Source: Novosphingobium sediminicola
GTDB taxonomy: Bacteria; Pseudomonadota; Alphaproteobacteria; Sphingomonadales; Sphingomonadaceae
Direction: 5' to 3'
Length of the DNA stretch: 64,000 nt
NCBI RefSeq assembly: GCF_014196525.1
Contig: NZ_JACIDX010000001.1
Span: 248,001-312,000 of the forward strand
The translations under genes and the position numbers were made by a program. Below are positions 1 through 64,000 of this stretch, piece by piece; within the stretch, counting starts at the first letter, position 1, and each line of letters opens with the position of its first letter. The notes beneath the pieces were generated by a model. The model saw only the letters and a list, made by a program, of their open reading frames with translations, did not search any database and had not been told where the DNA came from.

Positions 1-1
1 T

Positions 2-124
2 GTGAACATCTCCGAAGCGCTGTTCGACAACGCTGTAGGCGGCTTCACCGAAGCCTATGACCCCAACGCAGAACCCGGCGAAATTCCGTCGGACCTGCTG
101 GAAGGCGAAGCGGAAGCCGAGTAA
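2..124 (+). CDS. C-terminal fragment of an unidentified protein
   Basis: The reading frame enters from the left edge and ends at a TAA at 122-124, giving about 40 residues that end in a very acidic tail (LLEGEAEAE). A strong terminator follows about 35 bases later, so this is the true 3' end of a gene. I do not recognise the family from this fragment. Codon use is like that of its GC-rich neighbours. Confidence 0.6.
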   Translation: MNISEALFDNAVGGFTEAYDPNAEPGEIPSDLLEGEAEAE

Positions 125-158
125 TCGGTTTTCGCGGCCTTCGGTCGGAAAAGAATCA

Positions 159-187
159 GGGGGCGTGGGAAACCGCGCCCCCTTTTT
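159..187 (+). terminator. Rho-independent terminator
   Basis: A 7-bp perfect GC stem (GGGGGCG / CGCCCCC) with a 10-base loop is followed by five T residues. It lies between two convergent genes and ends transcription of the gene entering from the left. Confidence 0.8.
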
Positions 188-193
188 CATGGG

Positions 194-1198
194 TTACTTC
201 TTGATCCGCAGGAAGCGCGCGGCATTGTTATACAGAATATCGCGCTTCTGTTCAGGCGTCAGATAGTCGGCGTTTTGAATGATGCCGATCGAATAGGCCA
301 TCAGCCCCGGCCAGAGCAGCTGATCGGTGCCGTACATCACCCGGTCGCCAAATCCGCCCTCGACAAGACGCTGGATATATCGGTTCACTTCCTTGCGCGG
401 ATAGGACCAGATCAGACCGGCAATATCGACATAGACATGGCTGTTGGCCTGAAGCAGCGTGAGCATGTTTTCGGCCATCGGATAGCCGGCATGCATCACC
501 TGCACCCGCAACTTGGGATGGCGGGCCAGCAGATCTTCGAGCAGCAGCGGATTACCCATCGAACCGCGGAAAGTTGAGCGCGAGACATTCGAGCGCCCCG
601 AACCGCCCGTGCCCATGTGAATGGCGACCGGAATATCCAGCTTCTCAGCCAATGCGAAATAGGGTTCGGCGCGCATGTCGCTGGGCGAAATGCCTTCATA
701 TTGCAGGCCGATTTCGCCCATCACCTTGAAGCCATCCTTGGTGAAGGATACTTCGAGCCGCTTCAACTGATCGGCCTGATCGGGGGTCGTTACGCTCTTG
801 AAGGCTGTGCCGGGGATCACGCGCTCGGGCGCGGCGGCCTGCCATTTCTTCACCTCGGCCGGATCGCCGAAGAACACGCCGGTCACATTCAACCGCTTCA
901 TCTCGGCCAGCACCTCGGGCATATATTGCCCCTTGGCCGCCGGATAGAGGCGCGGCGTACAATCCTCCTTCGACCAGCCGAACGGCGCCTCCGGCCCATC
1001 GGCGGGGTCCGAGGCAAGGAAACGGTCGGCATTGGGACACATCGGCATGCCCCCGCTGGCAAATTCCCCGGCATGCATATGTACGTCGATCACCGGACCG
1101 GGGTCGCCTGCGGCGTTCTGGGCCATGGCCGAACCAATCATGAAAACGTTACCAAGCATGGATGCGGTTAAAGCGGCTCGCAGGCCCGTCTTGCGCAT
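194..1198 (-). CDS. Secreted amidohydrolase-2 family metal-dependent hydrolase
   Basis: A TIM-barrel hydrolase of the amidohydrolase-2 type (PF04909-like), predicted to act in the periplasm on an unknown substrate. The ATG at 1198 is preferred because GGGAGAGAGA lies just upstream and the protein then starts with a clean signal peptide (MRKTGLRAALTASM...GSAMAQ). The longer frame would need an upstream TTG. The mature part opens with the metal-binding strand VIDVHMHAG. Further His-bearing strands follow (IPVAIHMGTGG, VQVMHAGYP), and the C-terminal MYGTDQLLWPG is where the last metal or acid Asp is expected. The length of 334 residues is normal. It is transcribed towards the incoming gene and away from amn, so it is probably monocistronic. 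Confidence 0.8.
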   Translation of the reverse strand: MRKTGLRAALTASMLGNVFMIGSAMAQNAAGDPGPVIDVHMHAGEFASGGMPMCPNADRFLASDPADGPEAPFGWSKEDCTPRLYPAAKGQYMPEVLAEMKRLNVTGVFFGDPAEVKKWQAAAPERVIPGTAFKSVTTPDQADQLKRLEVSFTKDGFKVMGEIGLQYEGISPSDMRAEPYFALAEKLDIPVAIHMGTGGSGRSNVSRSTFRGSMGNPLLLEDLLARHPKLRVQVMHAGYPMAENMLTLLQANSHVYVDIAGLIWSYPRKEVNRYIQRLVEGGFGDRVMYGTDQLLWPGLMAYSIGIIQNADYLTPEQKRDILYNNAARFLRIKK

Positions 1199-1344
1199 TC
1201 TCTCTCTCCCATGGGATGAAATGTCGGGGCGCCTTCCCTGTTTCGCGCCCGCATCGTCATCCTTGCGCGCCAATCTTACGCCGTCAAGTCAGCCATTTCT
1301 TCGCCCCCTCTTGCAGCGCAGCGCAAGTGCGATAGTTTTACCCC

Positions 1345-2775
1345 ATGAACACAGAGCAAATCATCACCCAATTGAGCGCCATCTATGATGCCGCCGTTGC
1401 CACATTGCGGGCCGATATTGCGGCCTTTGCCGAAAATGGCACGATCCCGCCCGCCTCGCGGATTGCCGAAAACGCCTGGTGCTATCCTGAATTGCGGGTC
1501 CATTATTCCGGCCACGAGACCCATCCCGATGCCAGTCGCGCCTTTGGCCGCCTCAGCGATGCCGGTTCCTATGCCACCACCGTCACCAAGCCCCACCTGT
1601 TTGCAGGCTATCTTGACGAGCAATTGCAGACGCTGGCCGAGGATTATGAAATCACGGTCGAGGTCGCCCGGTCGAATCAACAGATCCCCTTTCCCTATGT
1701 GCTGGATGCCACCAACGCCACCTCGGCCCGGCCATGGGAACTGGCGCAGCATTTTCCGACCACCGAACTGGCGCTGATCGGTGATGAATTGTCCGACGGG
1801 CTGGTCGATATGGGTCAGGATGGGCAGGTCATGCCGCTGGCCCTGTTCGACGGGCTGCGCACCGATTTCAGCCTTGCGCGTCTGGCGCATTACACGGGCA
1901 CCAGCCCCAGCCATTTCCAGCGCTATATTCTTTTCACCAACTATCACCGCTATGTCGATGAATTCGTCGATTGGGCGGGCCAGCAATTGGGCGAGAACGG
2001 CTATACGGCATTGTCTGGCGCGGGCGGGCTATATCTGACCCAGCGGCATGACAATGCACGTGTGCTGCTCTCTGACACGGCCTGGCGGCGGCATCAGATG
2101 CCCGCCTACCACCTGATCGGCCCGAACCGCAGCGGGATCACGCTGGTCAATATCGGCGTTGGCCCTTCCAATGCGAAAACGATCTGCGACCACCTCGCCG
2201 TGCTGCGCCCGGAGGCATGGCTGATGATCGGCCATTGCGGCGGCCTGCGCGATACGCAGAAGATCGGCGACTATGTGCTGGCTCACGCCTATCTGCGCGA
2301 CGATCATGTGCTCGATCCGGTCTTGCCCCCCGAAATTCCCATCCCGGCCATTGCCGAGGTTCAGCGTGCGTTGGAACATGCCGCCGAGATCATTTCCGGC
2401 CAGACCGGCGCGAACCTGAAGAAGCGCCTGCGCACCGGCACTGTGGTGACGACCGACGACCGCAACTGGGAATTGCGCTACACGCTTTCGGCCCAGCGTT
2501 TCAGCCTGAGCCGAGCGGTGGGCATTGATATGGAAAGCGCGACCATCGCCGCACAAGGCTACCGCTTCCGCGTTCCCTATGGCACGCTGCTATGTGTCTC
2601 GGACAAGCCGCTGCATGGCGAGATCAAGCTGCCGGGACAGGCGAACCGCTTCTATGAGGAGGCCATCGCCGCGCATCTGGCCATCGGCACCACCACGGTC
2701 GATCTGCTGCGCGCCGAAGGTCAGCGGCTGCATTCACGCAAGCTGCGTGCTTTCCGCGAGCCGCCATTCCGCTGA
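1345..2775 (+). CDS. amn: AMP nucleosidase
   Basis: AMP nucleosidase hydrolyses AMP to adenine and ribose 5-phosphate and helps set the adenylate pool in the cytoplasm. The 476-residue product has the two-part layout of the family: an N-terminal alpha/beta domain of about 170 residues, then a nucleoside-phosphorylase fold. The diagnostic segments are MIGHCGGLRDTQKIGDYVLA and GIDMESATIAAQGYR, where the Glu of MES contacts ribose. Length matches the bacterial enzyme. It stands alone, divergent from the secreted hydrolase, and is closed by a strong bidirectional terminator shared with rplQ. Confidence 0.93.
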   Translation: MNTEQIITQLSAIYDAAVATLRADIAAFAENGTIPPASRIAENAWCYPELRVHYSGHETHPDASRAFGRLSDAGSYATTVTKPHLFAGYLDEQLQTLAEDYEITVEVARSNQQIPFPYVLDATNATSARPWELAQHFPTTELALIGDELSDGLVDMGQDGQVMPLALFDGLRTDFSLARLAHYTGTSPSHFQRYILFTNYHRYVDEFVDWAGQQLGENGYTALSGAGGLYLTQRHDNARVLLSDTAWRRHQMPAYHLIGPNRSGITLVNIGVGPSNAKTICDHLAVLRPEAWLMIGHCGGLRDTQKIGDYVLAHAYLRDDHVLDPVLPPEIPIPAIAEVQRALEHAAEIISGQTGANLKKRLRTGTVVTTDDRNWELRYTLSAQRFSLSRAVGIDMESATIAAQGYRFRVPYGTLLCVSDKPLHGEIKLPGQANRFYEEAIAAHLAIGTTTVDLLRAEGQRLHSRKLRAFREPPFR

Positions 2776-2795
2776 TCGCCCGTTACAGGCAAAGA

Positions 2796-2832
2796 AAAAC
2801 CGCCGTGGCATCATCTGCCACGGCGGTTTTTT
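2796..2832. terminator. Bidirectional terminator between amn and rplQ
   Basis: A perfect 15-bp stem (AAAACCGCCGTGGCA and its complement) closes a 5-base loop, with T runs on both strands. It can end amn on the plus strand and the alpha operon after rplQ on the minus strand. Confidence 0.9.
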
Positions 2833-2860
2833 ATTGCGACCTTTGGAAGATCAGCGAGGA

Positions 2861-3277
2861 TTATTCCTCACCTTCATCCGCAGTCAGAACCGGACCCGAG
2901 TCCTGGCCCTTAGCGGCCACGTCACGGTCAACCAGTTCGATGATCGCCAGAGGCGCAGCGTCCGATGCACGGATGCCGGCCTTGATCACGCGGGTGTAGC
3001 CACCGTTGCGATCCGAATAGCGCGAAGCCAGAACGTCGAACAGCTTAACCAGCTGAGCATCGTCCTGCAGGCGGGCGTGCGCCAAACGACGGTTCGAAAG
3101 ACCGCCACGCTTAGCCAGCGTGATCAGCTTTTCGAGGTAGGGGCGCAGTTCCTTAGCCTTGGGAACAGTGGTCAGGATCTGCTCATGCTTGATGAGCGAA
3201 GCCGACAGGTTGCGCAGCAGCGACTGGCGGTGCTGGCTGGTGCGGTTCAGCTTACGCTGGCCGTACTTATGACGCAT
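2861..3277 (-). CDS. rplQ: 50S ribosomal protein L17
   Basis: bL17 of the large subunit. The N-terminus carries the family hallmark ([17 protein letters not shown]) and the body has [17 protein letters not shown]. At 138 residues it has a normal length, with a short acidic C-terminal extension (TADEGEE). It is the last gene of the alpha operon (rpsM-rpsK-rpoA-rplQ) and lies just before the bidirectional terminator. The 116-base gap to rpoA is typical. Confidence 0.98.
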
Positions 3278-3393
3278 TGTATATTCCTTCGCGTTCGTAG
3301 GGGGGCCGTTTCAGGTACCCCGATCCAGGCGACATTTGACGGCTGCCGCCAAAACCGTTTGGCGGGGCCGGTTTCCCAGCCCCGCCGAAACTT

Positions 3394-4455
3394 TTAGCCC
3401 AGCAGCTCTTGTTCGAGCTTCTTGGCCATTTCCTCGATGTTCTCAGGCGGCCAACCGGGGATATCCATCCCCAGACGCAGACCCATCGAAGAAAGCACTT
3501 CCTTGATCTCGTTGAGCGACTTGCGGCCGAAATTCGGCGTGCGCAGCATCTCGGCTTCGGTCTTCTGAACCAGATCGCCGATGTAGATGATGTTGTCGTT
3601 CTTGAGACAGTTGGCCGAGCGAACCGACAGTTCCAGCTCGTCCACCTTCTTGAGAAGGTAACGGTTGAGCTGGTTGGTGTCGCCTTCTTCCGGAGCGGCA
3701 GCAGCAATGCCGCCGATCATCGGAGCCGCGCCAACCGGAGCGATATCCTCGAAGTGGACGAACAACGCCAACTGGTCCTGCAGAATGCGCGCAGCATAGG
3801 CCACCGCGTCTTCCGGCGTAACCGTGCCATCGGTTTCCACCGAAAGGCTCAGCTTGTCATAGTCCAGTTCCTGACCGATACGCGCATTGTCAACCTTGTA
3901 GCTGACCTGACGCACCGGCGAGTAAAGCGAGTCGACCGGGATGAGGCCGATCGGCGCATCAATCGGACGGTTCTGCACCGCCGGGACATAGCCCTTGCCG
4001 CTGTCCGCGGTCAGTTCCATGTTCAGCGTCGCACCCTCGTCGAGGTGGCAAATCACGAGGTCCTTGTTCATGACCTCGATGTCGCCCGTCACCGCGATGT
4101 CGCCAGCGCGCACTTCGCCCGGGCCGGTGGCCGAGAGCTGCAGGCGCTTCGGGCCTTCGCCCTGCATCTTGAGCGCGATCTGCTTAACGTTCAGAACGAT
4201 GTCGGTAACGTCTTCACGCACACCGGTCAGCGAGCTGAACTCATGCAGCACGTTCTCGATCTTGATCGAGGTGATCGCGGCGCCCTGCAGAGAAGAAAGC
4301 AGGACGCGACGCAGCGCATTGCCCAGCGTCAGACCGAAACCGCGTTCCAGCGGTTCGGCGACGAAGGTCGCGCGGCGCTTGGGGTCGTTCCCCGGCTTGA
4401 CTTCGAGGCTGTTGGGCTTCTTCAGTTCCTGCCAGTTCTTGATGTTGACAGTCAT
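3394..4455 (-). CDS. rpoA: RNA polymerase alpha subunit
   Basis: The alpha subunit nucleates RNA polymerase assembly and contacts promoters and activators. Residues 1 to about 235 form the dimerising N-terminal domain, with the signature [20 protein letters not shown] linker follows, and residues of about 265-340 form the C-terminal DNA-binding domain ([19 protein letters not shown], then a helix-hairpin-helix around [20 protein letters not shown]). Its 353 residues match alphaproteobacterial alpha. It lies between rpsK and rplQ as usual. Confidence 0.98.
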
Positions 4456-4570
4456 GGACTTCCCCTGATTTCTCTACTGGCGGGAACGACCACGGCGTTC
4501 CCGCACGATGCGGGCCGCGGTCGATCCTTGTGGCTGCGCGGACGGCAAAACACCGCCCGCGCAAGCACGA

Positions 4571-4960
4571 TCAGACGCGGCGACGCTTCGAAGGACGCAC
4601 ACCGTTGTGCGGAATCGGGGTCACATCGCGAATCGAGGTGATGGTGAAGCCAACAGCCTGAAGAGCGCGCAGAGCGCTTTCGCGGCCCGAGCCGGGGCCC
4701 TTGACTTCGACTTCCAGGGTACGAACGCCGTGTTCGGCGGCCTTCTTGCCGGCGTCATCCGCAGCCACCTGAGCGGCATACGGGGTCGACTTGCGGCTGC
4801 CCTTGAAACCCATCATGCCGGCGCTGGACCAGCTGATCGCATTGCCCTGAGCGTCGGTGATGGTCACCATCGTGTTGTTGAAGCTGGCGTTGACATGCGC
4901 AATGCCGCTCGAAATATTCTTACGTTCCCGCTTGCGAAGGCGCTGGGGTTCACGTGCCAT
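4571..4960 (-). CDS. rpsK: 30S ribosomal protein S11
   Basis: uS11 of the small-subunit platform, 129 residues. Recognised by [19 protein letters not shown], by [20 protein letters not shown] and by the basic terminus [10 protein letters not shown]. It lies between rpsM and rpoA in the alpha operon with short gaps. Confidence 0.98.
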
Positions 4961-5011
4961 GGGATCTTATCCTCGTCTTCTGGTCAAATAGATGAAGCTA
5001 GCGGGAACCGC

Positions 5012-5380
5012 TTACTTCTTCTTACCAGCGATGGGCTTGGCCTTACCCTTGCGGGTGCGGGCGTTGGTGTGGGTGCGCTGGCCGCGAACGGGCAGGCCCT
5101 TACGGTGACGCAGGCCGCGATAGCAGGCCAGATCCATCAGACGCTTGATGTTCATCGCGGTTTCGCGACGAAGATCGCCTTCCACGGTGTGTTCGGCGTC
5201 AATGGCTTCGCGGATGTGCAGGACTTCGGCGTCCGACAGTTCCTGAACGCGACGACTGTGATCAATGCCCAGCTTGTCAGCGATCTGCTTGGCCTTGAAC
5301 GAGCCGATACCGTGAATGTAGGTCAGCGCGATGATAACGCGCTTGTTGGTGGGGATATTAACCCCGGCAATACGAGCCAC
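5012..5380 (-). CDS. rpsM: 30S ribosomal protein S13
   Basis: uS13 of the 30S head, contacting the P-site tRNA and the 50S bridge B1. I place the start at a GTG at 5380, preceded by GGAGAAAAGA. This gives [15 protein letters not shown]... and 122 residues, the usual length. The frame stays open upstream, but those residues do not belong to the family. The C-terminus [14 protein letters not shown] is characteristic. It is the first gene of the alpha operon, separated from adk by 337 bp containing a terminator and a possible promoter. Confidence 0.97.
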
Positions 5381-5569
5381 TCTTTTCTCCATGCTCCACA
5401 GGGATATGCAGCAAGGCCGCCTCAAAGAAGCAACAGGCCACACACCCCCATCTCAACGCTTTTTCACAACGACGAAAGCCAGATCACCTTGACGGCAAAA
5501 AGCCCGACGGGCGCACAATCATTAGTGCCTCCTGCCGGACTTACCCGTTTTCGACATGCGAAGAGCGCG

Positions 5570-5596
5570 CCTAGACCGATTCGCCTGACAAGTCAA
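5570..5596 (-). promoter_or_regulatory. Possible promoter of the rpsM-rpsK-rpoA-rplQ unit
   Basis: On the minus strand TTGACT (5591-5596) is followed after 15 bases by TCTAGG (5570-5575), downstream of the adk terminator and upstream of rpsM. The spacing is short for a sigma-70 type promoter, so this is tentative. Confidence 0.3.
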
Positions 5597-5667
5597 CGCG
5601 AGCGATCAAATTTTTGCGGAAAGGTAAACCGGAAAATTCCGCCCCTTCCGCGCTGCTCTTCAAAATG

Positions 5668-5710
5668 GAAAAACCCGCCCTCGCCTGCCAGTAGAGCCGC
5701 AAGGACGGGT
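5668..5710 (-). terminator. Terminator after adk
   Basis: Read on the minus strand, ACCCGTCCT and AGGGCGGGT form a 9-bp stem with one mismatch or wobble, followed by five T residues. It separates the secY-adk unit from rpsM. Confidence 0.65.
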
Positions 5711-5717
5711 AATTACC

Positions 5718-6362
5718 TTAAGCGATAATCCGCTCGATCGCATCGGTGACATGGCACAATTCAGCCATGCCATTCACGCGGGCAACAATGCCGCGAGCCT
5801 CATAGATCGGCAGGATCGGCGCGGTCTTGGCGCGATATTCGGCCATGCGCGTACGCACCGTTTCCTCATTATCGTCGGGACGGCGCTTGAATTCGGTGCC
5901 GTTGCACTTGTCGCAAACACCAAAGGCCTTGGGCTGCTCGAACTTGTCGTGATAGCCCTTGCCGCAATTGGCGCAGGTAAAGCGGCCCGTGATGCGCTCG
6001 ACCAGAGCATCTTCATCAACGTCCAGCTCGATCACATGATCCAGCTTGCGGCCACGCTCACCCAGAATGGCGTCGAGCGATTCCGCCTGCGCCGCCGTAC
6101 GCGGGTAACCGTCGAAAATCGCGCCAGCTTCGGGCCCCATGCTGTCCAGCTCTTCGCCGATCAGCGCCGAAACAATCGCGTCCGACACCAGTTCGCCGCG
6201 CTCCATGACAGCCTTGGCCTCAAGGCCGACGGGCGTGCCCGCCTTGACGGCCGCGCGCAACATATCGCCGGTCGAAAGCTGGCGAAAGCCATGACGCTCG
6301 ACAAGGCGCTGGGCCTGAGTGCCCTTACCGGCCCCCGGCGGTCCAAGCAAAATGATATTCAC
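5718..6362 (-). CDS. adk: Adenylate kinase, zinc-type lid
   Basis: Adenylate kinase interconverts ATP plus AMP and two ADP. A GTG at 6362 behind GGAGGGGAGAG gives VNIILLGPPGAGKGTQ, the expected P-loop start, and 214 residues. The lid domain contains CANC (Cys130, Cys133) and CDKC (Cys150, Cys153), a four-cysteine zinc site of the kind found in many alphaproteobacterial and Gram-positive enzymes. The AMP-binding segment FDGYPRTAAQA is intact. It follows secY by 41 bp in the position where rpmJ is found in enterobacteria, and no rpmJ is present here. Confidence 0.97.
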   Translation of the reverse strand: MNIILLGPPGAGKGTQAQRLVERHGFRQLSTGDMLRAAVKAGTPVGLEAKAVMERGELVSDAIVSALIGEELDSMGPEAGAIFDGYPRTAAQAESLDAILGERGRKLDHVIELDVDEDALVERITGRFTCANCGKGYHDKFEQPKAFGVCDKCNGTEFKRRPDDNEETVRTRMAEYRAKTAPILPIYEARGIVARVNGMAELCHVTDAIERIIA

Positions 6363-6403
6363 TGGTCTCTCCCCTCCGTTCAGACCATCCAAGGCGGCGC
6401 GCG

Positions 6404-7783
6404 TTAGCGCATCCGCCCCTTGAGTTTCGCTTTCTTGATCAGATCACCATACTGGTGAGCCAACAGATGCGACTGGATCTGGGTGATGGTATCCACGGTC
6501 ACGTTCACCACGATCAGCAAGCTCGTGCCGCCGGCCACCACCAGCCGCAGCCCGGTTTGCTCCATGAAGAACTCGGGCACAACACAGACTATGGTAATAT
6601 AGGCAGCGCCGATTACGGTGATTCGCGTCAGAACATAGTCGAGGTAGGTCGACGTGTTCTTGCCTGGACGAATGCCCGGAATGAAGCCCCCGTTGCGCTT
6701 GAGATTGTCGGCCGTCTCTTCCGGATTGAACACCACAGCGGTGTAGAAGAAGCAGAAGAACACGATGCCCAAAGCATAAAGCGCCATGTAGAGCGGCTTG
6801 CCGTGACCCAGATACTGGTTGAGCGTGACGATCACATTGCCCAGCGTCGAATCAGGCGCGACCGACTTGCCGGCAAATTGCGTGATGGTCAGCGGCAGCA
6901 GCAGCAGCGAACTGGCGAAGATCGGCGGGATCACGCCCGCGGTGTTGATCTTAAGCGGCAGATGGCTGCGATCCGCCTGCATCATACCGTTCTGAGTCGC
7001 CCGCTTGGGATACTGGATCAGCAGGCGGCGCGTGGCGCGTTCCATAAAGCTGATGAACAGGATCATGCCGACCACCAGCGCCACCATCGCAAAGATGGTC
7101 AGCCCGTTGACCGAACCGGAACGACCGCCTTCAAACAGCTGGATGAAGAATTGCGGCATCTGGGCCACAATACCGGCCATGATGATCAGCGAGGTGCCGT
7201 TGCCGATACCGCGGCTGGTGATCTGTTCGCCCAGCCACAGCAGGAACATCGTCCCGCCGATCAGCGAAATCACCGCACAGACGCGGAACAGCATGCCCGG
7301 AATAACCACAGCCTGAAGCCCGGCGGAAGTGCCGTAAGCCTCAAGACCCGAAGCAATCGCCCAGCCCTGAATCGCGGTCAGCAGCACCGCGCCATAGCGC
7401 GTCCACTGGTTCAGCTTCTTGCGCCCGCTCTCGCCTTCCTTCTTCAAGGAAGCCAGCGCCGGATGCAGCGAAGCGGCGAGCTGAACCACGATCGAGGCCG
7501 TGATATAGGGCATGACGCCAAGCGCGATGAGGCTCATGCGCTCAAGGCTGCCGCCCGAGAAAGTGTTGAAAATGTCGAGAATGCCACCCTGCGTCTTGGC
7601 GTAAAGCTGCTGGAGCACCAGCGGATTGACGCCCGGAAGCGGGACAAAGCTCAGAAAACGGAAGACAATCAGCGCCCCGACGGTGAACCAGATGCGGCTC
7701 TTGAGTTCCGTCGCCTTGTTAAAATTGGCGAGACTGAGTGTACTGGCGATATTATCGGCGCGCGATGCCATAGGATTGCTCAA
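6404..7783 (-). CDS. secY: Protein translocase subunit SecY
   Basis: SecY forms the protein-conducting channel of the SecYEG translocon in the inner membrane. The product shows about ten hydrophobic segments, an N-terminal plug region (FVPLPGVNPLVLQQLY) and the conserved GGKKLNQWTR-like loop (SGRKKLNQWTRYG). The cytoplasmic C5 and C6 loops include IQYPKRATQNGMM and NPEETADNLKRNGGFIPGIRPG. Length is 456-459 residues. The start is either the TTG at 7783 or the ATG four codons later, and neither has a perfect Shine-Dalgarno sequence. It lies between rplO and adk. Confidence 0.97.
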   Translation of the reverse strand: MSNPMASRADNIASTLSLANFNKATELKSRIWFTVGALIVFRFLSFVPLPGVNPLVLQQLYAKTQGGILDIFNTFSGGSLERMSLIALGVMPYITASIVVQLAASLHPALASLKKEGESGRKKLNQWTRYGAVLLTAIQGWAIASGLEAYGTSAGLQAVVIPGMLFRVCAVISLIGGTMFLLWLGEQITSRGIGNGTSLIIMAGIVAQMPQFFIQLFEGGRSGSVNGLTIFAMVALVVGMILFISFMERATRRLLIQYPKRATQNGMMQADRSHLPLKINTAGVIPPIFASSLLLLPLTITQFAGKSVAPDSTLGNVIVTLNQYLGHGKPLYMALYALGIVFFCFFYTAVVFNPEETADNLKRNGGFIPGIRPGKNTSTYLDYVLTRITVIGAAYITIVCVVPEFFMEQTGLRLVVAGGTSLLIVVNVTVDTITQIQSHLLAHQYGDLIKKAKLKGRMR

Positions 7784-7889
7784 ACCCTGACCCTGGCCGC
7801 CAAAATGGGCGGCGGACCTTTACCCATAGGTGGGAAAGGATAAGGACTGCGGGCGGGGATACAACCCCCGCCCGCAAGCCCAAACCAAA

Positions 7890-8369
7890 TTACTCGGCAG
7901 CAGCAGCCACGGCCGGCACTTCGACCGAACCGCCAGCAGCTTCGACAGCCGACTTGGCGCCGGCCGAAACGCCGGCAACCTTGAAGCTGACCTTGGCGCT
8001 GAACACGCCCTTGCCGAGCAGACGCACGCCGTCCTTGCCGCCACGGGCCAGACCGGCGCCCTTGAGCGCTTCGTGATCCACAACAGCCGAGATGTCGAGC
8101 TTACCTGCGTCGATCGCCTTCTGGATCATGCCCAGGTTGACTTCAGCATAGTCCTTGCCGAACGGGTTGTTGAAACCACGCTTCGGCAGACGCATGTGAA
8201 GCGGCATCTGACCGCCTTCGAAGCCATTGATCGACACGCCCGAACGCGCCTTGGCACCCTTCTGGCCACGGCCAGCGGTCTTGCCCTTGCCCGAACCGAT
8301 ACCGCGGCCAACGCGGATACGACGGTGGCGGGCGCCAGCATTGTCACGGATATCATTCAACTTGGTCAT
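7890..8369 (-). CDS. rplO: 50S ribosomal protein L15
   Basis: uL15 of the large subunit, 159 residues from the ATG at 8369. An in-frame GTG three codons earlier is less likely. The Gly/Arg-rich N-terminus ([20 protein letters not shown]) and [17 protein letters not shown] are diagnostic. An Ala-rich C-terminal tail is lineage-specific. In most bacteria rplO directly follows rpmD. Here an acyltransferase gene of more than 1 kb separates them. Confidence 0.97.
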
Positions 8370-8417
8370 ATTATGCACTCGCTTTCGCTTTTATCGCGCT
8401 TGATGGAAGGCGCGCCC

Positions 8418-9488
8418 TTAGGCGAAATGGGCTGGCGTGTCACCCTTTTTCCGCGCAGCGCCCTGCCCCGCGCCATTGTCCCGCAAGATCCGCGACTTGA
8501 CCCAGCTGGCGCGCAGCCGGTCAAGCGGGCGATCATACCAGCGCCACACACTATAAACCGCCAGCGGCGCGATCACGATGCCTCCCAACAACACGCTGCT
8601 CTCAGCCCACGGGCCATATCGCAGCACGAGGATCAGCGGCCAGTGCAAGAGATAGAGAAGAAAGGAAGAATCGCCCATCGCCCGGTCACCCCGGTCCGAT
8701 TTCCCGGTGACCGAATAAAGCGCAAAAGGCAGCAGACAGACCCCAAGCCCCAAATTGAGAAACGAGGACAGATCCCCGCCCTCACTCAGCCAGCGATGAC
8801 GATCCGGCCCCAACGCGCATAGCAACAGCCAGCCCAGCGCCACGCCCATCCCGGCTCCGCCCATCGCGGCCGAAACGCGCCATGCATGCTGTGCAGCCAA
8901 CAGCCCCAGCAGGAAAAAGATCAGAAAGACAGGCAGCACGGCCACCCAATGCATGCCTATCGCCCATATAAAGCACAGCGCGCCAAGGGCCACCACGCTG
9001 ACAGCGGACAAGCGCCCCACCATGCCGATCAGCAACGGCGCGACCAGATAGAATTGCATCTCCACATCCAGCGACCATGCAGAGCCCAACGGCTTGATCG
9101 CCAATTGCCCATAGCCGAGCAGAGCGAAAGGCGCGACCGCCTGCACCGCCCCATCGTGCCGGATCAGCCCCCAATCAGGATGGTTCAACCCCCAATAGAC
9201 CAGCAGGCTGAGCCCACTTGCCAGCACCGTCACCGGGGCCACCCGCCACCAGCGGCTGATGATAAAGGTCAGCCATGGTCGGCGGCAATGAACATAGCGC
9301 GAGGCCCAGACAAGGCGGACCCAATAGCCGCTCAGCGCAAAGAACACGAGAACCGGCGCCTTGCCGACCTCGATCCGCGTAATGTGATGGACGACCACCA
9401 TCAGCGCCAGCCAGAGCCGGAACGCGCCGGGACCGGAGGGCCACAGCAAGCGCCCCGCCCCTATCCAAAATGTCGCCCCGGTCTGCAT
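8418..9488 (-). CDS. Membrane acyltransferase (acyltransferase-3/OafA type) inside the spc gene order
   Basis: An integral-membrane O-acyltransferase of 356 residues with about ten hydrophobic segments. It shows the family features VVVHHITRIE (with the catalytic-type His of the first helix), FFALSGYWV and WSLDVEMQFYLVAPLL. The class acylates surface sugars, lipids or antibiotics, and the substrate here is unknown. CCTGAGGC precedes the ATG. It lies on the same strand as the ribosomal genes, between the rpmD terminator and rplO, with 48 bp to rplO. Transcription of rplO-secY-adk may therefore run through it or start within it. It is not a ribosomal gene and looks like an insertion. Confidence 0.85.
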   Translation of the reverse strand: MQTGATFWIGAGRLLWPSGPGAFRLWLALMVVVHHITRIEVGKAPVLVFFALSGYWVRLVWASRYVHCRRPWLTFIISRWWRVAPVTVLASGLSLLVYWGLNHPDWGLIRHDGAVQAVAPFALLGYGQLAIKPLGSAWSLDVEMQFYLVAPLLIGMVGRLSAVSVVALGALCFIWAIGMHWVAVLPVFLIFFLLGLLAAQHAWRVSAAMGGAGMGVALGWLLLCALGPDRHRWLSEGGDLSSFLNLGLGVCLLPFALYSVTGKSDRGDRAMGDSSFLLYLLHWPLILVLRYGPWAESSVLLGGIVIAPLAVYSVWRWYDRPLDRLRASWVKSRILRDNGAGQGAARKKGDTPAHFA

Positions 9489-9533
9489 GCCTCAGGCTTC
9501 TAGCCGCTCAGACTTAACAAATGGCCACAAGAA

Positions 9534-9559
9534 AAGGCCCCGGATCGCTCCGAGGCCTT
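9534..9559 (-). terminator. Terminator after rpmD
   Basis: On the minus strand an 11-bp stem with one mismatch (AAGGCCTCGGA / TCCGGGGCCTT) and a 4-base loop is followed by TTTTC. It marks the end of the rplN-to-rpmD block and precedes the acyltransferase. Confidence 0.7.
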
Positions 9560-9592
9560 GTCCTGTGCTTCAATCTGAAAGCGCGGGGTCGA

Positions 9593-9769
9593 TTAGTCGA
9601 CCACGGCCACCAGATGCGGCAAACGAGCGATCGTGCCGCGAACTTCGGGGGTGTCCGTCAGTTCGACAACGCGATTCATCTTGTTAAGGCCCAGACCGAT
9701 CAGCATCTTGCGCTGAGCTTCGGGACGACGGATCGGCGAACCGATCTGCTTGATCTTGATGGTTGCCAT
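9593..9769 (-). CDS. rpmD: 50S ribosomal protein L30
   Basis: uL30, 58 residues, running from the ATG at 9769 to the TAA at 9593-9595. The translation starts [17 protein letters not shown] and contains the family core [15 protein letters not shown] and ends in [12 protein letters not shown]. It follows rpsE by 5 bases, as in the standard spc operon, and is followed by a terminator. Confidence 0.97.
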
Positions 9770-9774
9770 TGCGC

Positions 9775-10491
9775 TTACTCCGTAATCGCAGCGGCAGCAG
9801 CTTCAAGCTGCGCCTCAGAGTGATGATGCCCATCGCGGTTCAGCAGGTCGGTGACCTTCTTGCCGCGACGCTGCGCCACCGACTTCGGGCTCGACTGGTT
9901 GGTCAGAGCGTCGAAAGTGGCGCGGATCATGTTGTAGGGGTTCGAGGTGCCGACCGACTTGGTCACCACGTCATGAACGCCCAGGCTTTCGAAGACAGCG
10001 CGCATCGGGCCGCCGGCGATGATGCCCGTACCGGCCGGGGCCGAACGTACGCTCACCTTGCCAGCGCCGAAGTGGCCCTTGCCGTCGTGGTGAAGGGTGC
10101 GCGCTTCCTTGAGGGGAACGCGAACCATCTTCTTCTTGGCCGAGGCAGTCGCCTTGGTGATGGCTTCAGGCACTTCGCGCGCCTTGCCATGACCAAAGCC
10201 GACGCGGCCCTTGCCATCGCCGACCACGACGAGAGCTGCAAAGCCAAAGCGCTTGCCGCCCTTCACGGTCTTGCTGACGCGGTTGATGTGAACGAGCTTT
10301 TCAATCAGCTCTTCACCCTGCTCCTCGTCAGGCTTGCCGCGACGGTCATCGCGGCGACCGCGACCGCGGCCATCGCCACGTTCGCCATCACGACCGCGAC
10401 CACGACCACGACGACCTTCACGCTCGTTGCCCTCGGGGGCAGCTTCAACAGCAGCGGGAGCCGCAGCTTCAAGGTTGGTTTCGTCAGCCAT
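9775..10491 (-). CDS. rpsE: 30S ribosomal protein S5 with Arg/Gly-rich N-terminal extension
   Basis: uS5 supports mRNA unwinding and decoding fidelity. The S5 core starts at about residue 60 ([20 protein letters not shown]) and contains [14 protein letters not shown] and [16 protein letters not shown]. At 238 residues it is about 70 longer than the E. coli protein. The extra N-terminus is an Ala/Glu stretch followed by an Arg/Gly/Asp-rich stretch ([20 protein letters not shown]), likely disordered and RNA-binding. Such extensions occur in sphingomonads as far as I recall. Confidence 0.97.
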
Positions 10492-10493
10492 TG

Positions 10494-10844
10494 TCAGAAC
10501 TCCAGCCCGCCTTCACGGGCGGCATCGGCCAGCGCCTTGACGCGACCATGGAACAGGAAACCGCCGCGATCGAACACGACAGTGGTGACGCCAGCGGCCT
10601 TGGCGGCTTCCGCCAGTTCCTTGCCCACAGCAACAGCGGAAACGACGTTGGCGCCGATATCCTTGCTGCCCTTCTTCAGCGACGAAGCCGAAGCGAGGGT
10701 ACGACCAGCAGCATCGTCGATGATCTGGGCGTAGATGTGGCGACCCGAACGGTGCACCGAGAGGCGAGGACGCCCACCGGCACGAGCCTTGAGAGCGGTG
10801 CGAACGCGCCGACGACGGCGCTCGAACAGAGACAGCTTGGCCAT
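10494..10844 (-). CDS. rplR: 50S ribosomal protein L18
   Basis: uL18, a 5S rRNA-binding protein of the central protuberance, 116 residues. Recognised by [20 protein letters not shown] and the C-terminal [20 protein letters not shown]. Its ATG overlaps the rplF stop codon (TAATG), indicating translational coupling, and rpsE follows after 2 bases. Confidence 0.98.
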
Positions 10845-11377
10845 TACTTCTTCTTCCCTTCCTTGCGGAAGATGAACTCGCCAGCGTACTTGATACCCTT
10901 GCCCTTATAGGGTTCGGGCTTACGCCAGCGACGGATCTCGGCCGCAACCTGACCCACCTTCTGCTTGTCGATACCGGAAATCAGGACCGTGGTGTTATCC
11001 GGGGTCTTGATTTCGATGCCTTCGGGAACGTCGAAGTTGACGTCGTGGCTGTAACCCAGCTGAAGCTTGAGCACCTTGCCCTGAGCGGTGGCGCGATAGC
11101 CCACACCGGTGATCTGCAGGGTCTTGGTGTAACCTTCGGTAACACCGGTGATCAGGTTCGAGACCAGCGTGCGCTGCATGCCCCAGAACGCGCGAGCGCG
11201 CTTGGTGTCATTGGCAGGCGTCACCTTGATGGTGTCGTCGGCCAGCTCATAGCTGATTTCATTAGCCAGGCTCAGCGTCAGCGCGCCCTTGGGGCCCTTC
11301 ACGGTCAGCACGCCATCGGCGATATTCGCCGAGACGCCCGCCGGAATGGCAACAGGCTTCTTACCAATGCGGCTCAT
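10844..11377 (-). CDS. rplF: 50S ribosomal protein L6
   Basis: uL6, located near the factor-binding region of the 50S subunit, 177 residues. Diagnostic segments are [13 protein letters not shown] at the N-terminus, the repeat-domain motif [20 protein letters not shown], and [16 protein letters not shown] near the C-terminus. It overlaps rpsH and rplR by single bases at TAATG junctions. Confidence 0.98.
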
Positions 11378-11772
11378 TAGAACACCTCCGCCAGCACTTC
11401 GCCGCCGACGTTGGCAGCGCGCGCTTCGGCATCCGAAAGCACGCCGCGGGGCGTCGAGACGATGGTGATGCCAAGGCCGTTACGCACCACGGGCAGTTCT
11501 TTGCTGCCCGAGTACACACGGCGACCCGGCTTGGAGACGCGAGCGAGATGCTTGATCGCGGGCTCGCCTTCGAAATACTTCAGCTCGATGCGCAGCTGCG
11601 GGTGAACGCCGGTGGCGTCCTCCGAATAACCACGGATGTAGCCTTCGCGCTGGAGCACTTCGAGAACGCGCGAACGCAGCTTCGAAGCCGGCGAAAGGAC
11701 GGAATCCTTCTTCGCCTGCTGGCCGTTGCGGATACGGGTGAGCATATCACCCAGAGGATCGGTCAATGCCAT
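11377..11772 (-). CDS. rpsH: 30S ribosomal protein S8
   Basis: uS8, a primary 16S rRNA-binding protein and, in E. coli, the translational repressor of the spc operon. The 131 residues include [14 protein letters not shown] and the C-terminal signature [20 protein letters not shown]. It lies between rpsN and rplF and overlaps rplF. Confidence 0.98.
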
Positions 11773-11783
11773 CGCTTTGTTCC

Positions 11784-12089
11784 TTACCAGCTCGACTTCG
11801 TCACGCCGGGGATCATGCCCTTATTGGCAAGATCACGCAGCTCAACGCGGCACAGGCCGAACTTGCGATAGTAGCCGCGCGGGCGGCCGGTGGTGGCGCA
11901 ACGGTTGCGCACGCGGGTCGGGTTCCCGTTACGGGGAATCTCGGCCAGCTTCAGGCGGGCAATCAGACGCTCGGTTTCATCAGCCGATTCATCGTCAGCA
12001 ACAGCCTTCAGCTTCGCGTACTTAGCTGCGTACTTCTTGACGAGGGCCTTGCGGCGCTCGTTCTTGTTGATCGAACTCAGTTTCGCCAT
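11784..12089 (-). CDS. rpsN: 30S ribosomal protein S14, zinc-independent form
   Basis: uS14 of the 30S head. At 101 residues it is the long form and lacks the CxxC...CxxC zinc ribbon. The conserved segment [18 protein letters not shown] is present. It lies between rplE and rpsH as usual. Confidence 0.98.
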
Positions 12090-12121
12090 GGACTTAAGCT
12101 CTCTTTCTCAATCTTGCTCGC

Positions 12122-12700
12122 TCACGCCGCCTGCTTGGCTTCGGCGGTGGCAGTGAACGGGAAACCGAAGAGACGCAGCAGTTCGCGCGCTTCCTCGTCG
12201 GTCTTGGCCGAGGTGGTGACGATGATGTCCATGCCACGCACCTTGTCGATCTGATCGTAGCTGATTTCCGGGAAGATAATCTGCTCTTTCAGACCCATGG
12301 CATAGTTGCCACGGCCGTCGAAGCTCTTCGGATTCAGGCCACGGAAGTCGCGGATGCGGGGCATCGCGATCGTGATCAGACGGTCAAGGAATTCATACAT
12401 GCGCTCGCGACGCAGCGTGACCTTGCAACCGATCGCCATGCCTTCACGCAGCTTGAACTGCGCAACCGACTTCTTGGCGCGGGTCACCACCGGCTTCTGA
12501 CCGGCAATGGCTTCCATTTCGGCAGCAGCGGTCTGGACCTTCTTACGGTCCTGCGTGCCTTCACCCACACCCATGTTGAGCGTGATCTTTTCGATCTTCG
12601 GGATTTCGAGCGCGTTCTTGTAACCAAACTTTTCCGTCATCGCAGCAGCGATTTCGGCGTCATACTTGGTCTTGAGACGCGGAGTGTACTTATCAGCCAT
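12122..12700 (-). CDS. rplE: 50S ribosomal protein L5
   Basis: uL5 binds 5S rRNA and contacts the P-site tRNA, 192 residues. Recognised by [34 protein letters not shown] and [20 protein letters not shown]. Its start overlaps the end of rplX by 8 bases. Confidence 0.98.
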
Positions 12701-13013
12701 CGATAGCCTCCCCGGACTTCACGGCCACGCGGACCTTCTTGCCGTCCTTTTCCTCGAAGCGGATGCGGGTGGCCGCACCGGTCTTCGGATCGACGAGACC
12801 AACCTTGCTGATAGCCATCGGCGCTTCGCGGCGCTCGATGCCACCCTGCGGGTTCACCTGGGTCGGCTTGCGATGGCGGGCAGCGACGTTCACGCCGGCA
12901 ACCACAATCTTGCCTTCCTTCGGCAGGACGGACAGAACCTGGCCGGTACGGCCCTTGTCCTTGCCCGAACGGACGATCACATTGTCGCCCTTCTTGATCT
13001 TAGCAGCGGACAT
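12693..13013 (-). CDS. rplX: 50S ribosomal protein L24
   Basis: uL24, an assembly initiator of the 50S subunit, 106 residues. The N-terminal KOW motif [19 protein letters not shown] is clear, followed by [15 protein letters not shown]. The ATG overlaps the rplN stop (TAATG) and the 3' end overlaps rplE. Confidence 0.98.
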
Positions 13014-13381
13014 TACAGAACCTCCGGAGCCAGCGAGATGATCTTCATGTAGCCCTTGGCGCGCAGTTCGCGAACCACGGGGCCAAAGATACGCGTGCCG
13101 ATGGGCTCAGCGTTCTTGTTGATCAGCACAGCCGCGTTACCGTCGAAACGGATAACCGAACCGTCGGGACGGCGAACGTCCTTGCGGGTACGAACGATCA
13201 CCGCGCGGTGAACGTCGCCCTTCTTGACCTTGGCGCGGGGCTGGGCTTCCTTGATCGACACCACGATGATGTCGCCAACGCCAGCGGTACGACGCTTCGA
13301 TCCGCCCAGCACCTTAATGCACTGGACACGCTTGGCGCCGCTGTTGTCAGCAACGTCAAGCTGGGATTGCATCTGGATCAT
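13013..13381 (-). CDS. rplN: 50S ribosomal protein L14
   Basis: uL14 at the subunit interface, 122 residues, beginning [20 protein letters not shown], with [18 protein letters not shown] further on. It is the first gene of the spc part of the cluster. The 140 bp upstream contain a terminator-like hairpin and other dyads, so it may have its own promoter or be attenuated. Confidence 0.98.
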
Positions 13382-13429
13382 GGATCCGGTTCCTTACGTT
13401 AGGCTTGCCGGAACAAGTCCGGCAGTTCC

Positions 13430-13459
13430 AAAAAACGGCGCCCGCGCAAACGGGCACCG
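13430..13459 (-). terminator. Terminator or attenuator between rpsQ and rplN
   Basis: On the minus strand CGGTGCCCG and CGGGCGCCG form a 9-bp stem (one G-T wobble) followed by six T residues. It sits exactly at the classical S10/spc operon boundary. Two other dyads flank it, at 13406-13424 and at 13471-13501. Confidence 0.75.
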
Positions 13460-13520
13460 TGAAGCGGTCCGGCGCCCTAACCCGATTCGGGTCAGAGCGC
13501 CAGAGAATTTTTCAACGACC

Positions 13521-13790
13521 TTAGACGTCCGCTTCGACAGCGACGCCCTTGCCCGCCTGAACCCGCTCGATCACCTTCCAGCTCTTCAGCTTGGAGATCG
13601 GGGCGGTTTCCTCGATGCGGACAACTTCGCCAGCCTTGAAGGCGTTGTCTTCGTCGTGAGCGTGATACTTCTTCGAACGACGGATGATCTTCCCATAAAG
13701 GGGGTGCTTCACCTTACGCTCGACCTTCACGACCACGGTCTTGTCGGTCTTGTCGGAAACCACAGTCCCGATAAGAATACGCTTGGGCAT
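13521..13790 (-). CDS. rpsQ: 30S ribosomal protein S17
   Basis: uS17, a primary 16S rRNA-binding protein, 89 residues from the ATG at 13790, behind GGAGGAAACC. The longer open frame upstream is antisense-like residue content that overlaps rpmC. Signature: [20 protein letters not shown] and [19 protein letters not shown]. It is the last gene of the S10 block. Confidence 0.97.
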
Positions 13791-13800
13791 GGTTTCCTCC

Positions 13801-14004
13801 TTACGCCTTCGCTGCAACAGAACGCTCACTCTGAAGCGTCTTGATGCGGGCGATATCACGGCGCACTTCCTTGATGCGTGCAGGACGCTCAAGCTGGTTG
13901 GTGGCGGCCTGGAAGCGCAGGTTGAAAGCCTCGCGCTTCAGATCGCCCAGCTCGGCAACCAGCTGGTCATCGCTCTTGCCACGCAGATCAGCGATCTTGG
14001 ACAT
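13801..14004 (-). CDS. rpmC: 50S ribosomal protein L29
   Basis: uL29 near the polypeptide exit tunnel, 67 residues from the ATG at 14004. It begins [15 protein letters not shown] and contains [18 protein letters not shown] and [14 protein letters not shown]. The ATG overlaps the rplP stop codon (TAATG). The frame is open for another 53 codons upstream but that part overlaps rplP. Confidence 0.97.
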
Positions 14005-14438
14005 TATTCGCCTCCCAGGTGCGAGGTGTCGCCAAGCTTGGCAACAACCTTGGTCTTGATCGGCAGCTTCATCGCGGCGCGCTCGAACGCACCAGCGGCC
14101 AGCTCGCCCGAAACGCCGTCCAGTTCGAACAGGATCTTGCCCGGCTTGACGCGAGCAGCCCAATATTCGATCGAACCCTTGCCCTTACCCTGACGGACTT
14201 CAGCAGGCTTCTTCGAGACGGGCAGATCGGGGAACACGCGGATCCACAGGCGGCCCTGACGACGCAGGTGACGCTGAATGGCACGACGTGCAGCTTCGAT
14301 CTGACGAGCGGTAACCCGCTCCGGTTCCATGGCCTTGAGGCCATAGGAACCGAAGTTCAGGTCGGTGCCGCCCTTGGCGTTGCCGTGCAGACGGCCTTTA
14401 AACGCCTTGCGGAACTTGGTCTTCTTCGGTTGCAACAT
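14004..14438 (-). CDS. rplP: 50S ribosomal protein L16
   Basis: uL16, which helps organise the A-site region of the 50S subunit, 144 residues. Signature: [32 protein letters not shown]-like segment and [16 protein letters not shown]. It lies between rpsC and rpmC and overlaps rpmC by one base. Confidence 0.98.
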
Positions 14439-14455
14439 GATCTGTTACCTCAACC

Positions 14456-15151
14456 TCAACGTGCAGGACGCACGCCGGAGGTCTGGGCCTCCATCATGAG
14501 ACGGTCCTGCGCCATCGGATCGTGACCAAGGATTTCGCCCTTGAAGATCCACACCTTGATGCCGATGATGCCATAGGCGGTCAACGCCTCGGCTTCGGCA
14601 TAGTCGATGTTAGCACGCAGAGTGTGCAGCGGAACGCGGCCTTCGCGGTACCATTCGATACGCGCGATTTCAGCGCCGCCCAGACGGCCCGAGCAGGTGA
14701 TCTTGATGCCTTCGGCACCAAGACGCAGCGCGGACTGAACCGAGCGCTTCATTGCACGGCGGAAGGCAACACGGCGGATCAGCTGATCAGCGATGCCCTG
14801 AGCGACAAGCTTCGAGTCGACTTCCGGCTTGCGGATTTCGACGATGTTCAGCTTGACGTCGCTGCCGGTGAACTTGGCGAGCTGAAGGCGCAGCTTTTCA
14901 ATGTCTGCACCCTTCTTGCCGATGATCACGCCCGGACGAGCAGCGAAGATCGACACGCGGCACACCTTGGCGGGACGCTCGATCACCACCTTCGAAATCG
15001 CGGCCTGCGGCAGCGACTTGAAGATGAACTTGCGCATCTTGAGATCTTCCTCAAGAAGCTTGCCGTAGCTGCGACCTTCCGCATACCAGCGGCTGTCCCA
15101 AGTGCGGTTGATCTGCAGGCGCAGACCGATGGGGTTGCTCTTATGACCCAT
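14456..15151 (-). CDS. rpsC: 30S ribosomal protein S3
   Basis: uS3 lines the mRNA entry channel, 231 residues. The N-terminus [18 protein letters not shown], the KH-domain loop [15 protein letters not shown], and the C-terminal domain ([32 protein letters not shown]) are all intact. rplV lies 3 bases upstream. Confidence 0.98.
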
Positions 15152-15154
15152 GGA

Positions 15155-15532
15155 TCAAGCCTCCTGAACTTCGCGCACCACGATGCGCAGACGGCTGAAG
15201 GGCTTCAGGATGCGGGTGGACTTGCCACGGCCGCGGGTGTGGAAGCGCTTCATCGTGATCGACTTGCCGACCGAAGCCTCAACCACGACGAGGCTGTCCA
15301 CGTCGAGGTTGTGGTTGTTTTCGGCGTTGGCGATGGCCGAAGCCAGCACCTTGCGAGCGTCAACCGCCATGGCCTTCTTCGAGAAGGTCAGGATGTTCAG
15401 CGCATCTTCAGCCTTCTGGTTGCGGATAAGCGCCGCAACCAGGTTGAGCTTCTGAGCCGAGCCGCGGATCTGCGTACCGACCGACAGGGCTTCGTTGTCG
15501 CCAACGCGACGGGGAGCTTTAGGCTTGCTCAT
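15155..15532 (-). CDS. rplV: 50S ribosomal protein L22
   Basis: uL22, whose hairpin reaches into the exit tunnel, 125 residues. Recognised by [19 protein letters not shown] and the hairpin region [20 protein letters not shown]. Its ATG overlaps the rpsS stop codon. Confidence 0.97.
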
Positions 15533-15810
15533 CAGCGCTTGCCCTTCTTGTCAGCGGCGTGGCCGGGGAACGTGCGCGTCGGCGCGAATTCGCCCAGCTT
15601 GTGGCCGACCATGTCCTCATTCACGGACACGGGGATGAACTTATGCCCGTTGTAGACGTTGAACGTCAAACCAACGAACGTCGGCAGGATCGTCGACCGA
15701 CGCGACCAGGTCTTGATCGGGCCGGCACGGTTGCCAGCATCCTGGGCGACCTCGGCCTTTTTCAGCAGGTGCAGGTCGACGAAAGGACCTTTCCAGACGG
15801 AACGAGCCAT
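15532..15810 (-). CDS. rpsS: 30S ribosomal protein S19
   Basis: uS19 of the 30S head, 92 residues, starting [19 protein letters not shown], with [19 protein letters not shown] and the C-terminal [16 protein letters not shown]. It lies 6 bases after rplB and overlaps rplV by one base. Confidence 0.98.
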
Positions 15811-15816
15811 TGTCGA

Positions 15817-16653
15817 TTACCTCTTCTTCTTCGCGTGACGCGAGCGGATGATCATGCCGTCAGTCTTCTTGTTATGACGGGTGCGAGCGCCCTTGGTAGG
15901 CTTGCCCCACGGCGTAACAGGATGACGACCGCCCGAAGTACGGCCTTCACCACCACCATGCGGGTGGTCGACCGGGTTCTTGGCGACGCCGCGGGTAAGC
16001 GGACGCTGGCCAAGCCAACGGTTACGACCGGCCTTTGCAAGGTGCGTGTTGGCGTTGTCGGGGTTCGACACGGCGCCAACGGTGCCCATGCAATCGCCAC
16101 GCAGGTAGCGCTGTTCGCCCGAGTTCAGACGAACGATCACCAGACCACGGTCACGGCCCACGACCTGCACATAGGTGCCGGCCGAACGAGCGATCTGACC
16201 GCCCTTGCCCGGCTTCATTTCCACGTTGTGGATGATGGTGCCGACAGGGATCTGCGACAGAAGCATGGCATTGCCGGGCTTCACGTCGGTCTTTTCGCCA
16301 GCGACAATGGTGTCGCCAACGGCCAGACGCTGGGGAGCGATGATGTAGGTCTGCTCACCGTCTTCGTACTTGACGAGGGCGATGAACGCGGTGCGGTTGG
16401 GGTCATATTCCAGACGCTCAACGGTTGCCGGCTGGTCCCACTTGCGGCGCTTGAAATCGATGAAACGATAGCGCTGCTTGTGGCCACCGCCGATACCGCG
16501 GCTGGTCACGTGACCCTTGTTGTTACGACCACCGGTCTTGCTCTTACCTTCGGTAAGCGCCTTGACCGGCTTGCCCTTCCACAGGGCGCTCTTGTCAACC
16601 AGGACGAGGCCACGACGGGCCGGGCTGGTCGGGTTATAGCTCTTGAGTGCCAT
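15817..16653 (-). CDS. rplB: 50S ribosomal protein L2
   Basis: uL2, needed for subunit association and peptidyl-transferase function, 278 residues. The universally conserved C-terminal segment [20 protein letters not shown], holding the key His, is present. So is [19 protein letters not shown]. It lies between rplW and rpsS. Confidence 0.98.
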
Positions 16654-16665
16654 GTTCTACCGCCC

Positions 16666-16971
16666 TCAGATCCCGCTGGTCACGTCGATCGACTGGCCTT
16701 CAGCCAGGGTCACAACGGCCTTCTTGACGTCGGTGCGCTTGTAGGGCTTGCCCTTCCAGCGCTTGGTCTTGCCCTTCTGGGTCAGGGTGTTCACACCCGT
16801 CACCTTCACGCCGAACAGAGCCTCGACCGCAGCCTTGATTTCAGGCTTGGTCGCGCGTTCGGCCACTTTGAAGACAACAGCGTTGTTCTCAGAGAGCAAC
16901 GTGGTCTTTTCAGTGATGTGGGGCGCCACGATCACGTCGTAATGACGCGTGTCGATGCTGTCCTTAGCCAT
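16666..16971 (-). CDS. rplW: 50S ribosomal protein L23
   Basis: uL23 at the tunnel exit, the docking site for trigger factor and SRP, 101 residues. It shows [20 protein letters not shown] and [20 protein letters not shown]. Its start overlaps the end of rplD by 8 bases. Confidence 0.97.
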
Positions 16972-17593
16972 TGAAACGGGCCTCCAGCTTCTCGACAGCG
17001 GCGCGGGTCAGCACCAGCGTGTCATGCTTCAGGATGTCGTAAACGTTCGCGCCCACGGCGGGCAGAACATTCACGCCGACGATGTTGCCGGCAGCGCGAG
17101 CGAAGTTTTCGTTCACCGCTTCGCCGTCGATCACCAGCACCTTGCCGGCAAAGCCGGCCGTGGCGAGCGTGGCAGCAAGAGCCTTGGTCTTGGCTTCGGC
17201 CAGTTCCAGGTTCTCAACGATCACCAGACCACTGTTGACCTTCGAGGACAGGGCCAGCTTGAGACCAAGCGCACGGACCTTCTTGTTCAGCGAGATGTTG
17301 AAGTCACGGACGCGAGGACCATGAGCCTTACCACCGCCGATGAAGATCGGAGCCTTGCGGTCGCCGTGACGGGCAGTACCGCCACCCTTCTGGTTGCCGA
17401 ACTTCTTGCCGGTGCGGGCCACATCGCTGCGCTCGCGAGCGCCGCGGGCGGTGCCGCGACGGTTTTCCAGCTGCCAGGTGACAACACGGTGGAGAATGTC
17501 AGCGCGCGGCTCGAGGCCGAACACCGCATCGTTCAGTTCGATTTCGCCAGCAGCGGCCGAACCGTCGAGGTTTTGCAGAGTTACCTTGACCAC
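16964..17593 (-). CDS. rplD: 50S ribosomal protein L4
   Basis: uL4 lines the exit tunnel and in E. coli represses the S10 operon, 209 residues. It starts at a GTG at 17593. Recognised by [40 protein letters not shown]-type loop and [20 protein letters not shown]. It lies 3 bases after rplC. Confidence 0.97.
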
Positions 17594-17596
17594 GAC

Positions 17597-18322
17597 TTAG
17601 CCCTCCTGACCTTCGGCAGCTTCGACAGCCGGAGCAGCATCGACCACAGCCGACTTGATCGCGGCGGGGTACGGAGCGTCGGCATGACGAGCAACCTTGA
17701 CCGAATCGCGGACGAGCAACCAGCCGTTCTTCGCGCCGGGCACAGAGCCCTTGACGAAAACCAGGCCGCGCGCGTCATCGGTGCGGACAACTTCGAGATT
17801 CTGCTGGGTGCGCTGACGATCACCCTGATGACCGGCCATCTTCTTGTTCTTGAAGACGCGGCCCGGATCCTGACGGTTACCCGTCGAACCATGCGCACGG
17901 TGAGAGATCGACACACCATGGGTGGCGCGCATACCGCCGAAGCCCCAGCGCTTCATAGCGCCCGAGAAGCCCTTACCCTGAGTGTGGCCGGTGATGTCAA
18001 CCAGCTGGCCCGACACGAAGTGCGAGGCGGCGATGGTCGAACCAACTTCCAGCACGGCGTCATCGGCCACGCGGAATTCGGCAACTTCCATCTTCAGCGG
18101 AACTTCAGCCTTGGCGAAGTGCTCGCGCTGCGGCTTGTTGACATTCTTTTGCTTGGCGGCGCCCGCACCCAGCTGCAGAGCGACATAACCGTCGCGCTCA
18201 GCGGTACGAACCGAAACCACCTGGCAGTCTTCCAGCGACAGAACAGTCACAGGAACGTGACGTCCATCTTCCTGGAAAAGGCGGGTCATCCCCACCTTCT
18301 TAGCGATCACGCCGGTGCGCAT
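17597..18322 (-). CDS. rplC: 50S ribosomal protein L3
   Basis: uL3, an early assembly protein near the peptidyl-transferase centre, 241 residues. The ATG at 18322 is preceded by GGAGTAAAAGGTC. The central loop [20 protein letters not shown] contains the Gln that PrmB methylates in homologues. The C-terminus has an Ala/Glu-rich tail. It is separated from rpsJ by an unusually long 275 bp gap. Confidence 0.97.
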
Positions 18323-18597
18323 GACCTTTTACTCCTTACAGAGGCCTGCAGCGGACCATCCCCCACAGGCGTGTTCAACCCAATGTACGAAGCGGACCCC
18401 GTCCGGGTCGAGTGCCAGGCCATCTCAGGCTCAGCAAGACGGGGGACGCTGCCCGGAACAAGTGCTGATCCAAGGACCAGCGAGACTTCCGGAGGTATCC
18501 CATTTTCCTTTGCAGGCTTAGCCGCGCAGGCACCATTTCTGGCAAACAGCCGAATCAAAATCGGCCAGAGGTCGCGCCCTTAGCAGACGCAATCCCT

Positions 18598-18909
18598 TTA
18601 TGCCAGCTTGATTTCAACGTTGACGCCTGCAGCGAGATCGAGCTTCATCAGCGCATCGACGGTCGCGGCGTTGGGCTGAACGATGTCCAGCAGACGCTTG
18701 TAGGTGCGAACTTCAAACTGCTCGCGCGACTTCTTATCGATGTGGGGTCCGCGGTTAACGCAGAACTTCTCGATCTTGGTCGGCAGCGGAATGGGCCCGC
18801 GGATGAGTGCGCCCGTGCGACGGGCGGTGTCGGCGATCTCGCCGGTGGCCTGATCCAGCACGCGATGATCGAATGCCTTCAGGCGAATGCGGATGTTTTG
18901 AGCTTCCAT
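18598..18909 (-). CDS. rpsJ: 30S ribosomal protein S10
   Basis: uS10 (NusE) acts in the 30S head and in NusB-dependent antitermination, 103 residues. Signature: [20 protein letters not shown] and [20 protein letters not shown]. It follows tuf by 122 bp of hairpin-rich leader and opens the S10 block. Confidence 0.98.
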
Positions 18910-18948
18910 GTCCTGCTACCGATGAGAAAGAGCCAAAAAAGAAAGAGT

Positions 18949-18973
18949 GCCCTTCGCTGCTACAGCAAAGGGC
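18949..18973 (-). promoter_or_regulatory. Hairpin with T-rich tail in the rpsJ leader
   Basis: On the minus strand GCCCTT-T-GCTG and CAGC-G-AAGGGC form a near-perfect stem with a 3-base loop, followed by a T-rich run. It lies 40 bases before the rpsJ start and could act as an attenuator or a processed leader hairpin. Confidence 0.55.
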
Positions 18974-18989
18974 TACCCTTGAAAACCGG

Positions 18990-19019
18990 AGCCCGGAAGC
19001 GACGAATCACCTCCGGGCT
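18990..19019 (-). terminator. Terminator-like hairpin after tuf
   Basis: AGCCCGGA and TCCGGGCT form an 8-bp stem directly after the tuf stop codon on the minus strand, with TTTT four bases beyond. It probably reduces read-through from tuf into rpsJ. Confidence 0.5.
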
Positions 19020-19031
19020 GCGCGGCCTATA

Positions 19032-20222
19032 TTACTTCGTGATCTTCGCCACAACCCCCGAACCGACGGTACGGCCGCCTTCGCGAATAGCGAAGCGGAG
19101 ACCCTCGTCCATGGCGATCGGCGCGATCAGCTCAACCTGGAGCTTCACGTTGTCGCCGGGCATCACCATTTCGGTGCCCTCGGGCAGCGTGACCGAGCCG
19201 GTCACGTCGGTGGTGCGGAAGTAGAACTGCGGACGATAGTTGGCGAAGAACGGCGTGTGACGGCCACCTTCGTCCTTCGACAGCACGTACACTTCCGATT
19301 CGAAGCTGGTGTGCGGCGTGCAGGTGCCGGGCTTGGCCAGAACCTGGCCACGCTCAACGTCTTCACGCTTGATGCCACGGCACAGAGCGCCGATGTTGTC
19401 GCCGGCTTCACCCTGATCGAGCAGCTTGCGGAACATTTCCACGCCGGTCACAGTCGTCTTGGCAGTAGCCTTCAGACCGATGATTTCGACTTCTTCACCA
19501 ACCTTGATGATGCCGGTTTCGACGCGGCCGGTCACAACCGTACCACGACCCGAGATCGAGAACACGTCTTCGACGGGCATCAGGAACGGACGGTCGGTCG
19601 GACGGGGGGGCTGCGGAATGTAGCTGTCGACAGCTTCCATCAGCTTGTAGATCGACTGCTTGCCGATGGCATCGTCACGACCTTCGAGAGCGGCCAGAGC
19701 CGAACCCGGGATCACGGGGATGTCGTCGCCGGGGAAGTCGTAGGACGACAGCAGCTCGCGGATTTCCAGTTCGACGAGTTCGAGGATTTCCTCGTCGTCA
19801 ACCTGGTCGACCTTGTTCATGTACACGACCAGAGCAGGCACGCCGACCTGGCGAGCGAGCAGGATGTGTTCGCGGGTCTGCGGCATCGGACCGTCAGCAG
19901 CGTTCACCACCAGGATCGCGCCGTCCATCTGGGCGGCACCGGTGATCATGTTCTTCACATAGTCAGCGTGACCCGGGCAGTCGACGTGAGCGTAGTGACG
20001 GTTGGCGGTCTCGTATTCCACGTGGGCGGTCGAGATCGTGATGCCGCGCTCGCGCTCTTCGGGAGCCTTGTCGATGTTCGCGTAGTCCGTGAACGTCGCG
20101 CCACCGGTTTCGGCCAGCACCTTGGTGATGGCAGCGGTCAGCGTGGTCTTGCCGTGGTCAACGTGACCGATGGTGCCGATGTTGCAGTGCGGCTTGGTCC
20201 GCTCAAACTTAGCCTTAGCCAT
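19032..20222 (-). CDS. tuf: Translation elongation factor Tu
   Basis: EF-Tu is the GTPase that delivers aminoacyl-tRNA to the ribosome. The 396 residues contain G1 [10 protein letters not shown]3 [13 protein letters not shown]4 NKVDQVDD and the domain 2-3 signatures ([24 protein letters not shown]). It is the only tuf in this window. The 148-bp gap to fusA contains promoter-like and dyad sequences, so tuf may have its own promoter in addition to str read-through. Confidence 0.98.
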
Positions 20223-20281
20223 GTTTCAAACCTTCTTTTCGTTCAAATGAGATTTCTGCACGAGACGGCACCTGCCAGACT

Positions 20282-20298
20282 CGCCTGAAATTCAGGCG
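20282..20298 (-). promoter_or_regulatory. Perfect 8-1-8 dyad upstream of tuf
   Basis: CGCCTGAA and TTCAGGCG flank one base. On the minus strand the dyad lies just downstream of a possible promoter (TTGCCA, 16 bases, CTAGGG) and about 60 bases before the tuf ATG. It may be an operator or a leader hairpin. Confidence 0.35.
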
Positions 20299-20370
20299 CC
20301 GCCCCTAGCCTGATCTGTCGGCGCTGGCAAGCGCATGTTGCACCCCAGCCCCGACAGCATCAACTTAAGC

Positions 20371-22443
<2,073 letters not shown>

Positions 22444-22509
22444 GGGGTTTTCCTTGGTTTCGGACGAGGATGATCCCCGCCCTTAGGTTCGGAATAGTGA
22501 CAAACCTGT

Positions 22510-22535
22510 GACGGAGCCGCCAAAACGGCTCCGTC
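22510..22535 (-). promoter_or_regulatory. Intercistronic hairpin between rpsG and fusA
   Basis: A perfect 10-bp stem (GACGGAGCCG / CGGCTCCGTC) with a 6-base loop and no T tail lies directly after the rpsG stop. It may stabilise the mRNA end or modulate fusA expression. It is not a typical terminator. Confidence 0.5.
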
Positions 22536-22544
22536 CCAAAGCCT

Positions 22545-23015
22545 TTACCAGCGGTAGTGCGAGAAGGCGCGGTTCGCATCCGCCATGCGGTGCGTGTCTT
22601 CGCGCTTCTTGACCGCGCTGCCGCGGTTGTTGGCCGCATCCAGCAGTTCGCCCGACAGGCGAGCCGACATCGTCGTTTCGCTGCGGTTGCGAGCGGCCGT
22701 GATCAGCCAGCGGATCGCCAGAGCCTGGGCGCGCTCGGGGCGCACTTCGACCGGAACCTGATAGGTCGCACCACCAACGCGGCGGCTGCGGACTTCGATC
22801 TGCGGCTTCACGTTGTTCAGGGCGTCATGGAACAGCTGCACCGGGTCAGCCTTGGCGCGGGTCTGCATGGTGTTCAGCGCGCTGTACACGATGGTTTCCG
22901 CAACCGACTTCTTACCGTCGAGCATCAGGTTGTTCATGAACTTCGAAAGGACCTGATCACCATGGACGGGATCAGGCAGGATTTCCCGCTTCTCGGGACG
23001 ACGACGACGTGACAT
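22545..23015 (-). CDS. rpsG: 30S ribosomal protein S7
   Basis: uS7 nucleates the 30S head and in E. coli represses the str operon, 156 residues. Recognised by [40 protein letters not shown] and the C-terminal [19 protein letters not shown]. It lies between rpsL and fusA. Confidence 0.98.
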
Positions 23016-23063
23016 CGTTTGTATTCCTTAAATCTGTAAGACCAAAAAGAAAGGCGTTTGGCC

Positions 23064-23435
23064 TTACTTCGGACGCTTGGCGCCGTACTTCGAACGGCTC
23101 TGCTTGCGGTTCTTCACGCCCTGCGTATCGAGAACGCCGCGCAGCACGTGGTAACGCACGCCGGGAAGGTCGCGCACACGACCGCCGCGGATCAGAGCAA
23201 CCGAGTGCTCCTGAAGGTTGTGGCCTTCACCCGGGATGTACGAAATGACTTCGCGACCGTTGGTCAGACGGATCTTGGCCACCTTGCGAAGAGCCGAGTT
23301 CGGCTTCTTCGGGGTCGTGGTGTACACGCGGGTGCAGACGCCGCGCTTCTGGGGGTTCTGCTCAAGAGCGGGAACCTTGCTCTTGGCCTTCTGCGGCTCG
23401 CGCCCGTGGCGGATCAGCTGGTTGATAGTAGGCAT
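23064..23435 (-). CDS. rpsL: 30S ribosomal protein S12
   Basis: uS12, a decoding-centre protein, 123 residues. The streptomycin-relevant loops [18 protein letters not shown] and [20 protein letters not shown] are wild type, with Lys at both classical resistance positions. It is the first gene of the str block. Confidence 0.98.
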
Positions 23436-23886
23436 TGAATCTCTTCACCTTGTTTGCATGACGGCGATACGCCGCCACAAAAGCGCCCTTCCGATGCGCA
23501 CCCCAATGGCAACGCTCTTCCGGTGCGAACAAGCCATGGGCCCCGAAGGCAACATGGCCATCTGGCGCCCTGTGCATGGATGAAGGAAACGAACCCGCCA
23601 ATGCGAATCGGCCGGCGCAAAGGCGCCAAGCCACGCAAAAACGAACCGAAACGCTCCACCCCACCCAAAGGCGCCGGGTTACTTTGACGGATTACATCAG
23701 GATTTCAGCGAGATACCCCGCAAAACCCGACACGCACCGGCAATGTTCAGCTCTCTTATGCCGAGGCATGGACAGGCCACACCCCGCAAGAATGGGCGCG
23801 CCCTACGCCTATTTGCCGCGCAGGTCAAGGATTGCGGGGCACAGCCGGGGTCCGAGCCCAACCCACGCCCCAGCCCCCTACCCCAT
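23436..23886. other. 450-bp region upstream of rpsL
   Basis: No convincing gene is visible on either strand. Short frames lack ribosome binding sites and family features. The str promoter should lie here, but I could not assign -35 and -10 boxes with confidence. Confidence 0.5.
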
Positions 23887-24039
23887 TCAGGCCGATTTTG
23901 CCTTATGCGCACGCAACAATTCATCCAGTTCGGCGATGCGCTGCCGCTCCGGCGTGTCCTTGGCCAAGCCCTTCAGGCGGCAAGTGGCCCACAGCTTCTT
24001 GCGCTCGGATTCCAGCGCTTTCAAATAAAGATCCGCCAT
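23887..24039 (-). CDS. Small charged protein of 50 residues
   Basis: Translation runs from an ATG at 24039, preceded by a strong Shine-Dalgarno sequence (TATGGAGGCATC), to a TGA at 23887-23889. It starts MADLYLKALESERKKLW, continues through a CRLKGL segment and ends in AELDELLRAHKAKSA. It is almost entirely helical and rich in Lys, Arg and Glu, with one Cys and no signal peptide or membrane segment. It is probably cytoplasmic. I do not recognise the family. It lies alone between the ribosomal cluster and a secreted protein gene. Confidence 0.6.
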   Translation of the reverse strand: MADLYLKALESERKKLWATCRLKGLAKDTPERQRIAELDELLRAHKAKSA

Positions 24040-24147
24040 GATGCCTCCATAATGCCAACCTGCCTTAGGGCATGGGGAGGCCCGGGGGTAGTGGTTTATC
24101 GCGGCGAGGGGCCGTATGGCTATGGTGTTTTAAAGCCTGCGGCGCGT

Positions 24148-24546
24148 TTAACGGGCGCAATAGGCGTAATTGCCGGCGCGGCATTGGCCCGCCGCATAGC
24201 GCCATTCGGCAAGGTCGCGCTCATAGTCGCGGCGGCTTTGCGCATAATCGGCCGCATCGCGCCGCGCACCATAGCCGGACTCATACGAAGTCTCTTCATA
24301 GTCGGAGCGCCCCTGTCCCTGGCCCTGCCCTTGGGCCTCGCGATAGGCCGCCCAGTCCTTGGCATAACCGGCATCGCGCTTGCGCACATAGGCAAGCTGA
24401 TTGCGGTTCAACCGCGCAATCTCAGCCTTGTCACGCGCCCGCGCCGCCGCGCTGCGCATCGCCGGATCATGCGGATCATCCGCCATCGCCACCCCCGGCG
24501 ACAACGCCGCCGCCATCATCGCACAAGCCGCCAGATATGCTTTCAT
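24148..24546 (-). CDS. Secreted hypothetical protein, Arg/Tyr-rich
   Basis: The 132-residue product starts at the ATG at 24546, preceded by CAGGGAAAAAC, and has a clear signal peptide (MKAYLAACAMMAAALSPGVAMA). The mature part is rich in Ala, Arg, Asp and Tyr, with a short GQ repeat (QGQGQGQG) around residue 75. It ends with CRAGNYAYCAR, whose two Cys could form a disulfide. It is a likely periplasmic or cell-surface protein of unknown function. No conserved catalytic motif is visible. Confidence 0.65.
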   Translation of the reverse strand: MKAYLAACAMMAAALSPGVAMADDPHDPAMRSAAARARDKAEIARLNRNQLAYVRKRDAGYAKDWAAYREAQGQGQGQGRSDYEETSYESGYGARRDAADYAQSRRDYERDLAEWRYAAGQCRAGNYAYCAR

Positions 24547-24663
24547 GATTGTTTTTCCCTGAAACCCGATGGGCCGGGGAATATCTGGCGGGGCGTGCAT
24601 GGCGCAAGCGGGATGCGGTGAGGCGTTAGGCGGTTCGTCGCATACGTGGGGCGACGTAGGCTT

Positions 24664-25494
24664 TTAATCGCTCAACCAATCGGCTGTGAGCTCACCCCTA
24701 TGCCCCTCCGGCGCCAGCGCGGCGCGCAGGGCTTCCAGCAGAGGCGGCAGCGCCTGCGTAAAGGCGTAGGGCGGGTTGACGATAAACAGGCCCGCGCCGT
24801 TATAGATGCCGGGCTGATCGCTGTCGTACAACCAATGCTCCACCGTCAGAAATTTCGGTATGCCGAGCCTGCGCAACTTGTGTTTCCACTGCGCATGCGT
24901 GGGGCGCTCCTTCAGCGGATACCAGATCACCGTCACACCATGCGCCCATTTGCGGTGAGCGGCGGCCAGCGTCGCCGTGATACGGGCGCGTTCGTCCGTC
25001 TGCTCATAGGGCGGGTCGACCACCACCACGCCGCGAGACGTCCGCGTCGGCACCATCGCCAGCCAAAGCTCATAGGCGTCGCGCTCATGCACGGCAGCTT
25101 GTGTGTCGCGCATGACGCCGCGCAGGGCATAGGCGTCCTCGGGATGCTTTTCGTTGAGGATCAGCACATCCTGCGGGCGCAGAAGCTGCGCCAGAAACCG
25201 CGGCGATCCGGGATAGAGGCGCTGCTCGCCCTCGACATTCACCGCCTGTACGGCGGCGCGATAGTCGTCCAGCAAAGGGTTCGTGTCGGCAAAGGCCCGC
25301 AGCACGCCCTGCGTGGATTCGCCGGTGCGCTGAGCCTGATCGCCGTGAAGGTCGTACAGCCCGCAGCCGGCATGGGTGTCAATCAGGGTCAGCGCCCCCT
25401 CTTTTTGCTGCAAGGCCCGCACAAGGGCGATCAGCAGGCTGTGCTTCACGACATCGGCGCTATTGCCTGCATGGAAGGAATGGCGATAATTCAT
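24664..25494 (-). CDS. rlmJ: 23S rRNA (adenine-2030-N6)-methyltransferase
   Basis: RlmJ methylates N6 of A2030 in 23S rRNA using S-adenosylmethionine. The ATG at 25494 gives the family start MNYRHSFHAGNSADVVKH, and the frame upstream of it is not conserved-looking. Further features are LIDTHAGCGLYDL, the SAM-binding loop, and the catalytic motif VVVDPPYEQ (N6-adenine type DPPY). The 276 residues match the usual length. It appears monocistronic and is divergent from the permease gene. Confidence 0.93.
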   Translation of the reverse strand: MNYRHSFHAGNSADVVKHSLLIALVRALQQKEGALTLIDTHAGCGLYDLHGDQAQRTGESTQGVLRAFADTNPLLDDYRAAVQAVNVEGEQRLYPGSPRFLAQLLRPQDVLILNEKHPEDAYALRGVMRDTQAAVHERDAYELWLAMVPTRTSRGVVVVDPPYEQTDERARITATLAAAHRKWAHGVTVIWYPLKERPTHAQWKHKLRRLGIPKFLTVEHWLYDSDQPGIYNGAGLFIVNPPYAFTQALPPLLEALRAALAPEGHRGELTADWLSD

Positions 25495-25781
25495 GGTGAT
25501 ACGAAATCCTGATGATCTGCCTTTATACGCGCTGCCGGGCGCGGAAGCCGAGCGCGACAAGGCTGAAGCAACGAATCCGGCGCTCATATAGAGTCGCGCA
25601 CAAACCTTCAAAGCACTTCTGCGTGAGACATCAAACCCGCGCCTGTCGTCATCACCACAGGCACAATCCGGGCGCATGGGAATGTTCGATCATTAATGGA
25701 GCGCGCGCCAAAGTGCCCGGTTCGGGATAGCCATGCCTGCGGGTTGGCCTTATGAGGCGGTTTCCCTCCCCCGGATAAAAG

Positions 25782-26540
25782 GTGTTGATCGTGCTGGATA
25801 ACCCGATGGCGATTGTCTGCGCGGTGCTGGCCGTGGTGGTGTCGGGCATGGCCAAGGGGGGCTTTGCCGGGCTTGGCGGTTTGGCGATGCCGATCATGGT
25901 GCTGGCCAATGCGCCGGTGGAAAGCGCGGCGGTGATGCTGCCGATCCTGATCGTGCAGGATGCGGTCAGCGTGTGGTCGTTCCGGCGGCATTGGTCGGGG
26001 GCGGTGTTGAAGGTGATGATGCCGGGGATGACGCTGGGCGTGGCGCTGGGCTGGCTGTTTTCGCGCAGCGTCAGCGAGAAGGCGGTGCTGCTGGCGGTGG
26101 GCGTAGTGTCGCTGTTGTTCGGGGTGCAGCGCATGTGGAACGAGCGTGGCGGGCGCAGCGCCCTGCCCTCGAATTCGCCGGGGTGGGTGGGCGTGTTGTT
26201 CGGCACATTCTCCGGCTTTGTCAGCCATATCGCCCATGCGGGCGCGCCGCCGTTTCAGATGTATGTGCTGCCCAAAAAGCTGGAGCGCGATGTGCTGGTG
26301 GGCACGACCGCCATCGCCTTTGCCTATATGAACTGGATCAAGGTGCCCGCCTATATGGCGCTGGGGCAGTTCACGCGGGCCAATCTGGTGCATTCGGCCA
26401 TGCTGATGCCACTGGCGCTGCTCAGCACATGGGCGGGAGTCTGGGTGGTGCGGCGGGTGGATGCGGCGCGCTTCTATCGGATCATCTATGCGATGATGAT
26501 CGTGGTGGGGCTGAAGCTGATGTGGGACGGGATCGGTTGA
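25782..26540 (+). CDS. TauE/SafE family membrane permease
   Basis: A polytopic inner-membrane protein of 252 residues with about eight hydrophobic segments arranged as two similar halves. The first starts VVVSGMAKGGFAGLGGLAMP and the second starts VLFGTFSGFVSHIAHAGAPP. These Gly-rich repeats are typical of the TauE/SafE family, which exports sulfite, sulfonates or related organic anions. The start is a GTG at 25782, with an alternative TTG or GTG within four codons. The substrate cannot be inferred from the neighbours. Confidence 0.85.
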   Translation: MLIVLDNPMAIVCAVLAVVVSGMAKGGFAGLGGLAMPIMVLANAPVESAAVMLPILIVQDAVSVWSFRRHWSGAVLKVMMPGMTLGVALGWLFSRSVSEKAVLLAVGVVSLLFGVQRMWNERGGRSALPSNSPGWVGVLFGTFSGFVSHIAHAGAPPFQMYVLPKKLERDVLVGTTAIAFAYMNWIKVPAYMALGQFTRANLVHSAMLMPLALLSTWAGVWVVRRVDAARFYRIIYAMMIVVGLKLMWDGIG

Positions 26541-26545
26541 CGGCC

Positions 26546-26926
26546 TTAGCGCGGGTGCCTTGAGGCCAGCGCGATGCCGGCGAGGTTTTGCTGGCGCTTG
26601 ATCCAGCGGATGCGGGCCGGAGGGCGGTTTTCGACAAGCGCAGCGAAAGTGGCGGCGTGACCCTGCTCGCGGGCGCCATCGCGCATCGCCCGGTTGGCGT
26701 GATCGACCACCTCCAGCGCATCGCCGATCAGTTCGACATGCTCCAGACCCAGCGCCTGCGACAGTTTCACCGCCTCGATCAGCGCCAGCCATTCGGCATC
26801 CTGATTGTTGCCATGGCCAAGGTCGAACCAGTGGGCATGGCCCCGAATGACCACGGCGGCTTCGATGGCGCCGGGGTTGGGGCGGCAGCCGCCGTCGAAG
26901 AAGATTTTGATGCGGGGGTGGGTCAA
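26546..26926 (-). CDS. RNase HI-like protein lacking the fourth catalytic acid
   Basis: A 126-residue RNase H fold read from a TTG at 26926, which is preceded by GGAGGCACAAAC. The frame continues upstream through a repeat element, giving a false N-terminus. Visible motifs are FFDGGCRPNPG (Asp11), DAEWLALIEAV (Glu45) and ELIGDALEVV (Asp69), three of the four acids. At the place of the last Asp, where NExAD is usual, the sequence is NLAGIALA with Gly. It may have altered activity or bind nucleic acid without cutting. It lies 5 bases after the convergent permease gene. Confidence 0.7.
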   Translation of the reverse strand: MTHPRIKIFFDGGCRPNPGAIEAAVVIRGHAHWFDLGHGNNQDAEWLALIEAVKLSQALGLEHVELIGDALEVVDHANRAMRDGAREQGHAATFAALVENRPPARIRWIKRQQNLAGIALASRHPR

Positions 26927-26932
26927 GTTTGT

Positions 26933-27164
26933 GCCTCCGGCGGGCAAAGGGACTGGTCCCTTTGCAATCCCGTTAATGGGGTAGTGCAGGATTTGCGGCC
27001 TAGCAGCAAAAGGCGATGGTTTCAAAAGCCTGCGGCGCGGCGAACGTGCGCTGATAGGCGCCGCAGGCTTTACAAGCATATACCCAGCCACAAAGCTTCC
27101 GTTCTGGCACAACAATGACAGTATCGGGATTGCAAAGGGGCCCCGCCCTTTGCCCGCCGGAGGC
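26933..27164. repeat. Composite hairpin repeat, copy 1
   Basis: Two inverted ends, 26933-26976 (GCCTCCGGCGGGCAAAGGG then CCCTTTGCAATCCCG) and 27125-27164 (its reverse complement), enclose a central perfect 13-bp dyad (AAGCCTGCGGCGC at 27026-27038, GCGCCGCAGGCTT at 27058-27070). Each end also forms its own GCAAAGGG...CCCTTTGC hairpin. No protein is encoded. The left end supplies the GGAGG before the RNase H-like gene. Confidence 0.85.
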
Positions 27165-27173
27165 AAAATTCTC

Positions 27174-28115
27174 CTACCGCAAAACCACCACCTCGACCTC
27201 AGGCAATACCCCAGCCCCCGGCTGAACCGCCCAGTCGCGATGGGTCAGGATCGAACCATCCGCCCGCCAATCCGCCACGCGGGCCGGATCGACCAAAGCA
27301 TAGACCCACTGCGCCGCCCCTTCCTCGCCCAGCGCGAGCACGCCATCGACGGGCATATCGACCCCGGCGGCGGGCTTCGCATCGGGCGGGCCATAGAGCC
27401 CCGCCGCGCCCCGGTTGACATCCACCGCGGGCGACCATCGCGCATCCCCCACCGTGGGCGATTGCAAGACAAAGCACTGATTTTCCAGCGCGCGGGCCTG
27501 CGCGCCGATGCGCACGCGCCAATAGCCGTGGAGGCTGTCGGTGCAGGAAGGCGCGAGAATAAGATCGGCCCCGGCCTGCGCCAGTGCGCGTGCCAGCAGG
27601 GGGAATTCACTGTCATAGCAGATGGTGATCCCTATCCGCCCCAGCGCCGTGTCGAACAGCCGCAGCCCGCCCCCGATGGCGCCGGCGGGGGAAACGCCCC
27701 ATTGCTCGGCCTCGAAACGGGTCATCATGATCTTGTCCTGATGGCTCATCGCCCCTGAAGGTGCAAAGAAGCGCGCCCGGTTGACGTAATGATCCCCTGC
27801 TCGGCAGGGCGCGCTGGCCGCCAGAATATGGACGCCGTGCTCACGCGCCAGTTGACCATGCAGCGCGTCCACCCGAGGCAGCAGGTCCGACACCGCGCCA
27901 AGGCCGGCATGCAGATCCGACTTACGCGCCCGGTCCAACGCTGCCAGCTCCATCGCGCCATATTCGGGAAAGACCAGCAAACCCGCCCCTTGCCCCGCCG
28001 CTTCGCCCACCCATCGGCGCAGCTTGGCCTCATAGGCGGCCCAATCGGCCAGATCATCAATCGGATATTGCGCGATTGCCGCCAAAAATGGGGCGGTCAG
28101 AAAGAAAGCAGTCAT
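27174..28115 (-). CDS. Carbon-nitrogen hydrolase (nitrilase superfamily)
   Basis: A nitrilase-fold amidase or amidohydrolase of about 313 residues. The Glu-Lys-Cys triad is visible: VFPEYGAMEL (Glu), SHQDKIMMTRFE (Lys) and TICYDSEFPLLARAL (Cys), followed by LILAPSCTDSLHGYWRVRI. The ATG at 28115 is preceded by GGGGC, and an ATG seven codons upstream is an alternative. The substrate is unknown, and close homologues are often annotated as omega-amidase-like or generic hydrolases. It lies between two copies of the composite repeat. Confidence 0.88.
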   Translation of the reverse strand: MTAFFLTAPFLAAIAQYPIDDLADWAAYEAKLRRWVGEAAGQGAGLLVFPEYGAMELAALDRARKSDLHAGLGAVSDLLPRVDALHGQLAREHGVHILAASAPCRAGDHYVNRARFFAPSGAMSHQDKIMMTRFEAEQWGVSPAGAIGGGLRLFDTALGRIGITICYDSEFPLLARALAQAGADLILAPSCTDSLHGYWRVRIGAQARALENQCFVLQSPTVGDARWSPAVDVNRGAAGLYGPPDAKPAAGVDMPVDGVLALGEEGAAQWVYALVDPARVADWRADGSILTHRDWAVQPGAGVLPEVEVVVLR

Positions 28116-28506
28116 GCCCCGAATGTGCGAAGGCATGGGCGAGGCGGCAAGGAAGAAAAACTTGGGTGGGATGGGAAGATAAAGACGATGCCTCGGGCGG
28201 GCAAAGGGCGGCGGCCCTTTGCAATCCCGTTATTGGGGTGGTTGGGCGTCGGCAATGTTGCGTCAAAAGCTATGGTTTCAAAGGCCTGCGGCGCGGCGAT
28301 CTGGCGCTGATTGGCGCCGTAAGCTTTAAAAACATGTCCTCACACATCAGGCCGCCCCAATAACGCAAACGGGGTTGCAAAGGGATAAGCGCCTTTTCCC
28401 GCCGGAGGCAAGCCTTAGACCCTTCCCTGTACTTCTTCATAACTCCAGCCATCTTGACGCCTCATAGTAACAATGAGACCCTCTCCTTCAAACAAAGGGG
28501 GCATTT
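28116..28506. other. Divergent intergenic region with repeat copy 2
   Basis: This region separates the nitrilase gene from the DUF2235 gene. It contains repeat copy 2 (28190-28409) and otherwise no gene I can support. Confidence 0.6.
28190..28409. repeat. Composite hairpin repeat, copy 2
   Basis: The left end is GCCTCGGGCGGGCAAAGGGC...CCCTTTGCAATCCCGTTA (28190-28232) and the right end is its degenerate inverse (28361-28409). Between them lies a diverged central dyad (GGCCTGCGGCGC ... GGCGCCGTAAGC). The same layout as copy 1, but with more substitutions. Confidence 0.8.
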
Positions 28507-29727
28507 ATGGCGAAATCCATTCTGTTCTTTGCCGACGGCACATGGCAGGGCGCCGATAGCGGCAGCAAGTCCAATGTATTGACCCTGTTTCAGGCGCTGG
28601 CGGGCGAGAATACGCTGGGCGGGCTACGCGATGATGAGCAGGAGAAGGCTTTTGCCGGGTCCGATGATGCGCCCCCTCATGTCGCCAAATATATTCACGG
28701 CGTGGGTGATGGCGGCAATTGGTGGAGTAATCTGGTGGGCGGGGCCTTTGGCGCGGGGCTGATCTTCCGCGTGCTGCGCGGCTATACGTTCATCAGCCGC
28801 CAGTATCAGCCGGGCGACCGGATCTATCTGATCGGCTTCAGCCGAGGGGCCTATACGGTGCGCGCGCTGGGCGGGCTGATCGCGCGGATGGGGCTGCTCG
28901 ACTGGGCCGGGCTGGGGCTGGAAAACACGCCCAACAATGCGCTGGGTCACCGCTATGCCAGCGCGGCCTGGCACAATTACATGGTCCTGCGAAAATCCGA
29001 GGAGCCGCCCGTCGGCCTCTTCGGCGCGTTACAGGCGATGATTGCCGAGGGCGACGATCAGGCCCGCGATGCCGGCGAGTTGACCCCGCGCTATGTTGCC
29101 GATGTTTCCATCGACACGATTGCGGTGTGGGATACGGTGGGCGCGCTGGGCATTCCCAAACCGGTTTTGATGAGCAAGGCGCGCCACGATTATCTCAAAT
29201 TTGTCGACAACAAGCTGAGCGACAAGGTCCGCCATGGCCTGCATGCCGTGGCCATCGACGAGCGGCGGCGCGATTTCACCCCCACCCTATGGGCTCCGCG
29301 CGATGGGGTAGTGCAATGCCTGTTTGCGGGCGCCCATGCCGATGTCGGCGGCGGCTATGAGGACCGCGACGACAATGCCGCGCTGGCCACCATCACGCTG
29401 CACTGGATGGCCGCGCAACTGGGGCTGGACGACGGCACGCGTCCGGGCTTGCGCTTTGCGTTGGGCGCTCTGGGCGAGCGCGCTCATCTGGGGCCCAGCC
29501 ACAGGCCATGGGACCGGCCCGCCTATTGGCTGCGGCAAAAGAATGACCGCGAGTTGCCGTGCAAGGACCCGGTGATGGATTGCACCCACCTGCCCTATGC
29601 GCCCGAGGTCAAGGCACGGCTGGGTCAGCAGGTGATGGTGGTTTCCGATGGTTGGTTCGGGCGCCGGACCATCACCTATCAGCCGGGCCCGCTGACCACG
29701 GGGGGTTATTTCAACGCCGCGCCATGA
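28507..29727 (+). CDS. DUF2235 alpha/beta hydrolase (Tle1-like)
   Basis: A 406-residue protein of the DUF2235 family, alpha/beta hydrolases related to type VI lipase effectors of the Tle1 group. It opens with ILFFADGTWQGADS, has the nucleophile elbow IGFSRGAYTVRALGG (Ser112 in GxSxG), DTIAVWDTVGALGIP, and FAGAHADVGGGY with the expected His. There is no signal peptide or membrane segment and no T6SS gene nearby. AAGGGGGC precedes the ATG. It may be a cytoplasmic hydrolase. A secreted toxin role is not supported by context, and no obvious immunity gene adjoins it. Confidence 0.85.
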   Translation: MAKSILFFADGTWQGADSGSKSNVLTLFQALAGENTLGGLRDDEQEKAFAGSDDAPPHVAKYIHGVGDGGNWWSNLVGGAFGAGLIFRVLRGYTFISRQYQPGDRIYLIGFSRGAYTVRALGGLIARMGLLDWAGLGLENTPNNALGHRYASAAWHNYMVLRKSEEPPVGLFGALQAMIAEGDDQARDAGELTPRYVADVSIDTIAVWDTVGALGIPKPVLMSKARHDYLKFVDNKLSDKVRHGLHAVAIDERRRDFTPTLWAPRDGVVQCLFAGAHADVGGGYEDRDDNAALATITLHWMAAQLGLDDGTRPGLRFALGALGERAHLGPSHRPWDRPAYWLRQKNDRELPCKDPVMDCTHLPYAPEVKARLGQQVMVVSDGWFGRRTITYQPGPLTTGGYFNAAP

Positions 29728-29806
29728 TGCAAAAAGCGGAGGATTACGCAGGGCCAACTCAATCTCATTTTAAGCATCTTATAACATAAGCTTGTTAGTT
29801 GGCCCT

Positions 29807-31630
29807 ATGTTTGCATCGCTCTCCGCCCGCATCTATGCCCTTGGCGCCCTGGTTTTGCTGGCGCTGGCCTCTTTTGCGGCCATTCTGGTCGATTCTTCGC
29901 GGCAGGCGGGCGAGGCCGTGCAATGGGCCAACCATTCCTCGGCCGTTATCGAAACCACGCAAATTGCGCTCAACCAGTTGCGCTCGGCCGAATCGGGCAC
30001 GCGCGGCTATATCCTGACCCGCTCGCCCACTTTTGCCACCTCGTTTGATGAAGCGGTGAACAACGCCGATCTGAATATCGGTCGTGTCGTGGCCATGACG
30101 CGCGACAATCCGGCCCAGTATGGTCGCGCGCAGGAATTGGCCAAACTCATCAAGGATCGCTGCGAGATGCTGCGGCAATCGGTCGATCTGGGCCGCCGCG
30201 ACGATTTCTCCAAGGCGCAGGCCAAGATCGCCAATGGGCAGGGTCGCGAATTGATGGATGCCGTTCTGGTGCGTACACGCAACTTTCTGGACAATGAGCG
30301 CGCCCTGCAATCCAGTCGCACCGAGGCAGTGAACGAGCGCCTGCGCTGGACCGAGGGGCTGACGCTGGGGGGCGCGGGGCTGGTGGCACTGCTGGTGGTG
30401 ATCGGCTTCCTGCTGCTGATCCGCGGCATCGACCGCCCGCTGGCCGCCGTGCTGCGGGTGATGACCGATCTGGGCAATGGCCAGCGTTCGGCGCGGATCG
30501 GCGAGGCGATGGGATCGCGCGAATTTTCCGAACTGGCCCAAAGCTATAATGCCATGGCCAACCAGTTGGAGCGCGCGGTGGCCGATCAGGTGTCGAGCGA
30601 AACGCAATTGCAGGAGGCCAATGCCGAATTGCAGCGCAACAGCGAAACCCTGCGCCAGCGCGGCGGGGTGATCGAGATGCTGGGCGGGATGGCCCACCGG
30701 ATGCAGGCGGCTCGCACCGATGATGAACTGGCCCAGATCATCCGCGTTTTCGTGCCCCGCGTGCTGCCCGGCATTCCGGGCGCGCTCTATGCTCATAACA
30801 ATTCGCGCAATCTGTTGATCCCGATTGCCGGATGGGGCGGGATGGAGGCCGACAAGGAAGGCTTTGCCCCCGAGCAATGCTGGGCGCTGCGCCGGGGCCA
30901 GAGCCACTTTCTGCGCGAAGTGGGCAGTGATATCGTGTGCAGCCACGCCGATCCCGACGAGATCTATCACTGCGAACCGCTGTTGGCAGGCGGCGAAGTG
31001 ATCGGCGTCCTCTATCTGCATGGCACGGTCGAGGATGAAACGCGCTTTCGCCTGACAGTGCTGGCCGAAAACATCGCCTCGGCGCTGGTCAACCATCGTC
31101 TGCAGCGCTCGTTGCGCGAACAGACGATCCGCGACCCGCTGACCGGCCTGTTCAACCGGCGCTATATGGAAGAGACGCTGACGCTGGAAATCGCCCGCGC
31201 CACCCGTTCAGGCGTGCCGCTCAGCGTGGTGATGTGCGATATCGACCACTTCAAGCGCTTCAACGACGAATTTGGCCATGATGCGGGCGACGCCGTATTG
31301 CAGGCCGTGGCGGCGGAGTTGAAAAAGCAGTTCCGCAGCGGTGATGTCATCTGCCGCTTTGGCGGCGAGGAATTCACCATCATCGCACCCGGCACCACCG
31401 CGCAGGTGTTGATGGACCGCGTGGAACAGGTGCGTCAGGCCGTGGGCGAAATCACTGTGCGCCAGAAAGGCCGCACGCTGGGCCTGATCAGCATGTCCTT
31501 CGGCATCGCCAGTTGGGCCTCCGGCATGGACGGCAATGGCGAGGCGTTGATTCAGGCCGCCGACGTGGCGCTCTATCAGGCCAAGCGCGAAGGGCGCAAC
31601 CGGGTGATTGTGAACGGGACGGTGGCGTAA
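29807..31630 (+). CDS. Membrane diguanylate cyclase with CHASE3-like, HAMP, GAF-like and GGDEF domains
   Basis: Makes cyclic di-GMP from two GTP. From the ATG at 29807 (607 residues) the order is a TM helix at about 8-30, an all-helical periplasmic CHASE3-like sensor (ESGTRGYILT), and a second TM (LVALLVVIGFLLLIRGI). A HAMP domain and a coiled coil follow, then a GAF-like domain, then GGDEF. The active site is intact (CRFGGEEFTII). The inhibitory I-site RxxD (RSGD) lies five residues before it, predicting product feedback. DPLTGLFNRRYMEE marks the domain start. It is probably monocistronic. Confidence 0.93.
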   Translation: MFASLSARIYALGALVLLALASFAAILVDSSRQAGEAVQWANHSSAVIETTQIALNQLRSAESGTRGYILTRSPTFATSFDEAVNNADLNIGRVVAMTRDNPAQYGRAQELAKLIKDRCEMLRQSVDLGRRDDFSKAQAKIANGQGRELMDAVLVRTRNFLDNERALQSSRTEAVNERLRWTEGLTLGGAGLVALLVVIGFLLLIRGIDRPLAAVLRVMTDLGNGQRSARIGEAMGSREFSELAQSYNAMANQLERAVADQVSSETQLQEANAELQRNSETLRQRGGVIEMLGGMAHRMQAARTDDELAQIIRVFVPRVLPGIPGALYAHNNSRNLLIPIAGWGGMEADKEGFAPEQCWALRRGQSHFLREVGSDIVCSHADPDEIYHCEPLLAGGEVIGVLYLHGTVEDETRFRLTVLAENIASALVNHRLQRSLREQTIRDPLTGLFNRRYMEETLTLEIARATRSGVPLSVVMCDIDHFKRFNDEFGHDAGDAVLQAVAAELKKQFRSGDVICRFGGEEFTIIAPGTTAQVLMDRVEQVRQAVGEITVRQKGRTLGLISMSFGIASWASGMDGNGEALIQAADVALYQAKREGRNRVIVNGTVA

Positions 31631-31636
31631 AAACCT

Positions 31637-31760
31637 GCCTCCGGCGGGCAAAGGGACTCGTCCCTTTGCAATCCCGGTACTGTGAGCCTGGCGCCATCGA
31701 AGGGGCGTTATGTGCTGGCGGGAGGTTACGGGATTTGAAAGCCGCTGCGCGGCAAGTAAA
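31637..31760. repeat. Composite hairpin repeat, half copy 3
   Basis: Only one end is present: GCCTCCGGCGGGCAAAGGGACTCG followed by CCCTTTGCAATCCCGGTACTG (31637-31682). A degenerate internal stretch (GATTTGAAAGCCGCTGCGCGG) follows, also seen near 34131. It lies at the 3' end of the diguanylate cyclase gene and could act as its terminator. Confidence 0.7.
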
Positions 31761-31821
31761 TGTGGCAGAGTTTGAAAGAGCAGACTCTATCAAAGGCCTG
31801 CCCGAAACCGCCGACAAACGC

Positions 31822-31851
31822 AAAAAGGGCGGCCCCATAGGAGCCGCCCTT
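31822..31851 (-). terminator. Terminator after rplL
   Basis: AAGGGCGGC and GCCGCCCTT form a perfect 9-bp stem with a 9-base loop, followed on the minus strand by a run of T. It ends the rplJ-rplL unit, so rpoB is not transcribed from it. Confidence 0.9.
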
Positions 31852-31891
31852 CCTGTTCGGTCGGAAGATCCGACCGGCGATCGTTGAAATC

Positions 31892-32269
31892 TTACTTGAT
31901 TTCGACGGTGCCGCCGGCTTCCTCGATCTTCTTCTTGATGTCTTCGGCTTCAGCCTTCGACACGCCTTCCTTGACGGCCTTGGGAGCGCCTTCAACGAGG
32001 GCCTTGGCTTCGGTCAGGCCGAGCGAGGTGATCGCGCGGACTTCCTTGATGACCTGGATCTTCTTGCCGCCGTCGCCGGTCAGGATGACGTCGAATTCGG
32101 TCTTTTCTTCAACCGCAGCAGCAGCTTCGCCGCCAGCGGCAGGAGCAGCAACAGCAACAGCAGCAGCAGCCGAAACGCCCCAGGCTTCTTCCAGAGCCTT
32201 GGCGAGGTCAGCGGCTTCCAGAACGGTCAGAGCCGACAGGTCTTCAACGAGCTTGGCGATATCAGCCAT
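31892..32269 (-). CDS. rplL: 50S ribosomal protein L7/L12
   Basis: bL12 forms the flexible stalk that recruits translation factors, 125 residues. The N-terminal dimer domain ([20 protein letters not shown]), the Ala-rich hinge around residues 35-52 and the C-terminal domain ([20 protein letters not shown]) are all typical. It follows rplJ by 111 bp. A terminator, not rpoB, follows. Confidence 0.98.
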
Positions 32270-32380
32270 GATAATTACTCCAATGTTGTTTACCGGGCGG
32301 CGGATCCGCCAAACCCGGATAAATAGGGTTCAAAAGTCTTACCTGCACAGAGATGGACGGGCCGGGGCCCGACGCAAATC

Positions 32381-32896
32381 TTACGCAGCGTCCTTGTCGG
32401 CATAGGCCTGGAACACGCGGGCCAGCTTGGCCGCCGGAGCGGTCGTGAGCTGAGCCAGCTTGGTGGCAGGTGCCTGAACAAGGCCGATAAGCTTGGCGCG
32501 CAGTTCGTCGAGCGAGGGCATCGAGGCCAGAGCCTTAACACCATCGGCGTCGAGAACGACGTTACCCAGCGACCCGCCGACGATCTCGATCTTGTCGGTC
32601 GTCTTGGCGAAGTCCACCACAGCCTTGGCAGCGGCAACCGGATCGACCGACCACGCAAGCGCGGTGGGGCCGGTCAGGAGGTCGCCGATACCAGCGTAGT
32701 CGGTGTCCTGGGCAGCAAGCTTGGCAAGACGGTTCTTCGCAACCTTGTAGGTGGCGCCGGCTTCACGGATCTTGCCGCGCAGCACAGTCGACTGTGCCAC
32801 GGTGAGGCCGAGGTTGCGGGTGACAACCACCACGCCGACCTCGTTGAAGACCGCGTTGAGCTGGGCGACCGATTCGGCTTTCTGCGAACGATCCAT
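32381..32896 (-). CDS. rplJ: 50S ribosomal protein L10
   Basis: uL10 anchors the L12 stalk to 23S rRNA, 171 residues. It starts [20 protein letters not shown], followed by [20 protein letters not shown] and [14 protein letters not shown]. The C-terminal helix that binds L12 dimers is present. It has an unusually long upstream region (about 285 bases from the putative promoter), consistent with autogenous control by L10 or L10-L12. Confidence 0.98.
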
Positions 32897-33301
32897 GCCT
32901 TACTCCTTCACAAATGGCCCATCGGCAAAAGCCTCCGGGCCGGCTACTTTGTCCATGCAGGACACGCAAAAGCGCATCCGCAGGGGCGGTTGGGTCCGTG
33001 ACAAAGGGAAGGAGTTGCGACAGGCCGCCCCAAAGGAGCATGGCCGATAAGCCGCGATAGGGGCGAAAACGCCCATAATCTCTTTTCCCCGTCTAGGCTG
33101 GAAATTAAGTGAGGCCAATTCCCCACACCAACTGTCTCGGACGGATGAGCCTGCGGGCATGCCCGCTGACTTCCGGGGCGCCATTAGCAGATGCGGAACC
33201 AGAGTCAAGCGCCCCGTTCCTAGGGGGTTATTAACCATCGAGGCCGTAATCCTTGATGCATCGGGCGGGACACCCCCACCCCGCGCATAGGGCCAGCAGT
33301 T
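32897..33301 (-). other. Long leader region of rplJ-rplL
   Basis: The 405 bp upstream of rplJ hold no supported gene. They include a putative promoter at 33181-33208 and a perfect 14-bp palindrome (GCGGGCATGCCCGC, 33153-33166). The long leader fits the autoregulatory L10 leader concept, but I did not fold or match it to the known family. Confidence 0.45.
33181..33208 (-). promoter_or_regulatory. Putative rplJ-rplL promoter
   Basis: On the minus strand TTGACT (33203-33208), 16 bases, then TAATGG (33181-33186). The -35 is close to consensus. The -10 is weaker. Confidence 0.4.
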
Positions 33302-33961
33302 TTGACCATAAACGCCGCCATTCCCGCCCCCGATCAGGGCCCGCTCGACCGCGCCTTTGCCCGCGCCAATCCGCGCGTGCTGGACCGGATCGAACAGGGG
33401 CTGATCCTCGTGCTGTGGCTGGCGCTGGTCAACCGCGTGGCCCATTCGATCAATGGCTATGCGCCGCTGGTGCTGATTTCCGAAACGGCGGTGATGGCCT
33501 TCACCCTCATCCGCCGTCCCACGCAGAATATCTCGCTGCGCCTCGGCGACTGGCTGCTGGCCATCGCGGCCACCGCCGCCCCGCTGATGATCCAGCCGGG
33601 GCTCGACATGTTCCCGATGATCGCCCCCCTTGGCATCGCGCTGGTCCTGCTGGGCAACGTCGTGCAGGCGCTGGCCAAACTCTCGCTGCGCCGCAGCTTC
33701 GGCATCGCGCCGGCCAACCGCGGCGTCAAAAGCGACGGCCTCTACCGCTTCGTCCGCCACCCCATGTACGCAGGCTACCTCGCCGTCCACATCGGCATCA
33801 TGATCCTCATGCCCAGCCTGCTCAACCTCGTCCTCTACACCATCGGCTGGTGGGCCCAGATCCTGCGCCTGCGCGCCGAAGAAGCCCTCCTATCCCAAGA
33901 CCCCGCCTATCAGGCCTTCATGGGCAAGGTGCGCTATCGGCTGGTGCCGGGGGTGTTTTGA
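33302..33961 (+). CDS. Isoprenylcysteine carboxyl methyltransferase-like membrane protein
   Basis: A 219-residue integral-membrane methyltransferase-like protein with about five hydrophobic segments. The C-terminal half has the family pattern: GLYRFVRHPMYAGYLAVHIG (the RHPxYxG SAM-binding segment), then RAEEALLSQDPAYQAFMGKV and RYRLVPG. Related bacterial proteins are annotated as ICMT or phospholipid methyltransferase family. The bacterial substrate is unknown. The start is a TTG at 33302, which is the least certain part. It diverges from rplJ. Confidence 0.8.
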   Translation: MTINAAIPAPDQGPLDRAFARANPRVLDRIEQGLILVLWLALVNRVAHSINGYAPLVLISETAVMAFTLIRRPTQNISLRLGDWLLAIAATAAPLMIQPGLDMFPMIAPLGIALVLLGNVVQALAKLSLRRSFGIAPANRGVKSDGLYRFVRHPMYAGYLAVHIGIMILMPSLLNLVLYTIGWWAQILRLRAEEALLSQDPAYQAFMGKVRYRLVPGVF

Positions 33962-33980
33962 GAGGGGCGTGAGGGGTTGT

Positions 33981-34044
33981 TGATGCCTCCGGCGGGCGCT
34001 TTTTTGATGCCTCCGGCGGGGGTTTTGTGATGCCTCCGGCGGGC
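33981..34044 (+). repeat. Triple tandem TGATGCCTCCGGCGGG
   Basis: Three copies of a 16-base end motif begin at 33981, 34005 and 34028 (periods 24 and 23). The third continues into a full repeat end (34032-34074). This suggests nested or slipped insertion of the composite repeat end. Confidence 0.85.
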
Positions 34045-34817
34045 AAAGGGACTTGTCCCTTTGCAATCCCGTTACTGTCTTTGTCGTGCCAGAACGGCGA
34101 CGTTGCGTTTGGCGCGATAGGTCGGATTTGAAGGCCGCTGCGCGGCGGGGGATGTCGGCCAAGTTAGAGCTTGCAGTCAGTAGAGGTTGTCCGCAGCATA
34201 GATTTCCCCTCCCATACAGGGAATGAGCCAGTGCTAATCCGCCGGTTATACTACGTAACTCTGGGTTTTTGCATAGGCTACGCCAGCACTAATGCTTGGG
34301 CAGGTTCGGCACCTGATAAATACGGCAAGAATAAATGCGCACCAGCCGTATCAAGCTGGATGCCGCAAGGCAGTCAGTTCGGCGAATTGATGTGGTTTAA
34401 TGCAATAAGTGTAACTCCAGCACACTCCACATGGAACGAGTCCATCGTTAGCGAAAGCCGCCTCCAGCGCATGTTGATCAAGGCGTCTCGCAGCCAATGG
34501 GGCGGTTTCGTTCTGATCGTTTCACCTTCAACGTCATGCACGAGGGTAGCTGCTCTCAGGCGAGCGGTATCACAGCGTATGAAATGCGGCCCAAACCGAA
34601 TTTGCGTGGAATATTCGATGTCAGAATGGGAAGCGACACAGCCGCCGCCGCCGCCACCTCATCATGTCCGCTAGGGTATCCTGCCCGGACAGCCTCCTTC
34701 CTCCCGCGAAGCGGCATAACCACCACTCTTCTGCCCCCAAACGCAACACCGCCCATCGGACGCGACCAAGACATTACCGGGATTGCAAAGGGCCCCCGCC
34801 CTTTGCCCGCCGGAGGC
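34032..34817. repeat. Composite hairpin repeat, copy 4, with an enclosed gene
   Basis: A forward end (34032-34074) and an inverted end (34776-34817) are 786 bp apart, compared with about 200 bp for the other paired copies. The space between them holds a small secreted-protein gene (34231-34674). Confidence 0.6.
34231..34674 (+). CDS. Secreted hypothetical protein enclosed by inverted repeat ends
   Basis: From a GTG at 34231, behind CAGGGAATGAGCCA, the 147-residue product has a signal peptide (LIRRLYYVTLGFCIGYASTNAWA). The mature part is of mixed alpha/beta character, with four Cys and a proline-rich C-terminus (ATQPPPPPPHHVR). The central part (SQWGGFVLIVSPSTSCTRVAA) has the look of a small alpha/beta domain, but I do not recognise the family. 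Base composition is visibly lower in GC than its neighbours, suggesting transfer. Confidence 0.6.
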   Translation: MLIRRLYYVTLGFCIGYASTNAWAGSAPDKYGKNKCAPAVSSWMPQGSQFGELMWFNAISVTPAHSTWNESIVSESRLQRMLIKASRSQWGGFVLIVSPSTSCTRVAALRRAVSQRMKCGPNRICVEYSMSEWEATQPPPPPPHHVR

Positions 34818-34821
34818 ATCC

Positions 34822-36114
34822 TTATCTTTTAACACCCCCCTTGCGCGCCGCGCGGACCGCCCGCAACGAGACCCCCGCCTCCACCCCCGGATAGAGCAAC
34901 TTTGGCCGCCAGACCCGCTGGGAGAGGTAGATGCCATTGTGGCCGGAGCAGGCGTAGGCGGCGAAGCAGGCGAGCGTGATGGGCAGGATCGGCCCCGGCC
35001 CGAAGAGTTCGAGGCCCATGAGGATGCAGGCGAGCGGTGTGTTGGCGGCTCCGGCAAAGACCGCGACGAAGCCGAGGCCTGCGAAGAGATCGACCGGCCC
35101 GCCCAGCACGCCGGAGAGCGCATTGCCCAGCCCAGCGCCGATGAAGAACAGGGGCGTGACTTCGCCGCCTTTGAAGCCGGTGGAGAGGGTGATGACGGTG
35201 AAGAGCATTTTGAGCGCCCAGCTCCAGCCATCGATCGGGCCGGTGAAGAAGCCGGGGATCGTTGGCGCGTGGGGGTCGGCGGACCACACGCCAAGGCCCA
35301 GATAGGCCCGCGTGCCCAGCGCATAGGTCAGCGCGATCAGCACCAGCCCGCCGATGAAGGGCCGCGCCGGGCCATAGCGCACATGCCGCTTGAACCACCC
35401 GCCCAGCACATGGTTCGCCTCGGCAAAGGCAAGGCTGGCCAAGCCGAAGAGCGCGCCCGCGATGGTGGCCTTGAGCAGGAGCAGCCCGTTCCAGCCCCCA
35501 GCATAGTGGATCGCGTAGGAAGTATGATGGATACCCCAAGCCTGACAGGCCCAGTCGCCCGCATAGCCCGCGATCACGCAGGCCAACAGGCTGGGCAGAT
35601 GCACCCGCCCGATGGCCAGCACCTCCAGCGCAAAGACTGCGCCCGCCAGAGGCGTGCCGAACACCGCGCCAAAGCCAGCCGAAATCCCGGCTTTCAGCAG
35701 GATTTGCACGCCCGCATCATCCAGCCGTGCGATCCGCGCCGCCGCGCTGGCGATGCTGCCGCCCAGTTGCACCGCCGTACCCTCGCGCCCGGCCGAACCG
35801 CCCAGCAGATGCGTGGCCATCGTGCCGATGAACACCAGCGGCGCCATGCGCAAAGGCACGCCGCCGCCCGGTTCATGGATCTCGTCAAGGATCAGATTGT
35901 TGCCGCCCTCAACGCTTTGCCCGACGCGGTGATAGAGCCAGCCGATCCCCGCCCCGCCCAACGGCAGCAGAAACAGCAGCCACGGGTGATCAAAACGCGC
36001 CCGTGTGACCGCATCGAGGCTCCACAGGAAGGCGGCGCACAGCGTGCCCACCACACAGGCCATCGCCAGCAAGGCCGGCAGCAGAACGATCAGACGGGAG
36101 AGGAGTGCGCGCAT
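34822..36114 (-). CDS. CLC-F type fluoride/proton antiporter
   Basis: A CLC-family membrane antiporter of 430 residues with about ten helices. The anion-site loop reads EGGNNLILDEIHEP (residues 69-82) where chloride CLCs have GSGIP. The gating Glu motif is GSAGREGTAVQLGG (Glu111). An altered GSGIP region is the mark of the fluoride-specific CLC-F clade, which exports F- in exchange for H+. AAGGTGGG precedes the ATG. A fluoride riboswitch lies immediately upstream, which supports the fluoride assignment independently of the protein. A chloride channel is the alternative reading. Confidence 0.88.
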   Translation of the reverse strand: MRALLSRLIVLLPALLAMACVVGTLCAAFLWSLDAVTRARFDHPWLLFLLPLGGAGIGWLYHRVGQSVEGGNNLILDEIHEPGGGVPLRMAPLVFIGTMATHLLGGSAGREGTAVQLGGSIASAAARIARLDDAGVQILLKAGISAGFGAVFGTPLAGAVFALEVLAIGRVHLPSLLACVIAGYAGDWACQAWGIHHTSYAIHYAGGWNGLLLLKATIAGALFGLASLAFAEANHVLGGWFKRHVRYGPARPFIGGLVLIALTYALGTRAYLGLGVWSADPHAPTIPGFFTGPIDGWSWALKMLFTVITLSTGFKGGEVTPLFFIGAGLGNALSGVLGGPVDLFAGLGFVAVFAGAANTPLACILMGLELFGPGPILPITLACFAAYACSGHNGIYLSQRVWRPKLLYPGVEAGVSLRAVRAARKGGVKR

Positions 36115-36143
36115 AGACCCACCTTGTTGCCAAAACAGCGAAA

Positions 36144-36224
36144 GGTAGGAATCATCAGCCTGTCACCCCAAGTTGCCCTAGGGCCGGGCGGTTCGGCCCA
36201 AAGGCCCGGCGGAAATCCATCGCC
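36144..36224 (-). ncRNA. Fluoride riboswitch (crcB motif)
   Basis: On the minus strand the sequence opens with GGCGATGG, then TTTCCGCC closing the first stem, then GAACCGCC, and ends with GGCTGATGATTCCTACC. This matches the conserved framework GGCGAUG...CGCC...AAAC...GCUGAUG...CCUAC of the fluoride aptamer. It is 30 bases before the CLC-F start codon. The 3' end CCTACCTT can pair with the downstream AAGGTGGG Shine-Dalgarno sequence (8 bp, one G-U), suggesting translational control that opens on fluoride binding. Confidence 0.85.
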
Positions 36225-36287
36225 TTGGGCGCGGCTTTGGCCCAAACGCGGCCCTGCGTCAAGATGAGGCGTCAAGGCCGCGCCCCA

Positions 36288-36695
36288 TCAGCGTATCGCC
36301 TTGACCTCCTCGGCCTTAACCGCGCCTTTGAACTTGTTGCCGAAATGGCTGCGGACATAGTTGACCACATCGGCCACCTGCTGATCGGTCAGCATCGCGC
36401 CGATCGGTGGCATGCCGTTCAGCCCTTTGACCACCACCATCGCCGGATAGGCGCCAATCGCGAGTTTGGCATTGCCCGCCAGCGCGGGATAACGCCCCGC
36501 GCCTTCGGCCCCCTTGGCGTCCTGCATATGGCAGGCAGCGCAGACGCGGGTGAAGATCTGCTCGCCGCTCGCCTCGCCCAGCATCCGCGCGCCAAAGGCT
36601 GCATCGCCAGCCGAGGCGGCGGCGCGGGCCGGGGCCTGCGCATAGGCGTTCGATGCCAGCCCCATCAGTGCCATGCTCAAGATCAGTTTTCTCAT
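36288..36695 (-). CDS. Periplasmic class I cytochrome c (distal)
   Basis: A monoheme cytochrome c of 135 residues. The signal peptide is MRKLILSMALMGLASNAYAQ. The heme motif VCAACHMQD and the Met-ligand region NGMPPIGAMLTDQQVADVVNYVRSHFGNKF are clear. The ATG at 36695 follows GGGGTGAGAGAC, and a GTG three codons upstream is less likely. It begins 5 bases after the stop of the upstream flavin amine oxidase, so the two are surely cotranscribed. It probably accepts electrons from that oxidase. Confidence 0.88.
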   Translation of the reverse strand: MRKLILSMALMGLASNAYAQAPARAAASAGDAAFGARMLGEASGEQIFTRVCAACHMQDAKGAEGAGRYPALAGNAKLAIGAYPAMVVVKGLNGMPPIGAMLTDQQVADVVNYVRSHFGNKFKGAVKAEEVKAIR

Positions 36696-36700
36696 GTCTC

Positions 36701-38290
36701 TCACCCCGCGATAACCCGTTGATGCAGCCGCGTGATCGCGTCGATGGCCGAGGTGATGCCCCCCTCCTGCCAGCCGCCGTAGTACGAGGCATGTTCGCCC
36801 GCCAACAGGATGCGCCCGTCAAACTTGCACAGGTTCTTGTAATGCTCGGCGCGCGATGCTTCCGTCCATGATCCGAAACAGCCCAGCGTGAAGGGCACCC
36901 GGTGCCAAGCCACGGAGACGCCGTTCATAAATTCGCCCCTGTATTGCGGATGGATCTGCGAACCCCATTCCAGCACCTTTTCGACGCGCTGCGCAGGCGT
37001 GCTGGCGGTCAATTCATAGCCCGCCGCCCCGCCGACATAACAGCCCAGCAAAACGCCCGGCCCCTTGTCGCCATAGCGGGTGGAGGGATAGGAGATCTGG
37101 CTGTTGGGCAGGTCGGTATAGGTGATGCCGCCGTAAATCTGGTCGTCCTGTTCCCAGAAGCGGCGCTTGAATTCGAGGCCTACCTTGACGCTGGTGGAAT
37201 AGGGCACGGCGCGGATCGCGGCGTCCAGCTCGGGGCTGACATTCATCTCGATCTGGGCCAGCACCGGCAAGGGGATCGTGCAGAGGCAGTAATCGGCCGA
37301 AGCCTTCATCACCGCGCCACTCTTGGTGTCCTTGTAACTGACGGTGACGCCCTTCTCGTCCTGCTGGATCGCGGTCACCTTGCTGTTTTTGCGCACCATA
37401 TGGCCCACGGCGCGCTCAAAGCCCTTGGCCACCTGCCCCATGCCGCCGACCGGCTGGAAGATGGTGGAGAGGTGATCCCATTGCAAATTGCCGCCGATGG
37501 AGCGCCACAGGCCTGAGCGCAGCAAGGTCTGCACATCAATCGGATCGGAAGGCTCAGGAACGGCGGACAGGCCCCCGCCCGGCTCCTTGTCATAGCCGCG
37601 CCGCCCGCTGCTGGCCGCGCCCTTCACATAGCGCATGTTGCGATCCAGCGCGCCCCATGAACGCAGCGCTTCGAGCAGGATCTCGCCATCCTCCTTGCTG
37701 ACCGTTTGCGCCAAGGCCCCGGCATTGACCGATTTGGCCAGCAATTCGCCGACATGGCCGTAAAAGTCCGCCTGAATATGGCGATAGCGCTGCGGCTTGC
37801 CGCCAAACGCCTGCGTATTATGGACATAGGCGTTGTAATTGACCTGCATGAAGGGTTCGAGCGCGACGCCCAGTTCATGGCAGTAATGAATGAGACCATG
37901 GTGATGCCATGGAATGCGCCACGGGCCGGGGTTGATGTAATTGCCCGGCGCGAACTGGCACGTCTGGGTCGCGCCGCCCAGTTCGGTATAGGTGTCGCCG
38001 CCCTGCAGCGTCCATGAACGCCCGCCCACGCGGTCGTTATATTCCAGCACCTGCACCTTGTATCCCGCGCGGGAGAGTTCGAGCGCGGCGGTCATCCCCG
38101 CCACGCCCGCGCCCAGGATCAAAACGCTGGCGCCCTTATTGTCGCCCTCCAGCTTGGGCGGGCCTTTGAAATCGGACGCCTTGGCCTGATCCATGCTGGA
38201 CATGGCCATATACATCGCCGAAGCGCCCGCCGCCGTGCCGATCATCGAGAGCAGATCGCGCTTGGTCATGGGCATGACAGGTTCGTTCAT
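36701..38290 (-). CDS. Flavin amine oxidase family protein, copy 2, exported
   Basis: An FAD-dependent amine oxidase or dehydrogenase of 529 residues. The ATG at 38290 is preceded by AAGGGGTG. The N-terminus has a Tat-like leader (MTKRDLLSMIGTAAG, with KR rather than RR), then the FAD-binding GASVLILGAGVAGMTAALEL and NDRVGGRSW. It ends with the family's second FAD motif GRILLAGEHASYYGGWQEGG. It is clearly a paralogue of the upstream gene and lies between it and a cytochrome c gene. The substrate is unknown. Nicotine oxidoreductase-type enzymes of this family use cytochrome c rather than oxygen, which fits the context. Confidence 0.85.
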   Translation of the reverse strand: MNEPVMPMTKRDLLSMIGTAAGASAMYMAMSSMDQAKASDFKGPPKLEGDNKGASVLILGAGVAGMTAALELSRAGYKVQVLEYNDRVGGRSWTLQGGDTYTELGGATQTCQFAPGNYINPGPWRIPWHHHGLIHYCHELGVALEPFMQVNYNAYVHNTQAFGGKPQRYRHIQADFYGHVGELLAKSVNAGALAQTVSKEDGEILLEALRSWGALDRNMRYVKGAASSGRRGYDKEPGGGLSAVPEPSDPIDVQTLLRSGLWRSIGGNLQWDHLSTIFQPVGGMGQVAKGFERAVGHMVRKNSKVTAIQQDEKGVTVSYKDTKSGAVMKASADYCLCTIPLPVLAQIEMNVSPELDAAIRAVPYSTSVKVGLEFKRRFWEQDDQIYGGITYTDLPNSQISYPSTRYGDKGPGVLLGCYVGGAAGYELTASTPAQRVEKVLEWGSQIHPQYRGEFMNGVSVAWHRVPFTLGCFGSWTEASRAEHYKNLCKFDGRILLAGEHASYYGGWQEGGITSAIDAITRLHQRVIAG

Positions 38291-38302
38291 CCCGGTCACC
38301 CC

Positions 38303-39895
38303 TTATGCCGCCAGAGCGCGTTTGTGGAGGCGCGTGATCGCATCAAGCGAGGAGAGCAGCGCGCCTTCCATCCAGCAGCCGTAGTAAGAGGCATGTTCCC
38401 CCGCCAGAACGATGCGCCCGTCCATCGAGACGAAATTCTGATAATGCGCCTCGCGGCTTTCCTCGGTCCACATGCCGCAGCAGCCCAAAATCCACGGCAT
38501 CCGGCTCCACGCCACCGAGGCGCCATTCATGAATTCGCGGCGGTATTCTTCCGGGTGGAACACAGACCCTTGCGCCAGCGCGGCCTCGATCCGCTTTTCC
38601 GGGGTCATGCCCGCCAGCATGTATCCGCCCGCGCCATTGGCAAAGGCGCCCAGAAGTACGGCGGGCTTGTCCTTGAAGAAATCGTAATTGGGATAGGAAA
38701 TCAGCCCAATCGCCTGATCGGTGAAGCTGTGGCCACCATAGATCGAATATTTCTCTTCCCAGAAGCGGCTCTTCATTTCCAGACCGATTTTGACCTGACC
38801 GCTATAGGGAATCGCCTTGATCGCGGCTTTCTTGGCGTCCGAAACCTGCATGTCCATCTGGGCCAAAATGGTCGCGGGCAAGGTGCAGACCATATAGTCC
38901 GCCGTCGCCACGCCCGTCTTGCCGGTGACGGTGTCGGTCCATGTCGCCGCCACGCCCTTGTCATCCTGCTTGATGCCCGTCACCTTGGTGTTCAGGCGCA
39001 CCAGCTTGGCGATCTGTTTATAGAAACCCTTGCCGATCATATCCATGCCGCCCTTGGGCTGGAACATAGTGGTCTGCATCACATAGTTGAAATAGAAGCT
39101 CATCTGGGTCCAGACATGGCTGGACAGGACATCGGACAGGCCGTTGATCTTCGACGGCGTGGGCGCACCATTGACGCCCCCGCCCGGCGCGCGGTCATAG
39201 CCGCGGCGGCTGGAAACACCCAGGTTGCTGGTGAATTTGAGATCGCCGTCCAGCGCGCCCCATTCGCGCAGCGCCGCGATCAGCTTTTCCTTGTCCTCCT
39301 TGCTGACGGCACTGTCGAGCGCGCCGGCATTGAGCGACTTGCCCAGCAGTTCCGACACATGGCCGGTGAAATCCACCGCCAGTTCCTTATACCGCTGCGG
39401 CTTGCCGCCAAAGGCGTCCTTGCGGTGGACCATGGCATTGTGGTTGAGCTGGATAAACGGCTCAAGTTCCACCCCGAAGGCTTTGCAGTAATGCAGCAAG
39501 GTGCGGTGATGATGCGGGATGCGCCAAGGGCCGGGGTTGAGGTAATTGCCCGGCTGATAGGCGACATTCTGCGTTGCGCCGCCCACCTCGACGATCTTGT
39601 CCCCGCCGCGCACCGAATAATTGCGGCCGCCGGGGCGGTCCTGATATTCCAGCACCTGAACCTTGTAACCCGCCTTGGTCAGCTCATAGGCCGCCAGCAT
39701 CCCGGCAAGCCCAGCGCCCAGCACCAGCACGCTGGCCCCGGCGCGGGCGCCCGACAGCGCGGGCGGGCCGGAAAACTGCGTCTCGGCCGCATGGCCCAGC
39801 GCCGTCATCGCCTGATACATGGCAAGGCCGCCCCCCGCACGGCCGATCATCGTCAACAGGTCGCGGCGGGTCTGGGGCGAAAGATCGCTGATCAT
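38303..39895 (-). CDS. Flavin amine oxidase family protein, copy 1, exported
   Basis: A 530-residue FAD amine oxidase with a Tat motif (SPQTRRDLLTMIG, twin Arg present). Next come GASVLVLGAGLAGMLAAYEL and the FAD/glycine segment QDRPGGRN, and the C-terminal GRIVLAGEHASYYGCWMEGA. Long stretches match copy 2, for example PGNYLNPGPWRIPHHH against PGNYINPGPWRIPWHH, and AFGGKPQRY and SKEDKEKL. The pair therefore arose by tandem duplication. It stands 12 bases before copy 2 and 48 bases after a cytochrome c gene. It is predicted to be periplasmic, with cytochrome c as acceptor. Confidence 0.86.
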   Translation of the reverse strand: MISDLSPQTRRDLLTMIGRAGGGLAMYQAMTALGHAAETQFSGPPALSGARAGASVLVLGAGLAGMLAAYELTKAGYKVQVLEYQDRPGGRNYSVRGGDKIVEVGGATQNVAYQPGNYLNPGPWRIPHHHRTLLHYCKAFGVELEPFIQLNHNAMVHRKDAFGGKPQRYKELAVDFTGHVSELLGKSLNAGALDSAVSKEDKEKLIAALREWGALDGDLKFTSNLGVSSRRGYDRAPGGGVNGAPTPSKINGLSDVLSSHVWTQMSFYFNYVMQTTMFQPKGGMDMIGKGFYKQIAKLVRLNTKVTGIKQDDKGVAATWTDTVTGKTGVATADYMVCTLPATILAQMDMQVSDAKKAAIKAIPYSGQVKIGLEMKSRFWEEKYSIYGGHSFTDQAIGLISYPNYDFFKDKPAVLLGAFANGAGGYMLAGMTPEKRIEAALAQGSVFHPEEYRREFMNGASVAWSRMPWILGCCGMWTEESREAHYQNFVSMDGRIVLAGEHASYYGCWMEGALLSSLDAITRLHKRALAA

Positions 39896-39943
39896 GATGC
39901 GTCCTTTATTGCGGGAATGGTCGGCGCTTGCTGGTCGCCTGAA

Positions 39944-40459
39944 TTACTGCCCACAGGCGTTGAGACAGTCGCGCTTGGGCACAGGGCCGGTGGCCACACG
40001 CTTCACATCGGCAACGGTCACAATGTCGTGGTAATCGTTGAAATGGCCGCGCACGTAATTGACGACAGCGGCCATCTGTTCAGGGGTCAGGATCTCGGTG
40101 AACCACGGCATCCCGCCGCGCCCCTTCAAAAGCAGGGTGATCGGATAATCCTTGTCTGCCAGCTTGGCATTGCCCGCCAGCGCCGGGATCACCGCCCCCG
40201 CGCCGCCCCCGCCCTTGGCGTCGGCCATGTGGCAGGCCTGACAGATTTCCTCGTAAACCTGCTTGCCCTCGGCGGAGATCTGAACATTCGTGGTGCCGCC
40301 TGCGGTGTCCTGCGCCATGGCCGGGGCAAAGCCCGCAACGCCCAGCGGCAGACATGCCGCCAGCGCCAAAAGCCAGCGGCGTTTTGTTGCCCCCGACGCC
40401 CTGTTTACAGCGTCATCATTCGCGGCCCCCGCCGCCCCATCCTGTTTCCATGCGCCCAT
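39944..40459 (-). CDS. Cytochrome c (proximal) with N-terminal signal anchor
   Basis: A monoheme class I cytochrome c of about 171 residues from the ATG at 40459, with a longer start at 40516 possible. A polar stretch is followed by a hydrophobic signal (RRWLLALAACLPLGVAGFAPAMAQ). The heme motif is ICQACHMAD and the Met region GGMPWFTEILTPEQMAAVVNYVRGHFND. The C-terminus contains two Cys (KRDCLNACGQ) that could form a disulfide. It is the first gene of the amine oxidase cluster and resembles the distal cytochrome. Confidence 0.87.
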   Translation of the reverse strand: MGAWKQDGAAGAANDDAVNRASGATKRRWLLALAACLPLGVAGFAPAMAQDTAGGTTNVQISAEGKQVYEEICQACHMADAKGGGGAGAVIPALAGNAKLADKDYPITLLLKGRGGMPWFTEILTPEQMAAVVNYVRGHFNDYHDIVTVADVKRVATGPVPKRDCLNACGQ

Positions 40460-40544
40460 GGCCGCGAATGTGCCATTTTCCGCGCCGCGTCCTATGCCGC
40501 TTATTGCGTATGGCAATAAGCGGCCCGGCCATGTTGAGTGGGGC

Positions 40545-42128
40545 TTATCCTTGGGCCTGCGACAAAATGCGCCGCATCGCCTCGATGGCGCGCTGCCGCT
40601 CGGCCTGCCCCTTGATATGGCTCAGTTCATCCTTGAGCGTGGCGGCAAAGGCGGCATAGTCATTCTGCCAGTCGTGGCCCATCGCCTGCTGAATATCGGT
40701 GCGCCCGGTGGTCAGCCGTTTGGCGGGCGCGCCCGGCGTCAGGCCATAGGTTTCGCCCAGCGCAGGGCGGATGATCGACAGCGCCGCATCCTCCTGCTGC
40801 ATCAGCGCGGCCAGCGCCTCGATCCCCTCGGGCTCGCCATGCGACAGGATCAGGCTGCCTCGGATCGGTTTGCGCGCGCGGATCCATGCGGCCAATTCGC
40901 TCTGATCGGCATGGGCCGAATAGGTGTCGATGCGGCGGATGCGGGCGTGTACGGACACTTCATTGCCCGAAATGCGCACGCGCGGTGCCCCCTCCAGAAT
41001 GACCCGCCCCAGCGACCCGGCCGCCTGAAAGCCCACGAACAGCACCGTGGATTCGCGGCGGCACAGATTATGTTTGAGATGGTGGCGGATGCGCCCGGCC
41101 TCGCACATGCCGCTGGCCGCCATGATGATCGCGCCCGAAATCGTGTTGAGATGCATCGAATCGACCGGATCCTCGACATAATGGACCGAGGGGTGGCGGG
41201 CGATGTCGATGCCGTCGAGGTCCTCCAGCTCATCGGCATGGACGGCAAATACGCGGGTGGCGCGGCTGGCCAGCGGGCTGTCGACAAAAATCGGCACGCC
41301 CGGAATGCGATTGGCCTCGACCAGATGGATGATGTCGGTCAGCAATTCCTGGGTGCGCTCCAGCGCAAAGACCGGGATCACCAGATTGCCCCCGCGCACC
41401 AGCGCCTGCTTGATCTCGGTTTCCAGCGCATCGCGACGCGCGGCAATCGTCAGATGTTCGCGCACCCGGTTGCCATAGGTGCTTTCGCAGACGACATAAT
41501 CAAGGTTGCAGGGGCCTTCTGCATCGGGCTGCAATTCCTTGTTTTCCGGGCCGATATCGCCCGAACACAGCAGACGCACGCCCCCCGCCTCGATTTCCGC
41601 CGAGGCGCTGCCCAGAATATGCCCCGCAGGCCACAGGCGGGCGCGGAAACCGGGGGCCGGTTCAAACCATGTGTCCAAAGGCACAGGCCGCGCCGCGCGC
41701 CATGCCGCCAGCCCGTCGCGCTCGGTATAGAGCGGTTCGAAATGGGCCGCGCCGCGCCGGTCGGGGCGGCGGTTGCGGCGGGTGGCGTCACCTTCCTGAA
41801 TGCGCCCGGCGTCGGCCAGCATATATTCGAGCAGATCGGCCGTGGCGCGCGTACACCAGATCGGCCCCTGCCACCCCATCGCCATCAGGCGCGGCAGCAG
41901 CCCGCAATGGTCAATATGCGCGTGGGTCAGCACCACGGCGGCAATATCGGAAGGGTCAAAACCCAATTGCCCGTGATTGAGCGTTTCGAGCGTCCGGCTG
42001 CCCTGAAACAGCCCGCAATCGACAAGGATATGTTTGCCCCCATCCCCCCGCGCCAGTTCCATGCAGGAGCCGGTCACGGTCTGGGCCGCGCCGTGAAAGG
42101 TGATCGAGAGCGGGGGCTGCGCTGTCAT
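40545..42128 (-). CDS. Metallo-beta-lactamase/beta-CASP nuclease family protein
   Basis: A 527-residue beta-CASP metallohydrolase of the RNA-processing type (CPSF73/YsaA-like group). The zinc motif is LTHAHIDHCG (His69, His71, Asp73, His74), with PAGHILGSASAEIE, CSGDIGPENKEL, SGMCEAGRIRHHLKHNL in the beta-CASP part and the C-terminal TYSAHADQSEL. Members act as endo- or exoribonucleases. There is no signal peptide. It lies upstream of and in the same direction as the cytochrome/amine oxidase genes, with less than 90 bp to the first, so it could share their transcript. Confidence 0.9.
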   Translation of the reverse strand: MTAQPPLSITFHGAAQTVTGSCMELARGDGGKHILVDCGLFQGSRTLETLNHGQLGFDPSDIAAVVLTHAHIDHCGLLPRLMAMGWQGPIWCTRATADLLEYMLADAGRIQEGDATRRNRRPDRRGAAHFEPLYTERDGLAAWRAARPVPLDTWFEPAPGFRARLWPAGHILGSASAEIEAGGVRLLCSGDIGPENKELQPDAEGPCNLDYVVCESTYGNRVREHLTIAARRDALETEIKQALVRGGNLVIPVFALERTQELLTDIIHLVEANRIPGVPIFVDSPLASRATRVFAVHADELEDLDGIDIARHPSVHYVEDPVDSMHLNTISGAIIMAASGMCEAGRIRHHLKHNLCRRESTVLFVGFQAAGSLGRVILEGAPRVRISGNEVSVHARIRRIDTYSAHADQSELAAWIRARKPIRGSLILSHGEPEGIEALAALMQQEDAALSIIRPALGETYGLTPGAPAKRLTTGRTDIQQAMGHDWQNDYAAFAATLKDELSHIKGQAERQRAIEAMRRILSQAQG

Positions 42129-42284
42129 ATGTCATCCTCGGTTCTGTTTTGCCAGAAAGGTTAGGCGCGAGGGACGCGCCCGGCAAGCCCGGGATGTGGC
42201 GGCAGATCTAAGGCGATGTCTTTGCGCTGGATCTAAAGGTGGCCCCCGCCGTTCGTAGAGTTACAGCGATATCAAGGGAAAGGT

Positions 42285-42476
42285 GCCTCCGGCGGGCAAA
42301 GGGCGGGGGCCCTTTGCAATCCCGATACTGTCCGTGTTGCGCCATGGGTTCGACGTTGGGGGAGCTGGCCGCGCCGCAGGCTATTAAACCGCTTCGCGGA
42401 AAAGCGCGTTCTGCCCGGTAAAGCACCACCCCATAATGGGATTGCAAAGGGCCCCCGCCCTTTGCCCGCCGGAGGC
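42285..42476. repeat. Composite hairpin repeat, copy 5
   Basis: The left end is GCCTCCGGCGGGCAAAGGGC...CCCTTTGCAATCCCGATACTG (42285-42330) and the right end is its inverse GGGATTGCAAAGGGC...GCCCTTTGCCCGCCGGAGGC (42438-42476). The core includes GCGCCGCAGGCT, shared with copy 1. It lies between the copB 3' end and the beta-CASP gene. Confidence 0.85.
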
Positions 42477-42487
42477 AAAACTCCCGA

Positions 42488-43324
42488 TCACATCCACAAT
42501 TTCACCCCCAGCACGAGGCTGGCAGACGATGCCGATTTCCCCTCGGCCCGCGCATAATCGGCGGTGCGGCCCAGCGAGGAGGTCCACAGCACGCCGACAT
42601 AGGGCGCGAATTGGCGGGTAAACTCATAACGCAGCCGCGCACCGACTTCGATGCTGGTCAGCCCGCTGCCAAGCTCACGGTCGGGCTGGTCCTGCACCGA
42701 AAAGTTCACTTCGCCGCGCGGCTGGAGGACGAGGCGGCGGGTAATGCGCTCATCGACAGCGGCCTCGATGCGGCCGGTCAGTTCGCCGCGTTGCGAGAGG
42801 AACAGCGCACCCTGAATGTCGAAACGATAGGGCGAGAGGCCGTCGATGGCCAGCATGGCATGGGTGCGTTGGGGTCCGGGGCCGAAGTCCTGACGCAGGC
42901 CGCCGCGCAGGTTCCACCATGGGCCGAGCGCGCGGGCATAGAGCGCCTGCACCTCGCCCTCCTTGAAGCGGCCCTTTTCCGCGCCACTGTCAAAGTCGCC
43001 CTCGCCCCGCGTGGCCACGACGAAGCGGTTGACATTGCCCGTCCACGCCTCGCCCTCGAAATGATAGCCCTTGTCCGGGCCGGTCACGCGCACTTCGGCC
43101 AGATCGGCGCGGAACTGGCTGTAGGTCAGGTTGCCATGCTCGTTCATCATAACCGCCTCGGCCCGCGCCATGGCGGCGGGGTCAAAGTATCGGTCGGCCA
43201 GCCGGTCATGCGCGGGCGCGGGCGCAGGCGCGCTGCCGGGGCTTTGATCGGTGCCAGTCTCCTGCGCGTGCAGGCCGGTGGCGGAGAGGGCAAGCGCAAG
43301 GCTCAGAAAATACCGCATCTTCAT
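42488..43324 (-). CDS. copB: Copper resistance outer-membrane protein CopB
   Basis: CopB is a beta-barrel outer-membrane protein that helps sequester or exclude copper. The ATG at 43324 overlaps the copA stop (ATGA), and a signal peptide follows (MKMRYFLSLALALSATGLHA). The body has the family features FEGEAWTGNVNRFVVATRGE, EVQALYARALGPWWNLRGGL and RQDFGPGPQRTHA, and a terminal beta-strand ending LGVKLWM. It lacks the long Met/His-rich N-terminus of some CopB proteins. The length of 278 residues is normal for the short form. Confidence 0.93.
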   Translation of the reverse strand: MKMRYFLSLALALSATGLHAQETGTDQSPGSAPAPAPAHDRLADRYFDPAAMARAEAVMMNEHGNLTYSQFRADLAEVRVTGPDKGYHFEGEAWTGNVNRFVVATRGEGDFDSGAEKGRFKEGEVQALYARALGPWWNLRGGLRQDFGPGPQRTHAMLAIDGLSPYRFDIQGALFLSQRGELTGRIEAAVDERITRRLVLQPRGEVNFSVQDQPDRELGSGLTSIEVGARLRYEFTRQFAPYVGVLWTSSLGRTADYARAEGKSASSASLVLGVKLWM

Positions 43325-44988
43325 GCCCCCCGCACCTTGACCACGCGCATCATCCCCATCGCCATATGCAGGAACAGATGGCAATGCATCGGCCAGTCGC
43401 CCTCGATCGCTGTCACGTCGAAACTCACCTTTCCTCCGGGCTGAACAATCACAGTATGTTTGCGCGGGGAACGGTCGCCATGGCCGGTCATCAGTTCAAA
43501 GATATGGCCATGCAGGTGGATCGGGTGGCCCATCATCGTGTCATTGATTAATGTGATGCGCAGCCGCTCGCCTGTGGTCCAGGTGACGGGATGATGCGCC
43601 TCGCTCATGGTCACGCCATCAAAGGACCAGAGATAGCGGTCCATGGATCCGGTCAGATGCATCTCGATCTCGCGCTGGGGCGCGCGGGGGTCGGGGTTCT
43701 GTTCGGGCGCGACCAGATCGCGGTAGGTCAGCACGCGGTGGCCGATCTTGTCCAGACCCAGCCCCGGATCGCCGGTGCGGTCCACCGGCATGGGCGCGAT
43801 CATATCCACCCCCGGCCCCAATTTGACATCGGGCGCATTGGCCTGACTGCGCATCGACATATCCATCGAGCCGCTGCCATGCGACATGTCCATATCCATC
43901 CCCATGTCGCGCATGGTCAGCCGCACCGGCGCGCGCAAAGGCGGAACAGGCGCGATGAGGCCCGGGCGCGGGGTCAGCGTGGCCCGCGCCATGCCCGAAC
44001 GGTCCATCGCCTCGGCGGCCACGGTATAGGCGCGGTCCTGCGGCGTGATGATCACGTCATAGGTCTCGCCCGGACCCATCTGAAATTCATCGACCTCGAC
44101 CGGCACCATCGGTTGGCCATCGGCGGCGATCACCTTCATCGCCAGATCGGGAATGCGGACGTTGAAGAAGGTCATGCTGCCCGCGTTGATAAAGCGCAGG
44201 CGGGTGGGCGCGCCGGGCGTGATCGGGGCGGTGAAATTGTCGGCCATGCCGCGCCCGTTGATCAGATAGCGGAACACCTTGCCGGTCACATCGGAAATAT
44301 CGGCCGGGTCCATCCGCATCTGGGCAAATTCGAGGCGGGTTTTCAGCGGCTGATCACGCCCCGCGATCAATCCGGCCAGCGTTTGCGGATAGCGCGCATA
44401 ATGGCCCGGATCGACCTTCAGCTTGCGCAGGATGCCGGCCGGGTGGACAAAGCTGTGGTCGGACAGGACCATAACGTGATCGTGGGCCGGGGGCGCCGGG
44501 TCGGCTGCGGCTGGTTCGATCACAATCGAGCCGTAACAGCCCATCATCTCCTGAAGGCCCGAATGGCTGTGATACCAATAGGTGCCGTGCTGGGTGATGG
44601 CGAATTCATAGGTGAAACGGCCCAGCGCCGGGATGCCCGGAAAGGACACGCCCGGCACGCCATCCATCTGAAACGGCAATTCCAGCCCGTGCCAATGGAG
44701 CGAGGTGTCCTCGGTCAACTCATTGATCACCGTGATGCGCAGCTTCTGCCCCTGACGCAGGCGCAGCGTCGGGCCGGGAACGGAACCGTTAATCGCCACC
44801 GCGCGCGCCGGGCGACCGTCAATCTGAATCGTGGTCTGACCGATTCGCAGCGTGATCTCCTCACCCGCCAGTTCGGGGGTGGCGGGCATGGTCGCGCCAT
44901 GGGCCACGGGGGCGAATCCGACGCATGACAGGGCCAGAGCGGCGCTGCCCTGCAACAGATGGCGGCGGTTCATCGGCGGAAAATGCAT
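43321..44988 (-). CDS. copA: Multicopper oxidase CopA (copper resistance)
   Basis: A periplasmic multicopper oxidase that oxidises Cu(I), exported by Tat (NRRHLLQGSAALALS). All copper motifs are present: LHWHG, YWYHSHSGLQEMMG, HPIHLHGHIF and the C-terminal MHCHLFLHMAMGM. A Met-rich segment (MRDMGMDMDMSHGSGSMDM) around residues 360-390 is the copper-binding domain of CopA. I prefer the ATG at 44988. A TTG seven codons upstream also fits. It is translationally coupled to copB. No copRS is nearby. Confidence 0.95.
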   Translation of the reverse strand: MHFPPMNRRHLLQGSAALALSCVGFAPVAHGATMPATPELAGEEITLRIGQTTIQIDGRPARAVAINGSVPGPTLRLRQGQKLRITVINELTEDTSLHWHGLELPFQMDGVPGVSFPGIPALGRFTYEFAITQHGTYWYHSHSGLQEMMGCYGSIVIEPAAADPAPPAHDHVMVLSDHSFVHPAGILRKLKVDPGHYARYPQTLAGLIAGRDQPLKTRLEFAQMRMDPADISDVTGKVFRYLINGRGMADNFTAPITPGAPTRLRFINAGSMTFFNVRIPDLAMKVIAADGQPMVPVEVDEFQMGPGETYDVIITPQDRAYTVAAEAMDRSGMARATLTPRPGLIAPVPPLRAPVRLTMRDMGMDMDMSHGSGSMDMSMRSQANAPDVKLGPGVDMIAPMPVDRTGDPGLGLDKIGHRVLTYRDLVAPEQNPDPRAPQREIEMHLTGSMDRYLWSFDGVTMSEAHHPVTWTTGERLRITLINDTMMGHPIHLHGHIFELMTGHGDRSPRKHTVIVQPGGKVSFDVTAIEGDWPMHCHLFLHMAMGMMRVVKVRGA

Positions 44989-45254
44989 CGGCGGGTCATT
45001 CCTGCGCAAAGGGATTTACCCTTCATACGCAGGCTTTCGCACAAACCCTCACGGCTCTGTCCATAAAAGTGAAAAAATCACGGGGTTCTGGCCACAACCT
45101 GTAGCGGTGCGAACTATTCTCAATATAATGATCAAAATTTGACTATACATCAATTAATATAATGTTAATATTTTAGTTGATTGCCAATTTCTCGATAGCG
45201 CGCGACACGCTTTCGGCATCCCTATGTCCTTCCCCATCATTTTTTGGAGACACT

Positions 45255-46316
45255 ATGGAGCAGGTAAAATATCGGCCTCAACTCGATGGTGTGCGCGCGT
45301 TCTGTATTATATTTACAATAGCCAATCACGTTGAAGGTCTGCCTACATTTATCAACGGATCGGTCGGTGTTGACGTATTCTTTGCCTTGAGCGGTTGGCT
45401 CATCACCCACTTTCTGATCGTCGAGCAAAGAAACAGCGGGACGATTTCTCTGTCCAATTTCTATATCCGCCGAATCTTCAGGATCATGCCGCTCTATTAT
45501 ATAACGCTGGGCCTCTACATTGTGTCGACCCTTGCCACGCGCGACCCGGTAAAACTGGCCGAGATGGTGCCGGCCCTGCCCTATATCGCGACATTCAGCA
45601 GCGAATATCGCCCCAGCACCACCGGCAACTTCTTCGGTCAGGCATGGACGCTGGGCATTGAGGAAAAATTCTACCTGATCTGGCCCGCCATCATGCTGAT
45701 GCTGGGCGCGCGGCCGATACGCGCGGCCATTGCGGCCATCGTCTGCATCACGCTGCTGCTGATGCTGTCATCTGACGTGGGCCAGATGGAGTTTCTGATG
45801 CGCGGCTATATCGGCCTTGGTCTGGGCACGGCAATGGCTGTGCTGGTCGAGCGCCGACCGGCACTGGGCGCATGGCTGGAACGGCGACCGGTGGGAGCCA
45901 TCGCGCTGGCCCTGATGGTCCTGCCCTATCTGGGATCGGTGCTGGTGGCGCGCTGGACGATCTGGAACATCGCCATGGCCGCGCTGGCCACGCCGATGAT
46001 CGCCAGCATCTGGCTGGCCCCTCACCAATGGCTGGCGAAATTCTTCGCCACATGCGTGCTGGCATGGCTCGGCAGGCTGACCTATGCGATCTATCTGATC
46101 CATAATCTGGCCAAACATGCGGTGGTTATGGCTCTTGGCAAATGGCATCTGCCGATCACCGGATGGCCGCTGTTTATCGCCACCTATGCCGCCGCGATCG
46201 GTCTGGCGTGGGGGCTTCATCTGACCATTGAAAGGCCGATGATCCTGTTTGGCCGCAAATTGGCCAAAAGGGCGCAGGAACGGCTGCCGATGGGCGCCCT
46301 GCCTGCTGCGGAATAA
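45255..46316 (+). CDS. Acyltransferase-3 family membrane protein
   Basis: A 353-residue membrane O-acyltransferase of the OafA/YrhL group. The ATG at 45255 is preceded by GGAGACACT, and the open frame further upstream is AT-rich and not protein-like. Motifs are YRPQLDGVRAFCIIFTIANH, VGVDVFFALSGWLITHFL, the RRIFRIMPLYY box and WTLGIEEKFYLIWP. It probably modifies a surface polysaccharide. An AT-rich stretch lies just upstream (45118-45180), unlike the rest of the window, which hints at transfer of this gene with its promoter. Confidence 0.88.
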   Translation: MEQVKYRPQLDGVRAFCIIFTIANHVEGLPTFINGSVGVDVFFALSGWLITHFLIVEQRNSGTISLSNFYIRRIFRIMPLYYITLGLYIVSTLATRDPVKLAEMVPALPYIATFSSEYRPSTTGNFFGQAWTLGIEEKFYLIWPAIMLMLGARPIRAAIAAIVCITLLLMLSSDVGQMEFLMRGYIGLGLGTAMAVLVERRPALGAWLERRPVGAIALALMVLPYLGSVLVARWTIWNIAMAALATPMIASIWLAPHQWLAKFFATCVLAWLGRLTYAIYLIHNLAKHAVVMALGKWHLPITGWPLFIATYAAAIGLAWGLHLTIERPMILFGRKLAKRAQERLPMGALPAAE

Positions 46317-46335
46317 TGGTCGCAGACGGAAATGA

Positions 46336-46366
46336 TGCGGGGCGGCGGGCATGAAGCCGCCCCGCA
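46336..46366. terminator. Convergent hairpin between acyltransferase and 2-TM protein genes
   Basis: TGCGGGGCGGC and GCCGCCCCGCA form a perfect 11-bp stem with a 9-base loop between two convergent genes. There is no clear T tail, so termination may be weak or depend on other factors. Confidence 0.55.
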
Positions 46367-46384
46367 CCGGGCGGCAAAGCCTTC

Positions 46385-47005
46385 CTACCGCGCGGAAAGT
46401 TCCACTTTGCGGATCTTCGTCACGACCAGATTGAGCCTTTTGATCAGATCCTGCAAATTCTGATCGGCCCCGGTAAGGGTGATGAGCCGCAATTCCCCCT
46501 CGATTTCGGCCAGTTCGACGATGCAGCCGATCAGGTCAGTGCGCAAAGCGGGCAAGGCTTCACTGCCGCCGACATATTCTTCGCGATATTGCGCCGCCAG
46601 AGTCATCAACGAGCCCACGAAGGTAAGCCCTGCCGCCGCGATCTTCGCCCACGAGCTGGTATCGCCCAGCACCATCCCCAGCAGGCCAAGCGAAGTGGCC
46701 GAAGTCAACGCGCCGCTGGCATAACGAAAGCGGGCAATCGAGCGCAATCTGTCTCTGAGCCTGTCGAGGCAGCGCTCGCCATCCGCGCGGGCGATGGGGA
46801 TCGCACGCACCACCAGATCGCGCAAAACCGTGTTCACATCGCCATCAGCAGCAACCGCATCGCCGCCAAGCTTTTTGCCGGCGGTCAGCAAATCCCGAAA
46901 AACCGGAAACGCCTCGCGCCTGCTCGCCAAAAAGGAAGGATCATGCCGCTCGATCAGATCGACGACGGCCTGCGCCGCCAGATTATCGCGCGCGCTCTGC
47001 CCCAT
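46385..47005 (-). CDS. Two-TM helical protein, SLATT-like, partner of the CHAT-like membrane protein
   Basis: A 206-residue protein with a soluble helical N-terminus, a central two-helix membrane hairpin (ASGALTSATSLGLLGMVLG and AAAGLTFVGSLMTLAA) and a helical C-terminus (LIGCIVELAEIEGELRLITL). This layout resembles SLATT-type 2-TM effectors found with nucleotide-sensing conflict systems, but the assignment is by architecture only. A very strong Shine-Dalgarno sequence (AAGGGGGAGGG) lies within the end of the upstream gene, which it overlaps by 23 bp. The pair is an operon and the two proteins probably interact in the membrane. Confidence 0.6.
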   Translation of the reverse strand: MGQSARDNLAAQAVVDLIERHDPSFLASRREAFPVFRDLLTAGKKLGGDAVAADGDVNTVLRDLVVRAIPIARADGERCLDRLRDRLRSIARFRYASGALTSATSLGLLGMVLGDTSSWAKIAAAGLTFVGSLMTLAAQYREEYVGGSEALPALRTDLIGCIVELAEIEGELRLITLTGADQNLQDLIKRLNLVVTKIRKVELSAR

Positions 47006-48815
47006 ACTTGCCCTCCCCCTTGCTGAACCCGGCCAAGCCGCCGCGCAATGCCGTCATCGGCAGATCGAGAATGCTCTCCTTCACCACGGCCGGATCGATG
47101 CCGCGTTTGCGCAAGGTCCGCGCGATGGCAAAGGTGACACTCCCACAACCAACCAGCGAAACAAGCGTAAAAGCCGTCGTATTGCGGTCGGTGAAGAAAT
47201 GATAAGGCTCCGGCAGGCCAAACAGCACCGACCAGAGCCAGAGAAAGCCGCCAGCCACCAACAGCGTCACCAGCCCCGTCGCGTGGCCATTAGCCTCCTT
47301 GACCTGCGTTTCGCCACCGTCACTTTTATCCGCGCCGTTGGCCATGAGGCAAACCCACAGGAACGGCACACTCAGGATTGGCAAGGGCGCCACGAACAGC
47401 ATCCAGAGCAGCAGGCCCCACGGGGCAACGTGGATGACCGTGCGATAGGCAATCAGCGCAGGCCCCAGCACGAAGAAGGAAAGCGCCCGTCCGATTACCC
47501 CGATCAGATGGCCGACAGGGGCGATTGCGCGGTCGGGCGCATCCCACCATCGATCCTTCCACCTGGCCCAGCTCTTTCTGGGCTCCAGCATCAGTAGAAC
47601 CGCACCGCCCAGATAAAGCACCGGCCAATACCAAGGCAGCGCCGGAATGAGCCGCCATGACAGATCCGCCGCGCGGGCGGATGAAAGCGTTCCACCTCCA
47701 ACTGAACTGAACAGCGGCGAAGTCGCGGCGCCGCCGCTCGGCCGCACCTGCAAGGCTTCAAACCGGGCCCGCTCGGCCACGGAAAAGTCGGGCCGGATGA
47801 GCATTTCGCCTGAGTCGCGGGCAATGGCACCCAGAAAGCCGCCCATCGTATCCTGCCCGACCGCCTGCGCCAGCGAGGCGGCAACCCGATCCCCCCGAAC
47901 ACAGCCGGTAAAGCCGGTCACCGCCCGCGCGATGGCCGCCTCACAGCCCAAAAACAGGACAGTCCCGTCCGCTTCCCGGCTCGCCCGCTCAATATCGGCT
48001 ATAACAAATCGCCCGGTCTCACGGCCAAGCGGGTCGCGCATCACGAAAGCACCGTTCTCCACATGGCCGACGATGACCACCGTCTTGTCGCTTCGGCCGG
48101 AAATCATAGCCAGCAGTTCATCCAGACTGCCCGAAAAGCCTTTGTGCAGCTCGCCAAGAGCCGCGCCGAGAGAATGGCGCATATCGACATCAAGGGGATC
48201 GAACAGCGATATGACCTGAATATCGTGCCGAAAGAATGGCCGATCGACTATCCAGCGGATGTCGTCCAGACCCTTGGCGCCGATATCGAGAAAGAGGCCG
48301 GGCGATTCCTCAAAGCCGATCACCGGCGTTTCCCCGACGCGGAACTGCTTGATCCGATGCATTTTCTCGCCCCGCTGCAAGGCAAGCGAACGGACATTGC
48401 CCATCAGATTGTCGAGATCGATTTTCGCCAGATCATCCGTATCGAGCAACAGGTCGAGCTGGTGAAGCGTATCTGATGCCGAATTGTTGAAGCGGAATTT
48501 GCCCAGATCGTCGAACTGGCCGCCCAGCCTGAATTCCTTGCCCAGAGCATCGACCAGAACCGCGCCATCATCGCCAAATGTCAGATAGGCAGAGGCACCC
48601 TTACGGCCGATTGAGGACAGGGCGGACAAACGATCAAGCGCGGCGGCCTTGCGCGCGATACGGGTCGCCTTGGCGGCCTTGGCCGCTGCATTGGCGGCTT
48701 CTCCGGCGTCATCGAGCAGCCTCCCCGCCTTGAGAACCAGCGGCGCCGCCATCAGAGGTTGAGGCTGAGCAACCAGTAGGCTAACCATGAGTAGCGCGCG
48801 GGCAATGATCCTCAT
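46983..48815 (-). CDS. Membrane protein with N-terminal CHAT/caspase-like His-Cys dyad
   Basis: A 610-residue protein. A signal peptide (MRIIARALLMVSLLVAQPQPLMA) is followed by a helical Ala/Lys stretch and a soluble region to about 385. Five membrane segments follow (about 390-412, 440-460, 465-490, 512-533, 545-565). The soluble part contains KTVVIVGHVENGAF (His251) and GTVLFLGCEAAIARAV (Cys291). This is the spacing and strand-His-Gly / strand-Cys-Glu pattern of CHAT and caspase-like peptidases. If the signal peptide is real, this domain lies in the periplasm, unusual for the family. The function is inferred. The protein could also be a non-catalytic sensor. Confidence 0.6.
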   Translation of the reverse strand: MRIIARALLMVSLLVAQPQPLMAAPLVLKAGRLLDDAGEAANAAAKAAKATRIARKAAALDRLSALSSIGRKGASAYLTFGDDGAVLVDALGKEFRLGGQFDDLGKFRFNNSASDTLHQLDLLLDTDDLAKIDLDNLMGNVRSLALQRGEKMHRIKQFRVGETPVIGFEESPGLFLDIGAKGLDDIRWIVDRPFFRHDIQVISLFDPLDVDMRHSLGAALGELHKGFSGSLDELLAMISGRSDKTVVIVGHVENGAFVMRDPLGRETGRFVIADIERASREADGTVLFLGCEAAIARAVTGFTGCVRGDRVAASLAQAVGQDTMGGFLGAIARDSGEMLIRPDFSVAERARFEALQVRPSGGAATSPLFSSVGGGTLSSARAADLSWRLIPALPWYWPVLYLGGAVLLMLEPRKSWARWKDRWWDAPDRAIAPVGHLIGVIGRALSFFVLGPALIAYRTVIHVAPWGLLLWMLFVAPLPILSVPFLWVCLMANGADKSDGGETQVKEANGHATGLVTLLVAGGFLWLWSVLFGLPEPYHFFTDRNTTAFTLVSLVGCGSVTFAIARTLRKRGIDPAVVKESILDLPMTALRGGLAGFSKGEGKYGAERAR

Positions 48816-48836
48816 AACACCCCCAATTGCTGCGAA

Positions 48837-48865
48837 CTATTTTTCGAATGCGGTATTCATGTAAA
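48837..48865 (-). promoter_or_regulatory. Putative promoter of the CHAT-like / 2-TM operon
   Basis: On the minus strand TTTACA (48860-48865), a 17-base spacer, then AAATAG (48837-48842), 22 bases before the ATG at 48815. Confidence 0.35.
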
Positions 48866-49125
48866 CTGATCGGGCAGTCTCTTTATCGAGACCATATTCC
48901 ACCACATCAATTGCCCTGTCCAGCGCAATACAGCAAATATGCTCGCACGATTTTAGATAGAAAGCATGGGATTTTAATCGATGTGATGCAGGATCATTCA
49001 ACTACAGAAGATCACTATTAAAATATGCCGCGTTGAAACATCAGGATCGCGGGAAGCTGCTTCAGACCTACCCTTAACGAGAACAGGCGCCAGCGCGAAA
49101 AGGTTGGGCGTGGCTGCGGAAACGC

Positions 49126-49163
49126 AGAAGGGCGGTTTACACCGAGGTGTAAACCGCCCTTCT
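49126..49163. repeat. Perfect 18-bp-arm inverted repeat
   Basis: AGAAGGGCGGTTTACACC and its exact complement are separated by two bases. As RNA it would form a 16-bp stem with a CGAG loop. As DNA it could be a cruciform or a protein-binding site. No long T run follows on either strand. Confidence 0.9.
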
Positions 49164-49450
49164 ATTACGCACCTAAGTACCTGTTATATGGTAGCGGAGG
49201 AACGCTGCGACCTTAACAGTAAGGTTTACCGAATTGAAGTTTGATCCGGCCAGCAAGGCCCGGATCTGCGGTTTGCCAGCCATCACGCGCCCCACCCTGA
49301 GGCGCATGATTCGGCAAGCCGCGCGTGATGATATGCCCATTTTTAGAGTGGCGCCACGCACCCAAAGAAATCCCGAAATCAGGGTGGCGCTATGTTCCGC
49401 GCAGACAACAAAATTCAGACATCGAAGTTCTTTGCCAAGGGAGGCCGCGC

Positions 49451-50212
49451 ATGAGCGGCTATGCCATTGGCGATCTGGTCGGCTGGCAGGTCAAGGCGCT
49501 GGAAAAAGGCGGGCGGATCGGTGATCGCGTCCGCCGCGAGAGCTATGACGAAAACGACCGCCGCGCGCAGATCTTCCGCCCAATCTGCGGCGGGCGCACG
49601 GCGGAGGCCCTGCGCTGGCGCGACAAGCTGATCCAGGTGGCGCGCGAATATAACACGCTGCACAAGCGCAAGGGCGAACGCGAAGGCCCGCTGGGCAGCA
49701 ATGGCCTTTGGGTGCTGGAAGTCCTGCTCTCGCTGGTCGATTTTGCCTCGGGCCGATGCGAACCTGCGCTCGACACGATCTGCGCCAAGGCCAAGCTGGC
49801 CCGCGCCACGGTCGTCAGCGCCATCACCAATTTGCAGTCCCACGGATTCCTGCAAAAGGTGCGCCGCACCCGCAAGACCGGACGCGGCCCTACCGAAGGC
49901 CCTCAGCGCGAGCAGATCAGCAATGCCTATGCCTTCGCCGTCGCGCTGAAAGAGAAGGTGCGCCAGCGTTTCCAGCAACTGATCGGCGGTCGCAAGCGCG
50001 CGCAGGAAATCCGCGAGGCCAAGACCCGCGAGGCGCAGGATCGCGCCGAGGCTCTGGCCTCCCCTACCTCGCGCTTGGGGAGCCTGCTGCTGCCCAACGC
50101 CCCCAAACTGGCAAAGGAACTCGACCGCCTCGGGGTTCATTTCGAAGGCCAGACTGCGAGTTCAGCCACTAGGGAGTACCCCACCCCAGAATCTAAAGGG
50201 GAAAAGGAATGA
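49451..50212 (+). CDS. Winged-helix DNA-binding protein, replication-initiator-like
   Basis: A 253-residue basic protein from the ATG at 49451, behind GGGAGGCCGCGC. The centre has a winged helix-turn-helix (GLWVLEVLLSLVDF ... TICAKAKLARATVVSAITNL, then QSHGFLQKVRRTRKTGRG). The C-terminus is charged and helical (RKRAQEIREAKTREAQDRAE). Similar proteins in sphingomonad mobile regions are annotated as helix-turn-helix or replication proteins. A hairpin cluster directly follows its 3' end, which would fit an initiator next to its origin. A transcription regulator is the alternative. Confidence 0.55.
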   Translation: MSGYAIGDLVGWQVKALEKGGRIGDRVRRESYDENDRRAQIFRPICGGRTAEALRWRDKLIQVAREYNTLHKRKGEREGPLGSNGLWVLEVLLSLVDFASGRCEPALDTICAKAKLARATVVSAITNLQSHGFLQKVRRTRKTGRGPTEGPQREQISNAYAFAVALKEKVRQRFQQLIGGRKRAQEIREAKTREAQDRAEALASPTSRLGSLLLPNAPKLAKELDRLGVHFEGQTASSATREYPTPESKGEKE

Positions 50213-50361
50213 TGCAGCTTAGGGCTGCATCATGCGTGATTGGACGATAAAGCGCGCGCGGACAGGTCAAATTCGCGTTATGCGGCGGTGCTTACGGCAC
50301 CGTTGAACGGAGCGGCATAGCCGCTCCTGGGCTTCCCAGAGGGGAAGCGGGCAAAGTTTGC
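50209..50361. repeat. Cluster of five perfect hairpins
   Basis: Within about 150 bp there are ATGATGCAGC/GCTGCATCAT (50209-50233), CGGTGC/GCACCG (50286-50302), GGAGCGGC/GCCGCTCC (50309-50327), GCTTCCC/GGGAAGC (50331-50348) and GCAAA/TTTGC (50351-50361). The cluster follows the winged-helix gene and precedes the R-M operon. Confidence 0.8.
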
Positions 50362-50723
50362 GCCAGGCTGGCGGACGTCACCAGCGGGGAGAGGTTTTGC
50401 GCACAGAAACGCACGGACGCCTCACCCCGGCCATCACATCGAAATGTGCGGTTTTTGGGCCTTTCCGACCGTATAGCCGCCGCCCATTATGCACATTTTC
50501 CGATGAAAAAGGCGAAAGCGAGGCGTGGGGGCGAGGGCGTTTCGGCAGGGGGCAGCGCGGCGCGGCGGCGCGGGCAGGTCCGGCCAACCCCGACCCCCAA
50601 GGCCATTGTGCATAACTCGGTTAAAAAGAACATATATAGAACAAATAGCATTGCACTGCGGGAATCGAGCTGCCATTACGTCACAAAATGACCCAGCGAC
50701 ACGCACGGTCAAGGAGTGACAAA
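50213..50723. other. Intergenic region upstream of the R-M operon
   Basis: No gene is supported here. The first 150 bp hold the hairpin cluster. The last 120 bp (about 50600-50700) are distinctly AT-rich and probably carry the methylase promoter. I could not fix its boxes, since the best pair (TTGTGC, TATATA) is spaced 21 bases. Confidence 0.5.
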
Positions 50724-51953
50724 GTGAACGAAGACAGTTTCGCAGCCCTGTTCGCGCGATCGGGATTGTCGCTTGAGGACGCAGAAGCTGAGCTGGGCAT
50801 ATCGGAACGACAGATCCGACGATATCAGGCTGGCCTGATCGACGCGCCAAAGCTGGTTCGGGAACGGGTTCGTGACATCGCGGCAAGGCGTATCGCCGAC
50901 CGCCCCCCTGCCCGGTTCAGCTTTGTCGACCTGTTCGCAGGCATTGGTGGCCTGCGCCTCGGATTCGAAGCCATCGGCGGGCGTTGTGTGTTCACCAGCG
51001 AATGGGACCGCTGGTCAAACGAGACATACCGCCGCAACTTTGCCGATGGTGACGACCATGTGATGGCGGGCGATATCCGGCCCTATGGAGCCGATCCATC
51101 GCTGATCCCAAAGTTTGACGTGCTGCTCGCGGGCTTCCCCTGCCAGCCCTTTTCACTGGCAGGCGTTTCCAAAAAGAACTCGCTGGGCCGCGCCCATGGC
51201 TTTGCCGACGAGAAGCAGGGCAACCTGTTCTTTGAGATCGAGCGGATCATCCGGCATCACCAGCCGAAAGCCTTTCTGCTGGAAAACGTCAAGCATCTCC
51301 AGCGCCACGACAAAGGGCGCACTTTCGAGGTTATCCGCCGCACGCTGGAAGATGACCTCGGCTATGCGATCGACACCAAAATTGTCAGTTCCGAGCCTTG
51401 GGTGCCCCAGAAAAGGGAACGCATTTTCATTGCCGGTTTCCGCAAGGATGTAGGCTTCAAATTCTCCGGCTTCGACGCGCTGATCCCGCCCCGCAAGGAT
51501 TGGCCTACTCTGTACTCGATCCTGCAGTCCCACAACGAGGTGGATGCCAAATACACCCTGACCCCCCGACTGTGGGAATATCTGCAGGAATATCGCGCCA
51601 AGCATGAGAAGGCAGGCAACGGCTTTGGCTACAGCATGTTCGGCCCGGGCGATGTCACCCGTACCCTCTCGGCCCGCTATCACAAGGATGGCTCCGAAAT
51701 CCTGATTGCCCAGAAGGACGCACGCCCCCGCCGCCTGACGCCACGCGAGTGCGCGCGCCTGATGGGATTCGAATATGGCGAGCGTGAATGGCACATCCCT
51801 GTGTCTGACACGCAGGCCTATCGCCAGTTCGGCAACGCCGTGGTGGTACCGGTGGTCGAAACCATCGCACAGTATATGGAACCCTATATTTCGGACATTC
51901 TGGGGCTGAAACCAATGGAGCGTCCGCAAGCGATGCTCAGGGCCGTTGCCTGA
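50724..51953 (+). CDS. DNA (cytosine-5)-methyltransferase of an EcoRII-like system
   Basis: A Dcm/M.EcoRII-type C5 methylase, 409 residues from a GTG at 50724 behind AAGGAGTGACAAA. An N-terminal helix-turn-helix-like segment (LSLEDAEAELGISERQIRRYQ) precedes motif I (FSFVDLFAGIGGLRLGFEA), motif IV with the catalytic Cys (AGFPCQPFSLAGV), motif VI (FLLENVKHL), motif VIII (QKRERIFIAGF) and motifs IX-X (RQFGNAVVVPVVE). The partner nuclease is EcoRII-like, so methylation at CCWGG is likely. The N-terminal DNA-binding part could also autoregulate the operon. The gene overlaps vsr by 8 bases. Confidence 0.93.
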   Translation: MNEDSFAALFARSGLSLEDAEAELGISERQIRRYQAGLIDAPKLVRERVRDIAARRIADRPPARFSFVDLFAGIGGLRLGFEAIGGRCVFTSEWDRWSNETYRRNFADGDDHVMAGDIRPYGADPSLIPKFDVLLAGFPCQPFSLAGVSKKNSLGRAHGFADEKQGNLFFEIERIIRHHQPKAFLLENVKHLQRHDKGRTFEVIRRTLEDDLGYAIDTKIVSSEPWVPQKRERIFIAGFRKDVGFKFSGFDALIPPRKDWPTLYSILQSHNEVDAKYTLTPRLWEYLQEYRAKHEKAGNGFGYSMFGPGDVTRTLSARYHKDGSEILIAQKDARPRRLTPRECARLMGFEYGEREWHIPVSDTQAYRQFGNAVVVPVVETIAQYMEPYISDILGLKPMERPQAMLRAVA

Positions 51954-52404
51954 CACAGTTTCAAAGGAGGTCCGCAGCCGGATGATGGCGGGGATCAGGT
52001 CGGTCGATACCGGGCCTGAACTTCTCATCCGGCGCGGCCTGCATGCACGCGGCTTTCGCTATCGCCTGCATGGCAAAGGGCTTCCCGGACGGCCCGATCT
52101 GGTCTTTGCCAGCAGGAAGGCGGTCATATTCGTCCATGGCTGCTTCTGGCATGGCCATGATTGCACACTCTTCCGCTGGCCCGGAACACGCGTGGAATTC
52201 TGGCGCCTGAAAATCGAAGGCAACATTGCGCGCGATGCGCGCACCCGCCAAGGCCTACTCGATCAGGGCTGGCGAGTTATGGAAGTTTGGGAATGCGCAC
52301 TGAAAGGAAAGCAGCGCCGCCCCCTTGACGATATCCTTGCCGCCTGCGCTGATTGGCTGGTTTCGAATCAACAGGTTGGCCAAATACGGGGACAGGCAGA
52401 GTGA
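51946..52404 (+). CDS. vsr: Very-short-patch repair endonuclease Vsr
   Basis: Vsr nicks DNA 5' of T in T:G mismatches that arise when 5-methylcytosine deaminates. Read from a TTG at 51946, the numbering matches the E. coli enzyme: Asp51 in GRPDLVF, His64 and His69 in FVHGCFWHGHDC. The metal-binding Cys residues are in the same segment. The N-terminus (SKEVRSRMMAGIRSVDTGPE) is typical. Its 152 residues are normal. It overlaps both the methylase and the restriction gene, so the three are translationally coupled. Confidence 0.93.
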   Translation: MPDTVSKEVRSRMMAGIRSVDTGPELLIRRGLHARGFRYRLHGKGLPGRPDLVFASRKAVIFVHGCFWHGHDCTLFRWPGTRVEFWRLKIEGNIARDARTRQGLLDQGWRVMEVWECALKGKQRRPLDDILAACADWLVSNQQVGQIRGQAE

Positions 52405-53666
52405 GACGCGGGCAGCTTTCCGACTATTTCGACGGCATTGTCGTCAAACGCCTGACGCTGGTGGAAACCGTCACCGAAAAATCAAACCAGCATGAATTTC
52501 AGGGCACGAAGTATCTCCGTCAACTGTTTGGCGATGAGGATCGCAGGCAAATTCCCTCCCGGTTTATCCGAATCGCTGACGGCGAGGAAGCAGTATCGGA
52601 AAAGGGCTTCATGAGCTGGTCAAATGTGCGCAAGGGCAAGCCCCGCGCGCCGGAATACCACCTCTATTATTCAGGCAACAGTGTCACCGAGGCAATGCAG
52701 ATCGGCGACATCCTGTTCCTTGCGCAGGAGAGGTCCGGGAACCTGCTGGCGGTCATCGCGCCGGGTGAGAGCACCATTGTCAACCAGCTCCACTGGCTAT
52801 TCGGCGTCGATGATCTTTTGTGCACTACCATCACCTACAAGGAAATCGAGGGCGGAAATTCCAACGAACTCAACTTCACTGCGCGTTATATCCTCGACGA
52901 GCTGGGCATCGAACTGCCAGAGCCGGAAGCTGAGCTGCTTGATCGCCTAGTTGAACGCTTTGGCCTTGTTTTCCCCAAAACCCGCGTATTTTCTGACCTA
53001 GCGCGTGCCTCGCTGCCCGAGGTTTCGGCTCATGACAATCCCGATCAGGCTCTGGTGGCCTGGATGGATCGTGAAGAGCAAATGTTCCGCCAACTGGAGC
53101 GGCGCATCGTGGCCAAGCGGATCAACGACGGATTTAACAGCAATGGGCACGCTGACGTCGATGGCTTCATCGCCTTTTCCCTCAGCGTCCAAAACCGACG
53201 CAAGGCGCGCGTGGGTCACGCGCTGGAGAACCATTTGGAAGCAATCTTCAAAGCCCATTCGATACGATACGCACGCGGAGCCCAAACCGAGAACCGCAAC
53301 AAGCCGGATTTCCTCTTTCCGGGACAGGATGAATATCGCAATTTCGCATATCCTGCCGCAGACCTGACCATGCTTGGGGCAAAATCAACGGTAAAGGATC
53401 GGTGGCGCCAAGTCTTGTCCGAGGCAGACCGCATCGAGACCAAACATCTCCTGACATTGGAGCCCGCCATCTCCGAAAATCAGACCAACGAGATGCAGGC
53501 CAGATTGCTGCAACTGGTTGTGCCAACACCCCTTCACCAAACCTATAAGGAGAATCAGCGTGCTTGGATTTTGGGGCTGGAAGACTTTATCGATCTAGCG
53601 GCAGACCGCCAGTCAAACGCCTTTAGGCATGGCTGGCGGATGCCCCCTCATCCCATCATCCGCTAA
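52401..53666 (+). CDS. EcoRII-like type II restriction endonuclease
   Basis: A 421-residue homologue of EcoRII (CCWGG, type IIE). The GTG at 52401 overlaps the vsr stop. The N-terminal half (RRGQLSDYFDGIVVKRLTLV, HEFQGTKYLRQLFG, LYYSGNSVTEAMQIGD) corresponds to the effector DNA-binding domain. The C-terminal half is the nuclease: RRKARVGHALENHLEAIF, NRNKPDFLFPG, then LGAKSTVKDRWRQVLSEADR with the Lys, and NEMQARLLQLVVPTPLHQTY. All the catalytic-type residues appear intact. It ends convergently with the Dam-type methylase gene, overlapping it by 11 bp. Confidence 0.92.
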   Translation: MRRGQLSDYFDGIVVKRLTLVETVTEKSNQHEFQGTKYLRQLFGDEDRRQIPSRFIRIADGEEAVSEKGFMSWSNVRKGKPRAPEYHLYYSGNSVTEAMQIGDILFLAQERSGNLLAVIAPGESTIVNQLHWLFGVDDLLCTTITYKEIEGGNSNELNFTARYILDELGIELPEPEAELLDRLVERFGLVFPKTRVFSDLARASLPEVSAHDNPDQALVAWMDREEQMFRQLERRIVAKRINDGFNSNGHADVDGFIAFSLSVQNRRKARVGHALENHLEAIFKAHSIRYARGAQTENRNKPDFLFPGQDEYRNFAYPAADLTMLGAKSTVKDRWRQVLSEADRIETKHLLTLEPAISENQTNEMQARLLQLVVPTPLHQTYKENQRAWILGLEDFIDLAADRQSNAFRHGWRMPPHPIIR

Positions 53667-54468
53667 TAATCACCTCCCTAGCCTCCATCGCCTTGGCCTG
53701 TCCGCCGATAGTGTAGCGCACGCCGACCTCCTCGATCTGGAACCCGGCGAAGATCCGCCGCACTTCGGGCCGGTCGTTCAAGGACAGAACGAACTTGCCG
53801 GAAATCCCACTTAGCACCTGCGCCATATGCTCGAACTCCTCGCGCCCGAACATGCCCTTGCCATAATCGCCCTCGCAGCCGTGATAGGGCGGATCGAGAT
53901 AGAACAGCGTCCCCGCCCGATCATAGCGGGCGATGAACTCTGCCCAGGGCAGGCGCTCAACCACCACACCCGACAGACGTTCATGCACCGCCTCGACCAT
54001 CGGACCCAGCTTCGACACATCGAATCGCGCGGGGGTGGATGGCGATGTGCCAAAACTGCGCACCGCCACTTTCCCGCCAAAGGCGCAGCGCTGGAGATAC
54101 AAAAACCGCGCCGACCGCTCCAGATCGGTCAGGCTTTCCGGCGGCATCGCGGAGAGCTTTTCAAACCCCGCGCGACTCGTCACCTGCCAGCGCAGCATGT
54201 CCATGAAGGGCTGATAATGCCGCTGCACCACGCGAAAGAAGGTCGAAACGTCCTCGCTCCAATCGTTGATGACCTCTGCATTCGGGCGCCGGTCGCGCCG
54301 GAAAAACACCCCGCCCATGCCGACAAAGACCTCGGCATAGGCGCTGTGTGGGGTGGCATTAATCCGCTCCACCAAGCGCTTTGAAAGATTGCGCTTCCCG
54401 CCGATATAAGGCGCCAGCGGACGCACTGGCGCAACAGACGCAAGGGGGCATTCGAGATTCGACATCAT
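53656..54468 (-). CDS. Dam-type DNA adenine methylase (D12 class)
   Basis: An N6-adenine methyltransferase of about 270 residues. It begins at ATGATG (54463-54468). The longer open frame upstream is low-complexity and not family-like. The order is typical of D12/Dam: APYIGGKRNLSKRLVERI (SAM loop), EVFVGMGGVFFRR, then GTLFYLDPPYHGCEGDYG with the catalytic DPPY. Dam-type genes are common in P2-like prophages. It lies downstream of the portal gene on the same strand and may be a late or accessory phage gene. Confidence 0.9.
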   Translation of the reverse strand: MMSNLECPLASVAPVRPLAPYIGGKRNLSKRLVERINATPHSAYAEVFVGMGGVFFRRDRRPNAEVINDWSEDVSTFFRVVQRHYQPFMDMLRWQVTSRAGFEKLSAMPPESLTDLERSARFLYLQRCAFGGKVAVRSFGTSPSTPARFDVSKLGPMVEAVHERLSGVVVERLPWAEFIARYDRAGTLFYLDPPYHGCEGDYGKGMFGREEFEHMAQVLSGISGKFVLSLNDRPEVRRIFAGFQIEEVGVRYTIGGQAKAMEAREVIISG

Positions 54469-54608
54469 CGCATTTGTTCCATATACGTTCCCACGCCGAG
54501 TCGGCAGGCGGGATGGTCCCAAGGCGGGACCGATTGGGCCATGACGAAGATCCCTCGTCGGATTGGGCGCGCCAACGCCCCATCCCCCGCCACCCGGCGG
54601 GCGGAATA

Positions 54609-55703
54609 TCAGGGGCGCCGCGCCCCGCCCGTGCCACCGGCGGGCACGATTGTTCCGTCCTGCTGGATCAGCCGCCCATCGGCGCAGGTCCAATCACGGT
54701 AAGACAGGATCGGCACCCCGAACCAATCATTCATGCGCAGCATCCGGCGGATGATGGGAATGATCTCGGTCAGGTAAAATGTGTCGAGCGCCTCGCTCAC
54801 CTTGCCAAAGCCACCGCTGTTCTGCGGGATGATCCCTATCAGCGGCGGCGGCATCCTGTGCGCGGCCAGCATGTCGTCACGGCTGATGCTTTTGACTGCC
54901 GTAAACTCATCATGGGCGGTGATATTGCCGATCGGGATGATCTGGACGCCATCCTTCTTCCCGCCCGGCGAATAGATCAGCATGTTCTTGAAATTGCCCG
55001 CGCCCTTCGATTTGCGGATCTTGTCGGTGATATCGTCCACCATCGACTGATCGGCCAGCGGGTCGTTGATATAGAGGATGAAGCCCGCATGGTTGCCGTT
55101 GATGTAATAGCGGCGCCGAAACAGCGTGGCATTCTCCGAGAGCAGCGCCGATTGCAGCGCCGAGAGCCACTCGGGCAGACCATAGATTTCCTGCGCCACA
55201 TCGGGCTGCATCAGGTGGAACACGCGACCAGGCGCAAACTGATGCTCCTGCCCCAGCGCGCCATTGACGAACCAATAGGTGTCCGAGGCCACGCCCGCGC
55301 GCGTATGCACTGCCGGGCTGTATTTGGCCGCCGCAATCCGCCCCGAGAAGTTGGGCACGTTTTCCAGATAGCCATTGCCCATCTGCACGAAATCCAGCGC
55401 AAACCGCTCAAAATCATCCGCGCCCAGCCAGCGTGAGGCCACCATCTGCGAAACCAGCAGATTGACCCGCAGCGCCACCGCGCTGCGATGATAGGGCGAA
55501 ACGTTGAACACCTGCGCCAGACGCCCCATCGGCATCGGCGGCTCATACCAGCGCCCATTGTGCCAGACCTCGAAATAGGCCGACAGATCGCGCCGATCGA
55601 GGACGCTCTCGGCATCGCCAAAGGTGAACACCTCCGGGCGCAGGGGCGCGGCCTTCTCCTCCTGCTCGATCAGGGCCAGTTCTGTCTTGGGCGCATCACT
55701 CAT
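54609..55703 (-). CDS. P2-like phage portal protein (gpQ)
   Basis: The portal forms the DNA-packaging vertex of the head. From the ATG at 55703 it is 364 residues of the PBSX/P2 portal family. Signatures are YFEVWHNGRWYEPPMPMGRL, VALRVNLLVSQM, DVAQEIYGLPEWLSALQSAL, FRRRYYINGNHAGFILYIND and AHRMPPPLIGIIPQNSGGFG. It follows the terminase gene by 11 bases and is transcribed with it, opposite to the O-N-M-L block, exactly as in P2. Confidence 0.93.
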   Translation of the reverse strand: MSDAPKTELALIEQEEKAAPLRPEVFTFGDAESVLDRRDLSAYFEVWHNGRWYEPPMPMGRLAQVFNVSPYHRSAVALRVNLLVSQMVASRWLGADDFERFALDFVQMGNGYLENVPNFSGRIAAAKYSPAVHTRAGVASDTYWFVNGALGQEHQFAPGRVFHLMQPDVAQEIYGLPEWLSALQSALLSENATLFRRRYYINGNHAGFILYINDPLADQSMVDDITDKIRKSKGAGNFKNMLIYSPGGKKDGVQIIPIGNITAHDEFTAVKSISRDDMLAAHRMPPPLIGIIPQNSGGFGKVSEALDTFYLTEIIPIIRRMLRMNDWFGVPILSYRDWTCADGRLIQQDGTIVPAGGTGGARRP

Positions 55704-55714
55704 CAATCGGCTCC

Positions 55715-57625
55715 TCAATCATCGGACGTCGCCACCCGGCCTTGGGTCACGCCGCTGGCGGCCCCGGCATCGAGCGGTTCATTGGAAAGGGCGTTCAAGA
55801 GCGCCCAGGCAAGGTCGGCATGGCCGATCTCGCCATTGCGGCGGGCGATATAGGTGACGCCCCGCCCGCTGCCGGTCAGCGCCGGGCGGATCGCCATCAG
55901 CGCGGCCATCAGGTCGGTCCAGTTCTCGTCAAACTCGATGCGGCCGGAGTTGAAGACGTTCTGGGCTTTGACCACCAGCGCCGTCTTGCTGGCCACCGAA
56001 TATTCAATCCGCCGCGCGCGCGGGAACCAACCCACCACCAGCTCATAGACCGCCTGCCCCGCGCCGGTGGTGTCGATGGCGATATCGGTGACGTTGTAGC
56101 GGGCCGCGATATCCTTGATGAAATCGGCCTGCCCCTGAAAATCGCGCCCGTTGAGCCGGTACTTGGCCAGCACGCGGAACTTGCCCTTGCCCGGAACCTC
56201 GGGCGGCGCCAGCACCACAAGGGCCGCATCATCGCGCCCCTGCTTGTTGGGGTCATAGCCGAGCCACACCGGCTTCTCGCCAAAGGGCCGCCCGCCGGGA
56301 ATGTCGAATTTGGCCGGGGCGAAGTCGCGCCATCTGTAAAAGCTGTCGACCCGCGCTGACGCGATCCGGCTGAAGGGGAAGCTGCTCTCGCTGTCATCGA
56401 CAAACTGGCAATTGTAGAGGTTCTCGAACTCCTCCTCGCTGCATTCGGCGCGCAGTTCTTCCTTGTCGATGCGGCTGCCCGCCCCGCCCGCGATGGCATC
56501 GTCGAGCGTGACCATCTGGCACCATGAACCATCGGGCATGATGGCGCCCTTGCGCAGGTTCTTGTGGCTGATGTCAAAGGGCCGCTGATCGCCCTTCTTG
56601 CGCCCCCGGTTCCATTCCTCCCCGCTCCAGAAGGCATAGGCCTCATGGGTTTTGGTGCTGGGCGTCGAGAAATAGGTGCGCTTGTAGATCGTGAGCGTCG
56701 CCATCGCGGCGGCCACCTTGCGCAGGCGCGCGAAGCTGTTGACCCAGAAGAATTCGTCAAAATAGAAGTCGCCGCTCTCACCTTGCGCGGTGTTGCTGTT
56801 GGTCGAGAGCGGATAGAGGCCCACGCCGTCGAGCCGGATCTCTTCCCTGCCCGCGTCATCATCGGCGGGATGCAGGCCAGAGAAATCCAGCATCAACGGA
56901 TTGCCCTTCAGGTCCACGCCGGTGACGCGCTTCACCCATCCGGTAATCTCGCGGATGAATTTCTTGGCCTGCCGCTCGCTGGCCGAGAGGAATATCTGGT
57001 TGCGGGGCTGCTCGCCATCGAGAACCGCCTGCCCGATCTTGGCCAATGCCTCACGCGCGAAATAGGCGGTGGCGCCGATCTGGCGGCTCTTGAGGATCTT
57101 GCGGGTGCGCTGATCGCGCTGCTCCCACCAGCCTTCCTGATAGGTATCGCACCATTCGTGGAAGTCGGTGAGCAGCGCTTCCCACTGTTCAAGGGTCAGG
57201 AAATTCTTGCGCTTGTCCGCCCGCTTGGCCTTGGCCCTGTCATCATTGCGGCGCCCGACCTTCTCGTTGAGGTCGCCTTCCTTGCCGCTCTCATTGTATT
57301 TGCGGATGCGCGCGGCGGTCTGCATCTGGCGCATCAGGAACTCGACGCGCTTCATGTCCCCTTCTGTGAAAGGCTCCTTGCACAGGTAGGTGGCGAGCTT
57401 CGCCTCAAGATGATCCTCGACCACCTCAAGCGGGCTGTCGGCATCCCAATCCCCGCGCCGCTTCCAACTGGCCACGGTGTTGACGTTCTCGCCCAGCTCG
57501 CGCGCAATATCCGCCAGCCCCCAGCCGCGATGGAACAGCGACTTGGCCTCGCGGGCTTTGGCGCGCGTCACCTGTCGGCTCTGGGCCGATGGGGCATCAT
57601 CGGGGGAAGTCTGTGCGGGCATCAT
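55715..57625 (-). CDS. P2-like terminase large subunit (gpP)
   Basis: The packaging ATPase of P2-type phages, 636 residues. The N-terminal helix-turn-helix (GWGLADIARELGENVNTVAS) is followed by the ATPase: LKSRQIGATAYFARE (Walker A-like), LSASERQAKKFIREI, and FYFDEFFWVNSFARLRK (Walker B). The C-terminal nuclease part shows WLGYDPNKQGRDDAALVV and DIAIDTTGAGQAVYELV. Length is normal. It is divergent from the inserted virion-like genes, with a 141-bp control region between. Confidence 0.94.
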   Translation of the reverse strand: MMPAQTSPDDAPSAQSRQVTRAKAREAKSLFHRGWGLADIARELGENVNTVASWKRRGDWDADSPLEVVEDHLEAKLATYLCKEPFTEGDMKRVEFLMRQMQTAARIRKYNESGKEGDLNEKVGRRNDDRAKAKRADKRKNFLTLEQWEALLTDFHEWCDTYQEGWWEQRDQRTRKILKSRQIGATAYFAREALAKIGQAVLDGEQPRNQIFLSASERQAKKFIREITGWVKRVTGVDLKGNPLMLDFSGLHPADDDAGREEIRLDGVGLYPLSTNSNTAQGESGDFYFDEFFWVNSFARLRKVAAAMATLTIYKRTYFSTPSTKTHEAYAFWSGEEWNRGRKKGDQRPFDISHKNLRKGAIMPDGSWCQMVTLDDAIAGGAGSRIDKEELRAECSEEEFENLYNCQFVDDSESSFPFSRIASARVDSFYRWRDFAPAKFDIPGGRPFGEKPVWLGYDPNKQGRDDAALVVLAPPEVPGKGKFRVLAKYRLNGRDFQGQADFIKDIAARYNVTDIAIDTTGAGQAVYELVVGWFPRARRIEYSVASKTALVVKAQNVFNSGRIEFDENWTDLMAALMAIRPALTGSGRGVTYIARRNGEIGHADLAWALLNALSNEPLDAGAASGVTQGRVATSDD

Positions 57626-57671
57626 GCCTGCTAAACCAACAGATTACCCCGCTTTGGCTACCGCGCGCGCG

Positions 57672-57690
57672 GGTAAAGCGGCCCCTTACC
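57672..57690. promoter_or_regulatory. Dyad GGTAA-N9-TTACC, copy 1 (putative late-gene activator site)
   Basis: GGTAA and TTACC are separated by nine bases, between the divergent gpP gene and the inserted virion-like genes. A nearly identical copy lies upstream of gpO (60558-60576), 18 of 19 bases matching with the same spacing. Confidence 0.5.
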
Positions 57691-57766
57691 GTGGCTTCCC
57701 ATTGTCCTGCCTCACCATTTCCCGCCCAACAGCGTCACACCTTTTACGCAACGCTGCAGGCCACTC

Positions 57767-58831
57767 ATGTCGACCACGCTCATTCCCGATATCCAGATCA
57801 CCTCGACCAATTGGGTCGATCTCACCATTGCCCACCCGGAACTTTCCGCCCAGCAGATCGAGCTGCAATGCAAATATCCGGGCGGCAGGATCGAACTGGT
57901 CTGGGGCGGCGCGGCGGCGCCCAGCCAACGCCGTGCGGGCCAGTTGCTGCGCGATTGCGATATCTCGACCGGACAGGCCAGCCACATCTGGGCGCGCATC
58001 GCGCTGGCGGCCTCGGCCAATTCCGCCGGGCGTCTGGGCTGCCGTTTTGTGCCCGCTGCCTCGAGCGGCGGCGGTTCGGGTATCTCCGAAACGATCTGGA
58101 CCGACGACACTGGCGCCTTCTTCATCCGCCTCGACAGCGGCACCGCGATCAGCTGGACCCATGTCGATGGCACGGCCAGCTCTGCCCCCGGCGCAGGCGC
58201 CCGGCCCGCTGGCGGCACCAGCCTGATCGTCGACAGCACCCGCTATCAGGCCAGCGCCGCGCGCGCGGGCGCCTATGCGATTGGCGATTACCTTTCCCAC
58301 ATCGTCACCGCCGATCCGGCCACCGGCGTCACCGTGGCCGATTTCTGGCTCAACGTGACGGCCTCCCCGCCCGCCAAGCTCGCCGCCTCGCCCAGCGCGG
58401 CGGATATCAACCCCATCGCCCCGCTGCCCAATGGCGCGTCCACCGCTGCCAAACAGGATACCGGCAACGCCTCGCTTGCCGCCATTGCCGCCAATCAGAA
58501 ACTGGCGATCTTCTACACCGGCACCACCGCTGCGCTGGCGGCCAGCGCCACCTATACCGGCACAGCGCGCGATACCGGCGTGGCGCCGGGCGCGGCCCAT
58601 GGGCTGGCCTATTTCTCGGCCTATTTTTATGCCGATCAGGCAGGCGTCGCCAGCATCGAGGTCTCCGCCGACGGCAACACGTGGTATCCCGCGACCAGCG
58701 CGACCCTGGTGGCCGCCACCCCGCTCTATCTGCAGGTGCCGGTGCTGTGGCGCTATCACCGCACCAAATTGGTCAATGGCGCCACGGCCCAGACCGCTGT
58801 GGCGGTCAATTCCGGCTATACGGTGGCCTGA
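57767..58831 (+). CDS. Putative phage structural protein between gpP and gpO
   Basis: A 354-residue Ala/Ser/Thr-rich protein without catalytic motifs, signal or membrane segments. It looks beta-rich, with recurring strands such as DYLSHIVTADPATGVTVADF and AGVASIEVSADGNTWYPATS, typical of tail-fibre or decoration modules. The function is not recognised. The stop codon overlaps the start of the next gene (TGATG). This slot is normally empty in P2, where P and O promoters face each other. Confidence 0.6.
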   Translation: MSTTLIPDIQITSTNWVDLTIAHPELSAQQIELQCKYPGGRIELVWGGAAAPSQRRAGQLLRDCDISTGQASHIWARIALAASANSAGRLGCRFVPAASSGGGSGISETIWTDDTGAFFIRLDSGTAISWTHVDGTASSAPGAGARPAGGTSLIVDSTRYQASAARAGAYAIGDYLSHIVTADPATGVTVADFWLNVTASPPAKLAASPSAADINPIAPLPNGASTAAKQDTGNASLAAIAANQKLAIFYTGTTAALAASATYTGTARDTGVAPGAAHGLAYFSAYFYADQAGVASIEVSADGNTWYPATSATLVAATPLYLQVPVLWRYHRTKLVNGATAQTAVAVNSGYTVA

Positions 58832-60549
58832 TGCCCGCGCTCTCCGGCACCTTTCGCGCGGCGCACAACCCGGCCTCGGCGGGCGGCGCCCGCGCGCATC
58901 GCCGCCCCGGCTTCACCCGGCCCGACCGCTACTACTTCGCCCATTGCGGGGGGCTTAGGAATTGCAACAAATCCTCGCCCCTCACCGGCGGCGCCTCGCC
59001 GGGCAGCGCGCTCTACTTTGCCAACACCGTCTATCTCCAGACGCCCAGCTTCCCGATCCTCAACCCGGTGCTGATCTGGGCCAGATTTTACATGGACGAG
59101 AGCAACAGCGCGACCAGCGAGAAGGCGATCCCCGCAGACGCATGGATCGAAGCGGCGCGGATCAAATGGGGCAGCACGACGCTTGCCGCCAGCGCGATCG
59201 ACAATGGCGGGCTGCTGGCGGCGAGCAGTTCGGACGCCTGCATTTTCACGCGCCACACCGGTGTCCTGCCCGCCGACACGGTGATCGACATCAGCGTGGG
59301 CCTGCGCCTGTCTGTGGCCGGGCAAGGGCTGATCGCCAACCGCTCGCAAAACACCAACACCGGGGAGCTGGGCCGCTATCATGCCAGCAGCTCCTTTGCC
59401 GCCACGGTCACCGGCGGCTCGACGATCTCGACGCTGTCAGGTTCCACGTCGGGTACGATCGGGGGCTTTCTCTATGCCCCTGTCGGCATTGCGGGCATGG
59501 GGTTGGACGGGCGCGATGTCTGCCTCGAATTTGGCGACAGCCTTGTGTTTGGCGCGGGCATGAATGATGCGATCTCGGCCTATGGCATCAAGGGCCTGCC
59601 CGACTACATCGCGCGGCGCCAAGCCGGGCAATACATGCGCCCCGCCATGAATCTGGCGCAGTCCTCCAGCTATGGCCAGAACCTCGATCCCACCAATGGC
59701 ACCAGCTACGCGCCCTCGGCCTTGGCCATGCGGCTGCGCCTGGTCGAACAGGTCCGCGCGCTCAATGCCGATGGCACGCTGCCTTTCACGCTGATCTGCA
59801 TGAACTGGTGGAACAATGACGAAGGCTCGCCCTATACCGACAATGTCGCCAAGGCCTCGGCGCTGATCAAAGCCGAGCATGACTATATCCGCGCGCTCTG
59901 GCCCGGTGTGCCCCATGTCCGCATCGGCCCGATGCCCAAGGCGGGCACGCAGACCGGCTATCTGACGGCAGAGGAGCAATCGGTCCTCACCGTCGCGCAA
60001 TATGCCCCCGCCTATGCCAACAATTCCACCGGGGTGCGCTTTGCCCTGCGCGAGGCGATGGTGAGTAATGCCTGCGGCGGCGCCTTTGAATATTTCCTCG
60101 ATCCCATTCCCTACTTCGCATGGGATCAGGGAAGCAACCGCGACAAATGGGCCAATGGCGGCAAGCAGGGCGTGATCGCCGCAGCGGACAGCGGATCGGG
60201 CGCAACCTTCATCGCCAGCACCCGCTTTGATCTGGGCGATGCGGTCTTCATGCCCGACGCCACCAACAGCACCGGCGGGCGCACCCGCACGGTCTCCTCC
60301 GTCACCGACAATGGCGATGGCACGTTCACCCATGTCACGGTGCAGAGTGACGGCACTCTGTCGGGAACCTATCCCACCCGCACCGCAGGCCGGGCCGTCA
60401 TCCGCGTTCTGCCCGGCGACGGCAACCCGGTCGCGGCTGTCAGCGGGCGCGGGGTTCACCCGTCGCAATATGCCTGCCAGCTCGCCGCGCCCATGGGTGA
60501 TGCGTTCAAGGCGCGGCGCGCGGCCGAGGCCGGGGCGGTCTGGGCCTGA
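58831..60549 (+). CDS. Phage SGNH/GDSL hydrolase-domain protein, tail-spike-like
   Basis: A 572-residue protein from the ATG at 58831. The frame is open far upstream, but that part overlaps the previous gene in another phase. The N-terminal 180 residues are Ser/Thr-rich and structural-looking. From about residue 225 an SGNH hydrolase pattern appears: CLEFGDSLVFGAG (GDS with the nucleophile Ser), ICMNWWNND (block III Asn) and GRGVHPSQYA (block V His). A beta-rich stretch (TVSSVTDNGDGTFTHVTVQS) separates the last two. It probably deacetylates host surface sugars during adsorption. Confidence 0.72.
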   Translation: MPALSGTFRAAHNPASAGGARAHRRPGFTRPDRYYFAHCGGLRNCNKSSPLTGGASPGSALYFANTVYLQTPSFPILNPVLIWARFYMDESNSATSEKAIPADAWIEAARIKWGSTTLAASAIDNGGLLAASSSDACIFTRHTGVLPADTVIDISVGLRLSVAGQGLIANRSQNTNTGELGRYHASSSFAATVTGGSTISTLSGSTSGTIGGFLYAPVGIAGMGLDGRDVCLEFGDSLVFGAGMNDAISAYGIKGLPDYIARRQAGQYMRPAMNLAQSSSYGQNLDPTNGTSYAPSALAMRLRLVEQVRALNADGTLPFTLICMNWWNNDEGSPYTDNVAKASALIKAEHDYIRALWPGVPHVRIGPMPKAGTQTGYLTAEEQSVLTVAQYAPAYANNSTGVRFALREAMVSNACGGAFEYFLDPIPYFAWDQGSNRDKWANGGKQGVIAAADSGSGATFIASTRFDLGDAVFMPDATNSTGGRTRTVSSVTDNGDGTFTHVTVQSDGTLSGTYPTRTAGRAVIRVLPGDGNPVAAVSGRGVHPSQYACQLAAPMGDAFKARRAAEAGAVWA

Positions 60550-60557
60550 TTTGGCAA

Positions 60558-60576
60558 GGTAAAGCGCCCCCTTACC
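60558..60576. promoter_or_regulatory. Dyad GGTAA-N9-TTACC, copy 2 (putative late-gene activator site)
   Basis: Located 93 bases before the gpO start codon and just after the SGNH gene stop. It is near-identical to the copy at 57672-57690 and matches its spacing. Confidence 0.5.
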
Positions 60577-60669
60577 GCGCCCGCGCGTTGCGCGAGACCG
60601 CCCCGACCGATCATCTGGGGATGACTGAAAACGCAGCTTTCAACCTGACGCCCCGCCCGGAGTAACCCT

Positions 60670-61521
60670 ATGAAGACCAAGCCCTTCCTGCTCGCCACCG
60701 CCGGTTCGACGGTCGATGGCCGCACCATCGATGCACGCGATCTTGAACAGATGGCCTCCAGCTATAACCCCAAGACCTATGGCGCGCGGGTGAATATCGA
60801 GCACATCCGGGGCATCAGCGGGCAGGCCCCGTTCAACGCTTACGGCGATGTGCTGGAACTCACGGTCGGCGATGTCGAGGTCGACTTCAACGGCAAGACG
60901 GAAAAGCGCAAAGGCCTGTTCGGCGTGCTGGACGTGACCGACAATGCCAAGGCGCTCAATGACGCCAGCCAGAAGGTCTATCCCTCGATCGAGATCCTCG
61001 ACAATTTCGGGGGCAAGGGCTTTGCCTATCTGGGCGGCGTGGCGCTGACCGACAGCCCGGCGGCGATTGCCACCGACCGTCTGAAATTCAACCGCACCTT
61101 GCCCGGCTCGATCAATCTGGCGGGCGAGACCGCCACCACGCTCGAATTTGCCGAGGACGGCGCCACCAACGAAAGCGCCAAGGGCCTGCTCGACAGCATG
61201 AAAGGCATGCTCGACAAGTTCACCGCCAGCTTTGCCCCCGCGCCCAAGGGCGATGACAAGCCTGAAATCAAGCCCGAAAGCCAGCAGCCGGCCACGCTGG
61301 ATTTTACCGCCCTGCGCCCGATGTTTGAGGAAATGGGCCAGACCTTCGCCAACGCCGTCGATGGCCTGCGCAGCGAATTCCGCGCCGAGGCCGACGCGCA
61401 AGCCCTCAAGCTCAAGAAGCTGGAAGACACGCAGGAAGGCACCCCAGCGCCCCACTTCCAGCGCCGCCCGATCTCCGATGGCGGCAGCAACAGCAGCGTC
61501 GAGAGCAAATACGTCTTCTGA
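60670..61521 (+). CDS. P2-like capsid scaffolding protease (gpO)
   Basis: gpO is both the scaffold and the maturation protease of P2-type heads, 283 residues. The N-terminal protease domain shows Asp16 (STVDGRTID), His45 (VNIEHIRGIS) and Ser106 (VYPSIEIL), close to the Asp19-His48-Ser107 triad of P2 gpO. The C-terminal third is a helical, charged scaffold (TALRPMFEEMGQTFANAVDG). It starts the O-N-M-L block. Confidence 0.92.
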   Translation: MKTKPFLLATAGSTVDGRTIDARDLEQMASSYNPKTYGARVNIEHIRGISGQAPFNAYGDVLELTVGDVEVDFNGKTEKRKGLFGVLDVTDNAKALNDASQKVYPSIEILDNFGGKGFAYLGGVALTDSPAAIATDRLKFNRTLPGSINLAGETATTLEFAEDGATNESAKGLLDSMKGMLDKFTASFAPAPKGDDKPEIKPESQQPATLDFTALRPMFEEMGQTFANAVDGLRSEFRAEADAQALKLKKLEDTQEGTPAPHFQRRPISDGGSNSSVESKYVF

Positions 61522-61595
61522 CCGGCCTGCTCCATCCCTCCATCCGCCCCGCACAGCCCCTTCGCCCCGCACATTCATCCGAGGATCATCCCACC

Positions 61596-62723
61596 ATGTC
61601 GCAAATCTACACCCTTTCTGATCGCGGGCGCGGCGCGCTGGATCAGCTCTTTGCCGCCATCGGCAATGCCAACGGCACCCGCAATGTGGCGCGCAACTTT
61701 GCGCTCTCGCCCACCAGCGAACAGCGCCTCGAGGATCTCCAGCGCGAGAGCGTCGGCTTCCTCCAGCGTGTCAACGTGATGGGTATGCGCGATCTTCAGG
61801 GGCAGGTGATCGGCCTTGGCACCGCCAACATGATCGCAAGCCGCCAGAGCCGCAGCACCCTGCCGCGCAAGCCGCGTTATGTCGGCCAGATGCAGGACCG
61901 CAAATATCAGCTCTATTCGACGCTGTTCGACACGATGCTGCCGTGGGAAGTGATCGATGCCTGGTCGAAATTCCCCGACTTTGCCGCCCGCTATGCCCGC
62001 CATGTCGCGGTCTCGGTCGGCCTGTCGCGGATCTCGGTGGGCTTCAACGGGGTCGAGGCGGCGGATGATACCGATGCCGAGGACAACCCGCTGGGCGAGG
62101 ATGTCAACATTGGCTGGCTGCACAAGCTGCGCCTTGAACGCCCCGACCATGTGATGGGCCGCGCTACCGTCACCAGCGGCGGCATCACCACCGCGACGGG
62201 CGCTGCGGCCCCGATCTACATCGGCCCCGACAGCAACCACAGCGAGGGCGATTACAAGAATATCGATGCTCTTGCCTATGAGCTGATCGCGGGCATGCCC
62301 TCCTATGCGCGGGCCAGCACCGATCATGTCGTGATCGTCAGCCAGGATCTGGTGGACGAGAAATACTTCCCGATGATCAACCGCCCGCTCTCCGACACGA
62401 TCGATGGTGGCCGCTCGACCAGCGATCAGGTGGTCTCCGACCTCATCATGTCGACCAAGCAGATCGGCGGGCGCCCGGCGGCGATTGCGCCCTTCTTCCC
62501 CGAAGGCACGATGGCCATCACCCCGCTGGGCCGCGCCAATGCGACCGACAGCTCGAACCTCTCGCTCTATTATCAGGAAGGTTCGCGCCGCCGCTACATC
62601 AAGGATGAGCCGGAAAACATGGCCGCGCTGGTCGATTATAACAGCGTCAACGAGGGCTATGTGATCGAAAGCACCGATTACATGACCATGGCCGAAAACA
62701 TCACCTTCGGCGCCCGTCCGTAA
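61596..62723 (+). CDS. P2-like major capsid protein (gpN)
   Basis: The main shell protein, 375 residues, in the P2 gpN family. Segments include SDRGRGALDQLFAAIGNANG, QDRKYQLYSTLFDTMLPWEV, DHVVIVSQDLVDEKYFPMIN, STKQIGGRPAAIAPFFPEGT and SSNLSLYYQEGSRRRYIKDE. It follows gpO by 75 bp and precedes gpM, in the standard order. Confidence 0.93.
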   Translation: MSQIYTLSDRGRGALDQLFAAIGNANGTRNVARNFALSPTSEQRLEDLQRESVGFLQRVNVMGMRDLQGQVIGLGTANMIASRQSRSTLPRKPRYVGQMQDRKYQLYSTLFDTMLPWEVIDAWSKFPDFAARYARHVAVSVGLSRISVGFNGVEAADDTDAEDNPLGEDVNIGWLHKLRLERPDHVMGRATVTSGGITTATGAAAPIYIGPDSNHSEGDYKNIDALAYELIAGMPSYARASTDHVVIVSQDLVDEKYFPMINRPLSDTIDGGRSTSDQVVSDLIMSTKQIGGRPAAIAPFFPEGTMAITPLGRANATDSSNLSLYYQEGSRRRYIKDEPENMAALVDYNSVNEGYVIESTDYMTMAENITFGARP

Positions 62724-62795
62724 CACCCCCCGTCTTGCTGACACTCCCGCCCGCTGGCCCGCGCGCCGGTGGGCGGTCATCCCGAAAGTCCCGCC

Positions 62796-63566
62796 ATGGT
62801 CTCCGCCTTTCGCCGCCACCAGATGCGCGTGCGCGCCCTGCAATCGGGCGCCGCGCTTGCCGATGCCTCGGCCCGGCCCAGCGCGCCTGAACGCGCCATC
62901 GATACACCGCTGGGGCAGGAATACGCGGCTCTCCGCGTGGCGCTCCATGACAATCTGCGATCCCTGTCCGACATTGCCAGCATCGAGGCGCGTGGGCCCC
63001 TCAAGATCGAGATGGCCCGCGCCTTTGCCCCATGGATCGAGGGCGTGCTGCAGGCGGGCGAACAGGGACAGGCCGCACAGGATGAAATCCTTGTATGGAA
63101 CCTGATCTGGGCCATCGATTACCGCGATTGGGATTATGCCCTACGCCTTGCCGCCCATGCCATCCGCTTCAATCTGACCTCGCCTAAGCGCTACAACCGC
63201 ACCATCCCCTGCTTTGTGGGCGAGGATATCGCCAAGCTAAGCCTCGATCAGCAGGACGCGGTGCCCCATGACGTGCTGTGCCGTGTGCTGGCGCTGATCG
63301 AGGGCCATGACATGCCCGATCCGGCCAAAGCCAAATTGCACAAGGCGCTGGCCCGGTCCTTCACGCGCCGCGCTGATGCCTTCGATCCTGCCGCCGACAA
63401 TGCACCTGCCGGTGGCAAGGCGGCCTATCTTGCCGAAGCGCTCGACCATGCCAACCGCGCCCACCAGCTCGACAGCAGCATCGGCGTCAAATCCGATATC
63501 CGCAGCCTCGAGAAGTCCCTGCGCAAACTCGGCCCCGAGGATGGGACAAGCAACGAGACCGCATAA
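62796..63566 (+). CDS. P2-like terminase small subunit (gpM)
   Basis: The small terminase subunit that recognises cos DNA and carries the P2 endonuclease function. From the ATG at 62796 it has 256 residues. An ATG nine codons upstream is possible. Signatures are FRRHQMRVRALQSGA, ILVWNLIWAIDYRDWDYALR, HAIRFNLTSPKRYNRTIPCF and DDxx-type C-terminal helices (LAEALDHANRAHQLDSSIGV). The family placement rests on order and these segments. Confidence 0.88.
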   Translation: MVSAFRRHQMRVRALQSGAALADASARPSAPERAIDTPLGQEYAALRVALHDNLRSLSDIASIEARGPLKIEMARAFAPWIEGVLQAGEQGQAAQDEILVWNLIWAIDYRDWDYALRLAAHAIRFNLTSPKRYNRTIPCFVGEDIAKLSLDQQDAVPHDVLCRVLALIEGHDMPDPAKAKLHKALARSFTRRADAFDPAADNAPAGGKAAYLAEALDHANRAHQLDSSIGVKSDIRSLEKSLRKLGPEDGTSNETA

Positions 63567-63683
63567 CAGTTCGCCCCACGGCGGCGGGGGGCGGTTGGCG
63601 CGGACGGCGCACAGATGTGACAGCCAGCCCACACCATCCCCACCCCCCGTTTTGATGCCCTGCCCTGATGAAAGGCCCCGCCC

Positions 63684-64000
63684 ATGAGCAGCTTCACCGC
63701 CACCCCCATCGCCCCGCCCGATGATCCCGATGCGCAGGTGGTGGCCGATGGCTGGTTCCCACCGGTGAAACTGGCCGATGTGCGCGAGGGGCTAAACATC
63801 GGCGGCGGCGCGATCACGCAGCTCCAGCTCACGCTGGCGATCGAGGGCGGCATGCTCTCGGCCCTGCGCCAACTGGCCGCATGGCGCACCTCCCGCGCGC
63901 TGGCCGGGGCGGCAAGCCTTGCCGGTGTGACTGCCGATACCCTGAACGGCAAGAACCGCGCAGAGCTGCTCTGGACCCGCGCGGTGGGTTATTACGCCGC
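63684..64000 (+). CDS. P2-like head completion protein (gpL), 3' truncated by the window
   Basis: The first 105 residues of a head completion/stabilisation protein. It has the family start with an acidic stretch, then VADGWFPPVKLADVREGLNI, and the later RAELLWTRAVGYYA. The frame runs off the right edge. It follows gpM by 117 bp, as expected for the O-N-M-L order. Confidence 0.85.
   Translation, partial: MSSFTATPIAPPDDPDAQVVADGWFPPVKLADVREGLNIGGGAITQLQLTLAIEGGMLSALRQLAAWRTSRALAGAASLAGVTADTLNGKNRAELLWTRAVGYYA

Follow-up and report, generated by a model that had tools for sequence, protein, structure and literature searches.

Two predicted periplasmic L-amino acid dehydrogenase modules, each with its own cytochrome c, joined in one probable operon of Novosphingobium sediminicola

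Results

Gene content and layout of the locus

The window, by which we mean the whole 64-kb stretch of Novosphingobium sediminicola DNA that was analysed, contains four genes on the minus strand in the transcription order cytochrome c, flavin amine oxidase, flavin amine oxidase, cytochrome c, preceded by an inverted repeat.

40496..40524, minus strand: inverted repeat GCCGCTTATTG-ccatacg-CAATAAGCGGC upstream of cycA; possible operator
39944..40459, minus strand: cycA, monohaem cytochrome c, 171 aa, CQACH haem motif; N terminus KRRWLLALAACLPLGVAGFAPAMA, a Sec-like signal as judged by eye
38303..39895, minus strand: oxA, flavin amine oxidase family, L-amino acid oxidase type, 530 aa, TRRDLL
36701..38290, minus strand: oxB, flavin amine oxidase family, L-amino acid oxidase type, 529 aa from ATG 38290, TKRDLL
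36288..36695, minus strand: cycB, monohaem cytochrome c, 135 aa, CAACH haem motif, Sec-like signal by eye

We took ATG 38290 and ATG 36695 as the starts of oxB and cycB, for which the list of open reading frames has GTG 38299 and GTG 36704, respectively. The intergenic gaps for cycA/oxA, oxA/oxB and oxB/cycB are 48, 12 and 5 bp. The genes, their order and their close spacing are as a first-pass annotation of this DNA had described them, and Pfam agrees: Amino_oxidase matches oxB at 200 bits and oxA at 185.7 bits, and Cytochrome_CBB3 and Cytochrom_C match both cycA and cycB (Cytochrome_CBB3 at 47.1 bits on the longer reading 39944-40516 of cycA, and at 47 bits on the longer reading 36288-36704 of cycB). 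Among the NCBIfam matches listed (for the oxidases, the best 25 of 95 and the best 25 of 72), no model scored above its cut-off for any of the four proteins. The two oxidases are 54% identical over 529 columns, and the two cytochromes 47% identical over 115 columns. Upstream, on the same strand, the block is flanked by a beta-CASP nuclease-like gene and CopB/CopA, and downstream by a CLC-type channel gene. We conclude that the cluster is real and coherent, and that it is a known kind of cluster in an uncommon joined form.

The repeat upstream of cycA spans 29 bases, with perfect 11-bp arms and a 7-base loop, and occurs at one place in its own genome at up to one mismatch. Its 21-base core is identical in all five genomes in which the block is contiguous (described below), including one whose upstream gene differs. 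Since these five genomes are close relatives, conservation of the core is at most suggestive, and the repeat is a possible operator. The minus strand at 34600-42300 yielded no sigma-70-type promoter, and a scan for promoters and terminators returned nothing above chance. The short gaps and the conservation of the block make a single transcript for the four genes plausible.

oxA and oxB are of the L-amino acid oxidase type

Within the flavin amine oxidase superfamily, oxA and oxB are of the L-amino acid oxidase (LAAO) type, by sequence for both and by fold for oxB. The best solved relative of each is the LAAO of Rhodococcus opacus (2jae), at 316.8 bits for oxB and 281.4 bits for oxA. An AlphaFold2 model built from a 28-row alignment for oxB, the only one of the two to be modelled, has a mean pLDDT of 85.9, with values below 50 at residues 1-15 and 24-37, and aligns with 2jae over 473 residues at Z 54.7, rmsd 1.6 and 37% identity. 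The next family by fold is snake venom LAAO (Z 38.7), and Foldseek on the same model agrees with this placement. The first-pass annotation had pointed to the nicotine oxidoreductase group, a placement for which we find no support: no row named NicA2 or Pnao stands among the best 60 PDB sequence matches or the 50 fold rows, where LAAOs are far ahead. A nicotine-type enzyme is thus not favoured, although NicA2 or Pnao could still lie beyond those rows.

In an alignment of 70 rows, 64 of them distinct and one being 2jae, the Arg at 2jae chain position 83 and the Lys at chain position 322 are invariant (70/70 rows each). We take these to be the carboxylate-binding Arg84 of the R. opacus enzyme and the flavin-side lysine, respectively, and the Tyr at chain position 370 to be Tyr371, a carboxylate contact; a search of the open-licence literature yielded no residue numbers for this enzyme. 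Trp425, Gln227, Tyr370 and Gln467 of 2jae presumably line the substrate pocket, and at these positions oxB has Phe, His, Tyr and Gln, whereas oxA has Cys, Met, Phe and Met. These differences make different substrates likely, and suggest that oxA and oxB take different amino acids, in line with the earlier proposal of a two-substrate system. Tyr occupies chain position 370 in 39 of 40 oxB-labelled rows and in 16 of 29 oxA-labelled rows; the Phe of oxA is therefore the mark of a subgroup. Because this Phe stands where the R. opacus enzyme has Tyr370, oxA might be atypical as an amino-acid enzyme.

The two oxidases descend from separate lineages, each with its own cytochrome

A quick maximum-likelihood tree of the oxidases was built from 88 rows, after removal of four Gluconacetobacter near-copies, matches of fewer than 480 columns and rows sharing their last 300 residues. 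In this tree, 17 oxA rows and six Acetobacteraceae rows form one clade (support 100, starred), and 33 oxB rows (32 distinct, one being the window's own shortened copy) stand beside five rows, three of them betaproteobacterial (support 94, unstarred). Branches are long in the outer part of the tree, and the order of the distant groups is weakly supported. Forcing oxA and oxB into one clade was rejected (p-AU 0.00033), which rules out a recent tandem duplication. The earlier description of the oxidases as duplicated, tandem paralogues is therefore misleading, since oxA and oxB come from separate older lineages.

The cytochromes sort with the oxidase type. In a tree of 57 rows and 112 columns, in which near-copies of the window group were included, 16 oxA-linked cytochromes, cycA among them, form one clade (support 99, starred) and 16 oxB-linked cytochromes, cycB among them, form another (support 90). 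The nearest solved relative of both cycA and cycB by sequence is the cytochrome subunit of fructose dehydrogenase, a flavin dehydrogenase. Separate oxidase lineages together with cytochromes that follow them point to two old cognate modules set end to end. The block is best read as the modules cycA-oxA and oxB-cycB, each older than the block, each found alone elsewhere, and now joined.

Distribution of the modules in the genus

We surveyed 195 genomes of the genus at a threshold of 1e-120, with at most seven candidates scored per genome, and obtained matches in 49. Types were set by identity band as read from the table, 67-100% being oxB-type and 51-57% oxA-type. With that maximum of seven candidates per genome, 17 of the 49 carriers have both types, 10 have the oxB type only and 22 the oxA type only; eight of the 10 oxB-type-only genomes have a listed completeness of 90% or more. 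In five of the 195 genomes the two types lie contiguously, with 18 bases between match ends, namely in the genome of the window and in four with oxB 97-98% identical. In a sixth genome, the oxA next to oxB is broken into two frames, with a small gene in between.

Flanking genes were identified by gene calling with codon scores. One of the five genomes (L153) has the channel gene and the four-gene block in the opposite orientation to their neighbours on both sides, and the gene calls there include no beta-CASP gene, indicating that the four-gene block stayed together as its surroundings changed. Other species of the genus (L134, L135) carry both modules within one locus of about 12-15 kb, among TonB receptors, RidA proteins with signal-like N termini, a DAO-family oxidase and a two-component system, and a similar locus of about 12-15 kb in a further genome (L137) has oxA in pieces. 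At L137, and likewise at L136, several copies or pieces of oxA-type genes lie near TonB receptor and RidA genes. From these copies and pieces, a locus of this kind seems prone to repeated expansion and breakage.

Cytochrome and RidA genes in the neighbourhood of related oxidases

Outside the window group we examined 30 genome loci and nine plasmid loci, the latter chosen from 37 matching records. A cytochrome gene lies within 400 bases of the oxidase, on the same strand, at every one of them (30/30 and 9/9). A RidA gene is present anywhere in the locus at 24/30 genome loci and 4/9 plasmid loci, and on the oxidase strand within 1.3 kb at 19/30 and 4/9, respectively. Some related loci also hold M20 peptidases and a DAO-family oxidase. 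According to an excerpt of PMC4433059, RidA hydrolyses imines produced by L-amino acid oxidase, and the RidA neighbourhood would fit an imino-acid product. Within the 64-kb window, RidA has no match. The same genome has seven PF01042 matches, among them two RidA genes outside the window whose products have signal-like N termini (L105 and L106, 65% and 68% identical to the RidA of relatives).

The genome of the window has 14 PF01593 matches, at least two of which are pieces of one frame, and 26 PF13442 matches; of the former, only oxA, oxB and a third copy, on C8, have a PF13442 match within 2 kb. That third copy is part of another module (L148, C8:11000-24000), with an oxB-type oxidase and a cytochrome, which runs divergently from genes for a TonB receptor and a TPR-sulfotransferase. 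Oxidase and cytochrome modules also occur on large plasmids of root-nodule Rhizobium, Mesorhizobium and Microvirga (L065-L067, L072). On plasmid pDSHI02 of Dinoroseobacter shibae (L069), such a module immediately follows cytochrome c oxidase genes of the same orientation, an arrangement that hints at direct respiratory coupling.

Predicted Arg-Arg and Lys-Arg export signals

The motifs TRRDLL of oxA and TKRDLL of oxB occupy equivalent places, at residues 10-11 in both proteins. By pattern and by eye, Arg-Arg is present in all 17 oxA rows and all six Acetobacteraceae rows, whereas Lys-Arg is present in 33/33 oxB rows, that is, in all 32 distinct oxB proteins examined, which include Sphingobium and Sphingomonas records. 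Of the 33 rows, 32 encode this lysine with AAG. Lys-Arg is also found in the oxB-type proteins of the 10 genomes with the oxB type only. The first-pass annotation had quoted both motifs correctly; its suggestion that only one oxidase retains the twin-arginine motif does not hold in the sense of decay, which is ruled out by a Lys-Arg common to all 32 distinct oxB proteins.

Nine of 32 distant rows were called Lys-Arg, with two distant rows unscored. One of the nine (L042) is a false hit of the pattern, its N terminus probably being ITRRAL; the other eight (L018, L024, L026-L031) are LAAO-type paralogues, some of them adjoining, of a single genome of the same order (G054). The genome of the window has one TatC match. 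From motifs read by eye and pattern, the proposed export of both oxidases is supported by inference. The Lys-Arg of oxB could mean poor export. If the Lys-Arg clade is exported by Tat, the block would set Lys-Arg export beside the Arg-Arg export of oxA, a comparison made by nature in one operon.

Discussion

We consider it fairly probable, from the sequence evidence and by analogy with characterized systems, that the block comprises two periplasmic L-amino acid dehydrogenase modules, joined in one probable operon, that reduce their own cytochromes c. Each flavoprotein would be exported folded, with its FAD, by a Tat or Tat-like signal, and would oxidise an L-amino acid or a close analogue to the 2-imino acid. 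Two electrons would then be handed singly from the flavoprotein to its own Sec-exported cytochrome c, which would feed the respiratory chain with no formation of H2O2. Hydrolysis of the imine to keto acid and ammonia would be either spontaneous or the work of a secreted RidA whose gene lies elsewhere in the genome. A fuller version of this model, with two respiratory dehydrogenases of different specificity served by their own cytochromes from one operon, and an oxB clade exported by a natural Lys-Arg Tat signal, is possible and is put forward tentatively.

That cytochrome c would be the electron acceptor, as had been proposed for this block, is supported by inference from the work of Akram and others, in which an adjacent cytochrome gene predicts cytochrome-using dehydrogenases well among NicA2-seeded flavoproteins, and a Tat signal together with an adjacent cytochrome mostly predicts such use; these dehydrogenases prefer their own cytochrome (available sections of PMC12224317). 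The tables there cover 27 enzymes of the NicA2-seeded set, and 'L-amino acid' is absent from the main text, so transfer to LAAO-type enzymes is an extrapolation. Other points also count against the dehydrogenase reading, among them that the flavin-side Lys is kept and is compatible with oxidase activity, and that RidA was not found in the window or at six of the 30 related genome loci. A flavin-side lysine is described as present in nearly all oxidases and dehydrogenases studied (PMC12224317, in part).

The retained lysine (70/70 rows), and the name oxidase carried by the nearest solved relatives, would also suit periplasmic L-amino acid oxidases that form H2O2, with the cytochromes serving peroxide removal or another pathway. 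Three clade 1 enzymes did react weakly with cytochrome c, so the signposts are imperfect, but clade 2 and 3 enzymes with both signposts were faster with cytochrome than with O2 (both from the sections of PMC12224317 available). Given, in addition, a cytochrome gene adjacent at 30/30 and 9/9 related loci and cytochromes that sort with the oxidase type, we regard peroxide formation as unlikely. A similarly low probability attaches to the proposal that the enzymes are amine, amino-acid-amide or other non-amino-acid dehydrogenases that merely resemble LAAO. The pocket of oxA, with Phe for Tyr370, Cys for Trp425 and Met for Gln467, would accommodate that proposal, but the carboxylate-side Arg is kept in 70/70 rows, and the RidA, M20 peptidase and DAO-family oxidase genes near some related loci fit amino acids.

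The first-pass annotation had also raised a heterodimeric enzyme, and adjacent genes with Arg-Arg in oxA only would allow oxA to carry oxB through the Tat system. Each oxidase type, however, has its own cytochrome, and among the 49 carriers, with up to seven candidates scored per genome, 10 have an oxB-type and 22 an oxA-type oxidase alone. That the oxB-type proteins of those 10 genomes keep Lys-Arg with no oxA match argues against obligate heterodimeric co-export. An obligate heterodimer is thus not borne out, and we consider a single enzyme of this kind very improbable.

If two dehydrogenase modules are indeed joined here, many genes of soil and plant bacteria that carry the annotation 'flavin monoamine oxidase' or 'L-amino acid oxidase' would encode energy-conserving dehydrogenases, and bacterial auxin formation via LAAO would depend on respiration and not on oxidation that yields peroxide. 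With the Lys-Arg clade, what has been a rare oddity of Tat export would become a natural family open to experiment, and the joined modules would let the strictness of oxidase-cytochrome matching be tested within one cell.

Comparison with known systems

The R. opacus LAAO (2jae) resembles oxA and oxB in its near full-length fold and in the Arg and Lys positions. It is named an oxidase, and oxA and oxB differ from it in having an N-terminal export region and different pocket residues. We know of no cytochrome partner of the R. opacus enzyme. A Chlamydomonas LAAO (PMC10805672) would be a eukaryotic parallel.

We take PMC5053998 and PMC12224317, as far as their text was available, as the direct bacterial precedents in the open-licence literature. 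In Gluconacetobacter diazotrophicus, lao encodes a Tat-signal LAAO clustered with cccA and ridA; Tn5 mutants in lao make no indoleacetic acid, and cytochrome-maturation mutants cited in the same paper make 5% of wild-type auxin (excerpts of PMC5053998). The likeness to the window lies in a Tat-signal LAAO with an adjacent cytochrome c. The lao cluster has a single oxidase, a downstream cytochrome and RidA, whereas the window combines two oxidases with two cytochromes and lacks RidA. Three Gluconacetobacter proteins share the clade of oxA, and of oxA only (support 100, starred), and all seven Gluconacetobacter loci retrieved, strain PAL5 not being among them, hold an oxidase, a cytochrome and RidA. 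NicA2 and Pnao with CycN likewise set an exported member of the flavin amine oxidase superfamily beside a cytochrome c, but NicA2 and Pnao share one CycN and belong to NicA2-seeded clades, whereas the window combines LAAO-type sequence and fold with two cognate cytochromes.

The Lys-Arg signal of oxB also has a precedent. TtrB is a Tat cargo with a native Lys-Arg motif, called the only known native case in the part of PMC6708511 available, and an excerpt of PMC3305326 mentions a natural Lys-Arg motif with which Tat export is preserved. oxB is like TtrB in its natural Lys-Arg signal motif, but TtrB is a single native case by that account, whereas the Lys-Arg of oxB is fixed across a flavoprotein clade, where it is a predicted Tat-like signal. 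The suggestion that the system is not yet described can hold for the joined pair only, a single Tat-signal LAAO with cytochrome c and RidA having been published (PMC5053998, in part). The general kind is known, and it is the joined pair and the export signal of oxB that look unusual.
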